Of a stretch of 64,000 bases of DNA, positions 1 through 64,000 are shown one piece after another. Position numbers and translations under genes: made by a program. How positions within the stretch are numbered: the stretch's first letter is position 1; the number at the start of each line of letters is the position of its first letter. The DNA is from Tremella fuciformis (lineage: Eukaryota; Basidiomycota; Tremellomycetes; Tremellales; Tremellaceae): assembly GCA_032768795.1 (NCBI GenBank), contig CP136494.1, positions 2,232,001 to 2,296,000 on the forward strand, written 5' to 3'. The notes under the pieces were generated by a model. It made no database searches and was not told the origin of the DNA. It saw only the letters and a list, made by a program, of their open reading frames with translations.

Positions 1-253
1 CGGCAAACAAGAGGAAAAACAATATCGGAAAGTGTATCACGAAACGAAGGTCATGTATCAGGGTGTGCATCAGGGCGAGAGAGACTGACCGGCTGAGTGG
101 AAGTCTAACATCTAACCTGGTCTAGACACCATCAAGACAGCAAGTACACTGACGGTTCTCAGCGCATGACTCGAGAGAGAGAGAGAGACGCAGGCTGGAG
201 ACAGTCCTGTTCTTCTCGGTCGGCCTTGACGGGCAACCTCTGTAGCATCACCA
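1..253. other. 3' flank of the SPF30-like gene
   Basis: No coding region is supported here. The stretch holds only the region downstream of the SPF30-like stop codon, with a short GA dinucleotide run at about 172-188. Confidence 0.5.
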
Positions 254-1149
254 TTACGCATCTTCGGCATCACGGTCAAACTTGTGCTTGCCCATCCGCT
301 CGTAATTGGTGACGCCCTTGCCGGATCCCGTGACGCCGACTGCACGTCAGCACAGTGCAAGCGTGCACCATCAGAAAGGACAGACCTCTTCCTGCGGGAT
401 TATCATTGGTGCGAAACACCGACTTGCCCTCGAGACTGGCCGTCAGTCTCGCCCTGCCCGCAAAAGAAGGAGGGGCTCACCCGGCAATGTGGATCCCCTT
501 CTTCTGGGCCTTCTTGCCAAACTTGTCCCACGCGCTCTTCTTATCCTTCACCTCGTCCGCCCTGGCCTTCTGCGAGGCCATCCACTTCTCGCCCTTGAGC
601 TTCTTCTTCTCCTTTTCCCGGTCGCTCAGCTGCTCGGCGCCGCGCTTGGCGCTCTGCGCCACGGGCACAGGGGCGTTGGGGTCGTGTGGGCGCAGCGAGG
701 CGAGGGGCACGTTGGTGGATGACGAGTAGCCCTTGAAGGTGATGGTGAAGAGGGGCGAGTCCTGCGAGCCCGTCACGGCGTTGATGCGCGCGGGGTACCT
801 GCGCGTCAGTCAACACTATCGCTCTGAGTTGCGTGACTCACCACTTGCCGTCCTTGTACTTGGCCATGCAGTCCATGCCGGCCTTGTACTCGCCTTGATC
901 TTGCCAGTTGCCACTTGTCGCCGCGGCCTCCTTGCCCTTGCCCTTTGCCGCTCCGGCTCCGGGTCCGGCGCCAGCGGCGGCTTTGGACGAGCTGGCTTTG
1001 GACGACGAGCCGAGGGCGGTCTCGGTGAGGGTGATGATGTCGAGCAGCTCGTCTTTGAGCTTGAGGAGCGATTCGTCGTCTGGTTTTCCCTCGAGGGAGA
1101 GGTTGACATACGCCAGCTGGTCTCGGTAGGTACGGAGTTCGGCTTCCAT
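254..1149 (-). CDS. SPF30/SMNDC1-like splicing factor with Tudor domain
   Basis: Probable survival-motor-neuron-related splicing factor 30, which acts in spliceosome assembly in the nucleus. The start at 1149 (MEAELRTYRDQL) is the usual family N-terminus. An Ala/Gly/Lys-rich linker follows, then a Tudor domain (CMAKYKDGKW joined across an intron to YPARINAV, then FTITFKGYSSS), which in the family binds dimethyl-arginine on Sm proteins. A charged Lys-rich segment and the diagnostic C-terminus follow (KSVFRT, then VGVTGSGKGVTNYERMGKH). At least three short introns are needed: W|Y near 841, one after the KKGIHIAG segment near 480, and one before VGVTGSG near 365. It is divergent from the MRT4-like gene, with about 250 bp between start codons. 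Housekeeping gene; nothing looks broken. Confidence 0.88.
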
Positions 1150-1403
1150 GTTGGCTCTGGTTTCAGGGCTCTGAGATCTTTGCAAGGGGACTGTAGGATG
1201 ATGATAGAGGACTGGTTCGACAGAAGACGCTCTGGGCGATGCAAAGAAACGGATGGTCGTCGACGAACCGCCGTCGAAGAAAGGCTCACCCAACAGTACA
1301 GGTTACGTAATTTGTACTCCCCTCGCATCGTTCGGAGCCGGGCCCAAAATTTAGAAAGAGACCGTGTCGGCCACTACACCGTACACTCACAGCACCGCTC
1401 ACC

Positions 1404-2287
1404 ATGCCCAGATCAAAGCGCCAAAAGCTCACGACGCTATCCAAGACCGACCGCCGGTCGACCAAGGCCTCCAAAGCGTCTCTCGTCAACGAGCTGCGCG
1501 CGCAGATTGACGCGTTCGACCATGTGTGGCTGTTCTCGGTCGGGGACATGCGCAACGAGGGGCTGAAGGAGGTGCGCGCGCAGTGGAGAGGGACGGGCCG
1601 GTTCTTCTTTGGCAAGGGCAAGGTCATGGCCAAGGCGCTTGGGGACACGGAGGAGATAGAGTATCAGGAGGGTCTGGCGGAGCTGGCCAAGGTGCGTTGC
1701 TCCTATTAGGGGGGTGGTGCTGATGCGGTAGCGGATCAAAGGCCCCGTCGGGCTGTTCCTCACGTCGTGGCCGGTGGGCGAGACGAAGGAGTGGTTCGAG
1801 ACGTGGTCGAAGAAGGAGTATGCGCGGATGGGCGCCAAAGCCTCGACGAGCATCACGCTTCCTGAAGGTGAGCAGTCGGTCGCGGGGTGCGATGTCGGGA
1901 TGGAAAGTCGATGTTGATCGGTAGGACCGATACTCACCCCGTACACCGAGCCTGCGTCGGGCGACCCGTTCCCGCACTCGATGGAGCCGCAATTGCGCCA
2001 ATTGGGCCTCGCCACCGCGCTCGTCAAGGGCGTGCCGGCGCTCAACCACCCGCATGCTCTTTGCCGGGACGGTGAGAAACTGAGCAGCGAGCAGTGCAGG
2101 ATTCTCAAGCTGCTGGGCGTGCAGATGGCCGTCAGTGCCTTGTCTAGATGACAGAGAAGGGGCACGAGCTGACGGGCAGGAGTTCCGGATACACCTCGGA
2201 TCAAGGTGGTCGAAAGACGGCGGATTTGTCGCGGGCGACGACGTCTCAGCGGGCAGCGACGACGACGCGGACATGGACGAGGATTAG
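1404..2287 (+). CDS. MRT4-like ribosome assembly factor
   Basis: Probable mRNA-turnover protein 4 homologue. This nucleolar uL10-like protein acts in 60S subunit assembly and is replaced there by the stalk protein P0. The N-terminus MPRSKRQKLTTLSKT and the following LFSVGDMRNEGLKEVR and FFFGKGKVMAKALG segments are typical. Exon 2 (RIKGPVGLFLTSWP) and exon 3 (PHSMEPQLRQLGLATALVKG) continue the L10-like fold. The last exon is EFRIHLGSRWSKDGG followed by an acidic tail ending DDADMDED. Three GT-AG introns are visible: about 1693-1733, after SITLPEG near 1867, and about 2132-2180. The acidic tail fits the family. Its 3' end converges on the first NmrA-like gene. Confidence 0.9.
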
Positions 2288-2398
2288 GTGTATTGTATTC
2301 CGACTGTAACTACGATCTCACGAGTGGTGCGCGCCCCTCACACCCACGGCAATGCATGCATATATTGGCTGCACGGTCCTCGGACGACTACGAGAGGA

Positions 2399-3452
2399 TC
2401 AGACGAATTGCCGAGCGACTTCCACCAGTGGGGTCCCCTTGCCTTCGTACCCCTCGACCGGCACGGCCTGGGGGTACCCCCACTCGCCGGTCTCCCAGTG
2501 GTGCTTGTAAGTAGCGACGACAGGGCCGAACGGCGCGTCGGCATAGTCGGCGTCTTTCGCGGCCTGGTCGTAGTCTGTCACGGTGGGCGCGGTGCCGTGC
2601 AGGGCGGTGAAGAGGTCGACGAGATCCTGACCGGTAGGAAGGTAAGTGACGGCGGAGAACTCGGCATTCTTGAGCTCGGCAACGGGCAGGGTGGTCAGCT
2701 GGGCGAGGGCCGCACCGAGGTGGTCCATAGTTCTGCGCGTCAGCGTGGGGCAGATCGGACGGACCGGGAGCGGAGATGGAGACCTACGTGATGGCCACTG
2801 GGTGGGCGAGCATGCGCTTGTTGGCCTGCAGCGCGTTGCCTTTGAAGTTGGCGACGAACCTGTCGGTCAGAATCAGAGAGCACAAAAATGTCGCGGTCTG
2901 CTGTGGGAGGCGTACCCGACCTGGAAGAACCAGTGGAGGAAGATGCCGGTGTAGACGTGCGTGATGCTCACACCGAGCTCGGCGGCCTTGACAAAGGTCG
3001 CGCCGAGGATGCCGGCGAGGGGCGCGAGGGCGGGGTGGGCCAGGTCTTGCGGGGTCATCTTGAGGCTGTAGGCGGCGGGGATGAAGGTGATAAAGTCTAG
3101 CGAGCGGCTGAAGATCTCGACGAGGCGCACCTCTGCGCTGGCGGCTTGCAGGCTGAGACCCGAGCTGTCGTGCTGTCAGCTGCAGCCCTTTAAGCAGCGA
3201 GGAGCAGGGGGACATGACACACATGAGGATCTGCACGCCGGCGACGGCCTTCTCGAGCGCTTCTTGCTCGCCGTCGAGGTCGACCTCGACTATGCGGGCC
3301 GTGCCGACCTTGCCAGTGAGGCGGGACGACGTGCCCGGCCGGACGAGCAGGACGAGGTCGATCTTGCCTGCTGTGCGCAGTGGGAGGAGGTACTTGAGGC
3401 TGGCCGAGCCGACCGCGCCCCCCGGGGCGAGAAACGCCACGGTGCGAGACAT
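2399..3452 (-). CDS. NmrA-like NAD(P)-binding protein (copy 1)
   Basis: NmrA/isoflavone-reductase-like atypical short-chain dehydrogenase. The start at 3452 (MSRTVAFLAPGGAVGSA) places the dinucleotide-binding glycine motif directly at the N-terminus, so I prefer it to an in-frame Met 22 codons upstream. Later blocks are SLDFITFIPAAYSLKM, ELGVSITHVYTGIF and, in the last exon, LGAALAQLTTLPVAE to YEGKGTPLVEVARQFV. Three or four introns separate these blocks. A TATAAA-like box lies on the minus strand at 3591-3596. It is a tandem duplicate of the next gene (3893-4942). The substrate cannot be read; such proteins act as reductases or redox-sensing regulators. Confidence 0.75.
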
Positions 3453-3892
3453 GTCTTGTAGGTGAACTGCTTGTGGGTGACGGGATTGAGCGCGACGGTA
3501 AGCAGCCGAGACTGTCAAGAGCTCTGATCAGAGGCGAGATGGGATTGTTCGAGCGAGTGCTGCCTCTCTATCGAGCTGGAACTGACCCTCTTTATACCTT
3601 GCTGGCGACGCCAAGCTGACCCATCCGTGAGTACCGCAGCGCCCCTGCAACCGTTCATCTTACCAATCCGTGCATCGTGATGGTGACCATCGATCGCTAT
3701 GTGTCCCTCGTCCGACGCCGTGTATCGCCAGACAGATGCATACGAGCAGCCTTCAATGAGGTGTCGCCCATGCGCCGTGGCGAGATGTGAAACCCACGGA
3801 TGACCAATCCATGGAGAAAGGAGTCTGTTCCTGAATCGCTTCTTTCTCCGTCCTGTCTGCGCTCTCTAGCAAAAAGTCTGGTTACGTGCGCA
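3453..3892. other. Intergenic region between the NmrA-like copies
   Basis: Contains the promoter of NmrA copy 1, with a TATAAA on the minus strand at 3591-3596, and the 3' flank of copy 2. I see no gene or repeat. Confidence 0.5.
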
Positions 3893-4942
3893 CTACAGCC
3901 ACTTCTTCGCAATCTGCTCTACAGTCTCCCCTTTGCCCTCGTACGTCTCGACCGGGACCTGGGCCGGGTAGTCCCACTTGCCCGTCTCCCAGTGCCGCTT
4001 GTACGTGGCGGTGACCGGCCCGAAGGGCGGGCTGGCAGCATCGGCCTCCCTGGCGGCATCGTCGTAGTCCAGAACGCTGGGCGCGGTGCCGTTGTGCAGG
4101 TTGGTGAAGGCCTGGACGAGCTCGCGGCCGGTGGGCGTGATCGTGATGGCGGCGAACTTCTTGCCGGCCGTCTCGGCAGGGGGAAGTGCGGCGAGGTGCG
4201 CGAGCGCGGCGCCCAGGTGGTCCATCGTCCTTGGGAGTCAGCTCGACCATCGCGGAGCCTACATGGGGAAGGAGGCGGAGGGGCACTCACGTCAGGGGCA
4301 GGCCGTGCTCGAGCATGCCGGCGTTGGCCTGCAGCACATTCTCCTTGATGTCCGAGCCGGCAAATCTGCACTCAGCGTCACTCCTAGGATGGTTAGGGGG
4401 GTAGGATGCGCACTTGAGAGCGAAGAAGAACTCGTCGAATATGCCCGTGAAGAGGTGGGCGACGCCCACGCCCAGCGTCTCGGCGCGGGTGAAGAACTGC
4501 GTGACGACGGCGTCGAGCATGGCCTTGAGGGCGGGATGGGTCATATCCTCGGGTGCGAAGCGCATGCTGAAGGCGGCCGGGATGAACGTGCCAAAGCCCG
4601 GCAGCTTGCCTGCGGCCTCGAGCAGGGCGACCTGGGCGGCAAAGCCGGTCATGTTGACGCACGAGCTGTGATGAGCATTGTCCATCCGCCCGTATGAGAG
4701 AGTGGGAGGACGCACACGATGACCTGGACCCCCTGGATGGCATTGAGGACCTCGTCCGCGTCGCCCTCAAAGTCGAGCTCGACGACCTTGGCGCCTCCCA
4801 CCTCGGGCAGGCGGCCCTTGGAGCCCGGGCGGATGAGCAGGACAAGCTTGACCTTGCCGGCGCTCTGGGCCTGGAGGAGGTACTTGAGGGCGGCGGAGCC
4901 TACCCGACCGAACGGGGCGAGCAGGGCCACAGTGTTGACCAT
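3893..4942 (-). CDS. NmrA-like NAD(P)-binding protein (copy 2)
   Basis: Tandem paralogue of 2399-3452, with the same exon layout and matching blocks. The start is MVNTVALLAPFGRVGSAALK with the nucleotide-binding glycine motif. Then come LPGFGTFIPAAFSMRF, VGVAHLFTGIFDEFFF and LGAALAHLAALPPAE, ending YEGKGETVEQIAKKWL. The start at 4942 aligns with the start chosen for copy 1. A TATATAAG box on the minus strand near 5014-5021, about 75 bp upstream, supports it. Extra Met codons upstream (to 4987) lie between this box and the start and are less likely. Role unknown beyond the fold; the two copies may have split substrates or regulation. Confidence 0.75.
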
Positions 4943-5419
4943 GATTGTGAGTGGGGTGTGAGCGGCTGTTTGGAGGGGAGAGAGCATCTGTGCATAGGGC
5001 AGACGCCTGCGACTTATATATTATTGCCTCGCTGGTGGCCTACATCTCGCAAAGACATGCAGATCAGACGGTGTGGACAGCCAACATTTGGCGATAACCT
5101 ACGGCGATCCCCAGTCGGTCCTGTCGAGGCCGACGGGCAGTGATCCGAAAGTTTATTTCAGGAGAGGGGCTCCTGGAATCGTGGCTGGTCTCGCACGCCG
5201 GCGGCCAGTGGTCGGCTTAAGTAAGAGCTCACGCCGCCTGCAATCTCGGTCTCGTCAGGGATCCGAGGCGACAACGCCGGCGGTCTGAGGGGACAGGTGA
5301 CCGACCGCGTGACTGACTGACCGACCGACCGGAAGCTCGTCATAGCATCGAGGAGCTGCAGAATAAGACAAATTCGACGATCCCGCCATCTACTTCTATG
5401 GTCTCTACTGCCACTAGAG
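4943..5419. other. Intergenic region, promoter of NmrA copy 2
   Basis: Holds the TATATAAG box of NmrA copy 2 (minus strand, about 5014-5021) and the 3' flank of the first permease. Low-complexity GACTGACCGACC-like repeats occur around 5310-5330. No gene seen. Confidence 0.45.
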
Positions 5420-7316
5420 CTACGTGCTTCGAATTAGAGCGTCCGGCGGTCCCGCGTACACCTTGTGCGCATAGATATAGTACCACACGGCCGAGAAGAC
5501 CGCAAAGAAAGCCAGCACGACGCTTGCGTAGTTCATGGAATCCGCAGTGACCGGCAGGGAGATTGGCTACTCGTCAGCTAGAGGAGCGAGTCAATGACCG
5601 CACTAGACGCACCATGCTGAACAGGACACAGGCGAGCGCGGTCCAGAACACCATGACCCAATTCGCGAGAGGACCCCAGAACCGCGAGCCAAACGGTGCG
5701 CCGGCGATCTTGCGCCGGCGGTCGGCCATGCTGCACAGGACGGGAATCGAGTAGGCGATGGCGAATGCAATAACGGCCACGCCGGCAAAGGCGTTGAAGG
5801 TGGTTGCGTTACCGAGACGGATGAGGATGAGCAGCATCTGGGCGGTGATGCAGAGCGCGATGGCAGCGGGGATATTGCCGCTCGGCGTGACCTGCGCCCA
5901 GAGGCGGGAGGCCGGGAGGGCGTGATCGCGGGAGAACGACCAGACGAGACGGGAGGCAGCCGTGTTGCTGGCGATGAGGCAGTTGAAGCCGATGATGATG
6001 ACGCCAACGAGGAGGATGACGGCGCCGACGTTCGAGCCGAGGACCAGCTGGAAGGCGGTCGCGATGGACGTGCCGCCGGCTAGGGGTCCATCAGCATCTC
6101 CCTGGCGCCTCGAGCGTTCTCCAGGACTCACGTGCCGCGATGAGGGTGGCGATGTCTGCCATGGTGAAGTTGAGGGTGAGGGCGAAGCACCAGGCGAGCA
6201 CGAGGGAGAAGGGGACGCTGAGCACCATGGCGCGCGGGATTGTCCGTTCTGGGCGGTGCACCTCTTCCGACATGGAGCTGATGAGTCCCACTGCACAGTT
6301 GGTCTGGTCTCACTTAGCACGTCTTCTTGCGACTCCCGCTCATGCCGGCGAGGAGCAGCACTCACGTAGGCTGCGGGCAGGCAGCCGATGAAGAAGGTCC
6401 ACCCGGCGCCCCAACCAGAGAAGCTCGAGTCGTAGTGCCCAAAGGCGTAGGCGGCCGAATGCCTGCCGGCCTTGGCGCGGACCGCCAGGGCGATCACCAT
6501 GGAGGTCTCAACGATCCAGATGACGAACGTGGCGAGATAGTCGATGATGGGAAGGATTCTCGGCGCCTTACGTCAGGCTCGGCGACTCAGAGATGCTTAG
6601 GGGTGCTCACGAAGACGATGGGAATGGCCGAGAGGAGTTCAAAGCCATAGGCGATGACGACGTACAGCCAGGCCGGCGGCACGTAGTCGGGGTTGTAGAT
6701 GTTGATGCACCCCACGACCAGCGTCGCATTCCCAAAGGCGACAGAGACGGCTGACAGCAGGGCACCGGTGACGAACTGTCGTCAGCTGCGGGCTGAAGTG
6801 GACCTTGTCAAGCCCAACGCACCAGCCAGCCGGTCACGTATGACAGGGGTGTGCGGACAGATCTGGGTGCGAGCTGGAACGTCCAGTAGCTGTGCGGCCG
6901 TCAGCATGTCCGCCATTGCCAACATGGGGCATCGAGGGACTGACTATGGCCCGGCCGAGGTGGGAAACCTCGAGGCGATCTCGCCGACGGAGAACGCGAC
7001 CGACAAGGTGCACAAGGCAACAAAGAGGGGTCCCCAGAAGAACGTCGCGGGTCCGCCGCCGATCAGCGCGGTGTAAAAGGACGTCGAGAAGCCAAAGGGG
7101 ATCGCGAAGACTGCGCATCAGCCTGCCTCCCGTCTTCCACTTTCTTCTGGCGAGCTGACTGGTCAGGGTCATGTTGAAGATGTGCGCAAAGCCCCGTATG
7201 CGCTTGAGCTCGGGCGCATAGCCCAGCTCCTTGAGCTCGACATCGTCGACCTCGGCGTCGTTCTCAAGCACAGCAGGCACCTTTTGGTCCTTGTCGTCCT
7301 GCGGTGCTGTAGACAT
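5420..7316 (-). CDS. APC-family amino acid/GABA/choline permease (copy 1)
   Basis: Plasma-membrane permease of the amino acid-polyamine-organocation superfamily, of the fungal GABA/choline (UGA4/HNM1) type. The N-terminal tail contains VELKELGYAPELKRIRGFAH, just before TM1. Next comes FAIPFGFSTSFYTALIGGGP, then SVGEIASRFPTSAGPYYWTF split by an intron. Later helices include MGLISSMSEEVHRPERTIP, GFNCLIASNTAASRLVWSFS and FAGVAVIAFAIAYSIPVL. The last exon reads SLPVTADSMNYASVVLAFF to YYIYAHKVYAGPPDAL. At least six short introns. It lies head-to-tail with its paralogue at 7776-9543. Substrate not determinable; GABA, choline or other amines are candidates given the nearby amine oxidase. Confidence 0.82.
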
Positions 7317-7775
7317 GGCGCAAGACGGGCTCTTCCTTTCCCTCGACAGTGGAGATCAATCGAGATGCACTGAATATCCAGCAGTGAGTGTAAGACAGAG
7401 TCCGAATGGGTGTCATCATCTCTCGTTCCCCTATCCGCCCAAAGACTAGCTGCATCGGACGTGAGAAGTTCGCTTAGAGTCACACGACCGCTCCAAGAAG
7501 CAAAAAAGCACGTCAAAGAGGGAGACGCTATTGCGATGGGCCTTGGCGCAGAACCCTGATCAGCTGCTGCCGGTGCCTGAATGTATTTAGGCCAAAGGAA
7601 GGTCCTTTCCGGGTTTATCGGGCGTCGGTCTGTTGACTATTCGTACCAGCATCGGTCGCATAACTCATCCCCAAGAAGCAACTACAATACGTCAAGAAGA
7701 CAGCTAAATTCTATGACCAGCACACCCAACACGCCCTCAGTCCTCTCACTTCTCTCACACCTTGAGCTCATCTGC
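7317..7775. other. Intergenic region between the two permeases
   Basis: Promoter of permease copy 1 and 3' flank of copy 2. No gene or clear regulatory site identified. Confidence 0.4.
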
Positions 7776-9543
7776 TCACTTTTCCCCATAGCCCTCCACG
7801 TGGATCAAGGCGTCCGGCGGGCCCTTGTACACCTTGTGCGCGTACACGTAGTACCATATGGCCGAGAAGACGACAAAGAACATCAGGACGACAGACGCGT
7901 AGTTCATCGAAGTCGCGGTGACAGGCAATGCGACCGGCATGCTGAAGAGCACGGTGGCGAAGCATGTCCAAACGATCATGAGCACGTTGGAGACGGGGCC
8001 GAAGAGACGGTTGCCGAAGGGCGCACTCGAGATGGCCTTGCGGCCCTCGAACATGCTGCAGGCGACCGGTATGGCGTAGGCGATACCAAAGGCGATGACG
8101 GCAACGCCTGCAAAGGCATTGAAAGCAGTGGTGCTGCCGAGGTTGATGAGCATGAGGAGCATCTGGATCAAGGTGCTGACGGCGATCGCGGCGGGGACGT
8201 TGCCCGAGGGCGAGACGCGCGACCACCATTTGGATCCGGGCACCGCGTGGTCGCGGGAGAAGGACCAGAGCAGACGCGAGGCGGCGAGGTTGTTGGCGAC
8301 AGCGCAGAAGTAGCCGATACTGATGAGCCCCACGAGCAGGATGATCGCCCCGGCGTCGTTGCCGACAATGAGCTTGAGAGCAAGGGCGATCGACACGCCG
8401 CCGGCTGACGGTCAGACCTCAAGCCAGAAAGGGCGGTGTGACTCACGGGCATTGATCAGGGTGGCAATGTCGGGGAGTGTGAAGTTGAAAGGCAAGACGA
8501 GGATCCAGGACAGGATGAGCGCCACGGGCGTCCCCATTATCATGGCTTTCGGGATGTTGCGCTCGGGATGTCGGACCTCCTCCGACATGGCGGTCACCAG
8601 TCCTATGCCGCAGTTAGTCTGTGGATCAGTCTGGCAAACCTCGGTCGAAGAGGGAGCTGACATAGGCGGGCGGGAGACAGCCAATGAAGAAGGTCCAGAA
8701 GCGGCCCCAGCCGGAGAAGCTGACGTCGTAGTGGGTGAAAGCGAACGACGCCGAGCGCCGGCCATCTTTGGCACGGACCAACAGTGTGATCATGAGCGTG
8801 ATCTCGACGAGCCAAGTCATGACCGAGTTGGCGTAGTCGAAAGCGGGCACCCAGTCGGGAATCTTGGCGAGTCAGGACTCGCTACCAGGGCCAGAGAAGG
8901 GCAGCTTACGATGATCATGGGTGCCACGGCCGCGAGCTCGACGCCGTAGGCGATGACGAGATAGAGCCATGTGGGGATGACATAGTCTGGAAGGTGGATG
9001 TTGATGGCGCCACCGATCATGAGGGCCGTACCGTACGCCACAGAGGTCGAGGACAGGACGATGCCCGTGAGGAAGACCCAACCGGTGACGTACGAGAGTA
9101 GCACACGGAACGACTTTGGTGCCAGCTGAAAGGTCCAGTAATACGGCCCGGCAGAGGTGGGGAAGCGCGAGGCGATCTCGCCGACAGAGTAGCCGACAAC
9201 GAGCGTGGTGACAAAGATGAATACTGGACCCCAGAAGAGGGTGGCCGGTCCGCCACCGACCAGCGCGGTGTAGAAGGCAGACGATATGCCATAAGGTATG
9301 GCAAAGACTTGGTCATCAGTGTGCGCCCCTCTCTCTATGGATCAATGGGTACGAACAAGTGATAGTCATGCTAAAGATGTGACCGAAGGATCGCACACGC
9401 TTGAGCTCGGGCACGTAGCCGAGCTCACGTAGCTCATGGTTATCGTCTGCCACCGGGTGCGGCTCAACGTCTTGGACCTGGACCGAGGACGACGGGAACT
9501 TGTCGGCGGGCGGTGATTCGAGGGGGACGGGTTCAGCAGACAT
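7776..9543 (-). CDS. APC-family amino acid/GABA/choline permease (copy 2)
   Basis: Paralogue of the preceding permease. The start at 9543 (MSAEPVPLESPPADKF) is followed by HELRELGYVPELKRVRSFGH, which matches RELGYAPEL-type tails of the family. Then come IPYGISSAFYTALVGGGPAT, LLSYVTGWVFLTGIVL, TAMSEEVRHPERNIPKAM, VANNLAASRLLWSFSRDH and FAGVAVIAFGIAYAIPVAC. The last exon ends YYVYAHKVYKGPPDALIHVEGYGEK. In-frame Met codons further upstream exist, but the chosen start matches copy 1 in tail length. It has five or more short introns. The C-terminus is a few residues longer than in copy 1. Confidence 0.82.
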
Positions 9544-10003
9544 ATCGTAAGGAATGTCAGTGGGAGGGTGGGCGGATATGAGCGATGGGGAACGAAGAGG
9601 CTCCTCCCCCTCGTCCGTCTCACTTATAAGCCTGACAAAGGTATGCCGTGCCGGACCCCGTGCCCGTGCGTCCGCGGGCATCGTCGATGCTGATACTCGC
9701 CTGTCTCCGTAATTGCTGAGAACGCGGAATTGCAATGATACGCGCGGCAGTCAGCATGACCCCCAGGATAGCAGAAAGACGAATGAGAAGGGTGGCAATT
9801 GCGCGCATCCCCTCAAGACTGAACGTCCAACTTTGCCTTATCATTATCGCCCCTCTTGTCCGCTCGACAGCCGCGAGGAACCCGCGCGGCATTCCCGCGT
9901 CAAATGCGTTTGCAACTACGACGAGCTCCGAGCGCTCCGTCGCCTAATGCTGCGAGGAGACCCAAGGAATAGTGACAGTGCAGATAGGCATCTATGCATG
10001 AAT
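9544..10003. other. Intergenic region upstream of permease copy 2
   Basis: Promoter side of permease copy 2 and 3' flank of the acetyltransferase gene. ORFs here are not conserved-looking; no feature supported. Confidence 0.4.
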
Positions 10004-10870
10004 CTAGCGGTATTTCGCCACGTCATATGTGCCCTTGGGAGGATCGAGCCGCTTGAGGATCTTGGCCGGGACACCGCCAATGACGCAGTAATCGGGAAAG
10101 TCGCCCCGGACAACGGCGCCAGCAGCTACGGTGCAGCCCTTGCCAATCTTCGTGGGAGAGTTGATGATGGATCCACCCCCAATCCAGCAGTCATCTCCGA
10201 TCTCGATCGGGTACGCTCGCTCATAACCGCCTTGTCGCTCATCCACGTCGGCTGCTCATTAGCGGGCTTTCCTTTCAAGGTCGTTTGTACCCTTACTCGA
10301 ATGTGTCGCCGCATAGATGCCCACGCGGGGTCCGCACAGGATCCTCGTGCCAAGCTTGACAGGTGCGGCGTCCAGGATGATCAGGTCCATGTTGGAGTAG
10401 AAGCTGCCCTCGAAGGTGATGTTGGTTCCCTGTTGATAAGCCTCGCTTGCGCAAGAGGAGATGCGGCCGACATAGTCCACATAGAACGGCGGCTCGATCT
10501 CGATGGGCGCCTCCTGGATCTGCTTCAAGGTGATGCCGAACACCTTGGCCAGGAGCTCTTGTCGCTCGTCGGGGCCAAAGTACGCGTCGGGCGGTGACGG
10601 CCACGGGTAGCTGTTGTATTTCTGCATCCACGTTCGGACGCGAAGCCGGCCATGCAGGAGGTCCATGTCAGTCATGGCCAAGTAAGGCAGTCCTTGAGCT
10701 CAGCCATGCTCCATTGAACATACTGACGCCGGGAGCAGCGTACCTTTCACCATTCGCTCTCTCTCGCTGAGTCCCTCACATGCCGCCCATTCTTCCTCCT
10801 GGGTCAATCGCTTCTTTGCCGGGGCCGAAGGAACGACCGCGCCAGATGAGATACCGTTGACAGCAGACAT
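10004..10870 (-). CDS. Maltose/galactoside O-acetyltransferase-like protein
   Basis: Left-handed beta-helix (hexapeptide) O-acetyltransferase of the maltose acetyltransferase family, which transfers acetyl from acetyl-CoA to a sugar hydroxyl. The N-terminal Mac domain spans the first intron: ERERMVKG joined to LPYLAMTDMDLLHGRLR. The hexapeptide region has FYVDYVGRI, NITFEGSFYSNMDLIILD and the catalytic-type His in YAATHS. An intron joins this to TDVDERQGGYERAYPIEIGD, followed by CWIGGGSIINSPTKIGKG and VIGGVPAKILKRLDPP. Two introns are needed. The start may be 10870 (MSAVNGIS) or an in-frame Met at 10906; I chose the one nearer the domain. It is divergent from the PhyH gene at 11202. Confidence 0.85.
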
Positions 10871-11201
10871 GGCACTATAGGTAGAGACTGTCGACAAGGA
10901 CACCAAGAGAAGCTATGTTATGGTCGAATGTGGGACGTCGATGCTCAGGTCGACGGAACGTAGTGGACAACCTCCACTGCGCCGACGGCTTTTACCGCGC
11001 GGCACGCGCAATATGCGACACGCGACTGCGGGACATACGGTCCAGACTGGACGCTATCTACCAGCGCGGCGCGCCGAGTTGGACTCTGCGTGCGTAGGAC
11101 AGACTGGGGGTGGCGGACTCGGGTAGGGTAGAGTACTTGTGCAGAGGGACAATGCATGCTTGTTTGCCGGCCTGAATTCGCTCACGCTGTACCCCGCAAC
11201 C
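10871..11201. promoter_or_regulatory. Divergent promoter region, acetyltransferase / PhyH-1
   Basis: A 331-bp region between two divergent start codons, so it probably holds both promoters. No TATA box or binding site stands out. Confidence 0.4.
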
Positions 11202-12567
11202 ATGCTCACTACTGTGCCCAATGGCACCGACTTCGCAAAGATCAAGGAGATCATTGACCGTGATGGAGGAATCATCATCGAGAACTAGTCTGTGGTTCGC
11301 ATCTTGGCGCAGATGGAAGGCGCTGACTTCAGTGCGAGCGAAGACCTGATGGACAGAATGAATTCTGCTCTGGACCCGTACTTCGATGCGGGCGCCGAAG
11401 CGCTCATGAGGACTTTTGACAACGCCGGGGTCGATTTCTTCCCAAAGGTATTCAGCACGATTCACGAGCCCTTATAGGAGACTCGGCTAAGACTCGAAGA
11501 ATGTCGTGCACGTATACGGGACCGCGGCCAAAGCACCAGGTCCGGCGGTCGAGCTACTGAGCAACCCGCACCACGAGCAGATTATGTCGCAGTATCTCAA
11601 GTAGACCATTGCGCTGCTTGTGTCGGAGGAACGGCTGACTAGCAGTGGGGTTTACCAGTTCTACATTGGCGACGAAATGGTGACCACCAACACGGGCTGG
11701 CAGCTGAATACCTGCTCGGGTGAGTGGACAGGAGATGCAGTCCTTCTGCAGGCTGAGCTGTCAGCTATGCAGGTGGGACCGGGAGCCAAGGGTCAGATTC
11801 TGCACAGAGATCACACTGTGCACTCAGTCCATCACTACCCCGGGACGACGTACACGACGATTGTCGGTTGCCTGATTGCAGGACTCGACTCGACCGAGGC
11901 CAATGGGGCTACGCGGGTCATCCCGGGAAGTCACCTCTGGGAGTGGACCCGGCCGCCTAAGCAGGAGGATACCGTTCCGGCCGTGATGAAGAAGGGTTCG
12001 GCCATGTTCTGGCTGGGTGAGACAGTCGATCCAATGATGTCCAGCGAGCCGGACTGATGGGTGAAGGCTCTGTGTACCACGGTGCCGGATCCAACAATAT
12101 GCCGCCGGGCCAGCCCGACTCGATTCGCAAGCTGTACGGCTTCTTTGGCTGCAGGGATTGGATCCGCTCCGAGGAGAACCAGGTCCTCGCCAACCCGTGG
12201 GAGATGGTCAAGGACATGCCGACCCACATTCTCGGTGCGTCCTGATTACTGAAGTATCAGTGATTAGGGGAACTGACCGCCAGCCAAGCTTGGTTGGATC
12301 AAAGGCGCGAGCGCCGCCGGTTTCGTCGACCTCGGGCAGTGGGCTTGGTATGAGCGCAGACAGTAATGGAAGCTGACGGCGAGTCCTATCCATCGCTACA
12401 AGCCGCTGGCCGTCTACCGTCACAATGCCGGCTTTGACGACTCCGACGCTGAGCAGCCCATCCGCGCGCCGCTGCTGTCTGACCTGTCCGGAGCCAGCTT
12501 TTTCGGGCACGCAGAGCAGAGGGATGAGGTATCTGGGAAGCTGTTGAACGCTGGCCCGGCATACTAG
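11202..12567 (+). CDS. Phytanoyl-CoA dioxygenase family protein (PhyH-1)
   Basis: Fe(II)/2-oxoglutarate-dependent oxygenase of the PhyH family. Read naively it has in-frame TAG codons, but each falls in a normal short intron: 11288-11332, 11448-11499, 11601-11645, 12017-12066 and 12235-12283, plus a probable one near 12346. Spliced blocks are IIIENYASEDLMDRMNSALD, GVDFFPKNVVHVYGTA, QYLNGVYQFYIGDEMVTTNT, the metal-binding His-x-Asp in LHRDHTVHSVHHYP, ANGATRVIPGSHLWEW and the distal His in GSVYHGAGSNN. The stop is at 12565-12567. Substrate unknown; related fungal enzymes hydroxylate alkaloids, fatty acyls or toxins. It lies 190 bp upstream of a regulator on the same strand. Confidence 0.75.
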
Positions 12568-12757
12568 TTGTAGTTGCTGTAGAATGCGACACATGAGAAT
12601 ATGAATCACTCGTGAGGGGATTGGCGGGGTAAGGGTACTCGTAAATGTCATTCCGGCATTAGGGCCCTTGGCCGAAGCAGCGAGATAAGACTCCGACCTG
12701 CTTTGTTGCTGTCGCTTCATCCACCCGCGCCTCTCTCAAGTATAGACGCAAGCACAG

Positions 12758-14837
12758 ATGAGCTCTCACGACGTCGCCGAGACGATACGCAGCCTCTTGC
12801 AGGCCGACGCCTCGCAGAGCGAGCCTGCACAGCCGACGTGGGACCAGATCGCCGCTATAGCGTCTCTTCTAGCCGATAAGGCGCGAGATACCACTAGGAC
12901 TTCTCAGAAGCGCCCAGTCAGATCAAGGAATGGTTGTGCAACATGCAAGAAGCGCAAGGTATGGCTCCCATCTCCTATCTGGGCTTATCACGGCTGAGAT
13001 GTCCCGCAGAAGAAGTGCCCCGAGGTGTATGAGAACGGACGATGTCTACGATGCCTGGACGCCGATATGGAGTGTGTGAAGGGGGAGGGATCCACAAAGA
13101 GACGGCGATCTACCAAACAGAGCAGCCCAGAAAGTCCTCCTCTGGAGACCTCAACATCGACCCAAGCTCCCCTCCCGTCGATCGAAACGGTCTTCCACAA
13201 TGTGGACCTGGCTCCAGGCCAGCCTGGAGGTGGAGCCGGTCTGAGCGAGACTTCGGATGGTTTCGAGTTCCCCGACTTCTTGACCGGTTCTGGGATCTTG
13301 CTCGAGCCAGAAGTGTTGGAGAATCAAGGCTTGCTCATCCAGGAAACCACCTGGCCTCCAGAGCAAGATGAAGCTCTGTTGGCCGATTTCTGTAAGCCCC
13401 TCTTCCTCGGCACATACCGGACTGAGCAGCCAGATTATGACATAGTCATACGGGCCTGGTCAGCAACTCTATCAGAGCAGTCATATCAGAGCATGGTCAC
13501 CTACTGTCGGGCGACCTCCAAATCGAGCGAGCCGCTGAGAGCGTCCCGCAACGCCGTATCAGCCGCGTGTGAGTTTCGGAATTCCTCGTCGCAGGTCCGC
13601 GATCCCCTGACCCCAGTCATCCATCGACTGCGGACATGGCAAGGGTCACGAACTGCCTCGGTACTGAAGCGGTCGCCTCTACCGAACAAGTATCATCATC
13701 TGCAGCTCGACTCGCTGCAAATGTTCAATGATGCTGTGCGCCTGATCCAGTCGACGCCAAAGGCGACTCAGTGGGCTTCTCATCGCGCTTTGAGAGCTTG
13801 GCTGATTGCAGCGCGAGTCCAGACCTTGATGTGCAACTATGGTCTATCGTCAATCTCACAACCGCCGCTGTGCGTTCTCTCGGTGAACATCCATCTGAGC
13901 TGACTGTCAGCTTGCCTGTCACGGCGGCAATGCCGTCGTCCAGTGCCATAACCTGCGAGACGAGCTGGTCGAGTCCGCGTTCGGCCACAGTCCCACTCCC
14001 AACCTCAATACGGTCAGCAACGTAGCGTCCTTCGCTCTGCGCTGCTTCATAATGGTCAGCATTCTCCTTGGAGTCGATGATGAGGCCGGGGCTGAAGGGC
14101 AGGATGACCTGAGCCGCTCGATCGCGGAACGGAAATCGACCAAATTCACATTTCTAGAACCAGACGTCGAGTCATTCTCTGAGACGAATGCAAGTGGCCG
14201 ACACGATCGTCTGATGCTCACTGACACGCAGTACTTCGGCTTGCCTTCAACACTAGCGTGGCTCGTCGCGTCGGCCTCGAATCTATGCGCATCAGTCACG
14301 GCTAGCCAGGGCATCTCACCCGCTTTGCGACAGCAAGCCTTGTTCCTGCACGGGCGGCTGATCGCCTGGCATCCCCGCCCACTCGCCACCACCCCCACTG
14401 AGACAACTCCGCTCTACGGCCCAGAACTTTCCGTGCAGCAGGAGCTGTGGCGGCTGACCGCTTTGATCCTCATTGACAAGATCGCGTTCGGGCACAACGT
14501 GCAGAGTCTCGCCTTCCGCCAGCGCACCTCGCAAGCCATCGCCCTCCTCAAGTGCGTGTCGGTTCTCTCGGAAGAGCGGAGCAAGCGTCGCGGCGCCGTG
14601 CTAGACTTTTGGGCCGAATACTACGCAGCTCCAGCCTTCGTGGTCGGCTGCTGCGTCATCGATCAGGACGAGAGAGATTTCATTAGGACGTTCATCAGCG
14701 AACTCGGGGCAGAGATCTTCCTCAATGGCTTGAGCGCGGTTTTGCACGCCGTCTGGGCGGCGAGCGATGTGCTGGGGTATTGGGTGGACTGGGTCAATCT
14801 GGCTGACAAGGAGATCCTGAGCGTATCATTTATGTAG
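12758..14837 (+). CDS. Zn2Cys6 transcription factor (TF-1)
   Basis: Fungal binuclear zinc-cluster regulator. The zinc cluster lies about 55 residues in and is split by an intron: NGCATCKKRK joined to KKCPEVYENGRCLRCLDAD and then MECV. A linker rich in Ser/Pro and a middle fungal-TF region follow. The C-terminal part (from about 14040) is a long open frame with LTDTQYFGLPSTLAWLVASA and VSVLSEERSKRRGAVLDFWA. Introns in 13500-13920 are not fully resolved. One at about 13869-13910 (GTGCGT to CTGTCAG) joins WSIVNLTTAA to LACHGGNAVV. The stop at 14835-14837 is only 23 bp from the stop of the convergent copper amine oxidase gene. Likely regulates one or both neighbours. Confidence 0.78.
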
Positions 14838-14860
14838 CGGGATCGCGCTATGCATGTAAA

Positions 14861-17427
14861 TTATGAGCAACATCGGTCGTGCGCGCCGCCGTTTTGCAGT
14901 CTCATCGCACCCATGCCCCTGATGGCATCCTCGTACGCCACGCTCCTGTTGAAACGGGGGTCGCTCGGTGGAACGTCGAGAGCAGGGTTTTTGGTGAAGA
15001 AATCGGCGGGCTTGAGACTGATGACGAGTTGTTCGTACGGCATCACGGGGACTAGGGTCAGTACCCACACCGCCTCCCCCTTGCAGCCGCTTACAGTCCT
15101 CCACGCGCGGGTTGTGAGTCAAGGCGTAGGTGCTCCACAGCACAATGTCGTCTTGCTCCACGTTGTCCTTACGGGCGACCATGGATTGGACACCGCCGGC
15201 GTTTCCGGAGGACTGGTTTGTCCAGTATCCAGACGGGTAGAGCTCGTCGTCACGATACTGGGTGACCCTAGACTGGTCAGCGCGGTAGGATTGGAGTAGG
15301 ATTTTACTCACCAAAGATGGTGGCCCGCGTACTGAGCACGATCATGGGCAACAGACCCTTCGTGCGCGAGCATGAGCTGAGATGGGTGAGGCACCAGCTT
15401 GTATCCCATTGGCCGTTTGGAAACTCTGCTGATGAGCTGCGCTCACACTTTACAAGCAGGTGCGCACGGGTTGATCTTGTCCTTGTTGACGATCTTGAAT
15501 ACGCGCGACTTTTCAGGGGCGGCGTCTACCCAGCCTCTATGTAGTGAGCCAGGTCGCTCACAACCTAGCTCAGAACCTACGACTCCTTCATGATTGTCTT
15601 CTCGACATTCCATCCAGTCAGGAAGGGGTTGTCTGGGCCAGCTGGCATGCGAATGGAGTCCTCGATGGACACCGAGTTGGCGTGTCCCTCGATGGCAGGG
15701 TCCACACGAAGACTGAAGAGGTGCTGATGATTGGCCGCGAGCACCCCGGGCGAGACGATATTGCCATAAGGGCTCACTTTGCCCTTGTCGATGTACTGAG
15801 TCGACAAGATTCCCGTTGCCCGCATCTCGTGATGTATGGCGCCGGCCTGGTCGAACTTCCAGAGCCATATGTACTCGTAGTTGCTCACTGTGCAGATGAT
15901 CTGGAAGACCAGCTGGCGCGATCGGATGACGGACGCGACGTTGGTGCGATAATTGGTATGCTTCGAGAGGATGCCGTCGTCGACCTCGTGCATGCAGACG
16001 ACGTTCTTGGCGACCCGAGCGCTTCCGTCGGGGCGCGCGAAGACGGCGGAGAAGTACTTGATGACGCCCAGGCAGTCACACCCCAGATCCAGCTCATTGG
16101 CGCAGAAGCCCAGCCCGGCATCACCGGCGTCGAAGGCTTGCTTGCGATGGTATGGGGGGCGAGGATCGCCATAGGGGACGGTCATCTCGGCCATTGACAA
16201 GCGGTAGAAGACGGAGCGACCGTCGTAGTAGATGTCATGGAATACTAGGCCTTCGCGCATCTACAGTACATCAGCTTTCGGTCGGGGAGAGACGAAGGGC
16301 TCACGTTGAAACTGATGATGAATGTCCACTTCTGCCAGTAGATCTTGTTGCCGTCGATGCTGAAGCTGGGTCCTTCTGGCTGACTGACAAGTAGTGGCTT
16401 GAGATCCGATCGAAGTGGGTCGTCCAGCAGCTGAGGAGAGTCAGCCAGTAAGGAGGGCAGTCATCCCACTGACCTCATGCAGATACTCGTTACCCTCCAG
16501 GTGTCCCATGGGGTCTTCGGTGTCCCAAGTGTGAGTCTTCATGCCATCCTCTGGGCCACCAGTGCAGCCGTCCCAGATATGCAGGACCTCTCTGGTAGCG
16601 GTCGACATCACAGGGTAAAGGGGAATCGGGAACGAGTAATGGTTCGAGTCGGGGTGGTTGTTCTTGGGGTTCTAGATGTATGAGCCTGCCGGAGAGAGAA
16701 GGAGCCGACTGGCTCACACGGATGTAGACCATGAAAGTTACAAGTCGCTCAATTGGGTCTCGAGTGTCGCTCCCGTAGATCCACTGCTCGTCAACGACGC
16801 CCGTCATAGGTGCACTCACTGGGTCTACGGCAAGGATCGCGTCCGCTGGTAGCTTGAACTGCTTGAGAGCGTGCTGAAACCTGGCATCGCGCAGTAAGAT
16901 CTGGGAGCTCAGCCTCTTACAGCTAGTGACAGCGACGGTCTAAGCCTACCTGCTCCAGCTCTACAATCTCGAAAGGGTCGCCAGGTGGTTTGAACTCTTC
17001 CGGGACTACCTCAGATTTGATCAATTGCCGAAGGGAGACGTTATAGTGGGCCTGAAAGAACTGCTTGTCCTCCACGACATAGTAGACGACATCCGCCAGG
17101 CGAGGCATGGAGGGCAGTGATTTGTCATTCTGCCTGTCTGCTGCAAGGAACAGCTTTAAGAGCCGCTTTGGCGGCTCGAGCGATGAGATCCATTTGAAGC
17201 ACAGAGTCTTGCCGTGGTGCTCGGCTCGGAAGGCAGCAGCGACCTGTGGTCAACCCAGGGAGCCGCATTCGACTCGTCTGTCTTACTTGTTCTATCTCTG
17301 CAGCGCTGAGCTGCGCGAGCGGGTGGGGCCGGCCGTCTCGCAGCTGGTGGGTGAGGATGTTGGAGACTGTTTCCGCCGAGAGCGGTTCGCCGCCAAGAAC
17401 GGTAGCGGATTCCTTTACGAGCGTCAT
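14861..17427 (-). CDS. Copper-containing primary amine oxidase
   Basis: Quinone (TPQ) copper amine oxidase. It oxidises primary amines to aldehydes, releasing ammonia and H2O2, usually in the peroxisome in yeasts. The N-terminus carries [13 protein letters not shown]. The catalytic core has [20 protein letters not shown], the probable catalytic-base Asp in [12 protein letters not shown], and the TPQ precursor consensus T-x-x-N-Y-E-Y as TVSNYEY. Two copper-binding His are in NHQHLFSL and the third is probably in [11 protein letters not shown]. The C-terminus has [17 protein letters not shown]. Eight or more short introns interrupt it. It is tail-to-tail with TF-1 (23 bp) and divergent from a dehydrogenase gene at 17756. 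A C-terminal peroxisomal signal is not evident (it ends DRCCS). Confidence 0.88.
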
Positions 17428-17755
17428 GGTTGCTAGAGTTGCTCTTCACTAGCGACCACTCGCACTCTTGTACTCGACCGCTCGTGCCGCCAAGACTGCG
17501 TGCATGCATGCCTTCTGCCATGCGATCAGCTGATCGGTGATCTCAGTCGAATGGTCATGGTGCATGGTGACCGAGCCAAGCCGCGCGGGTCGCGCGTATC
17601 GGTCATGGGAACCGCTTGACCCTGGCGGAAGTTCCTGGCCAGTGAGCAACGGCTACGAGCAGCGTCAGGCTTCGGCGACTGGGGTTGAGGCCAGCGAGAT
17701 GCAAGAGCCTTGGTGACAAAAGCGCTGAGGCGACTCACATTGACAGACGAGCAAC
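17428..17755. promoter_or_regulatory. Divergent promoter region, amine oxidase / SDR-1
   Basis: 328 bp separate the divergent start codons, so the two genes probably share regulation. No clear TATA or operator was recognised. Confidence 0.4.
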
Positions 17756-18856
17756 ATGGCACCTTCTATGCGGGCCGCTCCAGGCATCCCAGAGAATGTC
17801 CTCCAGCAGTTTTCGCTGAAGGGGTATGTGCGGCCTGCGCAATGGTATCTCGCTGACTCGAGAAGTAAGATAGCAGTCGTCACTGGCGCTGCTGCAAACA
17901 TCGGTCTGGCGGTCGCCGAAGCGTTTGCCGAGGCGGGCGCAGACGTTGTCTTCGTGTACAATGGGAACCCAGCGGCTGTTGAACGGGCACAAGAGCTGGG
18001 TCAGCGGTACGGTGTTAAGACCTTGGCCGTCAAGTGCAACGGTGGGTGACACCTGGCCTGACCGCCCGTCGAGCGGCTGAATGACCGTGCAGTGAAAGAC
18101 TTTGAGGATGTTGAGCGAATGGTGCACCAAGTCGTGCGGCATTTCGGTCGCATCGACATCTTCGTGGCCAACGCCGGGGTGGCGAGTGGCCCATCCTGTG
18201 CTTGCGTCTCGGGGCTGATGTCAGATACAAGAGCCCGAACTCGTGCTGGACGGCAACCCGAGACTCTGGTCAAACATCATCGAGGTCAACTACACCTCGG
18301 TCGTCTCATGCGCCGCCGTCGTAGGCAAGGTGTTCAAAGCCCAAGGGCATGGTAATTACATCGTTACAGCGAGTGCCGCGGGACATGCCGCGGTACGAGG
18401 GGCTTACTCGGTGGGTGTCAGGGGAGCGGAGGCGACATGCTGACGTCCAGGCTCTGTACAACTCGCTGAAAGCGGGAGTTTCGGCGTTCGCTCGGTCTCT
18501 AGCATATGAATGGGCAGGGTTTGCGCGCGTCAACTCGGTGTCCCGTGGGTGCTACTCTGACTGCCCAAGCTGATGCTGTAGCTGGCTACATAGGCGACGG
18601 CATGGGCGCGCCAGAAGCGGAGCTCACTCACGCCTTGCAAGCGACCGTGCTGGGCCGATTCGGCAAGTACAACGAACTCAAGGGGGCTTACCTGTAGTAG
18701 GTCGACGATCGCGGGATGTGCAGTGTCCCTGATGGAGCAGTCTTGCCAGTGACGCATCGACGTTCGCCACAGGAACCGATATGTACGACTGTGTACGACA
18801 TCTGCAGCGAGATCAAGCTGATGAACAGCGTCGTAGACGGCGGGTACTCGATATAA
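17756..18856 (+). CDS. Short-chain dehydrogenase/reductase (SDR-1)
   Basis: Classical NAD(P)-dependent SDR. Seven short introns restore a continuous family pattern. FSLKG joins KIAVVTGAAANIGLAVAEAF (cofactor Gly motif). IDIFVANAG joins IQEPELVLDGN. The catalytic Ser region is IVTASAAGHAA and the Tyr-x3-Lys is LYNSLKAG. RVNSVSP joins GYIGDGMG through a 37-nt intron (18545-18581). The C-terminus is TFATGTDI joined to VVDGGYSI, with the stop at 18854-18856. Apparent frame breaks near 18180 and 18545 are therefore introns. Being divergent from the amine oxidase, it may process the aldehyde or a related metabolite, which is inference only. Confidence 0.82.
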
Positions 18857-18983
18857 GCCTTATGCATGAAGTGTCTGTCATCTTCCCCCAATCCCGCTGA
18901 ACGCAACTTCAGAACGCAACTGCACTGCAGACTGTACACACATCTGTCCACTTGCTGCTACCCCTTTGCTATTTTAACCCTTC

Positions 18984-20858
18984 TTAGGCAGTCTGCAGGG
19001 CTGCCTTCCGCGCGCGGTCCAGAGATGTCTCGAACGTGCCAAACTCGCGGGTCGGCACCTTGAGCTCGAACATCTCGTCCAGCTCGACGTTGCTCCTGTT
19101 CTTGGTCTCGGGCACGACGAACCACATGACGACGAGGAACACGACAGACGTGGCACCGTAGAAGAAGAGTGTTCCCGAGACCCCGAAGGTGGTCGAGGCG
19201 ATCATGAGCGGGGTGCAGTAAGAGGTGACGAGGTTCATGCACGCGAACGCGAGGGCGCCCATGTTGGCGGTCTTGGCGCGGAGAATGACGGTCGAGCACT
19301 CGGCGAGGAAGGCAAAGCCAAGAGGCCCAGCCGAGGACGAGTACAGGGCGACCCAAAGACACCTGACGATCAGCCCTGTGTCTCGGATTCCCATGAGTGG
19401 GGCTTACATGAAAGCGACACCGGCCGCACCGCTTCCCGACGTGTGGGAAGCCTTCCAGATGCCTCCGGCGATGAAGAGGCAGGGGATCATGAGCGCGCCG
19501 CAGTAGATCAGGAGAGGGCGGCGACCGAACTTGTCAAGGGTGAAGAAGCTGAGGAGGACGAAGGCGACGAGGACGGTGTTGACGGCGACGGTGGCGGTGA
19601 AGGTTTTTGCGATGCCGGCGGCCTGGAAGAAGTACGAGGTGTAGACGAAGACGACCGGGGCGCCGTTCCACAGCTGGTTCTGGTAGGGAACAAGCGAGAC
19701 AATAGTCCGTCGCTGCAAATCAGCTACAGTCTTCGCGGATCAGCTACAGGGTGCGACGAACCAAGTTGGTCCCTCTAAAGCAGTCCAGCACGTTGACTTC
19801 CTTCTGCTTGTCCGAAAGGATCTTGCCGTCCTCGAGCTCCTTGAGGATGATCGCGTACTCGTGCTCGAGGTCGTAGCCCTCGACGTTGCCGTTCATGTGC
19901 TTGAGGATCTTCTTGGCCTTGTCGTGCCTGCCCTTTGCGGCGAGGAATCGAGGAGACTCTGGGATGACCGCGAGCATGATGATGGCCATGCCGATGAAGG
20001 CCCACTGGGAGTAGACTGCGTGTCTCCACTTGTCGATGGACATGGTCGATACGATCTGCAGACCGATGGCGGCCGCGAAAGCGCCAAGAGCCCACTGCGG
20101 ATCAGCAAGTGCGCGTATCAGGCTGCGTGGATGTACGCACGAAGAGAGAGTAGAAGCTGAGGCATGCGCCGCGTGCTTTGGTGGGCGCGATCTCGGAAAT
20201 GTAGGTGGTGGAAGTGAAGTGGTTGAAGCCAACAGAAAGACCCTGAGAATCAGTACCTGTCAATGGACGACAAGCTGCAGCGCACATTGAGGACTTTGGC
20301 AATGGCCCAGATTTTCCAGTTCTTGGCGAACATCTCGACAAGTGCGGCAACCAGCATGAGCAGCTGGACGAGCCAAAGGACGGGTTTACGCCCAAACTTC
20401 TCGACGGGCCAGTGTCCGATGAGAAGGGCGAAGATGAACGCGCCGGCATAGATGCCGCCCCAATTGGCGACGTAGTGCGAGTTGAGCTTGTACGTGCCCG
20501 CGGCGTTTGCTGTGCCAAATTGCCGGATGAACCCCTTGAGGGCGACGATGTTACCGGGCATCTTGTACTGAGAGGATCAGCCGTGCTCATCGGCGAGCCA
20601 ACAAAAGGCGAGACGTACAGAGTAGCCATCTGTCATGGCGCACACCCCACACATGCAGGCGTAGAGGACCGACCTCCAAAAGCGACGGACGGTCTGCGAG
20701 AAGGTCCATGACGAGTAGTTGGAGAGCTCGTGCGAGTTGTCGGTGACGAAGTTTGCCCTCTTGACCGTGTCGTCGTACTCGAGACCACCGAGTTCAAGGT
20801 GTCGGACGTCCGACTTCTCTTCCTCGGTCGTGGGTACGGGTTGGGGCTCGGCGGACAT
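18984..20858 (-). CDS. MFS sugar transporter (alpha-glucoside/hexose type)
   Basis: Twelve-helix major facilitator of the fungal sugar porter family, in the plasma membrane. The start at 20858 (MSAEPQPVPTTEEEKSD) is followed by VCAMTDGYS joined across an intron to YKMPGNIVALKGFIRQFGT. The next block has GGIYAGAFIFALLIGHWPVE and KFGRKP, the conserved loop 2-3 motif. The central loop has PESPRFLAAKGRHDKAKKIL. The second half has VFVYTSYFFQAAGIAKTF, the DKFGRRPLL loop and the C-terminal PETKNRSNVELDEMF, matching the PETKG motif. It has four or five introns. Divergent from PhyH-2, with 550 bp between starts. The transported sugar cannot be told. Confidence 0.86.
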
Positions 20859-21408
20859 GGTGATGTTGGAAGAGGTGATTTCGAAGAGGTGCGGTTGGAC
20901 GAGCTGTGGGACCCGATTCCGCCGCCCTGCTTTAATATTGGGCCAGTCTATCGGCAACACCGGTGGTACCGAATGCTTGGGGCGCCGCGGGGACGATCGA
21001 TGAGTGGTCAATGGGCTCGGGAAGCGGTCGGGACGGACCCGGTGGGAAGTCGAGACCGTGACGAGAGGAAACAAGCTTGCTAAGCACAACGAGGTGTAAT
21101 GAGGCCAAGCCAGACGAGGTGGTTAGTCAAAGTCCCCTCCGTGCGGGTCTCCAGGACGAGTTAGCCGGGGGCCAGAAGGCAGAAGGGGGGATCCCAGAAG
21201 GGCTCCTCGTCATGAAGCCAAGAGCCCTGAGCTCTGGAAAGGGCAAAGCAGTTGACGCCAACCGGTCAGTATCGGGCCATTCGGCTCGTTCCCGATCCCG
21301 CTGGTCTGGATGTGGAAAGGTCATTCACGAGATAGTTATACTCGGACGGAAGCAGCTCGCGTCAAGCATACCCGACTACGACTCACGCACTTGACCTCGA
21401 CAGACAAC
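20859..21408. promoter_or_regulatory. Divergent promoter region, sugar transporter / PhyH-2
   Basis: 550 bp between divergent start codons. No other gene seen. GC-rich with CGG/CCG triplets (for example ACCGGTGGTACCG near 20960) that could be Zn2Cys6 sites, but none is convincing. Confidence 0.4.
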
Positions 21409-22537
21409 ATGCCCTCCCTTCCCGAGACTCCTGTCGTCATCCAGCTCACCGACGATGAGCGTGACTCGGGTGTCATGTCCGACCACAAGCTCTATGATGC
21501 CGTAGACGGATTCTTCAATGACGGCTTCGTGGTCCTGGAGAACGCAGTGCGACCCGAACTGATCGACCGCCTGAACGAAAGGATGTGCGAGGACACGACG
21601 AAGCTGCTGGCAGGACAAGGGCTGTCACACTACGCGTGAGTCCAACTTGCCCCTGCACGACACGCTGCCGATCGTTGCTAACACGCGCAGCCCTCTCAAC
21701 CCCAGTGTCGCCACCAAGGGCGCCAAAGCCGGCGGCAACTTGTCGCAAGTTCCTCCCATCACCCAAGGTGTGCCAGTCCCGGGTTACCTCCAGAAGGGCG
21801 AGGGCGGAGCTAACTATCAGACTGGCTGTCGCCCGAGGTCTTTGCCAACGCCCACGCAGGACGCGTCATGTCGTACATCCTCGGTCCCCAGCCCGAGCTT
21901 CACTTCCTGCGCTCCAACACGCTGCTCAACACCGACGAGCGACAGTTCGTCCACTCGGATATCCGCTTCGAGCACCCGGGACACCCTTTCGCTCTCACGC
22001 AGAACGTCGTGCTGTGCGATTGCGGGCCGGAGAACGGCGTGACCGAGCTGTGGCTGGGGACACAGAACACTGGCGTCGAGGTGCGGCCTCAGCTTGGCGA
22101 GCCGTTCATCGAGGAGGGCGAGGTCGAGAAGCGTCGCAAGATCCGGCCTCCGATCTACCCTCGGATCAAGAAGGGCTCCATTCTGCTCCGTGACCTTCGC
22201 CTATGGTGAGCGTCTTGGCGGATGTGCCTTGGACCAAGCGGTGCTGACCCAAAGGCACGCTGGAATGCCCAATCCCACCGACCAGGCCCGCATCCTTCTT
22301 ACTCTGAACTTCTATGCTGGGTGGTGGAAGAACGGGGCAAAGGTGTCCCTGCCCGAGTCTCTCAAAGCCCACGTTGCGCAGCTCGAAGCACACGGTGGCA
22401 TCAAATACGCCGTCGAGTGGGTGCCGGACGAAGGGTTCGACTACCTCAGCAGTAAATTCAGCAACAACTTCAGTTCTGAGCTGCACCCAGAGGTGTGGGA
22501 GAAGATTGCGCATGTCAAAACGGCCAAGGGATATTAG
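21409..22537 (+). CDS. Phytanoyl-CoA dioxygenase family protein (PhyH-2)
   Basis: Second Fe(II)/2-oxoglutarate oxygenase of the PhyH family in the window, only loosely similar to the copy at 11202. The start MPSLPETPVVIQLTDDE leads into DGFFNDGFVVLENAVRPELI. The iron site is H-x-D in FVHSDIRFEHPG, with the distal His in RHAGMPNPTDQAR, whose Arg would bind 2-oxoglutarate. Other blocks are GPQPELHFLRSNTLLNTD and NGVTELWLGTQNTG. Three or four introns occur, at about 21638, 21768, 21828 and 22206. It lies between the sugar transporter (divergent) and the DapA-family aldolase (convergent, 250 bp apart). Substrate unknown. Confidence 0.82.
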
Positions 22538-22786
22538 TTGTAGCTCAGAGATGTATTGGCAGTCCTCGTCTGTATCTATAGAATTGGCATTGTTTCGCGG
22601 TGGCAAGGGGCGGCTGAGGCTGTGTAAACCGACGTCCCCAGACTAGTGACAATGGAACACGAGTGCAACGCAGCTTGGGGAGAGCGAATGTCCTTTCCTA
22701 CTCGTAAAGCGAACGAGGAGCTCAGCTGCTTCATGAATATGTCACGGCCGAGGATTCTACGCGACCTTGCATCCCAAAATCTAGGT

Positions 22787-24018
22787 CTACAACGCAGAGA
22801 TCTTCTGCTTGATGGTGTCGATGACGTCTCCGTTGGAGGTAGCCAGAGCCTGCCCTGCGTACCCCTCCTTCTTCAGCTGGTGCTCCAGTGCGACCACCTC
22901 TGCGAGCTCCGCCTCTACGTTCTGTGCGATGGCTGGGGGACATACGGGGAACGGTCGACGCCCCAGGGCGGCGTAGGAGGGGTACGAGTTGGCCCACATG
23001 ATCGCGTGCTGCGCTCAGCCCTGTGCAAGACCCGTTGGAGATACTCACCTTCGTTCCGAGCATGCCACCCTTGCCGATGGCCCATTCTGATCGTGAGATG
23101 AGGCCAGCCAGCTTGAGAGCCTCCGCCTGCTTGCCCGCCTCGAAGAGGTCGTAGATTTTGGCGAGAACGCGAGGGGTGATGTTTGCCATGCCGGAAATCG
23201 CCCCGCGACCACCGACAGCGAGCGTGCCGATGAGGTAGTCGGAAGCACCGCCCAAGATCGTGAAAGGCGCTAGCGATCAGCCAGAAGTCTTTTCATGTTG
23301 CACACCATGACTCACTGCCAAAGTCACCAAAGGCGACCTCTCGCGCGATCCTCCCAACCTCGTGGTCGGTGTGCTTGATGCCCACGATGTTGGGGTGCTT
23401 TGCGAGCTTCTTGGTGAGGTCGGTGCTGAGCACAATGCCGGACGAAACGGCTGGGTAGGAGTAGATGATGATGGGGATGGGCGACTCGTCGGCGACCTGA
23501 TCATCAGCACAGGACGAGTGGTAATATATGGGGACTCACCTCTTCAAAGAAGGCCTGGTGCGCATCCGCGTCTGTAGCCCCGGGGTAGTAGCTGGACGGG
23601 AGGACAAGGGCAAAGTCGGCGCCGGCCTCGGCGGCCTCGCGGCACAACAGGATGGCCTCGCGCGTCGAGTGGGCGCTGCCTGTCCCCGCAATGACAGACC
23701 CTGGGTTCCCAGCAGCGGTGTAGATCTCCTTGGCAATGCGAATAAGCTGTTGATGAGCTGTAGAACGGGCCCAAGAGATTCTCTGAGTTGACGCACAGTC
23801 TTGCGCTCTTCCCGGTCGAGCATGACGGCCTCGCCGTTGGATCCAAGGATGACGACCCCGCTGATACCGGACGACTCGAGATTTTCGATATGCCTGCGGT
23901 ACACATCGAGGTCGAGGTCCTGGGCCCGCGTGGGCTGGTAGAAGGTGATCGACGGGCAGTAAATGCCTGGAGGGAGGGCCCTCCCGCGTTTGGAGCTCGC
24001 GCCGTTGGTGATGGTCAT
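22787..24018 (-). CDS. DapA-family aldolase/lyase (dihydrodipicolinate synthase fold)
   Basis: TIM-barrel class I aldolase of the DHDPS/N-acetylneuraminate lyase family. The start MTITNGASSKRGRALPPG is followed by GIYCPSITFYQPT and ISGVVILGSNGEAVMLDREE, the substrate-binding loop. Then come VIAGTGSAHSTREAI, the catalytic Tyr region IIIYSYPAVSSGI and the Schiff-base Lys in NIVGIKHTDHEVGRI. The next exon has TILGGASDYLIGTLAVGGRG. Four introns. Fungi do not make lysine through DHDPS, so a sugar-acid aldolase role (2-keto-3-deoxy acid cleavage, as in fungal galacturonate breakdown) or an HOGA-like role is more likely. Divergent from the alcohol dehydrogenase at 24573, which could reduce the aldehyde formed. 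Confidence 0.85.
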
Positions 24019-24572
24019 CGTGGTGTTGACGAGGAGTTCAGTCAGTTGTGATTGGTGTCAAAGGTGAGGCAAATGTGGGCCAAGGAAGAGGGGGAGGAAT
24101 GGGGTCGCCCCCGCAGCTATGCTCATATCCAACGGGCTTCAGCATTGGACCGAAGACGGATACACGATCGGTCTGCACCGAAGGAGCCGAATGAGGATGA
24201 AAAGCGCCCACTCGGCATTGTTGGTATTGTTGCCCCTCGAATGGACCGTCCGTCGACGGCGGTTTGTAAATAGTTCATAGGGCTTCCCCGGATATTGGTA
24301 TTCACGGGTTGTCACTTGTCCCTTGGCCCGTACTGGCCCCTAGGTCCTATGTTGCCGCCGGACTGGATCCGTGTCGTTGTGCACGGATTCAGGGACCAAC
24401 GCCTGCCGGATCACCTCTCGGCAAACCTCGGGATCTCGGAGCGACATGTGAAATGGTATTACCCCCCCTCGTCTGGCGAACCTACCTCTTCATCTTCGGT
24501 AGAACTGCGCCAAACTTCTTCTCTCACTCCCACTTCCACCTTGAACAGAGCTCTCGCAACGACGCAGCAAAA
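24019..24572. promoter_or_regulatory. Divergent promoter region, DapA-family aldolase / alcohol dehydrogenase
   Basis: 554 bp between divergent start codons. Contains GTCGACGGCGG near 24252-24262, a partial look-alike of the motif described for the 31-45 kb block. No other gene seen. Confidence 0.45.
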
Positions 24573-25924
24573 ATGACCATCGCCACTGCCAAGGGTGCGT
24601 CCCGGTCGCCTACCGCTCCAGTGTACTGACAAGCAGGTTACGCCGTCAAGGACCAGAAGGACTACCTGGTGAGGCTGCCGCGCTGTTCGACCGCCGCGCC
24701 GTGCTGACAGAAGAACTTCGAGGTGACAGAGTACCCTCTGGAGCCGCTCGAGGATGACCGCGTGACCGTCGCCGTCGAGTGCTGCGGTGTATGTGGGTCG
24801 GTGAGTAACTGGCTCGGAGCGTCGGCCCGAGGACCGGAAACGCTGATGCGATCACAGGACCACCACACCATCTCTGGCGGCTGGGGCCCGTGGGCGACCA
24901 AGTTTGTCGTCACTGGCCACGAGGTGATCGGCAAGGTGGTCGAGCTTGGCAAGAACGTCAAGGGCTTTGAGATCGGACAGCGTGTCGGCGTTGGCGCCCA
25001 GGTCGGCAGCTGTCGCTCGTGCAAGGCCTGCAAGGCCGGCCAGGGTAGGTGTCCTCGCCCTCAAGAGAGGCGCTTTCGAGGTTGCTGATGGACAGAGAAC
25101 TACTGCCCCACCCCCGTGCACGGCTACAACACCCTGTGGCCCGACAATGCCGAGCACCAGGGCGGCTACTCCACCCACGTTCGCGCCCAGGAGCACTTTG
25201 TCTTCCCCATCCCCGACTCGATCGCCTCGACCGACGCCGCGTCCATGTGAGCCGCCTCCGTGCAGAATCTCTTGCAGTGTCACTGATTGCAGGCTGTGTG
25301 GCGGTCTCACCGTCTTCTCACCCCTCGTGCGCAATCACATTACCAAGGGTAGCAAGGTTGGTGTTGTCGGACTGGGTGGCCTGTGAGTGCCTTTGCCCCT
25401 TGCCGCGTAGTATCTGTCTGACAGTCGTCAGGGGCCACTACGCCGTCCTCTTTGGTACCGCCCTCGGCGCCGAGGTCACAGTGTTCTCCCGGACCGACGC
25501 CAAGAAGGCCGACTCGCTCAAGATGGGCGCCAAGCACTTCGTCGCCATGCAGGATGCGGACTTTCACAAGGCCCTCCAGCGAGAGTTCGATCTCATCATC
25601 GTCACCGCGTCGTCTTCCAGACTCCCGCTCGACGAGCTGTTCTCGACCCTCGACATTGACAAGAAGATGGTCTTTGTCGGGATGCCCGAGGAGGGCTTGA
25701 GCGGCATCACCTCGCAGACCCTCTCCGGCAACGGCGCGGCGCTCGCCTCCTCCCACATTGGCAACCGCGCCGAGTGCCTGCAGATGCTCAAGATCGCCGC
25801 CGAGCAGGGTGTCAAGCCCTGGGTACAGATCCTGCCCATGAAGGACGCTGCCAAGGCCATCAAGGCCGTCGAGGATGGCTCGGTGAGATACAGGAGCGTT
25901 CTGACCCAGGATATCAACGCGTAA
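24573..25924 (+). CDS. Zinc-dependent alcohol dehydrogenase (cinnamyl/ADH6-7 type)
   Basis: NADP-dependent medium-chain alcohol dehydrogenase that reduces aldehydes. The short first exon, MTIATAKG, is joined to YAVKDQKDYL. Catalytic zinc ligands are in ECCGVCGSDHHT (split by an intron) and TGHEVIGK. Four structural-zinc Cys are in GSCRSCKACKAGQ joined to ENYC. The cofactor motif is VGVVGLGGLGHYAV across an intron. SRTDAKKADSLKMGAKHF follows and suggests NADP(H). The C-terminus GSVRYRSVL fits the family. Five or six introns of 40-60 nt. It shares a promoter region with the aldolase and is followed by TF-2, so it may reduce glyceraldehyde or another aldolase product. Confidence 0.9.
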
Positions 25925-26392
25925 TTGTCTCCAGTCTTCATAGTCGAGTTTGGTCACCATGCATAATCAGTCAATTGAGTTAGTTACATACCTCCCTTTG
26001 GTGCCTGATTCGAAAGGTGGTGACAGCCCATCCTTTGTCTAGATGCGATGACACGTCACTACCGTAGGCCAGACTCTTCAATCCCCTCTTTAGGCCGAGG
26101 CGTCTTCGCCACAAACGCAAGCGCCGACTCGGAGGGAGCGGTGTAACGGATACGTTCGGCTCAAGCCGAGTCTCCTGGCGCCGCTCTGCTTCTCCCGCCT
26201 TGCCCCTGCTGGCGATCCGCCACACTACACTCCAGCTCTATTTGTCCGGGGCTCCCGTAACGGCGATGCGAGGTTCAATCTGACTGCTCTTGCGTCCAAA
26301 TCGTGTCAACCGACCCGTCCGACCCGATTCACCCACTTGCATTCTGGTCGCTTCACTATCTTGCCGACCGAATCCCTATCAGTGTCAGAACG
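25925..26392. other. Intergenic region upstream of TF-2
   Basis: 468 bp between the alcohol dehydrogenase stop and the TF-2 start. No gene seen; GC-rich with no clear TATA box. Confidence 0.4.
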
Positions 26393-29034
26393 ATGAGCGA
26401 AGCCAGCGAGGCTCGCAAGGCCCTGCCCAAGCGGGCCGCCCAGGCATGCGTGCGAGTAAGTTCTCTCTGCGCCCGGGGATTCGGCAAGAGGCTGATGGAC
26501 TCTTAGTGCCGCAAGCAGAAACTCCGGTGTTTGGGCGGATGGCCGTGCAAGAGGTGCACAGAGTCAGGACGGACCTGCGATTTCGGCCCGCAAGGGTTCC
26601 GAGCGAGCGCGACGACCAATGGGCCCACCAGCGACCCGACGGCGCGACTCGCTCAGCTGGAAAGCAGTGTCGCGAACCTGCTGGCTGGGCTCTCGGGTGG
26701 TCAACCAATGCCAGCTGGTCCGCCCCGTCGTGAGCTCGTCCTGCCCCCCACAAACTCACAAGCGTCCGTCTATGTTGGAAGCTCGGCGCGTCCCCCGCCA
26801 AACGCGCATGCGTCGCCGCACATCGTCACCCCCAACTCGGTCTCGCCTCTCGCCAACTTCCAACCCGCCCAAGATCATCACCCTACCGGTCCGTCGCCGG
26901 ACCATCGACAGCAAGTGAGATTCATCGGTACACCCAACAACATTGTGACCGAGATATCTCCACGACACACCGAGAGCGAGGGCAGCCGAGAAGTACGGCC
27001 GAAGAAGGGGAAGAATCAGAAAGCAGAGGATCGTCTCGCTCTGGCGACCGAGGAGTCGTATGAAGCACCGTTCAGACCCCTCGTCTATCAGGTGAGCGCC
27101 TCGAGGCCCCTCTTCGTCACGAGCGCGACTGACTGTAGCCCTCGATCTGGGAGAACAGAGAGCCTTCCAGACGCAACTCGCCGGAGCGGACGGCTTCCAT
27201 CCCTTCCAGTCGAGATGAGCTCTCTTGGGGAGGTGCATACGACCGACAGACCAGGAAGGACAAGGATGATCCTGTGAATTCTGGTATCCTGGACCTCGCA
27301 ACAGCCGAGAAGCTTTTCGAATTCTTTGTGAGCCTCTGACCCTAACAGAGCTTGAACGGCTCCTGATCTCAGATGTTACATTGTCATCCATTCCTCCCGA
27401 TCATCGACATCACGCCCGACGATGCGTTCACGCCCGTCAGACAATCGCCGCCTCTGTTCAGCGCCGTCTCCGCCATTGCTGCGCGATTCTACAACAAATT
27501 TGCCCCTCGCTCCGCGTCAGCCCCCCTTGAACCATCCATACCCTATAAATTAGCCAACTTGGCGGAGTTTCATCTTGCTCAAACACTGTTGCGCAAGAAT
27601 CATACCCTAGCGGACAGCCAAGCGTCCTTGCTTCTCGCGGCGTGGTGCTTGCGCGGTAGTGGCGGCGGGCCAGATGCATGGATCGTCACCGGGCATGCAG
27701 CGAGGATCGCGCGCCGTCTGGGCGTGCACACGGCTTTGGCTCGGGCCACCGAGTCGGCCAAGGCCGCGCAGCCTGGCTCAGAGGAGTGGACTTCTTTAGA
27801 AAAGTTTATGCCGCAATGGCGCACATGGTTGTGCTGGTTTGGGCAAGTGACCTCATCCTGGCCAGGCATCTGCTCATTACAGGTACGATGGTCTCTTCTC
27901 CCTCGGGTTTGGTCGACCGCAGACGGGTCTGCTGGAAAGCTTCGGCGAAGCTGGGTTCCTCCGTATCAAAGTGAACCAGCCGCTTCCTCGTCCAGGGTCC
28001 AAGCGAAGCATCGCCCTGCATGGCGATCTATACATCGCCGGCCAAGTACAGCTTACCCAGATCGGCCGAGATCTCATCCGTTGGAGGGAAGTCCTGGCCA
28101 ATCCCACGGAGACAAAGACTGAAGACTCGCCAATCTCGATGTTGAGGGATCTGAATGTCAGGTTGGACGATTGGTGCAGGTTGTGGGTATGGAGCGGTGA
28201 GTGGGTCAGGAAATGGTCTGATGGAACTGAGATCAGGATCACCCTACGCTATATATCTCGGCTCCTCGGTCAGAAATGCCCGCCTGTTGGCGGAACATAT
28301 GCGATTATGCCTAAACGCGTACGCCCTGCGATCTGCTCCGGAGGGCGATCCCTTCATCGCGGATTGCCTACGGAAGGCTTTCAATGCTGCGGTTGCTACC
28401 ATCGAGACGCACTACGAGTCGAGACAGAGTGACATGGCATTGTCATTCGTCACAGATGTGAGTCCCTACTTGGAGCGACCTGACGACTGGTCTGACATGA
28501 AAGTACATAATCATCACGATTGCGCAAGCAGCGTTGTTCCTTATCCGCATGACCAAGGCGCCGCAGGCCGTCCGGGCCCTCGTTCTGGAAGCCGACGTCA
28601 TCACGCACTACCTTCACATGGCTCTGGACGCACTCGAGGGGGGCGACATATCCGAAATCCGGCTCGCATCGTATCTTGCCAAGACAATCCGCGACATCGC
28701 GCGTGTTGCCGGTGTGTCGGGTCTCGGAGGCGAAGAGAGCCGTCCGTCGAGCAGCGGAGGAGTCCAGGACTTCAGTTTCGAGGTCAACCCAGCCGTACCG
28801 CCAGTGGACTTCGAAAATATTGGCCCAGCTCGCGATTTCGACATGGACGGGTTCCTGCAGCTCGAGCCCCACCTCGATCTCGGCTATCTCCTCGGTCTGT
28901 CCGCGGACGGGAACGACTTTATGGCAAACATGCCTGCTCAGCCGTTTGCTTTTGGCGATGGTTCTTTCGTCCAGCCAGGCCCGGTGTGGAATGCTCCATG
29001 GGCACCGCGGGATGATCAATTCCAACAGCAGTAG
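26393..29034 (+). CDS. Zn2Cys6 transcription factor (TF-2)
   Basis: Fungal zinc-cluster regulator with the full domain order. The first exon MSEASEARKALPKR leads into the cluster AACVRCRKQKLRCLGG, with an intron after ACVR, and then WPCKRCTESGRTCDFG, giving C-x2-C-x6-C-x5-C-x2-C-x7-C. A Ser/Pro-rich linker with a short heptad-like TARLAQLESSVANLL follows. The middle domain starts at ATAEKLFEFFMLHCHPFLPI and includes LLLAAWCLRGSGGGPDAW and ARIARRLGVHTALARA. The acidic, aromatic C-terminal tail (LQLEPHLDLGYLLGLS) could activate transcription. About seven introns. It lies downstream of the aldolase and dehydrogenase genes on the same strand, so it may regulate them. Confidence 0.85.
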
Positions 29035-30224
29035 CGCAGGGCGTAAGCAGTGTCGAGTACAAGCGAGCTGAACGCTGTGCTGGGAGGCTGCACCAGCTGC
29101 ACCATGACCCTTCGCATATAGCAAAACACCGTAGCGAATTGACGGAGTGTCGGGCCGGGGTCATGCTGCCGGACCGAAGCCTGAGCTGACGGCCTCGTTC
29201 CTCAATGTGACCAAGGAGCGCCTCGAGATGCGATCAAGTCATATCTGGCCTCTCGAGCTATTACTTGCCGCCAATGAATCGACGGTGCTTTTGGGCCAAT
29301 CAACGGTGCTTTTGGGCCAATCAACGACCAGGACCATGTCGGAACAGCATGCAGTATTTATTTTGTTTAGAAGTGCCAAGAAATTGCACACACGCGAGCC
29401 TGATCGAGCTCCAATTGAGGCACCAATAGACCAACAGGCTCCCAGACTGAGACACTGCTGGGGTGTCTATCGAGCCTGCGACGCCTCGCTACGAACGCGT
29501 ATTAGACAAGGGCGAATACGAGAAGGATGGCGTGGACCGTCCTCTTGAGGTACACATGCGTGAATTTTTGCAAGGACTCTCGGTGAAACAGATTGACATT
29601 TGGGCAAGGTTCTCACCAGAACGGTCGACTGCTGTTATTGGCCATCCTGATCCCACTCTTCCTCATCCGAATCGCCTCGCTCCCGCAGAACTGACGAGTG
29701 CAAAAGCGGGCCGACACAGGTCCTCAGGTATCAGCATTAGTCCAGTAAAGTTCGATAGGGAAGGGGAGGGTCGTGAACGGGAAGTTGGAAGAGTCAAGGG
29801 GATGATGATGTGGTGAGGGAGCCATCGCAATGTCATCGATCCGACGTATTCGGTCATAGCTGGTTTGACTGAGAGGCTACCACTGAGCGTTGACCCCCCT
29901 GTTCCCTTCCGTCGCCCTGTTCCCCTCTCTGACGTCCATCTCGCGACGTGTTCGTTGGCGCTTCTCAGGGGGCACGGAACACTCCTCCACCCCAGGCACG
30001 TCGGAGACCGAACCTACACCGAGCCTTTCCTCCACAGTCCTCCACATTTCTCGCTCACTACTTCTGACATATGTAGCAGACTCCCAACATGAGGTCGAGC
30101 ACGCCAAGCGCACTCCCATCATCCGTTATCTATATTCTTATTCAGTCTCAAATCGTCAGGTGCGTCACCCTTTCGTCGTCACGATTTGGGATCTTGTACT
30201 GAAAGACAGATTGCCACTATCGTC
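29035..30224. other. Long intergenic region with a CCAAT tandem repeat
   Basis: About 1.2 kb without a supported gene. It contains the duplicated 21-bp CCAAT unit at 29282-29323. A 117-codon ORF at 29463-29816 has no recognisable motif. The last 150 bp should hold the SDR-2 promoter. Confidence 0.45.
29282..29323 (+). repeat. Two tandem 21-bp repeats, each with a CCAAT box
   Basis: Two perfect head-to-tail copies of a 21-bp unit (29282-29302 and 29303-29323) reading ACGGTGCTTTTGGGCCAATC plus A. Each copy carries GGCCAATCA, the binding consensus of the fungal CCAAT-binding (HAP) complex. They lie 900 bp upstream of SDR-2 and 250 bp downstream of TF-2. Confidence 0.85.
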
Positions 30225-30992
30225 ATGGCGTCCAGAATCGCTATAATCACTGGCGGGAACCGAGGTCTCGGACGTAACATCGTGCTGGCTCTCGCGCGCC
30301 AAGGAGTGTCGAGCATCTTCACTTACCGGAGTCACTCGGAGGAAGCCGACGCCGTCGTCAAAGAGGCAGAAGCAATTGGGGGGGACGTCAGAGCCCACGC
30401 GATTCAACTCGAGGTGACCGACTTTGCGGCCTACGACAAGCTGGTAACCGACATTCAGTCGGTACTCGCGTTCTGGGGACGAGACAAGGTCGACATCGTC
30501 ATACCCTCAGCAGGCGTAGGTCTGCAGTCTACTCTCGCCGACATCAAAGCCGATGACATTGATACCCTGCACGCCATTCATTTCAAAGCCCCGCTAGTGC
30601 TCATCCAGCGTCTCCTTCCTATCATCAGGGACGGCGAGACGTCGGTCATCGTCACGATCTCCAGCGGTCTCGCTCGTTTCACCGTGGGTAACTGGGGCAC
30701 ATATGCCAGCATGAAGGGAGCCATCGAGGTCGCGACCCGATATCTGGCCAAAGAAGTTGGCGCAAGGGGTATCAGAGCAATCTGCGCCCGCGTGGGAGTC
30801 GTCGCGTCAGACTTTGGAGGAGGGGCAGTGCGAGACGTCCAGGCGATACAGGACCACCTGAAGGGCACGATAGCCCTCGGGAGGGTCGCGACACCCGATG
30901 ATATTGGGCCGGTCATTGCTGGTCTTACGACACCGCAGATGGCGTGGATATCGGGCACGACGATCGAGATGTCTGGTGGACAGTCGTTGTAG
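30225..30992 (+). CDS. Intronless short-chain dehydrogenase (SDR-2)
   Basis: Short-chain dehydrogenase in a single exon of 255 codons. The N-terminus MASRIAIITGGNRGLGRNIV carries the TGxxxGxG cofactor motif. IFTYRSHSEEADAVV follows, where Arg and Ser after the second strand suggest NADP. The usual NNAG is replaced by IPSAGVGL. The catalytic Ser is in TISSGLARF and the Tyr-x3-Lys in TYASMKGA. The C-terminus WISGTTIEMSGGQSL is typical. The lack of introns is unusual here and could mean a younger or transferred copy, but codon choice looks like that of the neighbours. Its stop is 71 bp from the end of the convergent amidase. Confidence 0.88.
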   Translation: MASRIAIITGGNRGLGRNIVLALARQGVSSIFTYRSHSEEADAVVKEAEAIGGDVRAHAIQLEVTDFAAYDKLVTDIQSVLAFWGRDKVDIVIPSAGVGLQSTLADIKADDIDTLHAIHFKAPLVLIQRLLPIIRDGETSVIVTISSGLARFTVGNWGTYASMKGAIEVATRYLAKEVGARGIRAICARVGVVASDFGGGAVRDVQAIQDHLKGTIALGRVATPDDIGPVIAGLTTPQMAWISGTTIEMSGGQSL

Positions 30993-31063
30993 CCTAGCTC
31001 TGCGAGACGAGCAATGCTGTAGAGCGCATAGAGAGAGTTCGGCCACAGATGCATGGTACATAT

Positions 31064-33302
31064 TCACAGCCCGTTGACGGCCTTGTCCACTATGTTAGCG
31101 ATTCCTAAGAGCTCCTCTTCTCCCCAGCGCCGGCCCACAAGCTGTACGCCGACTGGCGCATTCTGAAGGGCCTCTGGGGTGTAGAACGTATGGTACGAGG
31201 CGTCTATGTCGCTACGTGGCTCGAAAACCTCGTCCACAGGGTCCAACCTCGGATTCACAGAGGTGACAGGGATAGTGACAGACTTTGACTTGAGTTTGAA
31301 AAGCGATGGTTGAACGAGCAAACTCACCGGAACGTCGAGCAAGTTGTAAACAAGGGTGTATCCGGGATATGTGTTCTTCTCCAGAGGTGTTGACGGGCTG
31401 GCGGCGACGGGGCACAGCAGACCATCGATGGGTCGCCCAGTACCTGTCACCGCTGCGGTGCTGACCCATTTCTTGAGGAATGCGGCGCGCTGATGATCAG
31501 ACGTGGAAACCGTGCACTCTGGGACTTGCGTATGCGTCCTTTTTCTGTGTCAACTGCAAGTCAGCCATCCGGGACTCCTTTATGCGCCATGGAAAAAACT
31601 CGCCTTCCACGATTGATGGACCGTCAGCGGAGCACGCGGTGTGACATCGATGCCGGGAATGGGCGTCTCAAGATCAGTATATACAGCCTTCCTTCATCTC
31701 ACAGACTGGAATCAGGCTTACCTCTCCGCTCTCCTCCCAGATCTCCGCCAGGTCGTCAACGGCGCCGGCGGAGAAGATACTGTATGCAGTATCGATCATC
31801 TCACGATGAGCCTCGGGCGTCCATTCGAGCACGGAAGATCAGCATTATTCGAGACGGTGATCGGCGAGAAGGGGAGCCAACCAGTGTGTCCGGCCCGCTT
31901 CAATCGTTCTGTCACGATGCTCATTGCTCGTCGGACGGGTGGCAGCGGCTGAACAACGCCGTCATCCACGAAAAAGGCGAGGCAGAGCTTCGTCCTTGGT
32001 CCATCAAGATGTTCCAACAGATACTGCCTGCCCGTCTCAGAATCCTGAACTCGGAGATGACCACGGTCGACTCACGACTCTCTCCAGGGTATGTCAACCA
32101 CCTTTGCGTCCAGGTCGCGGATCTGCCATGAGCCTTCAGAGACAGCCACCAGACTCTGAACCTCACTCTACGATTACATATCACTCTCAGAAAAGTGACA
32201 CAGCCGCTGAGCGTGCGTGCGATCGGCCCGACGGAGCTTTCGATGGCCTCTGCCATAAGTGTCAGACCTGCGCTTGTGTATGTAGCTCGACAGACCGAGA
32301 CCAAGAAGCGTGTTGGCGGCACCACCATACGGCGTCCGGCGCATGGTCGGTCGGATTCCGTAGAGTCCATTGAAGCTGGCAGGGACGCGAATCGAGCCTC
32401 CGATCTGGGCGTCAATTACTTCCTTACTGAGAGGCCGCTGCACTCACGTCGGTGCCGACACCAAGCGGACTGCGGTGAGCATCTGTATCTGCACTGCTAC
32501 GAGCAGACGCACCTTCCCTTCATGGCTAGCAAGGCGCCTTCCCCACCGCTCGATCCGCCCGGGGTCAACGACCTGTTGAATGGGCTCACAGTCACACCGT
32601 AGACGTGATTCGATGTCTCAACCTTCATCAGTGTTTGGGGCACATTGGTCCTGGCGTAGATGACTGCTCCCGCCTCTCGAAGCACTGTCACCAGGTTCGC
32701 ATCATCGCTCGAGATGCGACCGATCCATGAGGCGAAACCCATGTTCAGCTCCTTGCCCTTGACGTGAAACCTGGCTGTGAGCGAGAACAACCAGAGCTCC
32801 GCTGCCGAGGCAAAGGACAGCCTCACTGATCTTTGAGCGAGACAGGTAGTCCGTGTAGGGGACCGATGGGACGCCCGTGGCGTCGGAGGTATCCATCAAG
32901 CTCTTGGGCACGCTCCAGAGCATCGTCTATCCAAAATTCGGTCAGACAGTTGACCTAAGATCAGTGGTCACAGAAGCTCTGCCGTTCAGTTCGCCAACGT
33001 ACGAGTTGATGCGCGACCAGAGCCCGTTTCAGGTAGGCGGTAGTCACCTCCAATGCCGACCACTGACCGGTGGAAAGACATCGCAACAGGGCGTCGACAT
33101 CGTCAAGTTCGGTGATCTCCAACTCTCTGTGTGAGAGAACGCCGCTTCTTGCAGGTACATCTCGGACATCCAAGACATCGTTCGAAGGTGGAAGCGGAAG
33201 CAGCCATTCTGCCGGTATGGCAGATCGCTGGCTTGCCTTCTTCTGCTGGCAGAGGGCTTGCCAATCGACAGGTGCCATTGCTCTAGTGCTTGCCGCTGTC
33301 AT
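31064..33302 (-). CDS. Amidase signature enzyme
   Basis: Amidase-signature serine hydrolase that cleaves amides to acid and ammonia/amine, of the fungal acetamidase-like group. Catalytic triad: Lys in LHGLPVSLKDQ (joined to FHVKGKELNMGF), the cis-Ser in TPGGSSGGEGALLAM, and the nucleophile Ser in GVGTDIGGSIRVPASF. That last motif is assembled through a 22-nt exon at 32448-32469. Later blocks are SSVGPIARTLSG, SWQIRDLDAKVVDIPW, CLAFFVDDGVVQPLPPVRRA, PLTVHQSWK, LTQKKDAY, RAAFLKKW and TGTGRPIDGLLCPVAA. About twelve exons. Two introns use GC donors (31554-31603 and 31490-31529). Divergent from the P450 gene with a shared motif-bearing promoter. Start at 33302, or a Met eight codons in. Confidence 0.82.
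31490..31529 (-). other. GC-AG intron in the amidase gene
   Basis: Donor GCAAGT after codon TAC, acceptor ATCATCAG, 40 nt. Only this choice joins LTQKKDAY to RAAFLKKW in frame; the nearby GT donor leaves the wrong phase. Confidence 0.65.
31554..31603 (-). other. GC-AG intron in the amidase gene
   Basis: Donor GCGAGT after AAG, acceptor ACTTGCAG, 50 nt. It joins PLTVHQSWK to LTQKKDAY in phase 0, matching the family. A GT two bases on gives a frame that cannot continue. Confidence 0.55.
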
Positions 33303-33604
33303 GTTGTGACTGCCGCTTTAGTCACCCGTCCTGTGTCCCACAAGCGCAGGGATGAGGCACTCTGTCAGACGCTGGCCAAGCATCGGCCTCTTCCGGTGTC
33401 TTCTCAACAAAGTAGCCGTGCGGCAGAACAGCCATGAAGGGTCTTACCCCAAGAGTCCGTGTCACTGATGACGGCGTTTGAAGCCGACGACGGCGACTTG
33501 GGGCGCACTCACTACAAAGCGCTCAAACACGCCCCTTCTTGAGGCGCGTCATACTACTGGACATTGAGGTCAGCTTTGCCCGTGTCCGCCCCAGAATGTT
33601 CGAC
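33303..33604. promoter_or_regulatory. Divergent promoter region, amidase / P450
   Basis: 302 bp between the divergent start codons. It carries two motif copies, GACGGCGTT at 33470-33478 and GACGGCGACTTGGGGC at 33489-33504, roughly 170-200 bp from the amidase start and 100-135 bp from the P450 start. Confidence 0.6.
33470..33504 (+). promoter_or_regulatory. Two copies of the GACGGCGTCTTGGGG-like motif
   Basis: Direct repeat spaced 19 bp start to start: GACGGCGTT and GACGGCGACTTGGGGC. Matches the sites found in the other promoters of the 31-45 kb block. CGG content fits a Zn2Cys6 regulator such as TF-3; this is inference. Confidence 0.5.
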
Positions 33605-35442
33605 ATGACTAGTCTGAGGACTCACGGTTATCTCTCGCCAGTCATCGCACCGCCCAATATGGCGGTCCTGGCTGTAGTCTTGGCCCTCGCCTTTCTCGCC
33701 GTCTCCTTTGGTCCAACCGTCGCCCAATTTCTACGGTACATCGAGTTCACACGGCATCACGACAAGTTTCACCGTACGGCTGCTCAACGATTTCGATCCC
33801 GGGTTGTGTGCTTCCTGAGCTCACCATGGGGCAAGAAGACCTTCTACCTGTCCGACGTCGAGTCCATCAAGAGAATGTTTGCCTCCAATGCCTCGCTGCA
33901 CGCCCATGCACTGGCCGACATACTGCATGACATGGTGTGGGACGTGCCGCGTGATCCTGACATGACCAAAGTCGACAAGATGGTCCACCAAGCCATGGCG
34001 AAAGGCAAACTTGGCAACATGGTCGCAGCATTCGAATCCAATGTTATGCAGGAGATGCAGCGCTACGCCGACCTGGTCGGACAGCAAGGAAAGTTGATGC
34101 CGATTCATCACCTTGGCTTCCGTATCATTTACAATACGACGTGAGCACTTCCTCTGCTTCAAGGTGAAGGAACGTCACTGAGGGCTCAGCGTCCCCGCGG
34201 TGCTTGGTCCGAAATTTCCCCTCGATGCGACGCGCATTCCGAACCAGATCCTCGCCGATTCTATGCAAGGTGAGCGCAGGCTTCCGGCCCTGTGGCACCA
34301 CAGCTGATTGCAGGACTCAACCTAGCGGCAATGCTCCCTATACTTCCCCGAAAGGTGTGGAATTCACTCATCCCAGCCGCCAGACGAGGCATTAGGGCGC
34401 GGGACGCTGTCAAAGAGGAGATTGCCCAATGGGAAAGGAACGGTGGTGTGGCTGCTGCTTCGGACGTGTATCAGAACATCAGTCAAGCTCTTGACGAGAC
34501 GAACGCACCGCCAGATGTGCGGGCGCGCTGGATCAACATGGTTGTAAGTCTTTGTCTTTCCTGCTTGAGTAGCGAGATTGACGATAACAGCAATTCGGTT
34601 TCTCCGGCAACACTGGCGAGACTCTTGGGTGGATCTTGTGCTTCTTATTACAGTCTCCGAAGCTGCTCGAAGAGGTCTTGAACGAGGTCAACGGGTTGCC
34701 TGAAGGTACTCTTGCCGAACTGCCGTTGCGGCAGTTGTGCCGCAAGTTTTTTGAGCAATCTGTGCAGGTTGGCCATGCTGATGAGCAGCTCACATGGACT
34801 CAGCGATACACGAAACGCTCAGATATGTCGGATCCGTGTTTTCGGGTCGACTGGTGCTGAAGCCGGTCAAGTTGCAAGGGATCGAGAAAACTTTCCCAAG
34901 GGGTTCGATTCTACGTGCCATGACCCGCTCTGCGACTTTTGATGAGTCTGTCTGGGGCGATGATGCGCACCTCTACAGAGGAAACCGCTTTGTCGGCCAC
35001 GAGGAGCTGTTTCGACAGCTGCAGGTATTCGGTGGTGGGGTGTCAGCATGCCGTCAGTCTGACACAGGTCAAAGAGGGTCACAATATGCTGACGCGGAAC
35101 AGCAGGACGGCACTTTGCGACACACGAGCTCCAGATCGTTACCGCGCATGTACTGCGGTCCTTCTCCTTTGGGCCTTTCAGCTTTCACGAGAAGAATCGA
35201 CCACAGGACGCGATTGACTTGATTCGCCCGATCGTGAAGAATGGGCCAACGATGGCCATCATCGACAACGACGGGAGTCACCTGGAGGTGGGCTATTCTG
35301 GATTTGACATTGATAGTGGTACGTTCTCGGCTGCCTGTAGAGCGAAGCGCGAGCTGAAGCGGTAGGCGTTGAGGCGATCTCCGGGCTGCTGGTTCCCAAG
35401 TACGAGCCAGTGGCATGGGTTCGACCGACCACGGGGTTTTGA
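33605..35442 (+). CDS. Cytochrome P450
   Basis: Membrane-anchored P450 monooxygenase of the fungal group that resembles CYP7/CYP8-type enzymes. The N-terminus MTSLRTHGYLSPVI is followed by the anchor helix MAVLAVVLALAFLAV; other in-frame Met codons lie at 33539 and 33596. The I-helix oxygen-binding segment is FGFSGNTGETLGW. The K-helix E-x-x-R is AIHETLRYVG. The heme-binding loop is VFGGGVSACPGRHF, with the Cys just before an intron. The C-terminus is EAISGLLVPKYEPVAWVRP. About seven introns; one at 34742-34788 is GC-AG and joins LPLRQLC to PHMDSAIHETLR. Divergent from the amidase and 145 bp upstream of TF-3. Confidence 0.85.
34742..34788 (+). other. GC-AG intron in the P450 gene
   Basis: Donor GCAAGT after TGC C, acceptor GATGAGCAG, 47 nt. 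It restores LPLRQLCPHMDSAIHETLR, which is the expected lead into the K-helix. No GT donor in the correct phase keeps these residues. Confidence 0.7.
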
Positions 35443-35475
35443 CGGAAGGAGTTTCGGTCATGCGGCGACTTGGAA

Positions 35476-35490
35476 GACGGCGTTTTGGGC
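35476..35490 (+). promoter_or_regulatory. GACGGCGTTTTGGGC motif upstream of TF-3
   Basis: Lies in the 145-bp gap between the P450 stop and the TF-3 start, about 100 bp before the start codon. Same motif as in the neighbouring promoters; suggests autoregulation of TF-3 (inference). Confidence 0.5.
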
Positions 35491-35587
35491 TGAGGCGGGT
35501 CAAAGTGGCCGAACCGTAGTCGCCGTTGCCCAGCGCGAAGGCCCCAAAGCCTGCTCGGTATCATGCATTCTTCTGTCTACATCGCAC

Positions 35588-38500
35588 ATGTCCGCGGGTC
35601 AAGCACGGCAGCTTGCCTGGCTCACGAGTCACGAAAGGGACACGACGGCTGCGGCGCCCACAGCAGTGGGGCAGACCATGAAGCCGTCCCCGGGAGAAAC
35701 CTCTCGCAAGCGGCCAGCCGCCGATGGTCTGGCTCGCGTAGCATGTCTGGGCGTGAGCCCTCCACTTGTGGGGCAACAGAGTGAAGACTGACTTTCAGTG
35801 TCGAAAGGTACTACCGCGAGCAAATCAGAGTCTCGGAAAAGGTCGCTGACAGCAGGTCAAGGTTCGGTGTCAGGCTGTTGGAGAGACGGATGCCTGTGAT
35901 CGTTGCTTGAAGCTGAGAGTTCAGGTAAGTTATGTCAACATGACTCTCTCAGGGCAATGGCAACTGCCTGTATCGCTGATACCGCTCAGTGCGAGCGACC
36001 AGAGTCGCTGCGCGGGAAATGGGATCGGAAGCGTCATCCCGATAAAAGAACTGCTTCGGGCAGTCCGAAACCATCTCAACCTCCCATGATCGATTCTCAC
36101 TCCGAGGCTAATCCCCTCCCATCCCGCTCACCTCATGTGGCACAACCCCAGCTTGACCCGCTGGCGGGCTTCTCGTTCGAGACCGAAGATTCCCTGGCGG
36201 CGCTCACTTCACTCGCAACCTCTTCCCGCCAAACGCTCTTGCCGGATGTGACCATTCGGTCGTCCAAAGATTCCGACTGGTCGTCCGACGTCCCACCCAC
36301 GGAGCAGAATCCGCATATACAGTCAGGTGCGGAAGAAGTGAGAGACTTCAATGGGAGACTTCACTTTAAAATCGCACATCAGGTCCCACCCTATGGCATT
36401 CTGGCTGAGACGAGTATGGAGCTCAGCGATAGCCTGGTTCCGGGGCACGGTAGACCAGGACGTCACCCGCCTCCGGATCCAGGTCGATTGGGTCAACATA
36501 CCCTTCTAGGTATGGCCAACAATGGGTATTTCGCTCAGAGCCTACAGAAACGTAGGTTGCCCCAGAAGGAAAGAGGAGACCTGAAGCTTCAGATCTCAGG
36601 CCATCACGCAGCGGCCAAACACGGACCCCTGCCATCTTGGCTCAAAACATAATTACAGTCGAACAGGTCGGTCCCTCACATGCAGCTTACACGCTGACTG
36701 TGATGCTGACTGTAAGAGCAGAAACCTATTCGAGGTGTTTTTCAAGCATTGCCAACCGTTGGTAGCATTGCTGGATGACCGGATCGTGACTCCCTCGGTA
36801 TGCTCGTCCAAAAGCCCATTCCTTTTCACAGTCGGTCAGTATCCCATGGCTCCCGGATCATACTGCACTGAATTGAGGAAGTTTGTGCGGTCGCGTCCAG
36901 ATATCGGCAGAGCGACCTCCTGTTCAAGAGACTCCTCAAAGAAGCTCATCGAGAAGGCATGGAAGGTCAGTCTGGTCAGCGGACAGCAGAGGATAGCGCT
37001 CACCTACAGCGATGTTCAGCGCAAAGTAGGTCTCTACATTGTCGTGAGGGCCAGTGCTGACATGAAAGATCCGTTTGCACTGTGTGTCTAAGACAGGCTA
37101 TTTTGTGGTATTACTTATACCGCAGGTACAAGGCTTCCTGTTGATGTCCTGGTGGAATCAACCGACGGCATCGTTCGAGGACGATAACACGTGTGAGTGT
37201 TCGACTGTGTCTGACGATTGTGAAGCTGATGGTACGAGACCTGTATGCCGGTATTGCCTTTCGGTATGCACCATAACGTCAAACACGTCTCATTCTGACA
37301 GCTAGTATCGCTCAAGAAATCGGCCTGCATCATACCGTTCGCATCAACTTTCCACTCGGCTTCAACCCAGATGTACAAAAGCAGTATGAGCTCGAGCTGC
37401 TCGATCGGCAACGGACCTACCGGTGCTGCTACGTCCACGACCGGAACATCATGTCCCAGGGCGGAAAGCCCGACTCGATGCTGGTCTGCTTCACCTAAGG
37501 ATACTGAGCATAGTCGCTGACAGAACCAGGAGACATACACGATCCGCGCTGCGCGTACCGATTACGATCATCCGCTGCGAACGCTTTACGATGTACGGGT
37601 CGCGGCTAACGTGTGAGTCTTTGCCTCAAATTCCCTCGTGACACTTGCCTGAAACCACAGGGAGCGGATGCAAGTCATCGTGAGAACAGCACCCATGTCA
37701 CAACAAAGGCTGATGGCAGACTCGGCTGTTCTACTTGATTTACATCAATGTGGACTCGCTGAGCGGGATCAGCTCGTCCATAGACTTGTGCGCAACCGAC
37801 AATCAATAACATACACTTACTGACCGGACAGTGGGCGCCTGGTTGTCCGCGACATGCATTTTCGGATCGACAATTGGTACAACACTTGGAGTGGGGTCAT
37901 TCGCAACGATTATGCCTCACATCCTTCTCATGATCTCTATCAAGCGCTTTTGGGCATCGAAAAGGTTGGACAGATCCACGGCAACAGATCGAATCACGCT
38001 GAATTTAGCAGAGTGTCACCAAGCTGAACCTCTTCTACATCTGCCTAGCACGCCTGCTTCAGAGTGACCCCGCCAGCCTCGAAACCATCAGCTTCACCGT
38101 GGCGTGCTACTCGAGCGCTCAGGACGTTTTGCAGATGACTCGAGACCGGCTGGGCAATTTGGGTGTGCTGAGATATGCACCGGACTTCATGCTTATTGAC
38201 ATCGTGTACTGCGCAACAATACTTTTGAAAGTGAGTAGCCAGCACAAGGAATCTGGGATCGGCTGATACACTCCAGCTAGTTCGCTCAGACGTCTCGCAT
38301 GTGCTTGAGCGCAACACTGCCATGGAACTCGTGCATGACGTGATTTTGGTGTTGGAGAACGCGGCGGAAGACGAAACACATCCTCCTAGTTGGTGCTCTT
38401 GCGGACTCCAGGACTCTCAGCTGATCCAACAGTGCTCTACGCAATATTCTTGCGCAAGCAGATTGCTCACATTCGTGATCAATCCGAGCCCACGAATCGC

Positions 38501-38824
38501 CCCGACGATCTCTCCTCTTTACTTCTCTCGGACATCCTCGCGCCCGAGAGTGTGGGCCAACAGCCCAGTGGCGAGAATCCTGGGCCGGCACTCCCGCAAC
38601 AAACGATTGACTATGTGTCGGGGAGCACAACCGACCCTTTCAGGCCGGAAAGTCTGTTTGATAGTATCTGGTTGGACACACTACTCTCCACCCAATTCAA
38701 CAGCATACGGCCGGTAGGTGTCCCACACCGTTTGCTCGCTGACAGCAGTATGTTGGGGACACTGAAAGCGGATTTTGGGAATTGTTTGGTCGGGAAGACA
38801 AGGAAGGATGATGGTGCTTGCTGA
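35588..38824 (+). CDS. Zn2Cys6 transcription factor (TF-3)
   Basis: Large fungal zinc-cluster regulator inside the motif-bearing block. The start is MSAGQARQLAWLTSHERD. The zinc cluster is spread over four exons: ARVACLG, then a 9-nt exon (35799-35807, residues CRK), then VKVRCQAVGETDACDRCLKL, then CERPESLRGKW. This gives C-x2-C-x6-C-x8-C-x2-C-x6-C. The middle region includes LLGMANNGYF and NLFEVFFKHCQPLVALLDDR, the start of the fungal-specific TF domain. Later blocks are LLMSWWNQPTASFEDDNT, IGLHHTVRINF and NLGVLRYAPDFMLIDIV. More than ten short introns; several central junctions are unresolved. The stop is 50 bp from the stop of the convergent transketolase gene. Probable regulator of the block. 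Confidence 0.75.
35799..35807 (+). other. 9-nt microexon in TF-3
   Basis: TGTCGAAAG encodes Cys-Arg-Lys, with the second Cys of the zinc cluster. It is flanked by introns 35753-35798 (GTGAGC to TTTCAG) and 35808-35855 (GTACTA to AGCAG), both phase 0. Reading through either intron meets a stop codon. Confidence 0.7.
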
Positions 38825-38874
38825 GCATTGCTGACAATCATGCATGTGTGCAGATATTTTCGTATGAGCTGATC

Positions 38875-41343
38875 TCAAACGGCCGCACGCCGATCCGAGC
38901 TGAGATGGTCGGCCAGCAGATTCTCGAAATCTCCAACACCAGGCAGCTTCCAACCGTCTTGGCAGCGTTTGGAGAGGGCGTAGTGCGTGATTCGCTCGAC
39001 CAGATTGTCCACCCCAAAGCCGAAATGATCATAGAGTATCTCCTCGGGAGCGGCTCGACCGAAGGTGTGCATGTGACACCCGGCATGAGCATACTGGCTC
39101 CACCCATGAGAGACCCAGTTCTCGATGGAGATAACGAGACACCGGTCAGAGGGAATGGTGTCCAGTCGGTACGCACGAGGCTGCCTGTCGAAATGCTTGA
39201 AGCTCGGCATGGAGACCACCCGCGTGCTGTAGCCTGTCTCCGCCTCCAGGCGCTTGGCGACCTCTACAGCACGCCATACCTCGCCACCTGTTGCTAGTAA
39301 GACCATGTCCGGCATCTGGTCAGCGTTACCATGTACCACGTACGCTCCGAAGGCGACCTTGGTGCGATCGGTACCGGGTAGCAGAGGGAGCGCATGTCGA
39401 CTCAGTGACAGGATCGACGGGTTCTCTCTGCATTCGAGGGCGACCATGTAGGCACCCATCGTCTCCTCGGCGTCCGCCGGTCGAATGAAGTTCATGTCGG
39501 GCAGCGCGCGGTAGAAGGCGGAGAGCGCAACTGGTTGATGGGTGGGACCGTTGTCCCCGGTGCTAATTGAGTCGTGCGTTGCAATGCCGATCCACTGCAG
39601 CTTCTGCAAAGCACCCATCCGTGCTGCAGGCGCTGCGTAAAGCCAGAACATGAGGAATGTCGACATGATACTACACATAAGCTGGACGATTCCTGTTTCT
39701 TACAACGTCCAGAAACGTACGGCACGAAGAAGCCCTTGTGAAAAGCCACCATGCCGTTGCCTGCGGCCACCATAGCAAATTCGCGGATTCCGAAGCGTAT
39801 CTGTCTGCCAGTGTAGTCACCTAGACCCGACTTGGGCTGGCTGTAAGCGTTCCGTCTAAGCATTGGTCACGCTCGTCCAACCAACATTCTGATATTCAAC
39901 CTGGCCTTTAAACCCCAAGTTTGTTGTCTCTTGCAAATCGGCGCTGCCTGCCACTAATATTGGGTCGCACGGAACAAGAGCGTTGATGGCGATCCCGCTG
40001 GCCTTTCGAGTGGCTATTGGTCCCTGCGGTAGTACAGCTTTGGCGGGTAGTTGATTAACCCAACCTGGGTTGAGGGTCCCTGCGAGCCGTCGCTGCAGCT
40101 CCGCCCATAAGTCGGGATGCTGTTTCCTGTATTCTCCCATCATCCCGTTCCATTCCTCCTCCAGTCGCTTCCCGCGAGGTATGCAAGGCGCGAAATATCG
40201 ATAGACCTCCTGGGGTACCACGAAGTGCTCCTTCGGATCGAACCCAAGTTGCTCTTTCACATGTGCCAAGTCGTCGCTGCCCAAGGCGGCTCCGTGGACT
40301 GCGCCGCTATTCTGCTTGCTGGATCCGAACCCGATGATGGTCCTGATATTGATCATGACTGGCTTGCTGGACTTGGTCTCCACCTCCCGGAAAGCCTGCA
40401 CGATGGCTTGCAGCTGCTATCAGTCCAGCTCCATATAGGCAGCCCGAACATACATCGTTTGAACCATCGTACACGTCGATCACATCCCACCCACACGCAC
40501 GGAATCTTGCGTTAACATCTTCCGTGAAACACGCCTCTATACCCCCATCGAGAGTGACGGCATTGTTATCGTAGACCAAGACGAGGTTGTCCAAGCCGAA
40601 ATGACCGGCCATGGAGATGGCTACACATCAAGATATGCCTTGTGCTTCCGAGAAGGGGGACTCACCCTCATGAGCCACCCCCTCTTGCAAGCAGCCGTCT
40701 CCTGCGAAACACCACACTTTAGCGGTCATGAGCGGGAAGTCCGGTCGGTTGAAGAGTGCAGCGATCTGTTTTCCTGCCATGGCCATTCCCACCGCATTGG
40801 CCACACCCTGTCCCAGTGGTCCCGTGGTCACCTCGATCCCGGGAAACTCGATCTCTGGATGCCCAGTGGCGATGACATCCATCCGGGATGCGTGGTATTT
40901 TTTGATCTCGTCAAGGGTCCAGCTCGAATACCCGCTGAGGTGAAGCAAGATGTATTGCAGAAGAGACGCATGGCCCGCTGAGAGCACAAAGCGGTCTCGA
41001 TTGAACCACTCGGGATTACTGGGGTTGTACCGGAGCTGGTACCGCCATAATGCAACACCGATTGCAGCTGCTCCCATGACTGTACCTGGGTGCCCTCCAC
41101 TGTACTGCGAGGATCAGTTGTGAATCCTATCGTAGTGGCACGACACTTGCCTGTTCACACAAATCTGCAGCCAGCACTCTAATGGTGTTGATGGCAAGCC
41201 GCTCGGTGTCGGGCTGCAAAGCTCAGGTCACTCCTGGCAATGTCGAGGGGACTTACGCTGGACACCTCCGCCGGTACATTCTCGTCTCTCTCCAACTTGT
41301 TCCCATGCTGCCGTGGCTCGGACGCCGCACCGTGGGTCAACAT
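38875..41343 (-). CDS. Transketolase, dihydroxyacetone-synthase-like
   Basis: Thiamine-diphosphate-dependent transketolase closest in motif pattern to fungal dihydroxyacetone synthase (formaldehyde transketolase). Blocks: DTERLAINTIRVLAADLCEQ joined to YSGGHPGTVMGAAAIG; GHPEIEFPGIEVTTGPLGQG; the ThDP motif GDGCLQEG ... LVYDNNAVTLDGG; FRACGWDVIDVYDG; IRTIIGFGSSKQNSGAVHG; the catalytic Glu region RQIRFGIREFAMVAAGNGM; THDSISTGDNGPTHQPV. The WFNRDRFVLSAGHASLLQYI block is also typical. Introns include a GC-AG one at 41105-41150. Start at 41343. It would transfer a C2 unit from a ketose phosphate to formaldehyde or an aldose. No C-terminal peroxisomal signal is apparent (it ends SSDRRAAV). Confidence 0.87.
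41105..41150 (-). other. GC-AG intron in the transketolase gene
   Basis: Donor GCAAGT after CAG, acceptor CTCGCAG, 46 nt. It joins DLCEQ to YSGGHPG, the invariant start of the family. GT donors nearby give the wrong phase. Confidence 0.75.
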
Positions 41344-41816
41344 GACGCTGCACTTAGGGCTCTAGATGGTTACGAGTGGCTGGCTTTTACTGTGGACGGC
41401 CAGAGAGTCGCATAGCTTATAACAGAGACATTCAGATGTACTGCTCTCAACTCAACGTTGCCGGACCGAGTACCGGAGGACGGCGTCTTCTCAGGTCGGT
41501 CCATTATACGAAAGAGACCGAAGCGTTAGGCATGTGGTGAGGTCACTGGTCAAATGGCCCATTGCCATCGGGCCCAGACTTTGGACAGACGCCGCTACGG
41601 TGTTATACGACAGCCGGCGGTGTCATAGGGCCAGATCAAGTCAGCGCGGCCAAAGACAGCTTTCCCCCCTCATGGCACACGGCGTGAACACCTCAAGCCA
41701 CACTATAGGGACCGATTTCGCGTGCTTTGGCCCGACGAACCAGCCTCTTGTCCGTACACAAACTGGCCGGCTTCATGGCAGGTGCATCTTAACGCGTCCC
41801 CATGCTGTTGTGTATG
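41344..41816. other. Intergenic region, transketolase promoter
   Basis: 473 bp holding the transketolase promoter, with the composite motif at 41470-41490, and the 3' flank of the reductase gene. No gene seen. Confidence 0.5.
41470..41490 (+). promoter_or_regulatory. GTACCGGAG plus GACGGCGTCTTC motif
   Basis: GTACCGGAG (41470-41478) is immediately followed by GACGGCGTCTTC (41479-41490), 127-147 bp upstream of the transketolase start. The same two elements occur in the same order at 43267-43294. Confidence 0.55.
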
Positions 41817-43136
41817 TTACCAATTCTTACCGCGTTCCAACTTCAATAGATCCTCCATCTCCGGGACTATGGCGTCTTCGATACTGGTCCAATGAAGCAC
41901 ACCGAGGTCTCGTTCTACCTTTGAGACGTCCACCCAGAAGTGAGGCTGGAGCGACTGCTTCTCCACCGGTATGTCGGGGAATCTGTCAGCAATCTCAGGA
42001 ATAGAATGCTTCAGGATTGCGAACAGCTGGGAGTAGTTGTAGTAGCCCGAATTCTACTGAGTCAGCGACCACGCCCAGGGAGCATGTGGCTTCACTGACG
42101 ACCTGATACCGCTGACCGCCGGCGAGTGGGCTATTCAAGGAGCGGACCACGACTTGTGCCAAGTCCACCACGGCCGTAAACGCAGGGTATGGGTTACTGG
42201 GCAGGGCGCTGAGCGCGTTCAGAGTGTAGTTGTAGAACCCTTGACGAGTCAGCCTTGCCTTCCTGTCATGTGCCCACTTACGGCGGGAAGCTGTGTCCAG
42301 CTCGTCGATCGACGAGAGCGGTTGAACGAGCGGCCCGTAATTGGTCGCTGCCGTCTGAGCTCAAACCTCATGTGTGTCAACTATATACATACACGGGTTG
42401 AAAGTAACCACATCAAAGGCGTGCGGGGTATCTCTGAGCCATTGGGCAGCACGTTCTTCAGCATACTTTTTCGAGAAAGCTGTAGTCAGCCCACATTCTT
42501 GAAGCAGCTCAGAGAGCTCACTGTATGCGTATTGTCGATCGCTATTCTTCTCCCCCACGGCCTGTTCTAATGTATGCAAATTGTAGTTGGTGTCATCGTA
42601 TGTGACGTGTGACCAGTCCGCGTCCTGAACATCGGGAGGATGCTGGTGGATAGCAGCCACAGAGCTGATATGGATCACTCGTCGGACCGTAGGCTCCGCG
42701 TTCGCAGCTTTCAGGACGTTCAGTATGCCCTCGACACTCTGATCGATCATCTGCCGTGCGACCTGGCGCGTGAGCTTCTTCAGTGCGTCCAATGAGGTGA
42801 AGGGCGGACGGTGTGATTGTAGTTGAACGGTCCCGCACAGTGTATGACAGCTTCACAACCCTTGACTGCCTCGTGGTACACATCAGCCTGCGTCTGGTCC
42901 GACACGACCGTCCATGTAAGACCGCTGGCGGGCCATTTTGCCATGAACTGCTGCACCTTCTCCGGGCGCCTGGTGGTGGCGTGGACTTTGTATCCCTGTC
43001 GAGCCAACGCAAGAGCGATGTGCGAGCCTGAAATGCCTGTTGCCCCAGTGACCAGAATCTTTGGTCCTGGAAACTCGCTAGGAAAGCCGTTCGGGTTGAT
43101 TGGACCACGAGTTGAGCCGTATTTTGGGATCGTCAT
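41817..43136 (-). CDS. NAD-dependent epimerase/dihydroflavonol-reductase-like protein
   Basis: Extended SDR of the DFR/aldehyde-reductase group. The start MTIPKYGSTRGPINPNG precedes KILVTGATGISGSHIALALA (GxxGxxG). Next come KVHATTRRPEK, where Arg residues suggest NADP, and AVIHCAGPFNYNHT, then SVEGILNVLKAA and VRRVIHISSVAAI (catalytic Ser). The Tyr-x3-Lys motif is rebuilt by an intron as QYAYTFSKKYAEE, where the second Tyr is out of the usual place, so the exact catalytic Tyr needs alignment. Then FDVVTFNP joins YGPLVQPL. The C-terminus is HWTSIEDAIVPEMEDLLKLE, ending KNW. About six introns. Divergent from the NCS1 permease with a motif-rich promoter between them. Confidence 0.8.
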
Positions 43137-43463
43137 GGCGAAAAAGAGGAGTATGGGAAGGAGCGCAACACCCCCAGAATCGAAATGGTTCGCATCATGA
43201 AGGTGTTACTCCTGGAGTCACGGCCCGAATTGCCTCGATGCGATCCTACATCGGCGTCTTGGGGCGGTACCGGAGACAGCGAGACGGCGTCCCCAAAGAC
43301 GGCGTCTTGCCGCCGTCTTGGTCGTATTCCCCTATCGCCTTGGTCGTCAGAGGCTTCTCCCCTTTCCCCGTTGTTCTTTATAACGGCAGCGCGAACGAGT
43401 CATGATCCGAGCTCCCATCGCTTCTTGGAAAGTTCTCGACCCTCGCCTCCGAACAGATTCACC
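43137..43463. promoter_or_regulatory. Divergent promoter region, reductase / NCS1 permease
   Basis: 327 bp between divergent starts, with the densest group of the block's motif at 43251-43320. Confidence 0.6.
43251..43320. promoter_or_regulatory. Cluster of four GACGGCGTCTTGGGG-like sites
   Basis: TCGGCGTCTTGGGGC at 43251-43265, GTACCGGAG at 43267-43275, GACGGCGTCCCC at 43283-43294, GACGGCGTCTTG at 43298-43309, and an inverted copy GCCGTCTTG at 43312-43320. The last two form an inverted repeat (GACGGC ... GCCGTC), as expected for a dimeric zinc-cluster regulator. The sites lie 115-185 bp from the reductase start and 145-215 bp from the permease start. Confidence 0.6.
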
Positions 43464-45546
43464 ATGTTCTCCAGCCTTTTCGATAGGGCAGCCTGGAAGG
43501 AGAAGTTGTTAGTGAGCAACGATGACAGCGACTTTGAGCGCACCAACTGGTGCAACCGTGACCTCATACCGATGCCCAAAGGCAAGTGGAAGTGTGGGCG
43601 CATAGCAATGGACTGACCGAGATAGAGCGTCGTACTTACGGCATGCCTTCCTTCTTCCTCTGGTGGTTTACTGGCGGTTTGTAAGTTCGGCTTGGCTCAC
43701 CTGATGAGCGTGGCTCTGGCTCACGTAACAGCTCCATCGTCAATTACACCACTGTCAGTCTCGCGTAAACCAGGCTCTGATCCTCTTCTGACCTAGATTA
43801 GGGCTCCGCCTTCATCGCTTACGGTCTCACTGGCCAACAATCCCTGGTGAGTCTGCCGCCCCGTTAACTCGATTCGAGGCCGACGAGTAGATTTGCGCTA
43901 TCGTCGGTCCTATCATCTTGGGCATCATCGCAATGGCCGCCGGCTGGATGGGCGCAAACCATCACATTGGCTTCACCGTTTCTAACCGTATGATCCACGG
44001 AATGCGCGGCTCGTATCTATTCATCATGTTTCGCGCTGTGCCCGCCCTCATCTACGACGGCATCGAAGGTAAGAGACCCCGTCTACTTTTGGCGGCTTTC
44101 GATATTGACGGGCCATAGCCTATTGGGGCGGTCAAGCTGTGTCGGCCATGATTGGGGCCATGTCACTGCACTGGACAAGAATCGATACCGTCTGGGCCTC
44201 CGGCACACTCAAAGCCACCGACTTTGCTGGCTTCTGCCTCTTCTACATCGCCTTTCTGGCGGTCATGCGCCTGCCCCCGGAGAGACTGCAGATCCCCTTC
44301 ATCTGCACCACGATAGGTTTTGGCGCGACCATCATCGGCCTCCTGGCCTGGTCGACATCGACCGTCGGCAACGCTGGTCCTTACTTCCACGGCGTGGTCG
44401 AGGCCGAACATGGCAACCTCGGTTGGTCGACCATGTTTGGTCTGATGGCCATCGTCGGCAACTTCTCGCCTGCAAAGTGAGAACAGCCCGCACTACTGTG
44501 ATATCTGAGGATGCGTGCTGAGTTGTGCAGCATAAGCATGTCTGACTGGACGCGATATGCCAAGACCAAGCGGGCAGCCACGATCAGCCAGCTAATCGGT
44601 TGCCCGCTCTCCATGAGCCTGTCGTGCATTATCGGCATTGTTGTCACATCGTGCGCCAAAGAGATTGTCGGGTCGCCCGTGTGGCAACCGTACAGCCTCC
44701 TGCAGGTCATTCAACAGCACTACAATAACGCCCCCGGGGTTCGCGCTGCCGTGTAAGTGGACCGCCTCCCCCACGCAAGCAGCACGGCTGATAGATCAGC
44801 TTTTTTGCTGGACTCGCATGCGCCGCTGCCCAAGTCAACGTCAACATTGTCGGCCATTTCATACTATAACATGTCCTTTGCGACTGATGTCGAGATCCTG
44901 AACAGCGTCGCAGCCGCGATCGATATGACGGCGCTCTGTCCCAAGTACTTGAACATCCGTCGCGGGGCCTATATCGTCGCGGCCGTTGGCCTGGCAACGT
45001 GCCCGTGGCAGATCACTTCGGCCGCTGCGACCTTCCTGGCAGTCCTCGGTGTCAGTTGAAGCGCCTGCGCTACCATAATCGGCTCAGCTGAATGAGTAGG
45101 GCTTTGGCGTCTTCTACGGTCCTTGCTGCGGTATCCAGCTATGCGAATATTTCATCATCCGCAGGCAGCACATCAAGCTCGAGGACCTGTACGTGGGCGG
45201 ACCCGACTCGATTTACTGGTTTTGGCACGGCTTCAATCCGCGCAGCCACCTCTCGTTCCTCCTGGCCCTGGTGCCCACTCTGCCGGGCTTCATCATGGTC
45301 GTCCGCGGCGCGAGGCCCGATACTGATCCGTGGGTGCGCATGTATCACCTGGGTTTCCTGCTCGGGTTGGTGACTGCCTTTGTCGCCCATCTCGTCATTT
45401 GTACCGTGTTTCCCCCGCCGCATCGCCTCGAGGGAGTAACGGAACACGTCGACGTCGATCTGTCCAGAGAACTCGACACGGCGACAGATCCCCCGACCGA
45501 GATCGAAAGCAAGGAGGGGGTGTACATCTCCACCACAGTCGCCTGA
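43464..45546 (+). CDS. NCS1-family permease (nucleobase/allantoin/vitamin type)
   Basis: Nucleobase:cation symporter-1 family permease in the plasma membrane. The start MFSSLFDRAAWKEKLL leads to NRDLIPMPK, joined by a GC-AG intron (43582-43625) to ERRTYGMPSFFLWWFTGG, the conserved pre-TM1 motif. Later helices have AIVGPIILGIIAMAAGWMGA, GFTVSNRMIHGMRGSYLFIM, HWTRIDTVWASGTLKATDF and HGNLGWSTMFGLMAIVGNFS. SDWTRYAKTKRAAT is also a family signature. Near the end are YFIIRRQHIKLEDLYVGGPD and IYWFWHGFNPRSHLSFLLAL. About ten introns. Known substrates of fungal members are uracil, uridine, allantoin, hydantoins, thiamine and pyridoxine; which one here is unknown. Confidence 0.87.
43582..43625 (+). other. 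GC-AG intron in the NCS1 gene
   Basis: Donor GCAAGT after AAA G, acceptor GAGATAG, 44 nt. It joins PMPK to ERRTYG, the family motif, which no GT donor achieves. Confidence 0.7.
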
Positions 45547-45986
45547 CAGGGTGCAGCTCATCGCTGCGGAGCCGTAAAACTTGGGCTGGGGCTCATATCA
45601 AGGTTGCGAGAAGGGCAGCGTCGGGTTCGAAGGGGGAGGCACAATTGTATCGGGATGCAGCTGCTTGATTGGGTGTGACGTGTAGGGCCAAGCTGGCTAT
45701 TCGCCCTATGACACGCAGTCCTCCTTGTGATCTGAAGTTCCTCAGGTCACCGTGTCACAGCTCTCAAGCACCGACAGGTCCCTGACGCCATGACTGCTCG
45801 GATCTGACATTCATGTCGCCTTGCGCTTCGTCTCAAATGGGCTGCACCTCCAGCTGGTAGTCTTTCGACACTGGTCTACTGTTGGTCATATTGCACTACT
45901 ACTCCACTTCCTCGGGTCATCGCACACTATACAAGCTCCATATGCAGGCATAGATCCCTCGCATTTGTGCTCCGATTGAGCACGCC
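45547..45986. other. Convergent intergenic region
   Basis: 440 bp between the stops of the NCS1 gene (+) and the amino acid permease gene (-). No coding or repeat signal seen; presumably 3' UTRs and terminators. Confidence 0.4.
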
Positions 45987-48389
45987 TCACAAGATCCAGC
46001 CTTTGACCCTGCCCAGGACTGTGGTGGGCTTCTCAATTTCGATAATGGTCGCTTCGATCTCAGCGAGATTGCTGACAACTGCATCGTCAGCCGACATGGC
46101 TTCACGCGCCACCGGCAACCCGAGGACTCACAGTCCATGCGGTAAGGGTCGACAAGCTTGGTCTTGGCGTAGATCTTGTAACCAAAGTAGAGGCAGGGGA
46201 AGAAGACCGCCGGCAGGTAGTCTGGGCATATCAGCGAGGTCGCTCGACCAAGGAAGAAAGCTCACTCGTGATGAAGGTCGCGCGGTCAAAGTTCTTGGTG
46301 TCCCTGAACACGGTCCATCCGGAGAAGAAGATGATGACTGACATGAGCAGGGCTTTAGGGATAGTGAGTGAGGGTCAACTCGCCTGCAAAGGAGATCATG
46401 GCAAACCATGCGCCGAAAAGCGCGAGCGGATGCCTGTAGGGCAGAGTGCTGCGGTCGATGCTCTGTGCCTTCATGCCGCGTCGGAAGCCGATGTAAGCGA
46501 GACAGATGGCGATCCAGTCGCAGAGGCCCATGACGGCGACCTGCACGCGTCTCAGCTATACGGCCATGGGAGGCAAGGGAACTTACGAGGTTGACAAACC
46601 ATCCGAACACCTTGGACGCACCGTTGCTCACGGTCATGAAGGCCAGCAGCGGGATGAGACTCATGGTCAGGACGCAGACCCATGGGGTTCCGTCTGCGTT
46701 CGTCAGTGCGGTCGCCGTGTGTTCCCACTGCTGCACCCACAGCGATGTGTCTTGAGGAAGACCTTGGGCACGAGCCCTTTGTGCGCCATGTTGTAGAGCG
46801 ATCGAGAGGCAGTGTACAGATCGGCATTGCCCGCAGACCAGGCAGAAGTGATCAGACAGGCGTCTTTCGCGGGTCAGCCACGGAGCTGCTAAGATACAGG
46901 TGCCGCTCACTAATGATGTGAGGAAGGGCTTTGATGCCAGCGAGGTTGATGGCGATGACCCAGGGGGATGCCGTAGCGTCACTGGCGGTGCCCAATCGGT
47001 CGTTGTTTGAGGGCAAGTTCAAGCCAAGGATGAAAGTACCTAACCCGGTGAGCGGGGCCTTTAGGGATGGACCACCCAGCGACTAACCTAGGATGTAGAA
47101 GAAGAGGATACGGAAGTAGATCTGCTTCATCGCCCTGGGAATGGAGTACCGAGGGTTGGCACTCTCGGCAGCGGTGATGGCGAAGAACTCGACGCCGCCG
47201 TAGCTGTACGTTCAGTACAGACATGGTTGGAGGACTGGCATGCTCACGAGAAGGCAGCTTGGGTCATGACCGCCCAAAAACCGAGGAATCGCCTGTTGCT
47301 TAGTAAAGTACTTGGGATCCGCCAAAACGGCACCGCTCACCCTGTGGACCCGCCGATGCCCTCATACTGCGTGAACGGTCCCTGGGCATGAGCACCTGAA
47401 ACTGCCGCCTTCTGAGTCTCTCACCGGGTCTCGCCAGTAGTGGAAGCCGATGTAATGACCGTCGGGTCCAGCACCACAGTTGATGCAAATGCCAAGGACT
47501 GGAGAATGTCAGAAACTCTCTCGCAGATGGAGAACGAGACAGACTGATCAGGCCAGTGATGGTGATAACCTTGATGCTACTAAAGATGAACTCGGTTTCT
47601 CCATATACGCCTGAAGTCGTCAGGTTGAGCAGCACAATGACGACGAGGCCAATGGCGATCCAAACGCCGTTGTTGACCCTCTCGGATGAGATCCAGAAGT
47701 TGACGAGGACAGGAATAGCCGATAGCCTGCGGATCAATTGGGTCACATGTAATGGCAAGATCGACGCACTCTGACGCGCAGGTTAGGGCCCAATGAAGTG
47801 TCTGCGATCAGTCAATGTAGCTCTGTTGGTCTCAGCTAGGCAACGAACCATATCCCAGGTGAGCGCAAAGCCCAAGGCAGGGTCGAAGAAGCGACCAGCA
47901 TATGCCATCTGACCGCCAGTAATGGGCAAGAAGCTATGGCTGTCAGCAGGTCCCCGGTGCGGCCAAGCGGTCGACCGCTCACGCTGCCATCTCGCCCAAG
48001 CCCAACATCATACTGTCCGGGTCAGCTCAGGAGATGCCAATGGGGAGGGGAACGCGTACAAGTAGATGATGATGCCCACAAAACTAAACCCCAGCCATAG
48101 GCCCAAAGGACCACCATTGGCGAGAGCAGTACCGGCACCGACGAACAGTCCAGTACCAATGGTTCCACCGATGGCGATCAGCTGTGGGCCGTCAGCATTC
48201 AAGCTCCGCCTGCTGGGGAAGGGAGGCTGAGGGGACTCGGGGACTCACCGAGATGTGACGCGGCTTGAGACCACGATGCAGTGTGTCGCTCTTGGCCGTG
48301 TCCTGGTAGTACTCCTCGACGCCAGGTCTCACGAAGCCGGTGGTCGTGGTGACCGTGTCATTCTTCTCAAAGTCCTTCTTGACCGCCAT
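45987..48389 (-). CDS. Amino acid permease (YAT family)
   Basis: Fungal yeast-amino-acid-transporter permease. The start MAVKKDFEKNDTVTT is followed by LHRGLKPRHIS joined to LIAIGGTIGTGLFVGAGTAL, the TM1 signature. FLPITGGQMAYAGRFFDPAL comes next, then a W-D block. Central exons have VYGETEFIFSSIKVITITGL and FWISSERVNNGVWIAIGLVV. The C-terminal half has TLPYRHPLALFGAWFAMISF and YLPAVFFPCLYFGYKIY, ending with KTKLVDPYRMD joined to FVSNLAEIEATIIEIEKP. Ten or more introns make many small exons. The substrate range could be broad or proline-type. Divergent from the MFS gene at 49659 across a 1.27-kb gap. Confidence 0.85.
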
Positions 48390-49658
48390 GTTGTCCGGCT
48401 GTGTCGCTCGTGAACGTCAAAAGGTCAGTGGACCAGACAGCGATTAGCTGGTATATGGGAAGATGGTGATGGGTCCTCTGTCCGGGTCGCCATCCCCCCT
48501 CTTTCCACACTACACTAGTTGGCATGACGTGATTGACCTCGAGACGTAAACTTTACAAGCGAAGGTGCGGCACAGCTCTTGGTGCTCTTTGCTTCGGTTA
48601 AACAGCATACTGCAGAGTGAGAGTATATTTTGGGCGGCACGGCGCACTAGTCGTGGGACCGAGGCCCAGTTGCCAAGTCTCCGAGATACGTCATTCTCTC
48701 TCACCCCTAACGGGTTGCATGCATGTCTGGCGAGTCATGTAGAGAGAGGTAGGGCAAGAGACAGGGATAACAGTACGCCGGATTCCCGTTGCATGCCGCC
48801 GGCAGATCCCCCCGTGTGCGCCGCCTACTTTCCCTCTCCCCTTCCTACTCTTCCCTTGCCCTTCCTTTCCTTGCCCTCTAGCCGTGAACGCCGACCTGAT
48901 TGGGCTAAACACTGATGGCCTCGTTTCAGCTCGCTTCGACCCCTCTGATGGCGAGCAGTGCGTCGGCTGCTTGACGACGTAGCCTCTGTTGATTGGCCGG
49001 TCGCATGGAAGCCGCGTGATTGATCGTGTGACTGTGACATTCTGGCCAGGTCGCGCGACCTGTAAGGTGGCAGGCACAAGCAAGGTCCATGATGAAGACT
49101 TCTCAAGTTCCCGTTGACCCAGCCGCGCTACTATATACATCTACTGACACCAGCAAGGGGAGGCCATCTGACCAGCTCTCGCATCGCGTTCTTGTCTGCC
49201 CAACCCACACGCGCAACACACCTACAGAGTCGACATGTCCTGCGAGCTGAGTCGCCTTACGGTGACTTTTAACGGCAGGAAATGCCAGAATACTGGGACA
49301 GTCTTGTATCTCTCAAATGTCTGAGCAAATGTCCACACACCAGAAGCCTCTCTCACCGGGTCACTGCCGGGGCATGCGTGCCGTGCCAGGCCTCCGAGGG
49401 CGCATGACGGTGCATCGCCCCAGAGGAAAGCTGCGTGCGTGGCGAAAAGATCTGGGCTCCGAGCGTTGGGCTCCGGAATACGTTGGTCAATCCGAGGCTG
49501 AGACCGAGACAAGGGGCCGAAGCTCGCATCACGGACTGAAAGCAATGCATGTACATCACTGTCGAAACTCACGATTCCGGGGCCTCAGCTCGATATAGTG
49601 GAGGAAATCTGGAGATCAGCACTCATCGCATCGTCTCGAAGGAGCGGAAGCGTCGGCG
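48390..49658. other. Long divergent intergenic region
   Basis: 1.27 kb between the permease and MFS-1 starts. It holds a long pyrimidine tract (about 48827-48880), a TATATA at 49132-49137 on the plus strand, a C/A-rich leader-like stretch after it, and a 29-codon ORF from 49234 (MSCELSRLTVTFNGRK...). No domain recognised. The gap is large enough for a non-coding RNA or a long MFS-1 leader. Confidence 0.45.
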
Positions 49659-51679
49659 ATGAGCTCAAGACAAGAAGCGCCCCCCGAAGGCTCATCCCCC
49701 TCTCAAAGTAGCCTCGACCCACAGTCTGCGGCGACTGAGCCAGAGAAGGACCTTCCAGGAGTCGCGTCATATATCAGCGACGAGCCGTCGCAAGAGGCCC
49801 TCAAGAGTATTCGCAAGCGAGATCTGTGGATCCTCCCGATCCCTCGCTGGCAGAGATACGATCCCACCGTCAGACCTGAGAAATGTTTCCCCTGGAGCTG
49901 GAAGATAAGCATCGTTTTCTCCTTGACCGCGGTACGTCCGGCCCGTCTTTCTTGGTAGCCCCCCCGCGGGCTGACCTTGGTAGACGGTCGCAGTGATGAA
50001 CCTCTATTACACCCAGGTATGTGACCCTTCCCGCGAGCTTCCCTTGAAAGCCCGGCTTCTTCGACTCACGACACCATCGCTAATCTGATCCAGCCCATGC
50101 TTGTGGCGATCGCCAACGATCTGCATATCAGCCACAACGAGGTCTCCCTGCTCCCGACTCTCTCGCAGCTTGGATATGGCAGCGGCATCGTCTTGATCTC
50201 TCCCCTCGGGGACTTGGTGAGGAGACGACAGCTTGTGCTCCTTCTCCTGCTTCTCACCACGACTCTCTCGGTCGGCCTAGCGCTGGCTCCCAGTATAAGG
50301 GTGCTAGAGGGACTGAGCTTCGTAGTTGGCTTGCTTACGGTGATTATTGACCTCGAGACCAGCATCACACGTTGCTGACATTCCCCAGGTCTCCCCTCAG
50401 ATCTGCATCCCCTGGACCGCCGATCTGGCACCATCCAATATTCGAGCTACCGCGATGAGCCTCACGATTTCTGGACTCATCGTTGGGCTCGTGCTCGGCC
50501 GCGTTCTTGGCGGTGTGATCGCAGACTTGGCTAGCTGGAGGGACACCTATTGGCTGGCGGTGGCGGCTCAAGGGGGTGAGTATCGTGCGCCTTTGTCCGC
50601 TCAGACGTCTTGGGGCGCAGCGGAAGCCGTGGGGCCCAACCTGACCATCCCGCAGGAATGGTATTTCTGGCGTGGCTGGGTCTGCCTGATACACCCCACA
50701 AGGACATTGGGCTTTCGTACCTCGGCTTGGTCAGTCGCGGACATTGAGACTGGGACTGAGCTTCTGGTTGACGGCGACAGCTCTGGTCAATGGCCAAATT
50801 TCTGCGCAAATATCCGACGTTGACGCAAGCTTGCGTCGCTCAAGGGCTGCTAAGCGGTGCGCAGCCTTTCGTTTCTGCAGCGCGAGCTCGCTGACACCAA
50901 ACAGCGGTGTTTGCTGGCTTGTGAGTCAAGTTCCAAAGCGGAAAAGTCCCGTGGGGCGCTGAAGAAAAAGTTGGGTTACAGCGACATTCCTGCTTTCTGA
51001 CCCGCCGTATCAGTGAGTCGGCGTATCAGACCTCTTGTTGTTGGCGCTGATCAGCGGTTACTCGGCCCTCGTCATCGGTCTGTTCGGACTGTTGGGGATA
51101 GTCGGCGCCCTCATCGCGCCGCCGTGGGGCCGCCTTGTCGACCGGATCGTCCCGTGGACGGGTCAGGTAATGGGAGTCCTAATGTGCCTCACGGGCGTCA
51201 TCATTGCCCTCGCGGCTGCTGAGCGTTCGGTGGGCGCGGTATGCGCGATGATGGTCCTGTACAACATGGGTCAGCAATGTACTCAGGTCGCGAGCAGCTA
51301 CCGCATTGCTGGCCTGGATCCCAAAGCGCGCGCCAGAACCAACGGCTGCATTCTGCTCTTCGTCTTCATTGGCCAGGTAGGTGGCGATATCCCTCTGCGC
51401 TTGGAAGCCATCGCTGATGCCTCGCTCCTACAGACCACAGGTACGGCTGTCCTGCCTCGCATCTATGGCGCCGCCGGCTGGTCGGCGACGGGAGGCACCT
51501 GCGTTGCGTTTGTCGGCTCGGCACTTCTGGTGCTACTAATTCGCGGGCCCCACGAAAGGCATTGGGTTGGATGGAGGGGCGGCTCGCAACTCTTCCGCCG
51601 TGAACAGCTGGCGGATCTGTCCCCTGAAGCTGTCACTGAGGAGGGAGGCTCAGGAAATTTTGCCAAAGCAGGGGCATGA
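49659..51679 (+). CDS. MFS transporter (MFS-1, drug/H+ antiporter-like)
   Basis: Major facilitator of the DHA-like group. The start MSSRQEAPPEGSSPSQ opens a hydrophilic tail ending SIRKRDLWILPIPRWQRYDP. TM1 is joined through short exons: TVAVMNLYYTQ, PMLVAIANDLHISHNEVSLL. Loop 2-3 is PLGDLVRRRQLV. The TM5-6 region has GLVLGRVLGGVIADLASWRD and GMVFLAWLGLPDTP. The second half reads AVFAGLKSWVTATFLLSDPP joined to GYSALVIGLFGLLGIVGA, then APPWGRLVDR, AMMVLYNMGQQCTQVASSY and LDPKARARTNG. All frame changes I tested resolve as GT-AG introns. Export of a metabolite is the likely role. Confidence 0.8.
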
Positions 51680-52237
51680 ACTGAGACTTGAGGGCCGTGC
51701 GGTGTCTAGCCATTCGATGTGGATATGTCACGTACGTACGGTCTATCCGGGAACCTCCATCGCCCTCAGCACCCATGCAGTACATCTCTCGCGCTGTCCA
51801 ACGGCAGTCGATCGACATGAGGGTTCGTCCGGAAAAATGCCAGCCGACACGGTCGGCTGAGGCTTCCGACTGCTAACCCTCAACTTCGGCTCATACATGG
51901 GGTTGGTGCGGTGTTACTCACGACTGTCGCTATTGACGTGGGGCCATCGAGGTCCCGGATGCATCCATCTCCAGGAGATCCGGGGTTCCCTGAACTAAAG
52001 CTAGCCCTTCAATCTAGCGCCGCAGCAATGGACCTAGGTTTGCCGGGTTTTTGCACATCATCTCATGTCGATTGGTATTCACCCCGGATGCATGTCGTCG
52101 CGCAAGCACCTCGATTCGGCTTCGGAGTCGGCTCGACTTCCGACTGCAACGCTCTGCATGACTAGGGACTAATTTAAAGAGTCATGAGAGCCCAAGGCCA
52201 GCCGCTCCAAGGCTGTCCTCCCTTCCCCGCATCAGCA
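51680..52237. other. Intergenic region upstream of MFS-2
   Basis: 558 bp between two genes on the same strand. AATTTAAAG at 52170-52178 could act as a TATA element for MFS-2. No other gene seen. Confidence 0.4.
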
Positions 52238-53981
52238 ATGCCAGGCGACTTCACGTTCGATCAGCTCCCCAACAACACGGCCTCGTCATGGTGGCGCGAC
52301 CCCGGCTTGCGCAAGCTGGTCTTCCTCATGGCGACTCTCACGTGCTCAGCCGTGGGATCTGGTGTCGACGGGTCTCTCATTAACGGTATTCAGATCCTGC
52401 CCGCCTGTGAGCCCCAGGTCAACTTGGTGCGGCTGGTTTACACGTAGCTGACAGTCAGACAAGGAGAATATCGGCGACATCTCCGACTCGTATAGCGGTC
52501 TCGTCACAGCTGCCTTCTCGCTGGGGGCGCTGCCGGCCCTGCCCATCTCGGCGTACACGATGGACCGATATGGACGCAAAGTACCTCTTCTACTGGGCTG
52601 TCTGTCCGTCATCATCGGTGGAATCATCCAAGGTTTCACCCACGGTCCTGCCGCCTACCTCGGCACCCGCTTGGCCATCGGATTTGGCATCGCCCTCACT
52701 GGCACCTCGGCCCCGACGTTGCTGATGGAGATTGCCCACCCACGACTACGAGGTCGGGCGTCCTTGCTCTACAACTGCTCTTGGTATATCGGTGCTACCA
52801 TGATCGGCTGGGCCACCTACGGTACGCTCAAGGGTATGACAGGCTCATGGTCGTGGCGAATTCCGTCACTGGTGCAGATCATCCCCGAGATATTCCTCGG
52901 CTTGGTGTGAGTCATCCATACTTGCCCGGAGCGCAAGAGCGCTGAGTGCAGGGTGGTGCTCTTGATGCCCGAATCTCCACGCTTCCTGGTATCCCGTGGT
53001 CGAGAGGAGGAAGCTTTAGCTGTCCTTGCGAAGTACCATGCCAACGGAGATCATGACGATCCGCTCGTTCGCTTCGAGTTTGCAGAGATTCAGGAAGCTC
53101 TTGCTGCAGAGAAGCAAGCCGCCGGCGAGACAACCTATTTGACTTTCCTCAAAACGAGGGGCAACCGGCACCGACTCCTGATCTGCATTCTTATCGGGTT
53201 CATGTGTCAGTGGGCAGGGGTGAGTCGAACCATTTGCACGAGGAGTTGCACGACTGAACGTTGAGAACGGCATCGTCACATACTACCTCTCCCCCATCTT
53301 GGAGGCGTCCGGTGTGACCGACCCGGGTACGCAGTCCATCATCAACGTCTGCATGAACATCTGGAACTACCCCTGGGCGATTGCCGGGGCTCTCTCCGCC
53401 CACAGGTTAGGCAGGAGGGCACTATTCTTCATCTCGACCGGCGGCATGCTCGTGTGCTACATCGTCATTACCGCCCTCGCTGCATCGTACGAAAAGTCCG
53501 GCAAGCACGCCGAGGGCTACACACTTGTCGCCTTCCTCTTCCTCTTCTTCGCCTCGTACGACTTTGGCTTCACCGGATTGCAGTCCGCCTATCCGATCGA
53601 GGTGTTGCCTTACAACCTTCGCGCAAAAGGCTACTGCATCACCCAATTCTGCATCTACCTGGCCTTATTCTTCAACCAGTTTGTCAACCCAATCGGCCTC
53701 TCCGTGAGTGATGGACTTGACATGACATTTTGGCTCAAGCTCACTTCAAGAATCTCTCGTGGAAGTACTACATTGTCTACTGCTGTATCCTCGCGGCGAT
53801 GCTCGTTGCTCAATACTTCCTCTTCCCCGAGACCAAGGGCCGCACTTTAGAGGAGATTAAAGAGGTGTTTGATGGGGAAGCGCTTCACACAACACAGGCA
53901 GCCAACAAGGGCTTCGGTCCGGATTCGATGGGCGAAGAAGCAAAGGCCCAGTTCACTCATGAGTTTACTGAGACGGCGTGA
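52238..53981 (+). CDS. MFS sugar transporter (MFS-2, lactose/hexose permease type)
   Basis: Sugar porter family transporter. The start MPGDFTFDQLPNN is preferred; an in-frame Met at 52184 would add 18 residues. Blocks: GSGVDGSLINGIQILPA, SGLVTAAFSLGALPALPISA, MDRYGRKVPLLLG (loop 2-3), APTLLMEIAHPRLRGRASLL, MPESPRFLVSRGREEEAL, NGIVTYYLSPILEASGVTDP, SAHRLGRRALFF and FPETKGRTLEEIKEVFDGE. GLQSAYPIEVLPYNLRAKGY is typical of the fungal lactose-permease-like group. Four introns. Same strand as the alcohol dehydrogenase at 54358. Confidence 0.87.
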
Positions 53982-54357
53982 TCAAGTATTCCAAGCAGGT
54001 AACGTAGGTAGCAAATACTTGCAGTAGAGTAGCAGTGGCGGCAGATGCGTTATGAATTTGGTGGAGCTGGGCACATTTCCTGGCGCTGGCGGACGGTTAG
54101 CTCACGGCGCGTCTACGCTTACGGACTGAGGCACAGAGCCCGAGGGCAAACGTCGCTTAGGAAACCAGCGTACGCGTGACTCGCTTGCGGACTGCAAAAG
54201 TAGAGATTCAGTTTGGGATCCGAGGACTTGCCACTCTGGGAGACAGCGCAACAAGTCGTGCTCTGATGCGGATGTACCGATCCCATTCCCGGGGAACGAT
54301 AAGTACCCATTCTCGACGACCAGGGCTATTCGGCAGGAACCAAGTGGTCAAGACGAC
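53982..54357. other. Intergenic region upstream of ADH-2
   Basis: 376 bp with no recognised gene or motif; holds the ADH-2 promoter. Confidence 0.4.
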
Positions 54358-55659
54358 ATGAAAGCGGTTGTACTCAAGGGCAAATTCGACGTAAGGGTCG
54401 AGGAAGTGCCAATACCGAAAGCCGACTCGCCGAAAGACATAGTCATCAAAGTCCAGTCGGCCGGCTTGTGTGGCAGGTCGCTTCCCGCTGGCTGAGAGAA
54501 GATGGAGCTCACGCCTGAGGGTCCGACCTACACTGGTATCGCGGGCACCAAGGGGATGCCAATGACTTCGTGATGGGACACGAGGCTGTAGGGGAGGTTT
54601 TCGAGATTGGGAGCGCTGTGACCATGTTCAGTCCGGGCGACTTGGTGCTCTCAACTTTCCACACTAGCTGTGGTGAGTGCTGCCCGACGAAGATTGCCCA
54701 CTGTACCTTGCTGACAACATTGCCAGGAAGCTGTTTCTACTGCACACGAGGCTACACCTCGCGTTGCGTGGAGGCAAAGACATTGGGAGGTCCAGGTATT
54801 AACGGTGCTCAGGCAGAATACCTGCGCGTACCCCTAGGCGAGACGACTCTTCTACCCCTTCCGGCAGACATACCGCCAGAGATGGTGCTGCTCATGACGG
54901 ACATATTGCCGACCGGCTACTCGATCGCGAAGAATGCACGGCGCCTGGCCGATGAAGACCGGGATCGAGAACAAAACCAGAAGCAAGGGGTATGTGTGGT
55001 GATCGGGTGTGGTCCGGTGAGTCTCGCCACTTAGCGGTCTCGCATTGGACTGAAGACGAACAGGTGGGCCTTTGCGCCATAACTTCGGCGCTCACAATGT
55101 TCTCAAAGGTCTTTGCTACCGACCTGCAGGTCTCGCGGCTCGCCTCTGCCACCAAGCACGGTGCCATAGCCCTACCGGCGAATCAGCTCAAATTGGCTGT
55201 ATACGCAGAGACTTCAGGTCGAGGCGCCGACGCGGTCCTTGAGGTCGTGGGACATCCGTCTGCTCTCAGCACAGCGATCGATCTCGTACGTCCATACGGT
55301 GTCATCAGCAGCGGCGGACTTCACAAGCATCAACTTGACTTGAACGGTTCAACACTGTACGACAAAAAGTAGAATCCGTGTCTCTCCTCCATGCAAGTTG
55401 CGCACATTGACCATATAGCATTCGCCTTCAGTTTGGGCGGTGCTCCGTCCGCTCCTTCTATCAACCGGCTTTGAAGGTGCTCAAGGATAACATCGATCTG
55501 TTCCGGACGTTCGTGGAAAAGACCGTGCCGATAGAACAAGCTCCACAGGTGCGCCCAAAACGTACACGAGAGACAGTGAGGGAGCGCTGACGATATTTCC
55601 AGCTCTACAAGTTGTTCGAACAGAACAAGATAGGCAAGACGGTCTTCGTGATGGAGTAG
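54358..55659 (+). CDS. Zinc-containing alcohol dehydrogenase (ADH-2)
   Basis: Medium-chain zinc dehydrogenase of the formaldehyde-dehydrogenase-like/threonine-type group. The start MKAVVLKGKFDVRVEEVP leads to IKVQSAGLCG, joined by a GC-AG intron (54473-54519) to SDLHWYRGHQG. VMGHEAVGEV carries the catalytic-site His-Glu. TFHTSCGSCFYCTRGYTSRC is the structural zinc lobe across an intron. The cofactor motif is VVIGCGPVGLCAI, also across an intron. Then LEVVGHPSALSTAIDLVRPY, and LYDKN joined to IRLQFGRCSVRSFYQPA. It ends KIGKTVFVME at 55659. Five introns. Its stop lies 65 bp from that of the convergent TF-4. Confidence 0.83.
54473..54519 (+). other. GC-AG intron in ADH-2
   Basis: Donor GCAGGT after TGT G, acceptor CGCCTGAG, 47 nt. 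Splicing gives GLCGSDLHWYRG, the family motif. The GT three bases on leaves the wrong phase. Confidence 0.6.
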
Positions 55660-55723
55660 GCCAGCACCGACACGCTTTACAACAGACGAGCTGCTGTACA
55701 TCCATACATGCATCAGAGCTACA

Positions 55724-58030
55724 CTATTGTTGGGCTATCTCGATAGATGGCAGACCTAACCACGCTAGCGAATCGAACCAGTTCAGCATAGCATTATCCG
55801 TGCTTGTGGATGACTGGCTGGTCGGCGGGGGCCCGAGGTCGCTAATGAAATCCATGGCATTGACGGGACCGTCCATGACTCGCTGGTGTCGCAGACCAGT
55901 CGTCTTCTCCAAAACTTTGCGCAGGTGCGCACTGTACACTGAGCTGACGCCATGTCGATGCGGCGGTCTTGAGCCGACGCGATCCATCATGTCGAGGGCA
56001 CCAATCACCGTTGCGAGCTGATCAGGCGAGAGCGTGGCGAATTGATTTATGGGATTTCGAGCGTTTATACCTATGACGAAAGAAACTGCGAAAGCGATCA
56101 TGATCGTGGTCTGGTTGGGCTGCTATGTTGGCCGACAGTCAACCTACCAGCTTGGAAGAAACACCAACGATTGCTATCAGCCACGGCTCGTATGCCACGG
56201 CTTTCTGAAGCACCTCGAACGCGGCGTCGTGACCCGCCGACCATAAGGTGGCTGACGTGTCGGACCGACTGTCGGAATCGCCCAAAAGCGCTGCGCAGAT
56301 GGACAATCTCGTCTTGGCAGCGATCATAGCGAGGTAAGGTGGGAGCTCTCCATCGACAGGGGACTCTGACGTGATCAGTAATTAGCTCATCATGGAGGGG
56401 TCGAAGCCCACGAGGGCGAACAATCGACTGCCACTCGTTGGTCCAGGTCTGGAAGAAGTCGTCGATGAGCACTTTGATTCTGGACGTCAACCTCTGATTC
56501 GTGGGATGCAAGGCTCACACGCTGCCCGCCACAGACAAGCTCCGTCCCTGTCGTACCATTCTCAGGCTATCTTGCAGCGGTCCTAGACCCCGCAACAAGC
56601 ATACGATTGCAACAATGGCGGAATCAGACGGAAGAGCTTCAGGATGAATGTGCCAATCGTCACCTGCACGAGTCAGTCTTTCGCCTTCCTCGAGGGGCCG
56701 AGAAGCCAACACGATGTGATCGCCGGACCAACAGGAGACAAACAAGGTCGACCCCGCGCCAGACCAACTCTGAATAGTTCAGTGAAGAAGGCAAAATCAC
56801 TTCGGTGGTACCACTCACGCTCTGTCAAAGTAGAAGACACAGAGCCATATCCTCTGCCTCGATCTCAAAGCCCACGAAATCTTTTGGTCTGAGACGGGCG
56901 AGTTACCGAGACCATCGATGACAAGTGCTTGGCGACTGGTAAGGGTGGATCCCCTCTTGGCGTCTCCCGGTAGCTGGCTAACGGCTTTGTCCATATGCAG
57001 ACTGAGGGCCATGTCCACACAGAGGGCCGCATAGCGCGTCGTTGGGTCTTCGGAGCTGTGCTTTCCGGCAGGGAGCCAGGGGCATATGACCAAGAATGAG
57101 TACACTATCTCCACTGAACGATAACCCTCAGATATGACCAAGTTCAGAAGACGGAATGTATGGGCGGTGAGGCGGATCTCCGTGGCTTCTTGACCGTCCA
57201 TAAACTTGGATGCTCCAGCAAGAATCGAAGTGAGCAGTAGCGCAGATCGTTGACGGAGGTAGTCAATCTTGATCTGTAAGAGCGGAGCCTGAAGGCGATG
57301 TCGATCGTCACTTACAGTATACAAGCGTGGGTCAAGTCCAAAGCGAACGGAACTAAGGTGGTTTTGAAAACTAGTCTAAGAGATCCGCACGCACCAAGTC
57401 ACATCGACTCACAAGCTGTACAGATTCTGGGCTTTTGCGAGCGTGACCAGACCGAGGTCGATTGGATCCTTGTCCGCTCCGACGTCGAGAGAGCTGTGTG
57501 GAAGCCCGAAGAAATCGGCGGGGGAAGAGGAGTGGATGGCCGAAGGACCGTTTCCTCTCCACGATTCATCCCGCGAATCTTCAACGGCATCGGCAAGATA
57601 TCCCAAGGGATACCAATCGGATCGAGTGATATGTCTGTCGTCGGTAAACGCCGGGATGGCAGCTACGGCCTGTTCAGTCCCATTCCAAAAGAGCTGGTTC
57701 CCATTGTCTCCCTCGTCCCTGTGAGGATTGTCGGTGGGTGTCGATTCGTCATCGACCTGGTTGAGTTTGCGCTTCCTGCTGTTGTCAAGCTTCAGCTCAG
57801 TGTTCACATTCTCGTATCGTCACTCACTTCTTCGAACCCTTTTTCCGCCCAGCCCGGTACTCCGGGCGATCGCACACGAGACCCTCCTCCTTGCAGCGTT
57901 GACAAGCCTGGGTGGTATCCTCCAATCGCTCGCATCTCAATTTGGAGGCGCGGCAGCTAGAACAAGACCCAAGTTTCAGAGCATTCGTTTTGCCGACACC
58001 TTGCTCGGGCGCCTGATCGCTGCCCTTCAT
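55724..58030 (-). CDS. Zn2Cys6 transcription factor (TF-4)
   Basis: Fungal zinc-cluster regulator. The start is MKGSDQAPEQGVGKTN. The cluster GSCSSCRASKLRCERLED, TTQACQRCKEEGLVCDRPEY follows, with the basic tail RAGRKKGSKK. The linker exon has KRKLNQVDDESTPTDN and an acidic/aromatic stretch. The middle domain has YLRQRSALLLTSILAGASKF, SEGYRSVEIVYSFLVICPWL, LCVDMALSLHMDKA and WALRSRQRIWLCVFYFDRA, a classic fungal-TF block. The C-terminal exon reads MIAFAVSFVIGINARNP. Several introns. Divergent from the CocE-type hydrolase with only 285 bp between starts and convergent with ADH-2, so both are candidate targets. Confidence 0.82.
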
Positions 58031-58314
58031 CCTGGTATCGGTTGCTCAAAGCAAAGAGGCAGTGCTGCGATGAGTATCTGCCGCCCCGCGAGTCCACGAC
58101 CGTCGGCAGCGGGGCCAGACATTTGGAGGGGACCCCTAGACGAAATAGGCTCCGGGTAACGAAGACAGCATGCCCTGTTTGGGCTCCGAAGTTTGTCGTC
58201 GCCGAGGAGCGGGGGCAGTCACCTCGGTCCAAGCCCGAGCCGGGTGTCCAGATATTAAATCACTGCAATGCAGAGGTAATATGGCACCCCAAACCCAGAC
58301 ACCAGCCGAAGGCC

Positions 58315-60343
58315 ATGTCACGCATGCAAGCGCGCACAGTCAAGGACGGTGGCAGGTGATCTCTGGCTTGAGTGATTTGGCGGCGCTTACACCTCAGCTT
58401 CACCGCCTACATCGATGTTGACATCACCTTGAAGGACGGCTCGCTGCTCCGCACTAATGTCTATTTGCCAAAGACTCCAACCCCGACCGATCGATTTCCC
58501 GTTCTGGCCACTTATGGCATATGCTAGTTCCTCTTCAAGAATGCTAGTTGCCCTGCTGAATGACCGTAGATGGGAAGGACTGGCCGTACGAAACCTTCCA
58601 TCCGAACTACAAGGATTTGCCCGAGGGGGAGAAGAGCGAGTGGGCGTGTTGGGAGGTACCGCATCCTCGTAAGCTTGGCCTCGCTCTTCGTGCCCCTCGC
58701 TCATGTTGAGCCACCTGGTGCCCATGGGGGTATGCCATCGTGCGTTGCGACGAACGAGGGTCGGGTCAGTCTCCTGGCGTACTCGAGCCTGAGACCAAAC
58801 AATCCGTCGAAGATTTTGCAGAAGTCATTGAATGGGCTGCTGAGCAATCGTGGTCAAACGGCAAAGTGGGCCTGGCAGGTATCTCATACTATGCTTTGAT
58901 TCAGGTGCGAGTCTTTCAGCCGATGCTTCCAGTGGCTCACGATATAGTGGATGGTCGCCAGCCTTCAACCTAAAGGTTTGGCCTGCATCATTCCCTGGGA
59001 AGGTGCAAGCGAGACGTTTCGCGATCAGTGGCGACATGGTGGAATTCTGCAGAATCGGGTCAGTAGCATCTGCCGTGCAAGTGCTCTTATGACTGACGGT
59101 CCAGTTCATGAAGCCATGGTTCGATACCCAAGTCGCACGCGTGCAGTACGGCCGACCCGGTCGACAGAAAGAAATCTCTTGTTCGTCATCTTCACCCTTT
59201 CATGTGTGTAAAGCGGCTGACCACTGTGCAGCTCCCGATACTTTCGATGGAGACCTTGACGAAGAGACGCTTGCGAAGAATATGGTCTACCTACCCAAAG
59301 CCGCTCTCGACAAGAAGTTTGCCGACGACGAATGGTATACGCACTTCGACTTCCAGAAGATCAAGGTTCCTCTTCTCAGTGCCGCAAATCTGGGCGGTAT
59401 AAATCTCCACTTGCGTGGCAACTGCATCGCCTACATGCTCGCGCAATCAACGCACAAGTGGCTCTACTTCCATACCGGCCGGCACGATCTGCCTTTCTAC
59501 CTGCCTGAAGGGATTCAGTTGCAAAAGTCCTTCTTCGACGCCTTCCTCAAGGGAGAGGATCCGGAAGGGTGGCTCCTTGGTCCAAACGTCAAGAAGCCAG
59601 CGGTGCGACTCATCTCCCGCCAAGGCAACCCAGGTATCAACGATCTGCGTTTCGAGTCTACATTCAATCGGCGTTGGGAAAACGAGTGGCCTCTCGCCCG
59701 TACTCAATACACTCGATTTTACTGCCACGCTGATGGTGCGCTGTCCACCAAGCAGCCACAGGGCGAGGAGAGGATCCTCGAATATCCGACGCGAAAGACG
59801 AGGCCTATGGTGTTCACGACCTCACCCTTCGCCGACGAGTTTGAGCTGGCTGGACATGTGGCGGCAAAGTTGACCTTGAGTTTGCCTGACAACACGACCG
59901 CCTCGGACATCGATGTTTTTGTGACGCTACGACACTTCGACGCCAGCGGTGAAGAAGTTCAATACACTGGTTCGTTCGGTCAAGGCGTCCCAGTGACCCG
60001 TGGCTGGCTCAGAGCTTCCCAACAAAAGCTGGACACCTCGCATCCGCTGCATGCACCCTACCTGCCGGTCCACACTCATACCTCTGTCGACGCCAAGCCG
60101 CTCCGCCCGGGTCAAAAATACGTCCTGGACGTTGAGGTTTGGCCGACTACTGTACTTTATGCGAAAGGTAGCCGTCTTCAGCTGGAGATAGCGGGCAACG
60201 ATGACCCCGACTGCGTTGGAAGATACGGTCACGACGATCCCACAGACAGGTCAGAGGAAATCTTTGGTTCTGTTAATCGTATGCACGTGGGCGGGGATAA
60301 CGAGAACTACATCCTCTTGCCCGTGATTCCCTCGGCACAGTAA
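58315..60343 (+). CDS. CocE/NonD-family hydrolase (X-Pro dipeptidyl-peptidase S15-like)
   Basis: Alpha/beta hydrolase of the cocaine-esterase/glutaryl-acylase group with the C-terminal jelly-roll domain. The start MSRMQARTVKDGG is joined to SFTAYIDVDITLKDGSLLRT. Then come DRFPVLATYG, GYAIVRCDERGSGQSPG and the nucleophile elbow VGLAGISYYALIQ. The family usually has G-x-S-Y-x-G, so the last Gly is Ala here. The long last exon (59216-60343) covers the end of the hydrolase domain and the jelly roll, with FADEFELAGHVAAKLTLSLP, DIDVFVTLRHFDASGEEV and VLDVEVWPTTVLYAKGSRLQ. About six introns in the first half. Cleaves esters or amides; substrate unknown. Followed by a permease on the same strand. Confidence 0.83.
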
Positions 60344-60857
60344 CCAGCTTGTAGACTTGTGCCAGCGCGATCATTCACGATGCATGCTGTTGTCCATACA
60401 GCAATGGGACGTCTGGCGATTGCAGCATGCGAAACAGGCGACGGCCAGCTCTAACTCTCCAGGTCGCGATTGGCACAAGTGTGCTCTTCGTAGGAAGAGC
60501 GCACGGTGCGCCTAGCCAGCCTTGCCCGGTTCGTGGTCGTCTTCGGCGTCTAGTGTCGGAAGCTTTCCGCCTGGCGGGACTTACGTACGACGTATGTACG
60601 TACATGTAGCTGGTAGCTACTCTGACTCTGGCTGCTCAACTCGGGCACAAGGTCATGGGTATTCATTTTAGCGGAGAGTGCAAGCTAGATCGGAAGCTAT
60701 CATGATCTCGAAATCCTCTTGGGTCCCGACCGCATCCTCCCCCAATGAGCCCCGTGGGAGCCCTCTTTCCTTTTCTCATTGGGACCGTCTGGATACCGCA
60801 TATATATCGGCAGCCATGGGAAGGAGAGACCGCAACACAATCAGCAAGATCAACAAT
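60344..60857. promoter_or_regulatory. Promoter region of MFS-3
   Basis: 514 bp with a TATATAT box at 60801-60807, about 55 bp before the MFS-3 start, and the TACGTAC palindrome at 60582-60608. No gene seen. Confidence 0.55.
60582..60608. repeat. Imperfect palindrome built from TACGTAC
   Basis: TACGTAC at 60582-60588 and its reverse complement GTACGTA at 60596-60602, with further TAC/GTA repeats to 60608. Lies about 250 bp upstream of MFS-3 and downstream of the hydrolase; could be a binding site or a hairpin. Confidence 0.6.
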
Positions 60858-62776
60858 ATGTCCTCTCACTCAATTGGGGATGTGCACGTCGAGACGATCG
60901 CAGTGGCGAGCGACTTGCACGATCTCGACAAGGCTGAGATAGCCGAGATTGAGCGGGCCGCTATCGCTCGTGAAGAGGACGAAGCTCTGTCGATGACCCC
61001 GGCCGAGCATCGCAAACTGATTCGCCGCATTGATATAGGTGAGCTGATGCAGCTTCAAACGCAGACCTACACTCACTTGCCCAAGCAATCATCCCTTATT
61101 GCACAATCCTCTTCGCATTGTCCGCGATTGACCGTATCAACATCGGACAAGCTGCTGTTGCCGGTCTCTCTAAAGACCTGCACATGTCTTCGCAGACGTA
61201 CCAGATTGCATTGTCTATCTTCTTCGTGACTTGTGAGTCCGGCAAAGCACCAACGCCCGTCCAACAATCCGAAGCTGACAGAATTCAGACACCTTTGCCG
61301 AGATCCCAGCCAACGTCATCCTCAAGAAGGTCGCGCCACATATATGGATCACGTTCATCATGATCGTCTGGAGCATCTGCACTGTGACGATGGGTCTGTG
61401 CAAGAACGGCGCTGGCCTCATTGTGGCACGGATCTTCCTGGGCTTCGCCGAGGGAGGACTCTTCCCCGGGATCAGCTACATGCTCTCGTGCTGGTACACG
61501 AGGGAGGAGCTCTCGCTTCGAGTCTCCCTCTTCTTCCTCGGCGCAACCCTCAGCGGAGCTTTCGGCGGTATTCTGGCCTTTGCCTTGCGTCAAATGGACG
61601 GTGTGGGCGGCAAGCCCGGATGGGCGTGGATGTGAGCTTCATGGATGACGTTGTCCGCTCGCTGACACGATTCAGCTTCATCATTGAGGGCCTAGTCACC
61701 TTCATCGTCGCGTGCACAGCGTGGTGGGCGATACGCGACTTCCCAGAAGAGTCGAATCTACTCAACGAGCAAGAACGGGAGAAGTGGCTGTACCACCTGC
61801 GCAAATCGAGCGGCATGGCCGCAGCTCAACTCCCGTTCAGCTACGACCTTGTCTTCCGACCGCTCAAAGAATGGCAATTGTGGGTATACTGTCTCATGTA
61901 TATCGGGATAGCCACGCCGCAATTCTCACTGGGACTTTTCACCCCAACCATCTTGGCGGAATGTGAGTTCGGCGTTGCTGTAGTTCGTCTTCCGTACTGA
62001 CGTGGTCAGTGGGATACAAGGGGACCAAAGCAAATGTTAGTTCTGTCGTGGGGTGACCTCCTCCATGGCGGCTGCTGAATGTTTACAGTTGATGTCGGCA
62101 CCGCCATGGGCTTTCGCCTTCTTCTGCCTGATTGCGGTCTCTTGGTGGAGTGATCGGTTGCGACTTCGTGGTCCCTTCATCGTCGTCTGCATGTCCCTGA
62201 TCACGATCGTGAGTATCGTCTACCATGCAGACGAGACTGATGAGCAGTGCTATGGAGTGCTGTGCGCCAACGTCAGCGCCCACACCAAGTACGCAATGAT
62301 ATTCCTGTGCTGCGGTGGAGCCTCTTGCTCCGTCGCCATAGGTATCGCCTGGATCGGAGGCAACATCGGCCCAGCTCTCTCGCGCGCGTCAGCCATGGGC
62401 ATGTACTTTGCCATTGGCAATGCTGGGGGCTTGATTTCGAGCAACATTTACCCTGCCAAGACGGGCCCTAAGTTCATTGAAGGTGCGTGCATTCGATAGC
62501 TATCTTCCTTGCTGACGCACTTGCGCAGGCCACGCCGTCAATCTGGCTGTCGCGGGTATGTCGGTGATCTGTGCGATCATTCTCTCTCTGGACCACTACC
62601 GCGTCAATCGCAGCCGAGACAAGCAGTTTGGCAGACCCGCACCATTCGGTGTGGACTGCTCACCGACGCATGCAGATGACCCAGCCATCAAAGAGAAGTA
62701 CCAGCTCGCCAACCTCAGCAAGGAGGAGATACTGGCCCTCGGACATCATCACCCTGCTTTCCGGTTCACAATCTGA
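60858..62776 (+). CDS. MFS permease, allantoate/anion:cation symporter type (MFS-3)
   Basis: Major facilitator of the fungal Dal5/Tna1 (anion:cation symporter) family. The start at 60858 (MSSHSIGDVHVETIAV) is preferred to a Met at 60816 because a TATATAT box at 60801-60807 puts the transcription start after the latter. Blocks: FALSAIDRINIGQAAVAGLS, YTFAEIPANVILKKVAPHIW, IFLGFAEGGLFPGISYMLSC, EELSLRVSLFFLGATLSGAF, AWWAIRDFPEESNLLNEQER, TPQFSLGLFTPTILAE and ALSRASAMGMYFAIGNAGGL. Six introns. Known substrates are carboxylates such as allantoate, nicotinate and pantothenate. It may carry the substrate or product of the upstream hydrolase. Confidence 0.87.
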
Positions 62777-62973
62777 TAATGGGTCAAATGACGATATGCA
62801 CTTGAAGTATGCAGTCATGTTTCGATGAGGATGTTTGCGGTCCACGATGGCGACGGCTGTGAGCGAGCTGGCGTCTGTCTATTTCTTCAGGTGCTCCCGG
62901 TCGTGAGGAGAGTGTCGCCTGATCTTCTATGACTTTTCAAGATTCTCCTGGTGTGACCCGTCATGAAGCAAGC

Positions 62974-64000
62974 TCATAGCTTGGCTCCGACCCGCTGAGC
63001 GTGACCGTGAGGCCGCAGTATGCACGTTTGGCTCATGACCGCAATCTCGGTGAGATCCTCGTCGTAAAGCTTGCAGATGGAGTACGTCCGTCCAAAGGCG
63101 CCATTCTCGGTGTGTTGCTCCGTCATACACCAGCGTGAGAGGTCTGGAGGCCGATGAAAGCGCAGGGAGAAATCGAGGGTCGCGACTGCGGCTGCCGCTG
63201 TGAGGGGACGAGATGTGATGCTGAGGGGGAGGAAGGCGAGCACCGAGTCCAGGAGGTATCTAGAGAATGTGAGTGAACCTGTCCGAGTAGAGATCACCGG
63301 ACGGAATGTGACTCACGCGCAGATCGCGTACTTGTCGGCCGTCTTGTCGACGTCTTCGGGACACCTCACCCACCCACTGTTCGTCCTCCTCGAAAGAATC
63401 TCTTTATCCTGCGGTGTTGGTGTCCCTTTGGGCGCCATTCCAAAGACAGTCTGAGCTGCCATGGTGTTCATGTTCCATCGGGAGTCGAAAGTGTCCATCA
63501 AGACCCCAAAAGTCTGCTCAAACAGTGCAGCTCTTTCGGGCGGAAGGACGCCTCGGGCATGTTCTCGTGCCGTGGGCCACGTATCCCATCTGCCGTAGAA
63601 CTCCCTGGGGTACATGGGCGGGCAGCTGTACTCCATGAATGGCTCTTCGGGATCGTGGAACTCCAGCAGCGCGATCAAGACGTTCCGATCACGCTGCGAA
63701 GCGATGACCTGTCGTGTGCAGAACTTTCGGGTGGTCCGGATAGCCTGAACAACGAACGTGGTCTCGAGATCTGTGGAGGCCGGGCCGAGGTAGGACCCTT
63801 GCAGCGAGTACAGCTGAAAGTTGGCGGCATTGACTGGTAGAGAATGGAAGGCGGCAGTCACAGACTGGGATAAAGCTTGACCTCCGTAGCTAGAGCTCCC
63901 ATCAGTTGTGGTAACATGGAGTGTATTTGCAGGTGCTCTCACGCGATGGATTGGGGATTGCCGATTCGAGCTCTCTCGTAGTACGGCGGCGCAGTGTATG
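62974..64000 (-). CDS. Acyl-CoA thioesterase (TesB/ACOT8-like), 5' end outside window
   Basis: Double-hotdog acyl-CoA thioesterase II, which hydrolyses acyl-CoA, usually in the peroxisome. The window shows the middle and C-terminus. YTAPPYYERARIGNPQSIA is joined by an intron to YGGQALSQSVTAAFHSLP. Then NFQLYSLQGSYLGPASTD, RKFCTRQVIASQRDRNVLIA, GWVRCPEDVDKTADKYAICA, YLLDSVLAFLPLSI and WCMTEQHTENGAFGRTYSIC. It ends RPHGHAQRVGAKL. The C-terminal AKL resembles a peroxisomal type 1 signal (SKL-like), consistent with the family. The start codon lies beyond the right edge. Confidence 0.85.

Follow-up and report, generated by a model that had tools for sequence, protein, structure and literature searches.

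The window analysed here, a stretch of 64,000 bp, contains a block of six neighbouring genes, coding for an amidase, a P450, the regulator TF-3, a transketolase-family enzyme, a reductase and an NCS1 permease. All six are served by four intergenic regions, R1 to R4, with a total length of 1,237 bp. Gene models were built with a home-made splicer and by reading by eye, and gave the following arrangement.

31064..33302, minus strand: amidase gene (PF01425, 302.5 bits; spliced model of 550 aa)
33304..33595: R1, divergent promoter amidase/P450, between the modelled start codons
33596..35442, plus strand: cytochrome P450 gene (PF00067, 63.7 bits, I-helix and heme regions re-spliced)
35443..35587: R2, TF-3 promoter, 145 bp, from the gene models
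35588..38870, plus strand: TF-3, Zn2Cys6 regulator (Zn_clus PF00172 and Fungal_trans PF04082)
38875..41343, minus strand: transketolase-family enzyme (722 aa model; resembles dihydroxyacetone synthases)
41344..41816: R3, transketolase promoter, from the gene models
41817..43136, minus strand: NAD(P)-dependent reductase (379 aa model; epimerase/NmrA/3-beta-HSD superfamily)
43138..43463: R4, divergent promoter reductase/NCS1, from the gene models
43464..45546, plus strand: NCS1-type permease (PF02133, 273.7 bits)

TF-3 contains a zinc cluster of the form C-x2-C-x6-C ... C-x2-C-x6-C (PF00172, 25.9 and 24.4 bits against a cut-off of 21) and a Fungal_trans middle homology region (PF04082, 39.3 bits against 23). 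Its model has many short introns and a 3' end that is not fixed; its DNA-binding domain is conserved in the Naematelia ortholog P0121. A search for P450 homologues, its query missing the I-helix stretch and some of the heme region, scored 7,996 candidates, none of them with an E-value of 0.001 or lower. No RNA families or tRNAs were found in the 64-kb window.

R1 to R4 share a common word with the core CGGCGWCTTGG, where the third base is G or C, W is A or T, and more G often follows. By unbiased word counting, CGGCGTCTT with at most one mismatch was found 12 times, with 3, 3, 2 and 4 matches in R1 to R4, so the motif is indeed present in all four promoter regions of the block, as the initial annotation had proposed. 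These 12 matches correspond to 10 places, because 35474 and 35478, like 43296 and 43300, are one near-palindromic core read on both strands. The sites are listed below, with the form and position first claimed for them where these differ.

33448..33460, minus strand: weak site ACGGACTCTTGGG in R1 (matrix score 13.5; not a 1-mismatch match to CGGCGTCTT)
33470..33478, plus strand: half-matching site GACGGCGTT in R1, within GACGGCGTTTGAAGC (first half alone matches)
33491..33503, plus strand: site CGGCGACTTGGGG in R1, claimed as GACGGCGACTTGGGG at 33489 (105 bp from the P450 ATG, 189 bp from the amidase ATG)
35463..35473, plus strand: site CGGCGACTTGG / CGGCGACTTGGAAG in R2 (not previously listed)
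35474..35489, plus strand: site AAGACGGCGTTTTGGG in R2, claimed as GACGGCGTTTTGGGC at 35476 (near-palindromic core)
41479..41489, plus strand: site GACGGCGTCTT / GACGGCGTCTTCTCA in R3 (core 138 bp from the ATG; weakest region)
41586..41594, minus strand: 1-mismatch site CGGCGTCTG in R3
43252..43264, plus strand: site CGGCGTCTTGGGG in R4, claimed as TCGGCGTCTTGGGG at 43251 (116 bp from the reductase ATG, 212 bp from the NCS1 ATG)
43283..43291, plus strand: half-matching site GACGGCGTC in R4, within GACGGCGTCCCCAAA (first half alone matches)
43296..43308: perfect 13-bp palindrome AAGACGGCGTCTT in R4, claimed as GACGGCGTCTTGCCG at 43298 (four places genome-wide)
43311..43321, plus strand: site CGCCGTCTTGG in R4, first described as an inverted copy, GCCGTC, at 43312

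The eight places originally proposed all hold the sequence given for them or nearly so, 33470 and 43283 in their first half alone; the list was incomplete, lacking 35463 and, on the minus strand, the weak site at 33448-33460. The better copies are on the plus strand whatever the direction of the gene, 105-212 bp from the start codons in our gene models, in agreement with the earlier estimate of about 100-215 bp. Copies outside the block, which had been mentioned as a sign that the short core can arise by chance, were also located (GACGGCGG at 24255; GACGGCGTC at 4506 and 30348). R2 contains two CGG units 15 bp apart (CGG-N12-CGG) and R4 two GACGGCGTC units with the same spacing, and such tandem 15-bp units inflate the copy number of R4.

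Since the motif was chosen post hoc, we repeated the word search on null quartets of regions and left out one region each time. The best word count was at most 7 in 120 simulated quartets and at most 8 in 150 quartets taken from the real genome. At k=11, none of the 120 simulated quartets had a word present in all four regions, while the real quartet has ACGGCGTCTTG. Of the 36 matches to CGGCGTCTT (at most one mismatch) in the window, 12 fall within the 1,237 of 64,000 bp that make up R1-R4. The resulting density, 9.7/kb, is 23-fold that of a 180-kb background of general genomic sequence (76 matches, 0.42/kb). Of the 18 background stretches, each 10 kb long and with coding DNA included, 16 come from contig C1 and 2 lie beside the window; L009, L010 and L029 were excluded because they had been chosen for holding the motif. 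All four window matches to CGGCGWCTTG lie in the intergenic regions of the block, with 0.011 expected in 1,237 bp from the genome rate; the full 15-mer, when as many as 3 mismatches are allowed, gave eight window matches, six of them in R1-R4, against 2.87 expected.

When each region was held out in turn, p was 0.0002, 0.017, 0.17 and 0.0002 for R1 to R4, respectively (Fisher 3.9e-7). R3, the transketolase promoter, is therefore the weak member with the full matrix, and its best-scoring place in this test is 41509 on the minus strand, not the site claimed at 41479; the exact core alone is expected about 0.007 times in the 473 bp of R3. A loose-prior EM motif fit was discarded because its sites were diffuse and numbered about 40 in each run (39.5-45.4); the stricter version used instead still gives 26 places scoring above 6.5 in the four regions. 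Taken together, the four intergenic regions of the block share a motif beyond chance.

The 9-mer CGGCGTCTT is not over-represented in the genome (426 copies against 461 for the reversed word). Longer forms exceed their reversed controls, with 248 against 175 for CGGCGWCTTG (28.14 Mb) and 64 against 32 for CGGCGWCTTGG, so that sites elsewhere are possible. CGGCGWCTTGGGG occurs four times in the 28.1 Mb genome, twice in the block and twice in apparent coding frames (L034, a 118-aa frame with, by eye, a Tom20-like start, and L035, a 328-aa frame). Outside the block, the palindrome was found in apparently non-coding DNA as a single site before an HSP70-like gene (L030), in a 129-aa frame (L032), and at a place with short frames only, by eye a dehydrogenase exon (L031). 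In four further intergenic regions of the window, one CGGCGTCTT-type match falls within 2,722 bp. Seven other places of the genome that resemble the 14-mer have 0-2 matches within 330 bp, against 3 for the place in the block, and R4 is the sole place with at least 4 matches in 330 bp in the window and 21 stretches of 9.5-10 kb. In about 0.9 kb upstream of the first matching exon of two of the five transketolase-family paralogous loci, one had a 1-mismatch match about 780 bp upstream and the other none. Converging site pairs at C2:2463975 and C6:1318212 were considered as further regulon members and rejected, as they lie in apparent coding sequence. The gene at the C6 pair was read by eye as AROM.

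The GACGGC...GCCGTC pair of R4 had been said to suit a dimeric Zn2Cys6 protein, a proposal that our data do not sustain. None of 63 combinations of CGG/CCG type (inverted, everted or direct) and spacing (0-20 bp) is present in all four regions, and most copies of the motif are asymmetric. With a single CGG in the core and no fixed partner, the classical dimer picture fails. Moreover, such 6-bp inverted pairs are common, at least one being found in 52% of random 327-bp stretches (mean 0.93; R4 holds 4), and we rejected the pair as evidence of a dimer. The R4 hairpin is unremarkable (z -1.80; 6 of 200 shuffles as good). The word GTACCGGAG, earlier seen to be shared by two promoters, stands 3 times in the window where 0.32 copies are expected, an excess seen in 0 of 100 shuffles; one of its three copies lies inside the transketolase gene, and some 9-mer is common to 74% of random stretch pairs of the same lengths. 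It is thus doubtful as a second motif and was set aside.

Asymmetric recognition has precedents among zinc-cluster regulators. AlcR from Aspergillus sits in its own catabolic cluster, although its site differs from that of the TF-3 block and its pathway is unrelated. It binds DNA as a monomer, according to PMC5559640, and provides a precedent for a monomer-binding zinc-cluster activator at the level of binding mode. The same source describes fission yeast Pho7, a Zn2Cys6 regulator of phosphate-starvation genes, with the site TCG(G/C)(A/T)xxTTxAA, two copies of which stand as direct repeats in the pho1 promoter. As in the block, the Pho7 site is asymmetric, with CG(G/C) and then TT a few bases on, the same G/C choice at the third base and several copies per promoter. 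However, the spacing from CGS to TT is three bases in the Pho7 site and four in ours, the flanks are AA and GG, respectively, and Pho7 acts on phosphate-starvation targets while TF-3 lies inside its own putative cluster; this comparison concerns the binding sites. The zinc cluster of TF-3 aligns weakly to the Leu3, Put3 and Ppr1 chains (E 0.06-0.7). GCGGTACCGG at 43264 is one base away from the Leu3 everted site. However, this Leu3-like place occurs once in the four regions, and no fixed CGG spacing is common to R1-R4.

The TF-3 gene is intact, lies inside the block and carries sites 35463 and 35476 in its own promoter, and for this reason a TF-3 regulon is the best explanation of the data. 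We think, with moderate confidence, that CGGCGWCTTGG is the TF-3 recognition site and that the block is a positively autoregulated, pathway-specific catabolic regulon. TF-3 would occupy the copies in R1-R4, binding asymmetrically in the manner of Pho7 or AlcR and not as a dimer on CGG inverted repeats. Once bound, it would activate the amidase, P450, transketolase-family, reductase and NCS1 permease genes as well as its own, and the six genes are probably switched on together by this local regulator. The pathway would import and degrade a nitrogen-containing compound.

The enrichment is silent on which protein binds, and a real cis-element could be recognised by a zinc-cluster protein other than TF-3 or by a general factor, encoded outside the block, with TF-3 as one of its targets. 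The excess of the longer words over their reversed controls, together with the palindrome before the HSP70-like gene, would suit such a factor. However, the clustering of matches at R4 alone within the window and the 21 stretches and the lack of genome-wide enrichment of the 9-mer make the sites look dedicated to the block, as they should if the regulator resides in the cluster, and we regard an external binder as possible, at distinctly lower probability than TF-3 itself. Copying of promoter segments within the block, with the word as functionless leftover homology, would explain the 15-bp-spaced units of R4 and R2. Yet the flanks of 33489, 35476, 41479 and 43251 differ, similarity ending at the edges of the word, and the better copies keep their strand and their distance to the start codons regardless of gene direction; local duplication is improbable. 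Least probable of all is an effect of chance, or of the base composition of DNA with 53-57% G+C. Short cores are common (GACGGCG occurs 38 times in the window), the background of CGGCGTCTT matches is not nil and R3 taken alone is weak, but 12 matches were reached by none of the 120 simulated quartets or the 150 quartets of random real-genome stretches, and two of the four regions have held-out values of 0.0002.

The transketolase-family enzyme deserves a separate comment. It has Tremellales relatives at 60-62%; two of the best three bear the name dihydroxyacetone synthase, while others are called transketolase. In separate searches, a protein from Kuraishia capsulata that one source names dihydroxyacetone synthase scored 711 bits, against 568 for the best PDB transketolase. 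Dihydroxyacetone synthases of methylotrophic yeasts carry a peroxisomal C-terminal signal. This signal was not found in our enzyme model, which ends in RRAAV; none of its 65 relatives (P0001-P0065) ends in SKL either, so the missing signal may not discriminate. The genome contains five other transketolase-family loci. Speculatively, the resemblance hints at formaldehyde salvage after demethylation by the P450. In an extended form, which we consider unlikely, NCS1 would import a methylated nitrogen compound, the P450 would demethylate it with release of formaldehyde, and a dedicated dihydroxyacetone-synthase-like enzyme, co-regulated through the asymmetric single-CGG site, would salvage the formaldehyde; the yeast need not be methylotrophic.

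A cluster with a resident regulator is an ordinary arrangement in fungi. In the Hansenula polymorpha nitrate cluster, according to PMC4559421, transporter, enzymes and the zinc-cluster activators YNA1 and YNA2 likewise adjoin, although the genes and the pathway are others. The TF-3 ortholog of Naematelia encephala and that species' sole transketolase-family relative among the matches listed are on different contigs, a mild argument against conservation of the block. Among the titles and abstract beginnings of the matches listed, no paper dealt with the motif or the gene set, and the 11-base word forms and their complements appear in 25 papers, no title among them being on a fungal binding site; the motif itself looks new.

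In summary, our results assign a concrete candidate binding site to a zinc-cluster regulator of a basidiomycete and, by grouping six genes as one unit, narrow down the pathway. If formaldehyde salvage were true, a use would suggest itself for this genome's several transketolase-family genes; if not, a normal fungal cluster would have been found, its motif absent from the papers listed in our literature searches.

A single motif is common to all four intergenic regions of the block, as the initial annotation had proposed. Its core CGGCGTCTT has 12 sites (at most 1 mismatch) spread over R1-R4, which amount to 1,237 bp in total and serve six genes. The window spans C5:2232001-2296000. The layout of the block, with region borders taken from the gene models, is as follows.

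Genes of the block in order, with intergenic regions R1-R4 (window positions)
Amidase, minus strand, family PF01425
33304-33595, R1, intergenic, amidase/P450
33596-35442, plus strand, P450, family PF00067
35443-35587, R2, intergenic, TF-3 promoter
From 35588, plus strand, TF-3 (the block's own Zn2Cys6 regulator gene), families PF00172 and PF04082
Transketolase, minus strand, families Transketolase N, pyr and C
41344-41816, R3, intergenic, transketolase promoter
Reductase, minus strand, Epimerase/NmrA superfamily
43138-43464, R4, intergenic, reductase/NCS1; ends on the A of the NCS1 ATG (43464)
NCS1 permease, plus strand, family PF02133

All copies described initially are present, those at 33470 and 43283 matching in the first half only. 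CGGCGWCTTG has four exact matches in 64 kb, all of them in R1-R4 (33491, 35463, 43252 and 43300); site 35463 was absent from the initial list. When C is permitted at the third base, the four window matches of CGSCGWCTTGG (33491, 35463, 43252 and 43311) again fall in R1-R4, and one match is found in the background, 180 kb of this genome taken as 18 stretches of 10 kb, coding DNA included. The looser CGSCGWYTT gives 9 of its 17 window matches in R1-R4 and 16 matches in the background. TF-3's own 145-bp promoter carries two motif copies.

Since the motif had been picked by looking at these promoters, its choice was rerun on null sequences. Every 9-mer was counted over R1-R4 (at most 1 mismatch, either strand), and nulls were scored likewise. 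The top word was CGGCGTCTT, present in all four regions. Against its 12 sites, no simulated quartet gave a best count above 7 (n=120, 60 from each of two Markov models), and none of 150 quartets of real sequence from this genome exceeded 8. Two of the 12 are the second strand of a near-palindromic core, thus leaving 10 places. The 11-base word ACGGCGTCTTG has five sites in R1-R4, and none of the 120 simulated quartets has an 11-base word in all four regions. Motif density is 9.7 per kb in R1-R4 versus 0.42 per kb in the background (76 sites, 180 kb), with 0.38 per kb in the remaining window. At score 10 the matrix finds 19 places in R1-R4 (many by construction), 1 in 8,924 bp of the block's genes, 28 in 53,839 bp of the remaining window and 82 in 180,000 bp of background. 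A matrix built on three regions was tested on the region left out, with 4,000 random background segments of equal length for comparison; p was 0.0002 for R1, 0.017 for R2, 0.17 for R3 and 0.0002 for R4 (Fisher 3.9e-7). Because of its value of 0.17, the transketolase promoter is the weak member; its best place in this test is 41509 (minus strand) instead of the claimed 41479. R3 does contain the exact core, but without the GGGG found 3' of it in the best sites; as CGGCGTCTT occurs 426 times in the genome (28.14 Mb in 11 contigs), about 0.007 would be expected in 473 bp.

Over the whole genome, the 9-mer core shows no enrichment over the reversed word (426 versus 461), CGGCGWCTTG a mild excess (248 versus 175) and CGGCGWCTTGG a twofold one (64 versus 32), so additional sites elsewhere are possible. 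Two of the four genome occurrences of CGGCGWCTTGGGG lie in the block and the other two in apparent coding frames. The two places with paired sites that were read elsewhere in the genome were rejected, both being in apparent coding sequence. Within 330 bp of the block's match to the 14-mer there are 3 one-mismatch sites, compared with 0-2 around each of seven near matches elsewhere. A single 1-mismatch match was found in four further intergenic regions of the window, whose borders were set by eye and which total 2,722 bp. The genome has five further transketolase-family loci (C1:8552870, C2:3577473, C3:715359, C4:2148931-2151156 and C8:1087039-1088862), whose individual matching stretches are 45-71% identical to the block's transketolase; that on C8, the most distant, may be the housekeeping copy. 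Upstream DNA of two of the five (about 0.9 kb each) has one 1-mismatch match about 780 bp upstream at one locus and none at the other, so the element tracks the block and not the transketolase family.

Many fungal clusters are subtelomeric, and the block (31064-45546 on C5, 2,357,500 bp) may be so too, since the contig end is roughly 80-94 kb away. Tremellomycetes such as Kwoniella and Naematelia provide the best protein relatives for two window genes. A search of 5.8 billion proteins with an incomplete P450 gene model yielded no relative among the 7,996 candidates that were scored, and elsewhere in its own genome the P450 matches only a 31% fragment. The block's transketolase is nearest to fungal proteins variously named dihydroxyacetone synthase or transketolase (60-62% to Tremellales); its score against transketolases of solved structure is lower (568 bits). 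Breakdown of a methylated N-compound would be in keeping with a P450, a nucleobase/hydantoin-family importer, an amidase and a possible formaldehyde-fixing enzyme. Counting against this, an SKL-type end is found neither on the block's enzyme nor on 65 listed relatives, and in Naematelia encephala the TF-3 ortholog and the one listed enzyme relative are on contigs that differ in length (91,563 versus 128,938).

The site had been read as dimeric, a reading that gains no support here. The matrix consensus aCGGCGTCTTgGg, its third base sometimes C and its T sometimes A, has a single CGG. CGG/CCG pairs, compared at spacings of 0-20 in each orientation (63 combinations), show no arrangement that occurs in all four regions; what the regions share is therefore not a CGG dimer of fixed spacing. 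A better fit is an asymmetric and possibly monomeric candidate site of the kind discussed for Pho7 (PMC5559640). Positions 43296-43308 form a perfect 13-bp palindrome, AAGACGGCGTCTT, with four genome places; the copy at L030:1501-1513, in a further genome stretch, seems to be in non-coding DNA, with an open frame ending about 120 bp before it and an HSP70-like start about 940 bp after it (by eye). Two regions share the 9-mer GTACCGGAG, seen 3 times in the window (once inside the transketolase gene) versus 0.32 expected, to be read with caution as 74% of random stretch pairs of such lengths share some 9-mer. Overlapping it at 43264-43273 is GCGGTACCGG, which differs by one base from the Leu3-type everted site.

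TF-3 is intact as judged from its reading frames. Its zinc cluster ACLGCRKVKVRCQAVGETDACDRCLKLRVQCE is joined from four exons, one nine bases long (splicing by eye), and a Fungal_trans domain is present; by predicted splicing, the micro-exon 35799-35807, TGTCGAAAG (Cys-Arg-Lys), gives the second cysteine of the cluster. The N. encephala ortholog (57% identity over 91%) retains the DNA-binding domain. The proposal of a TF-3 regulon stands in part: it loses the CGG dimer and keeps the motif in all four regions, twice in front of TF-3 itself. In fungi, a zinc-cluster activator that resides in a cluster and controls both the cluster and itself is a common arrangement, and for this reason the best explanation is that TF-3 is the putative binder and activator of the block and of its own promoter.
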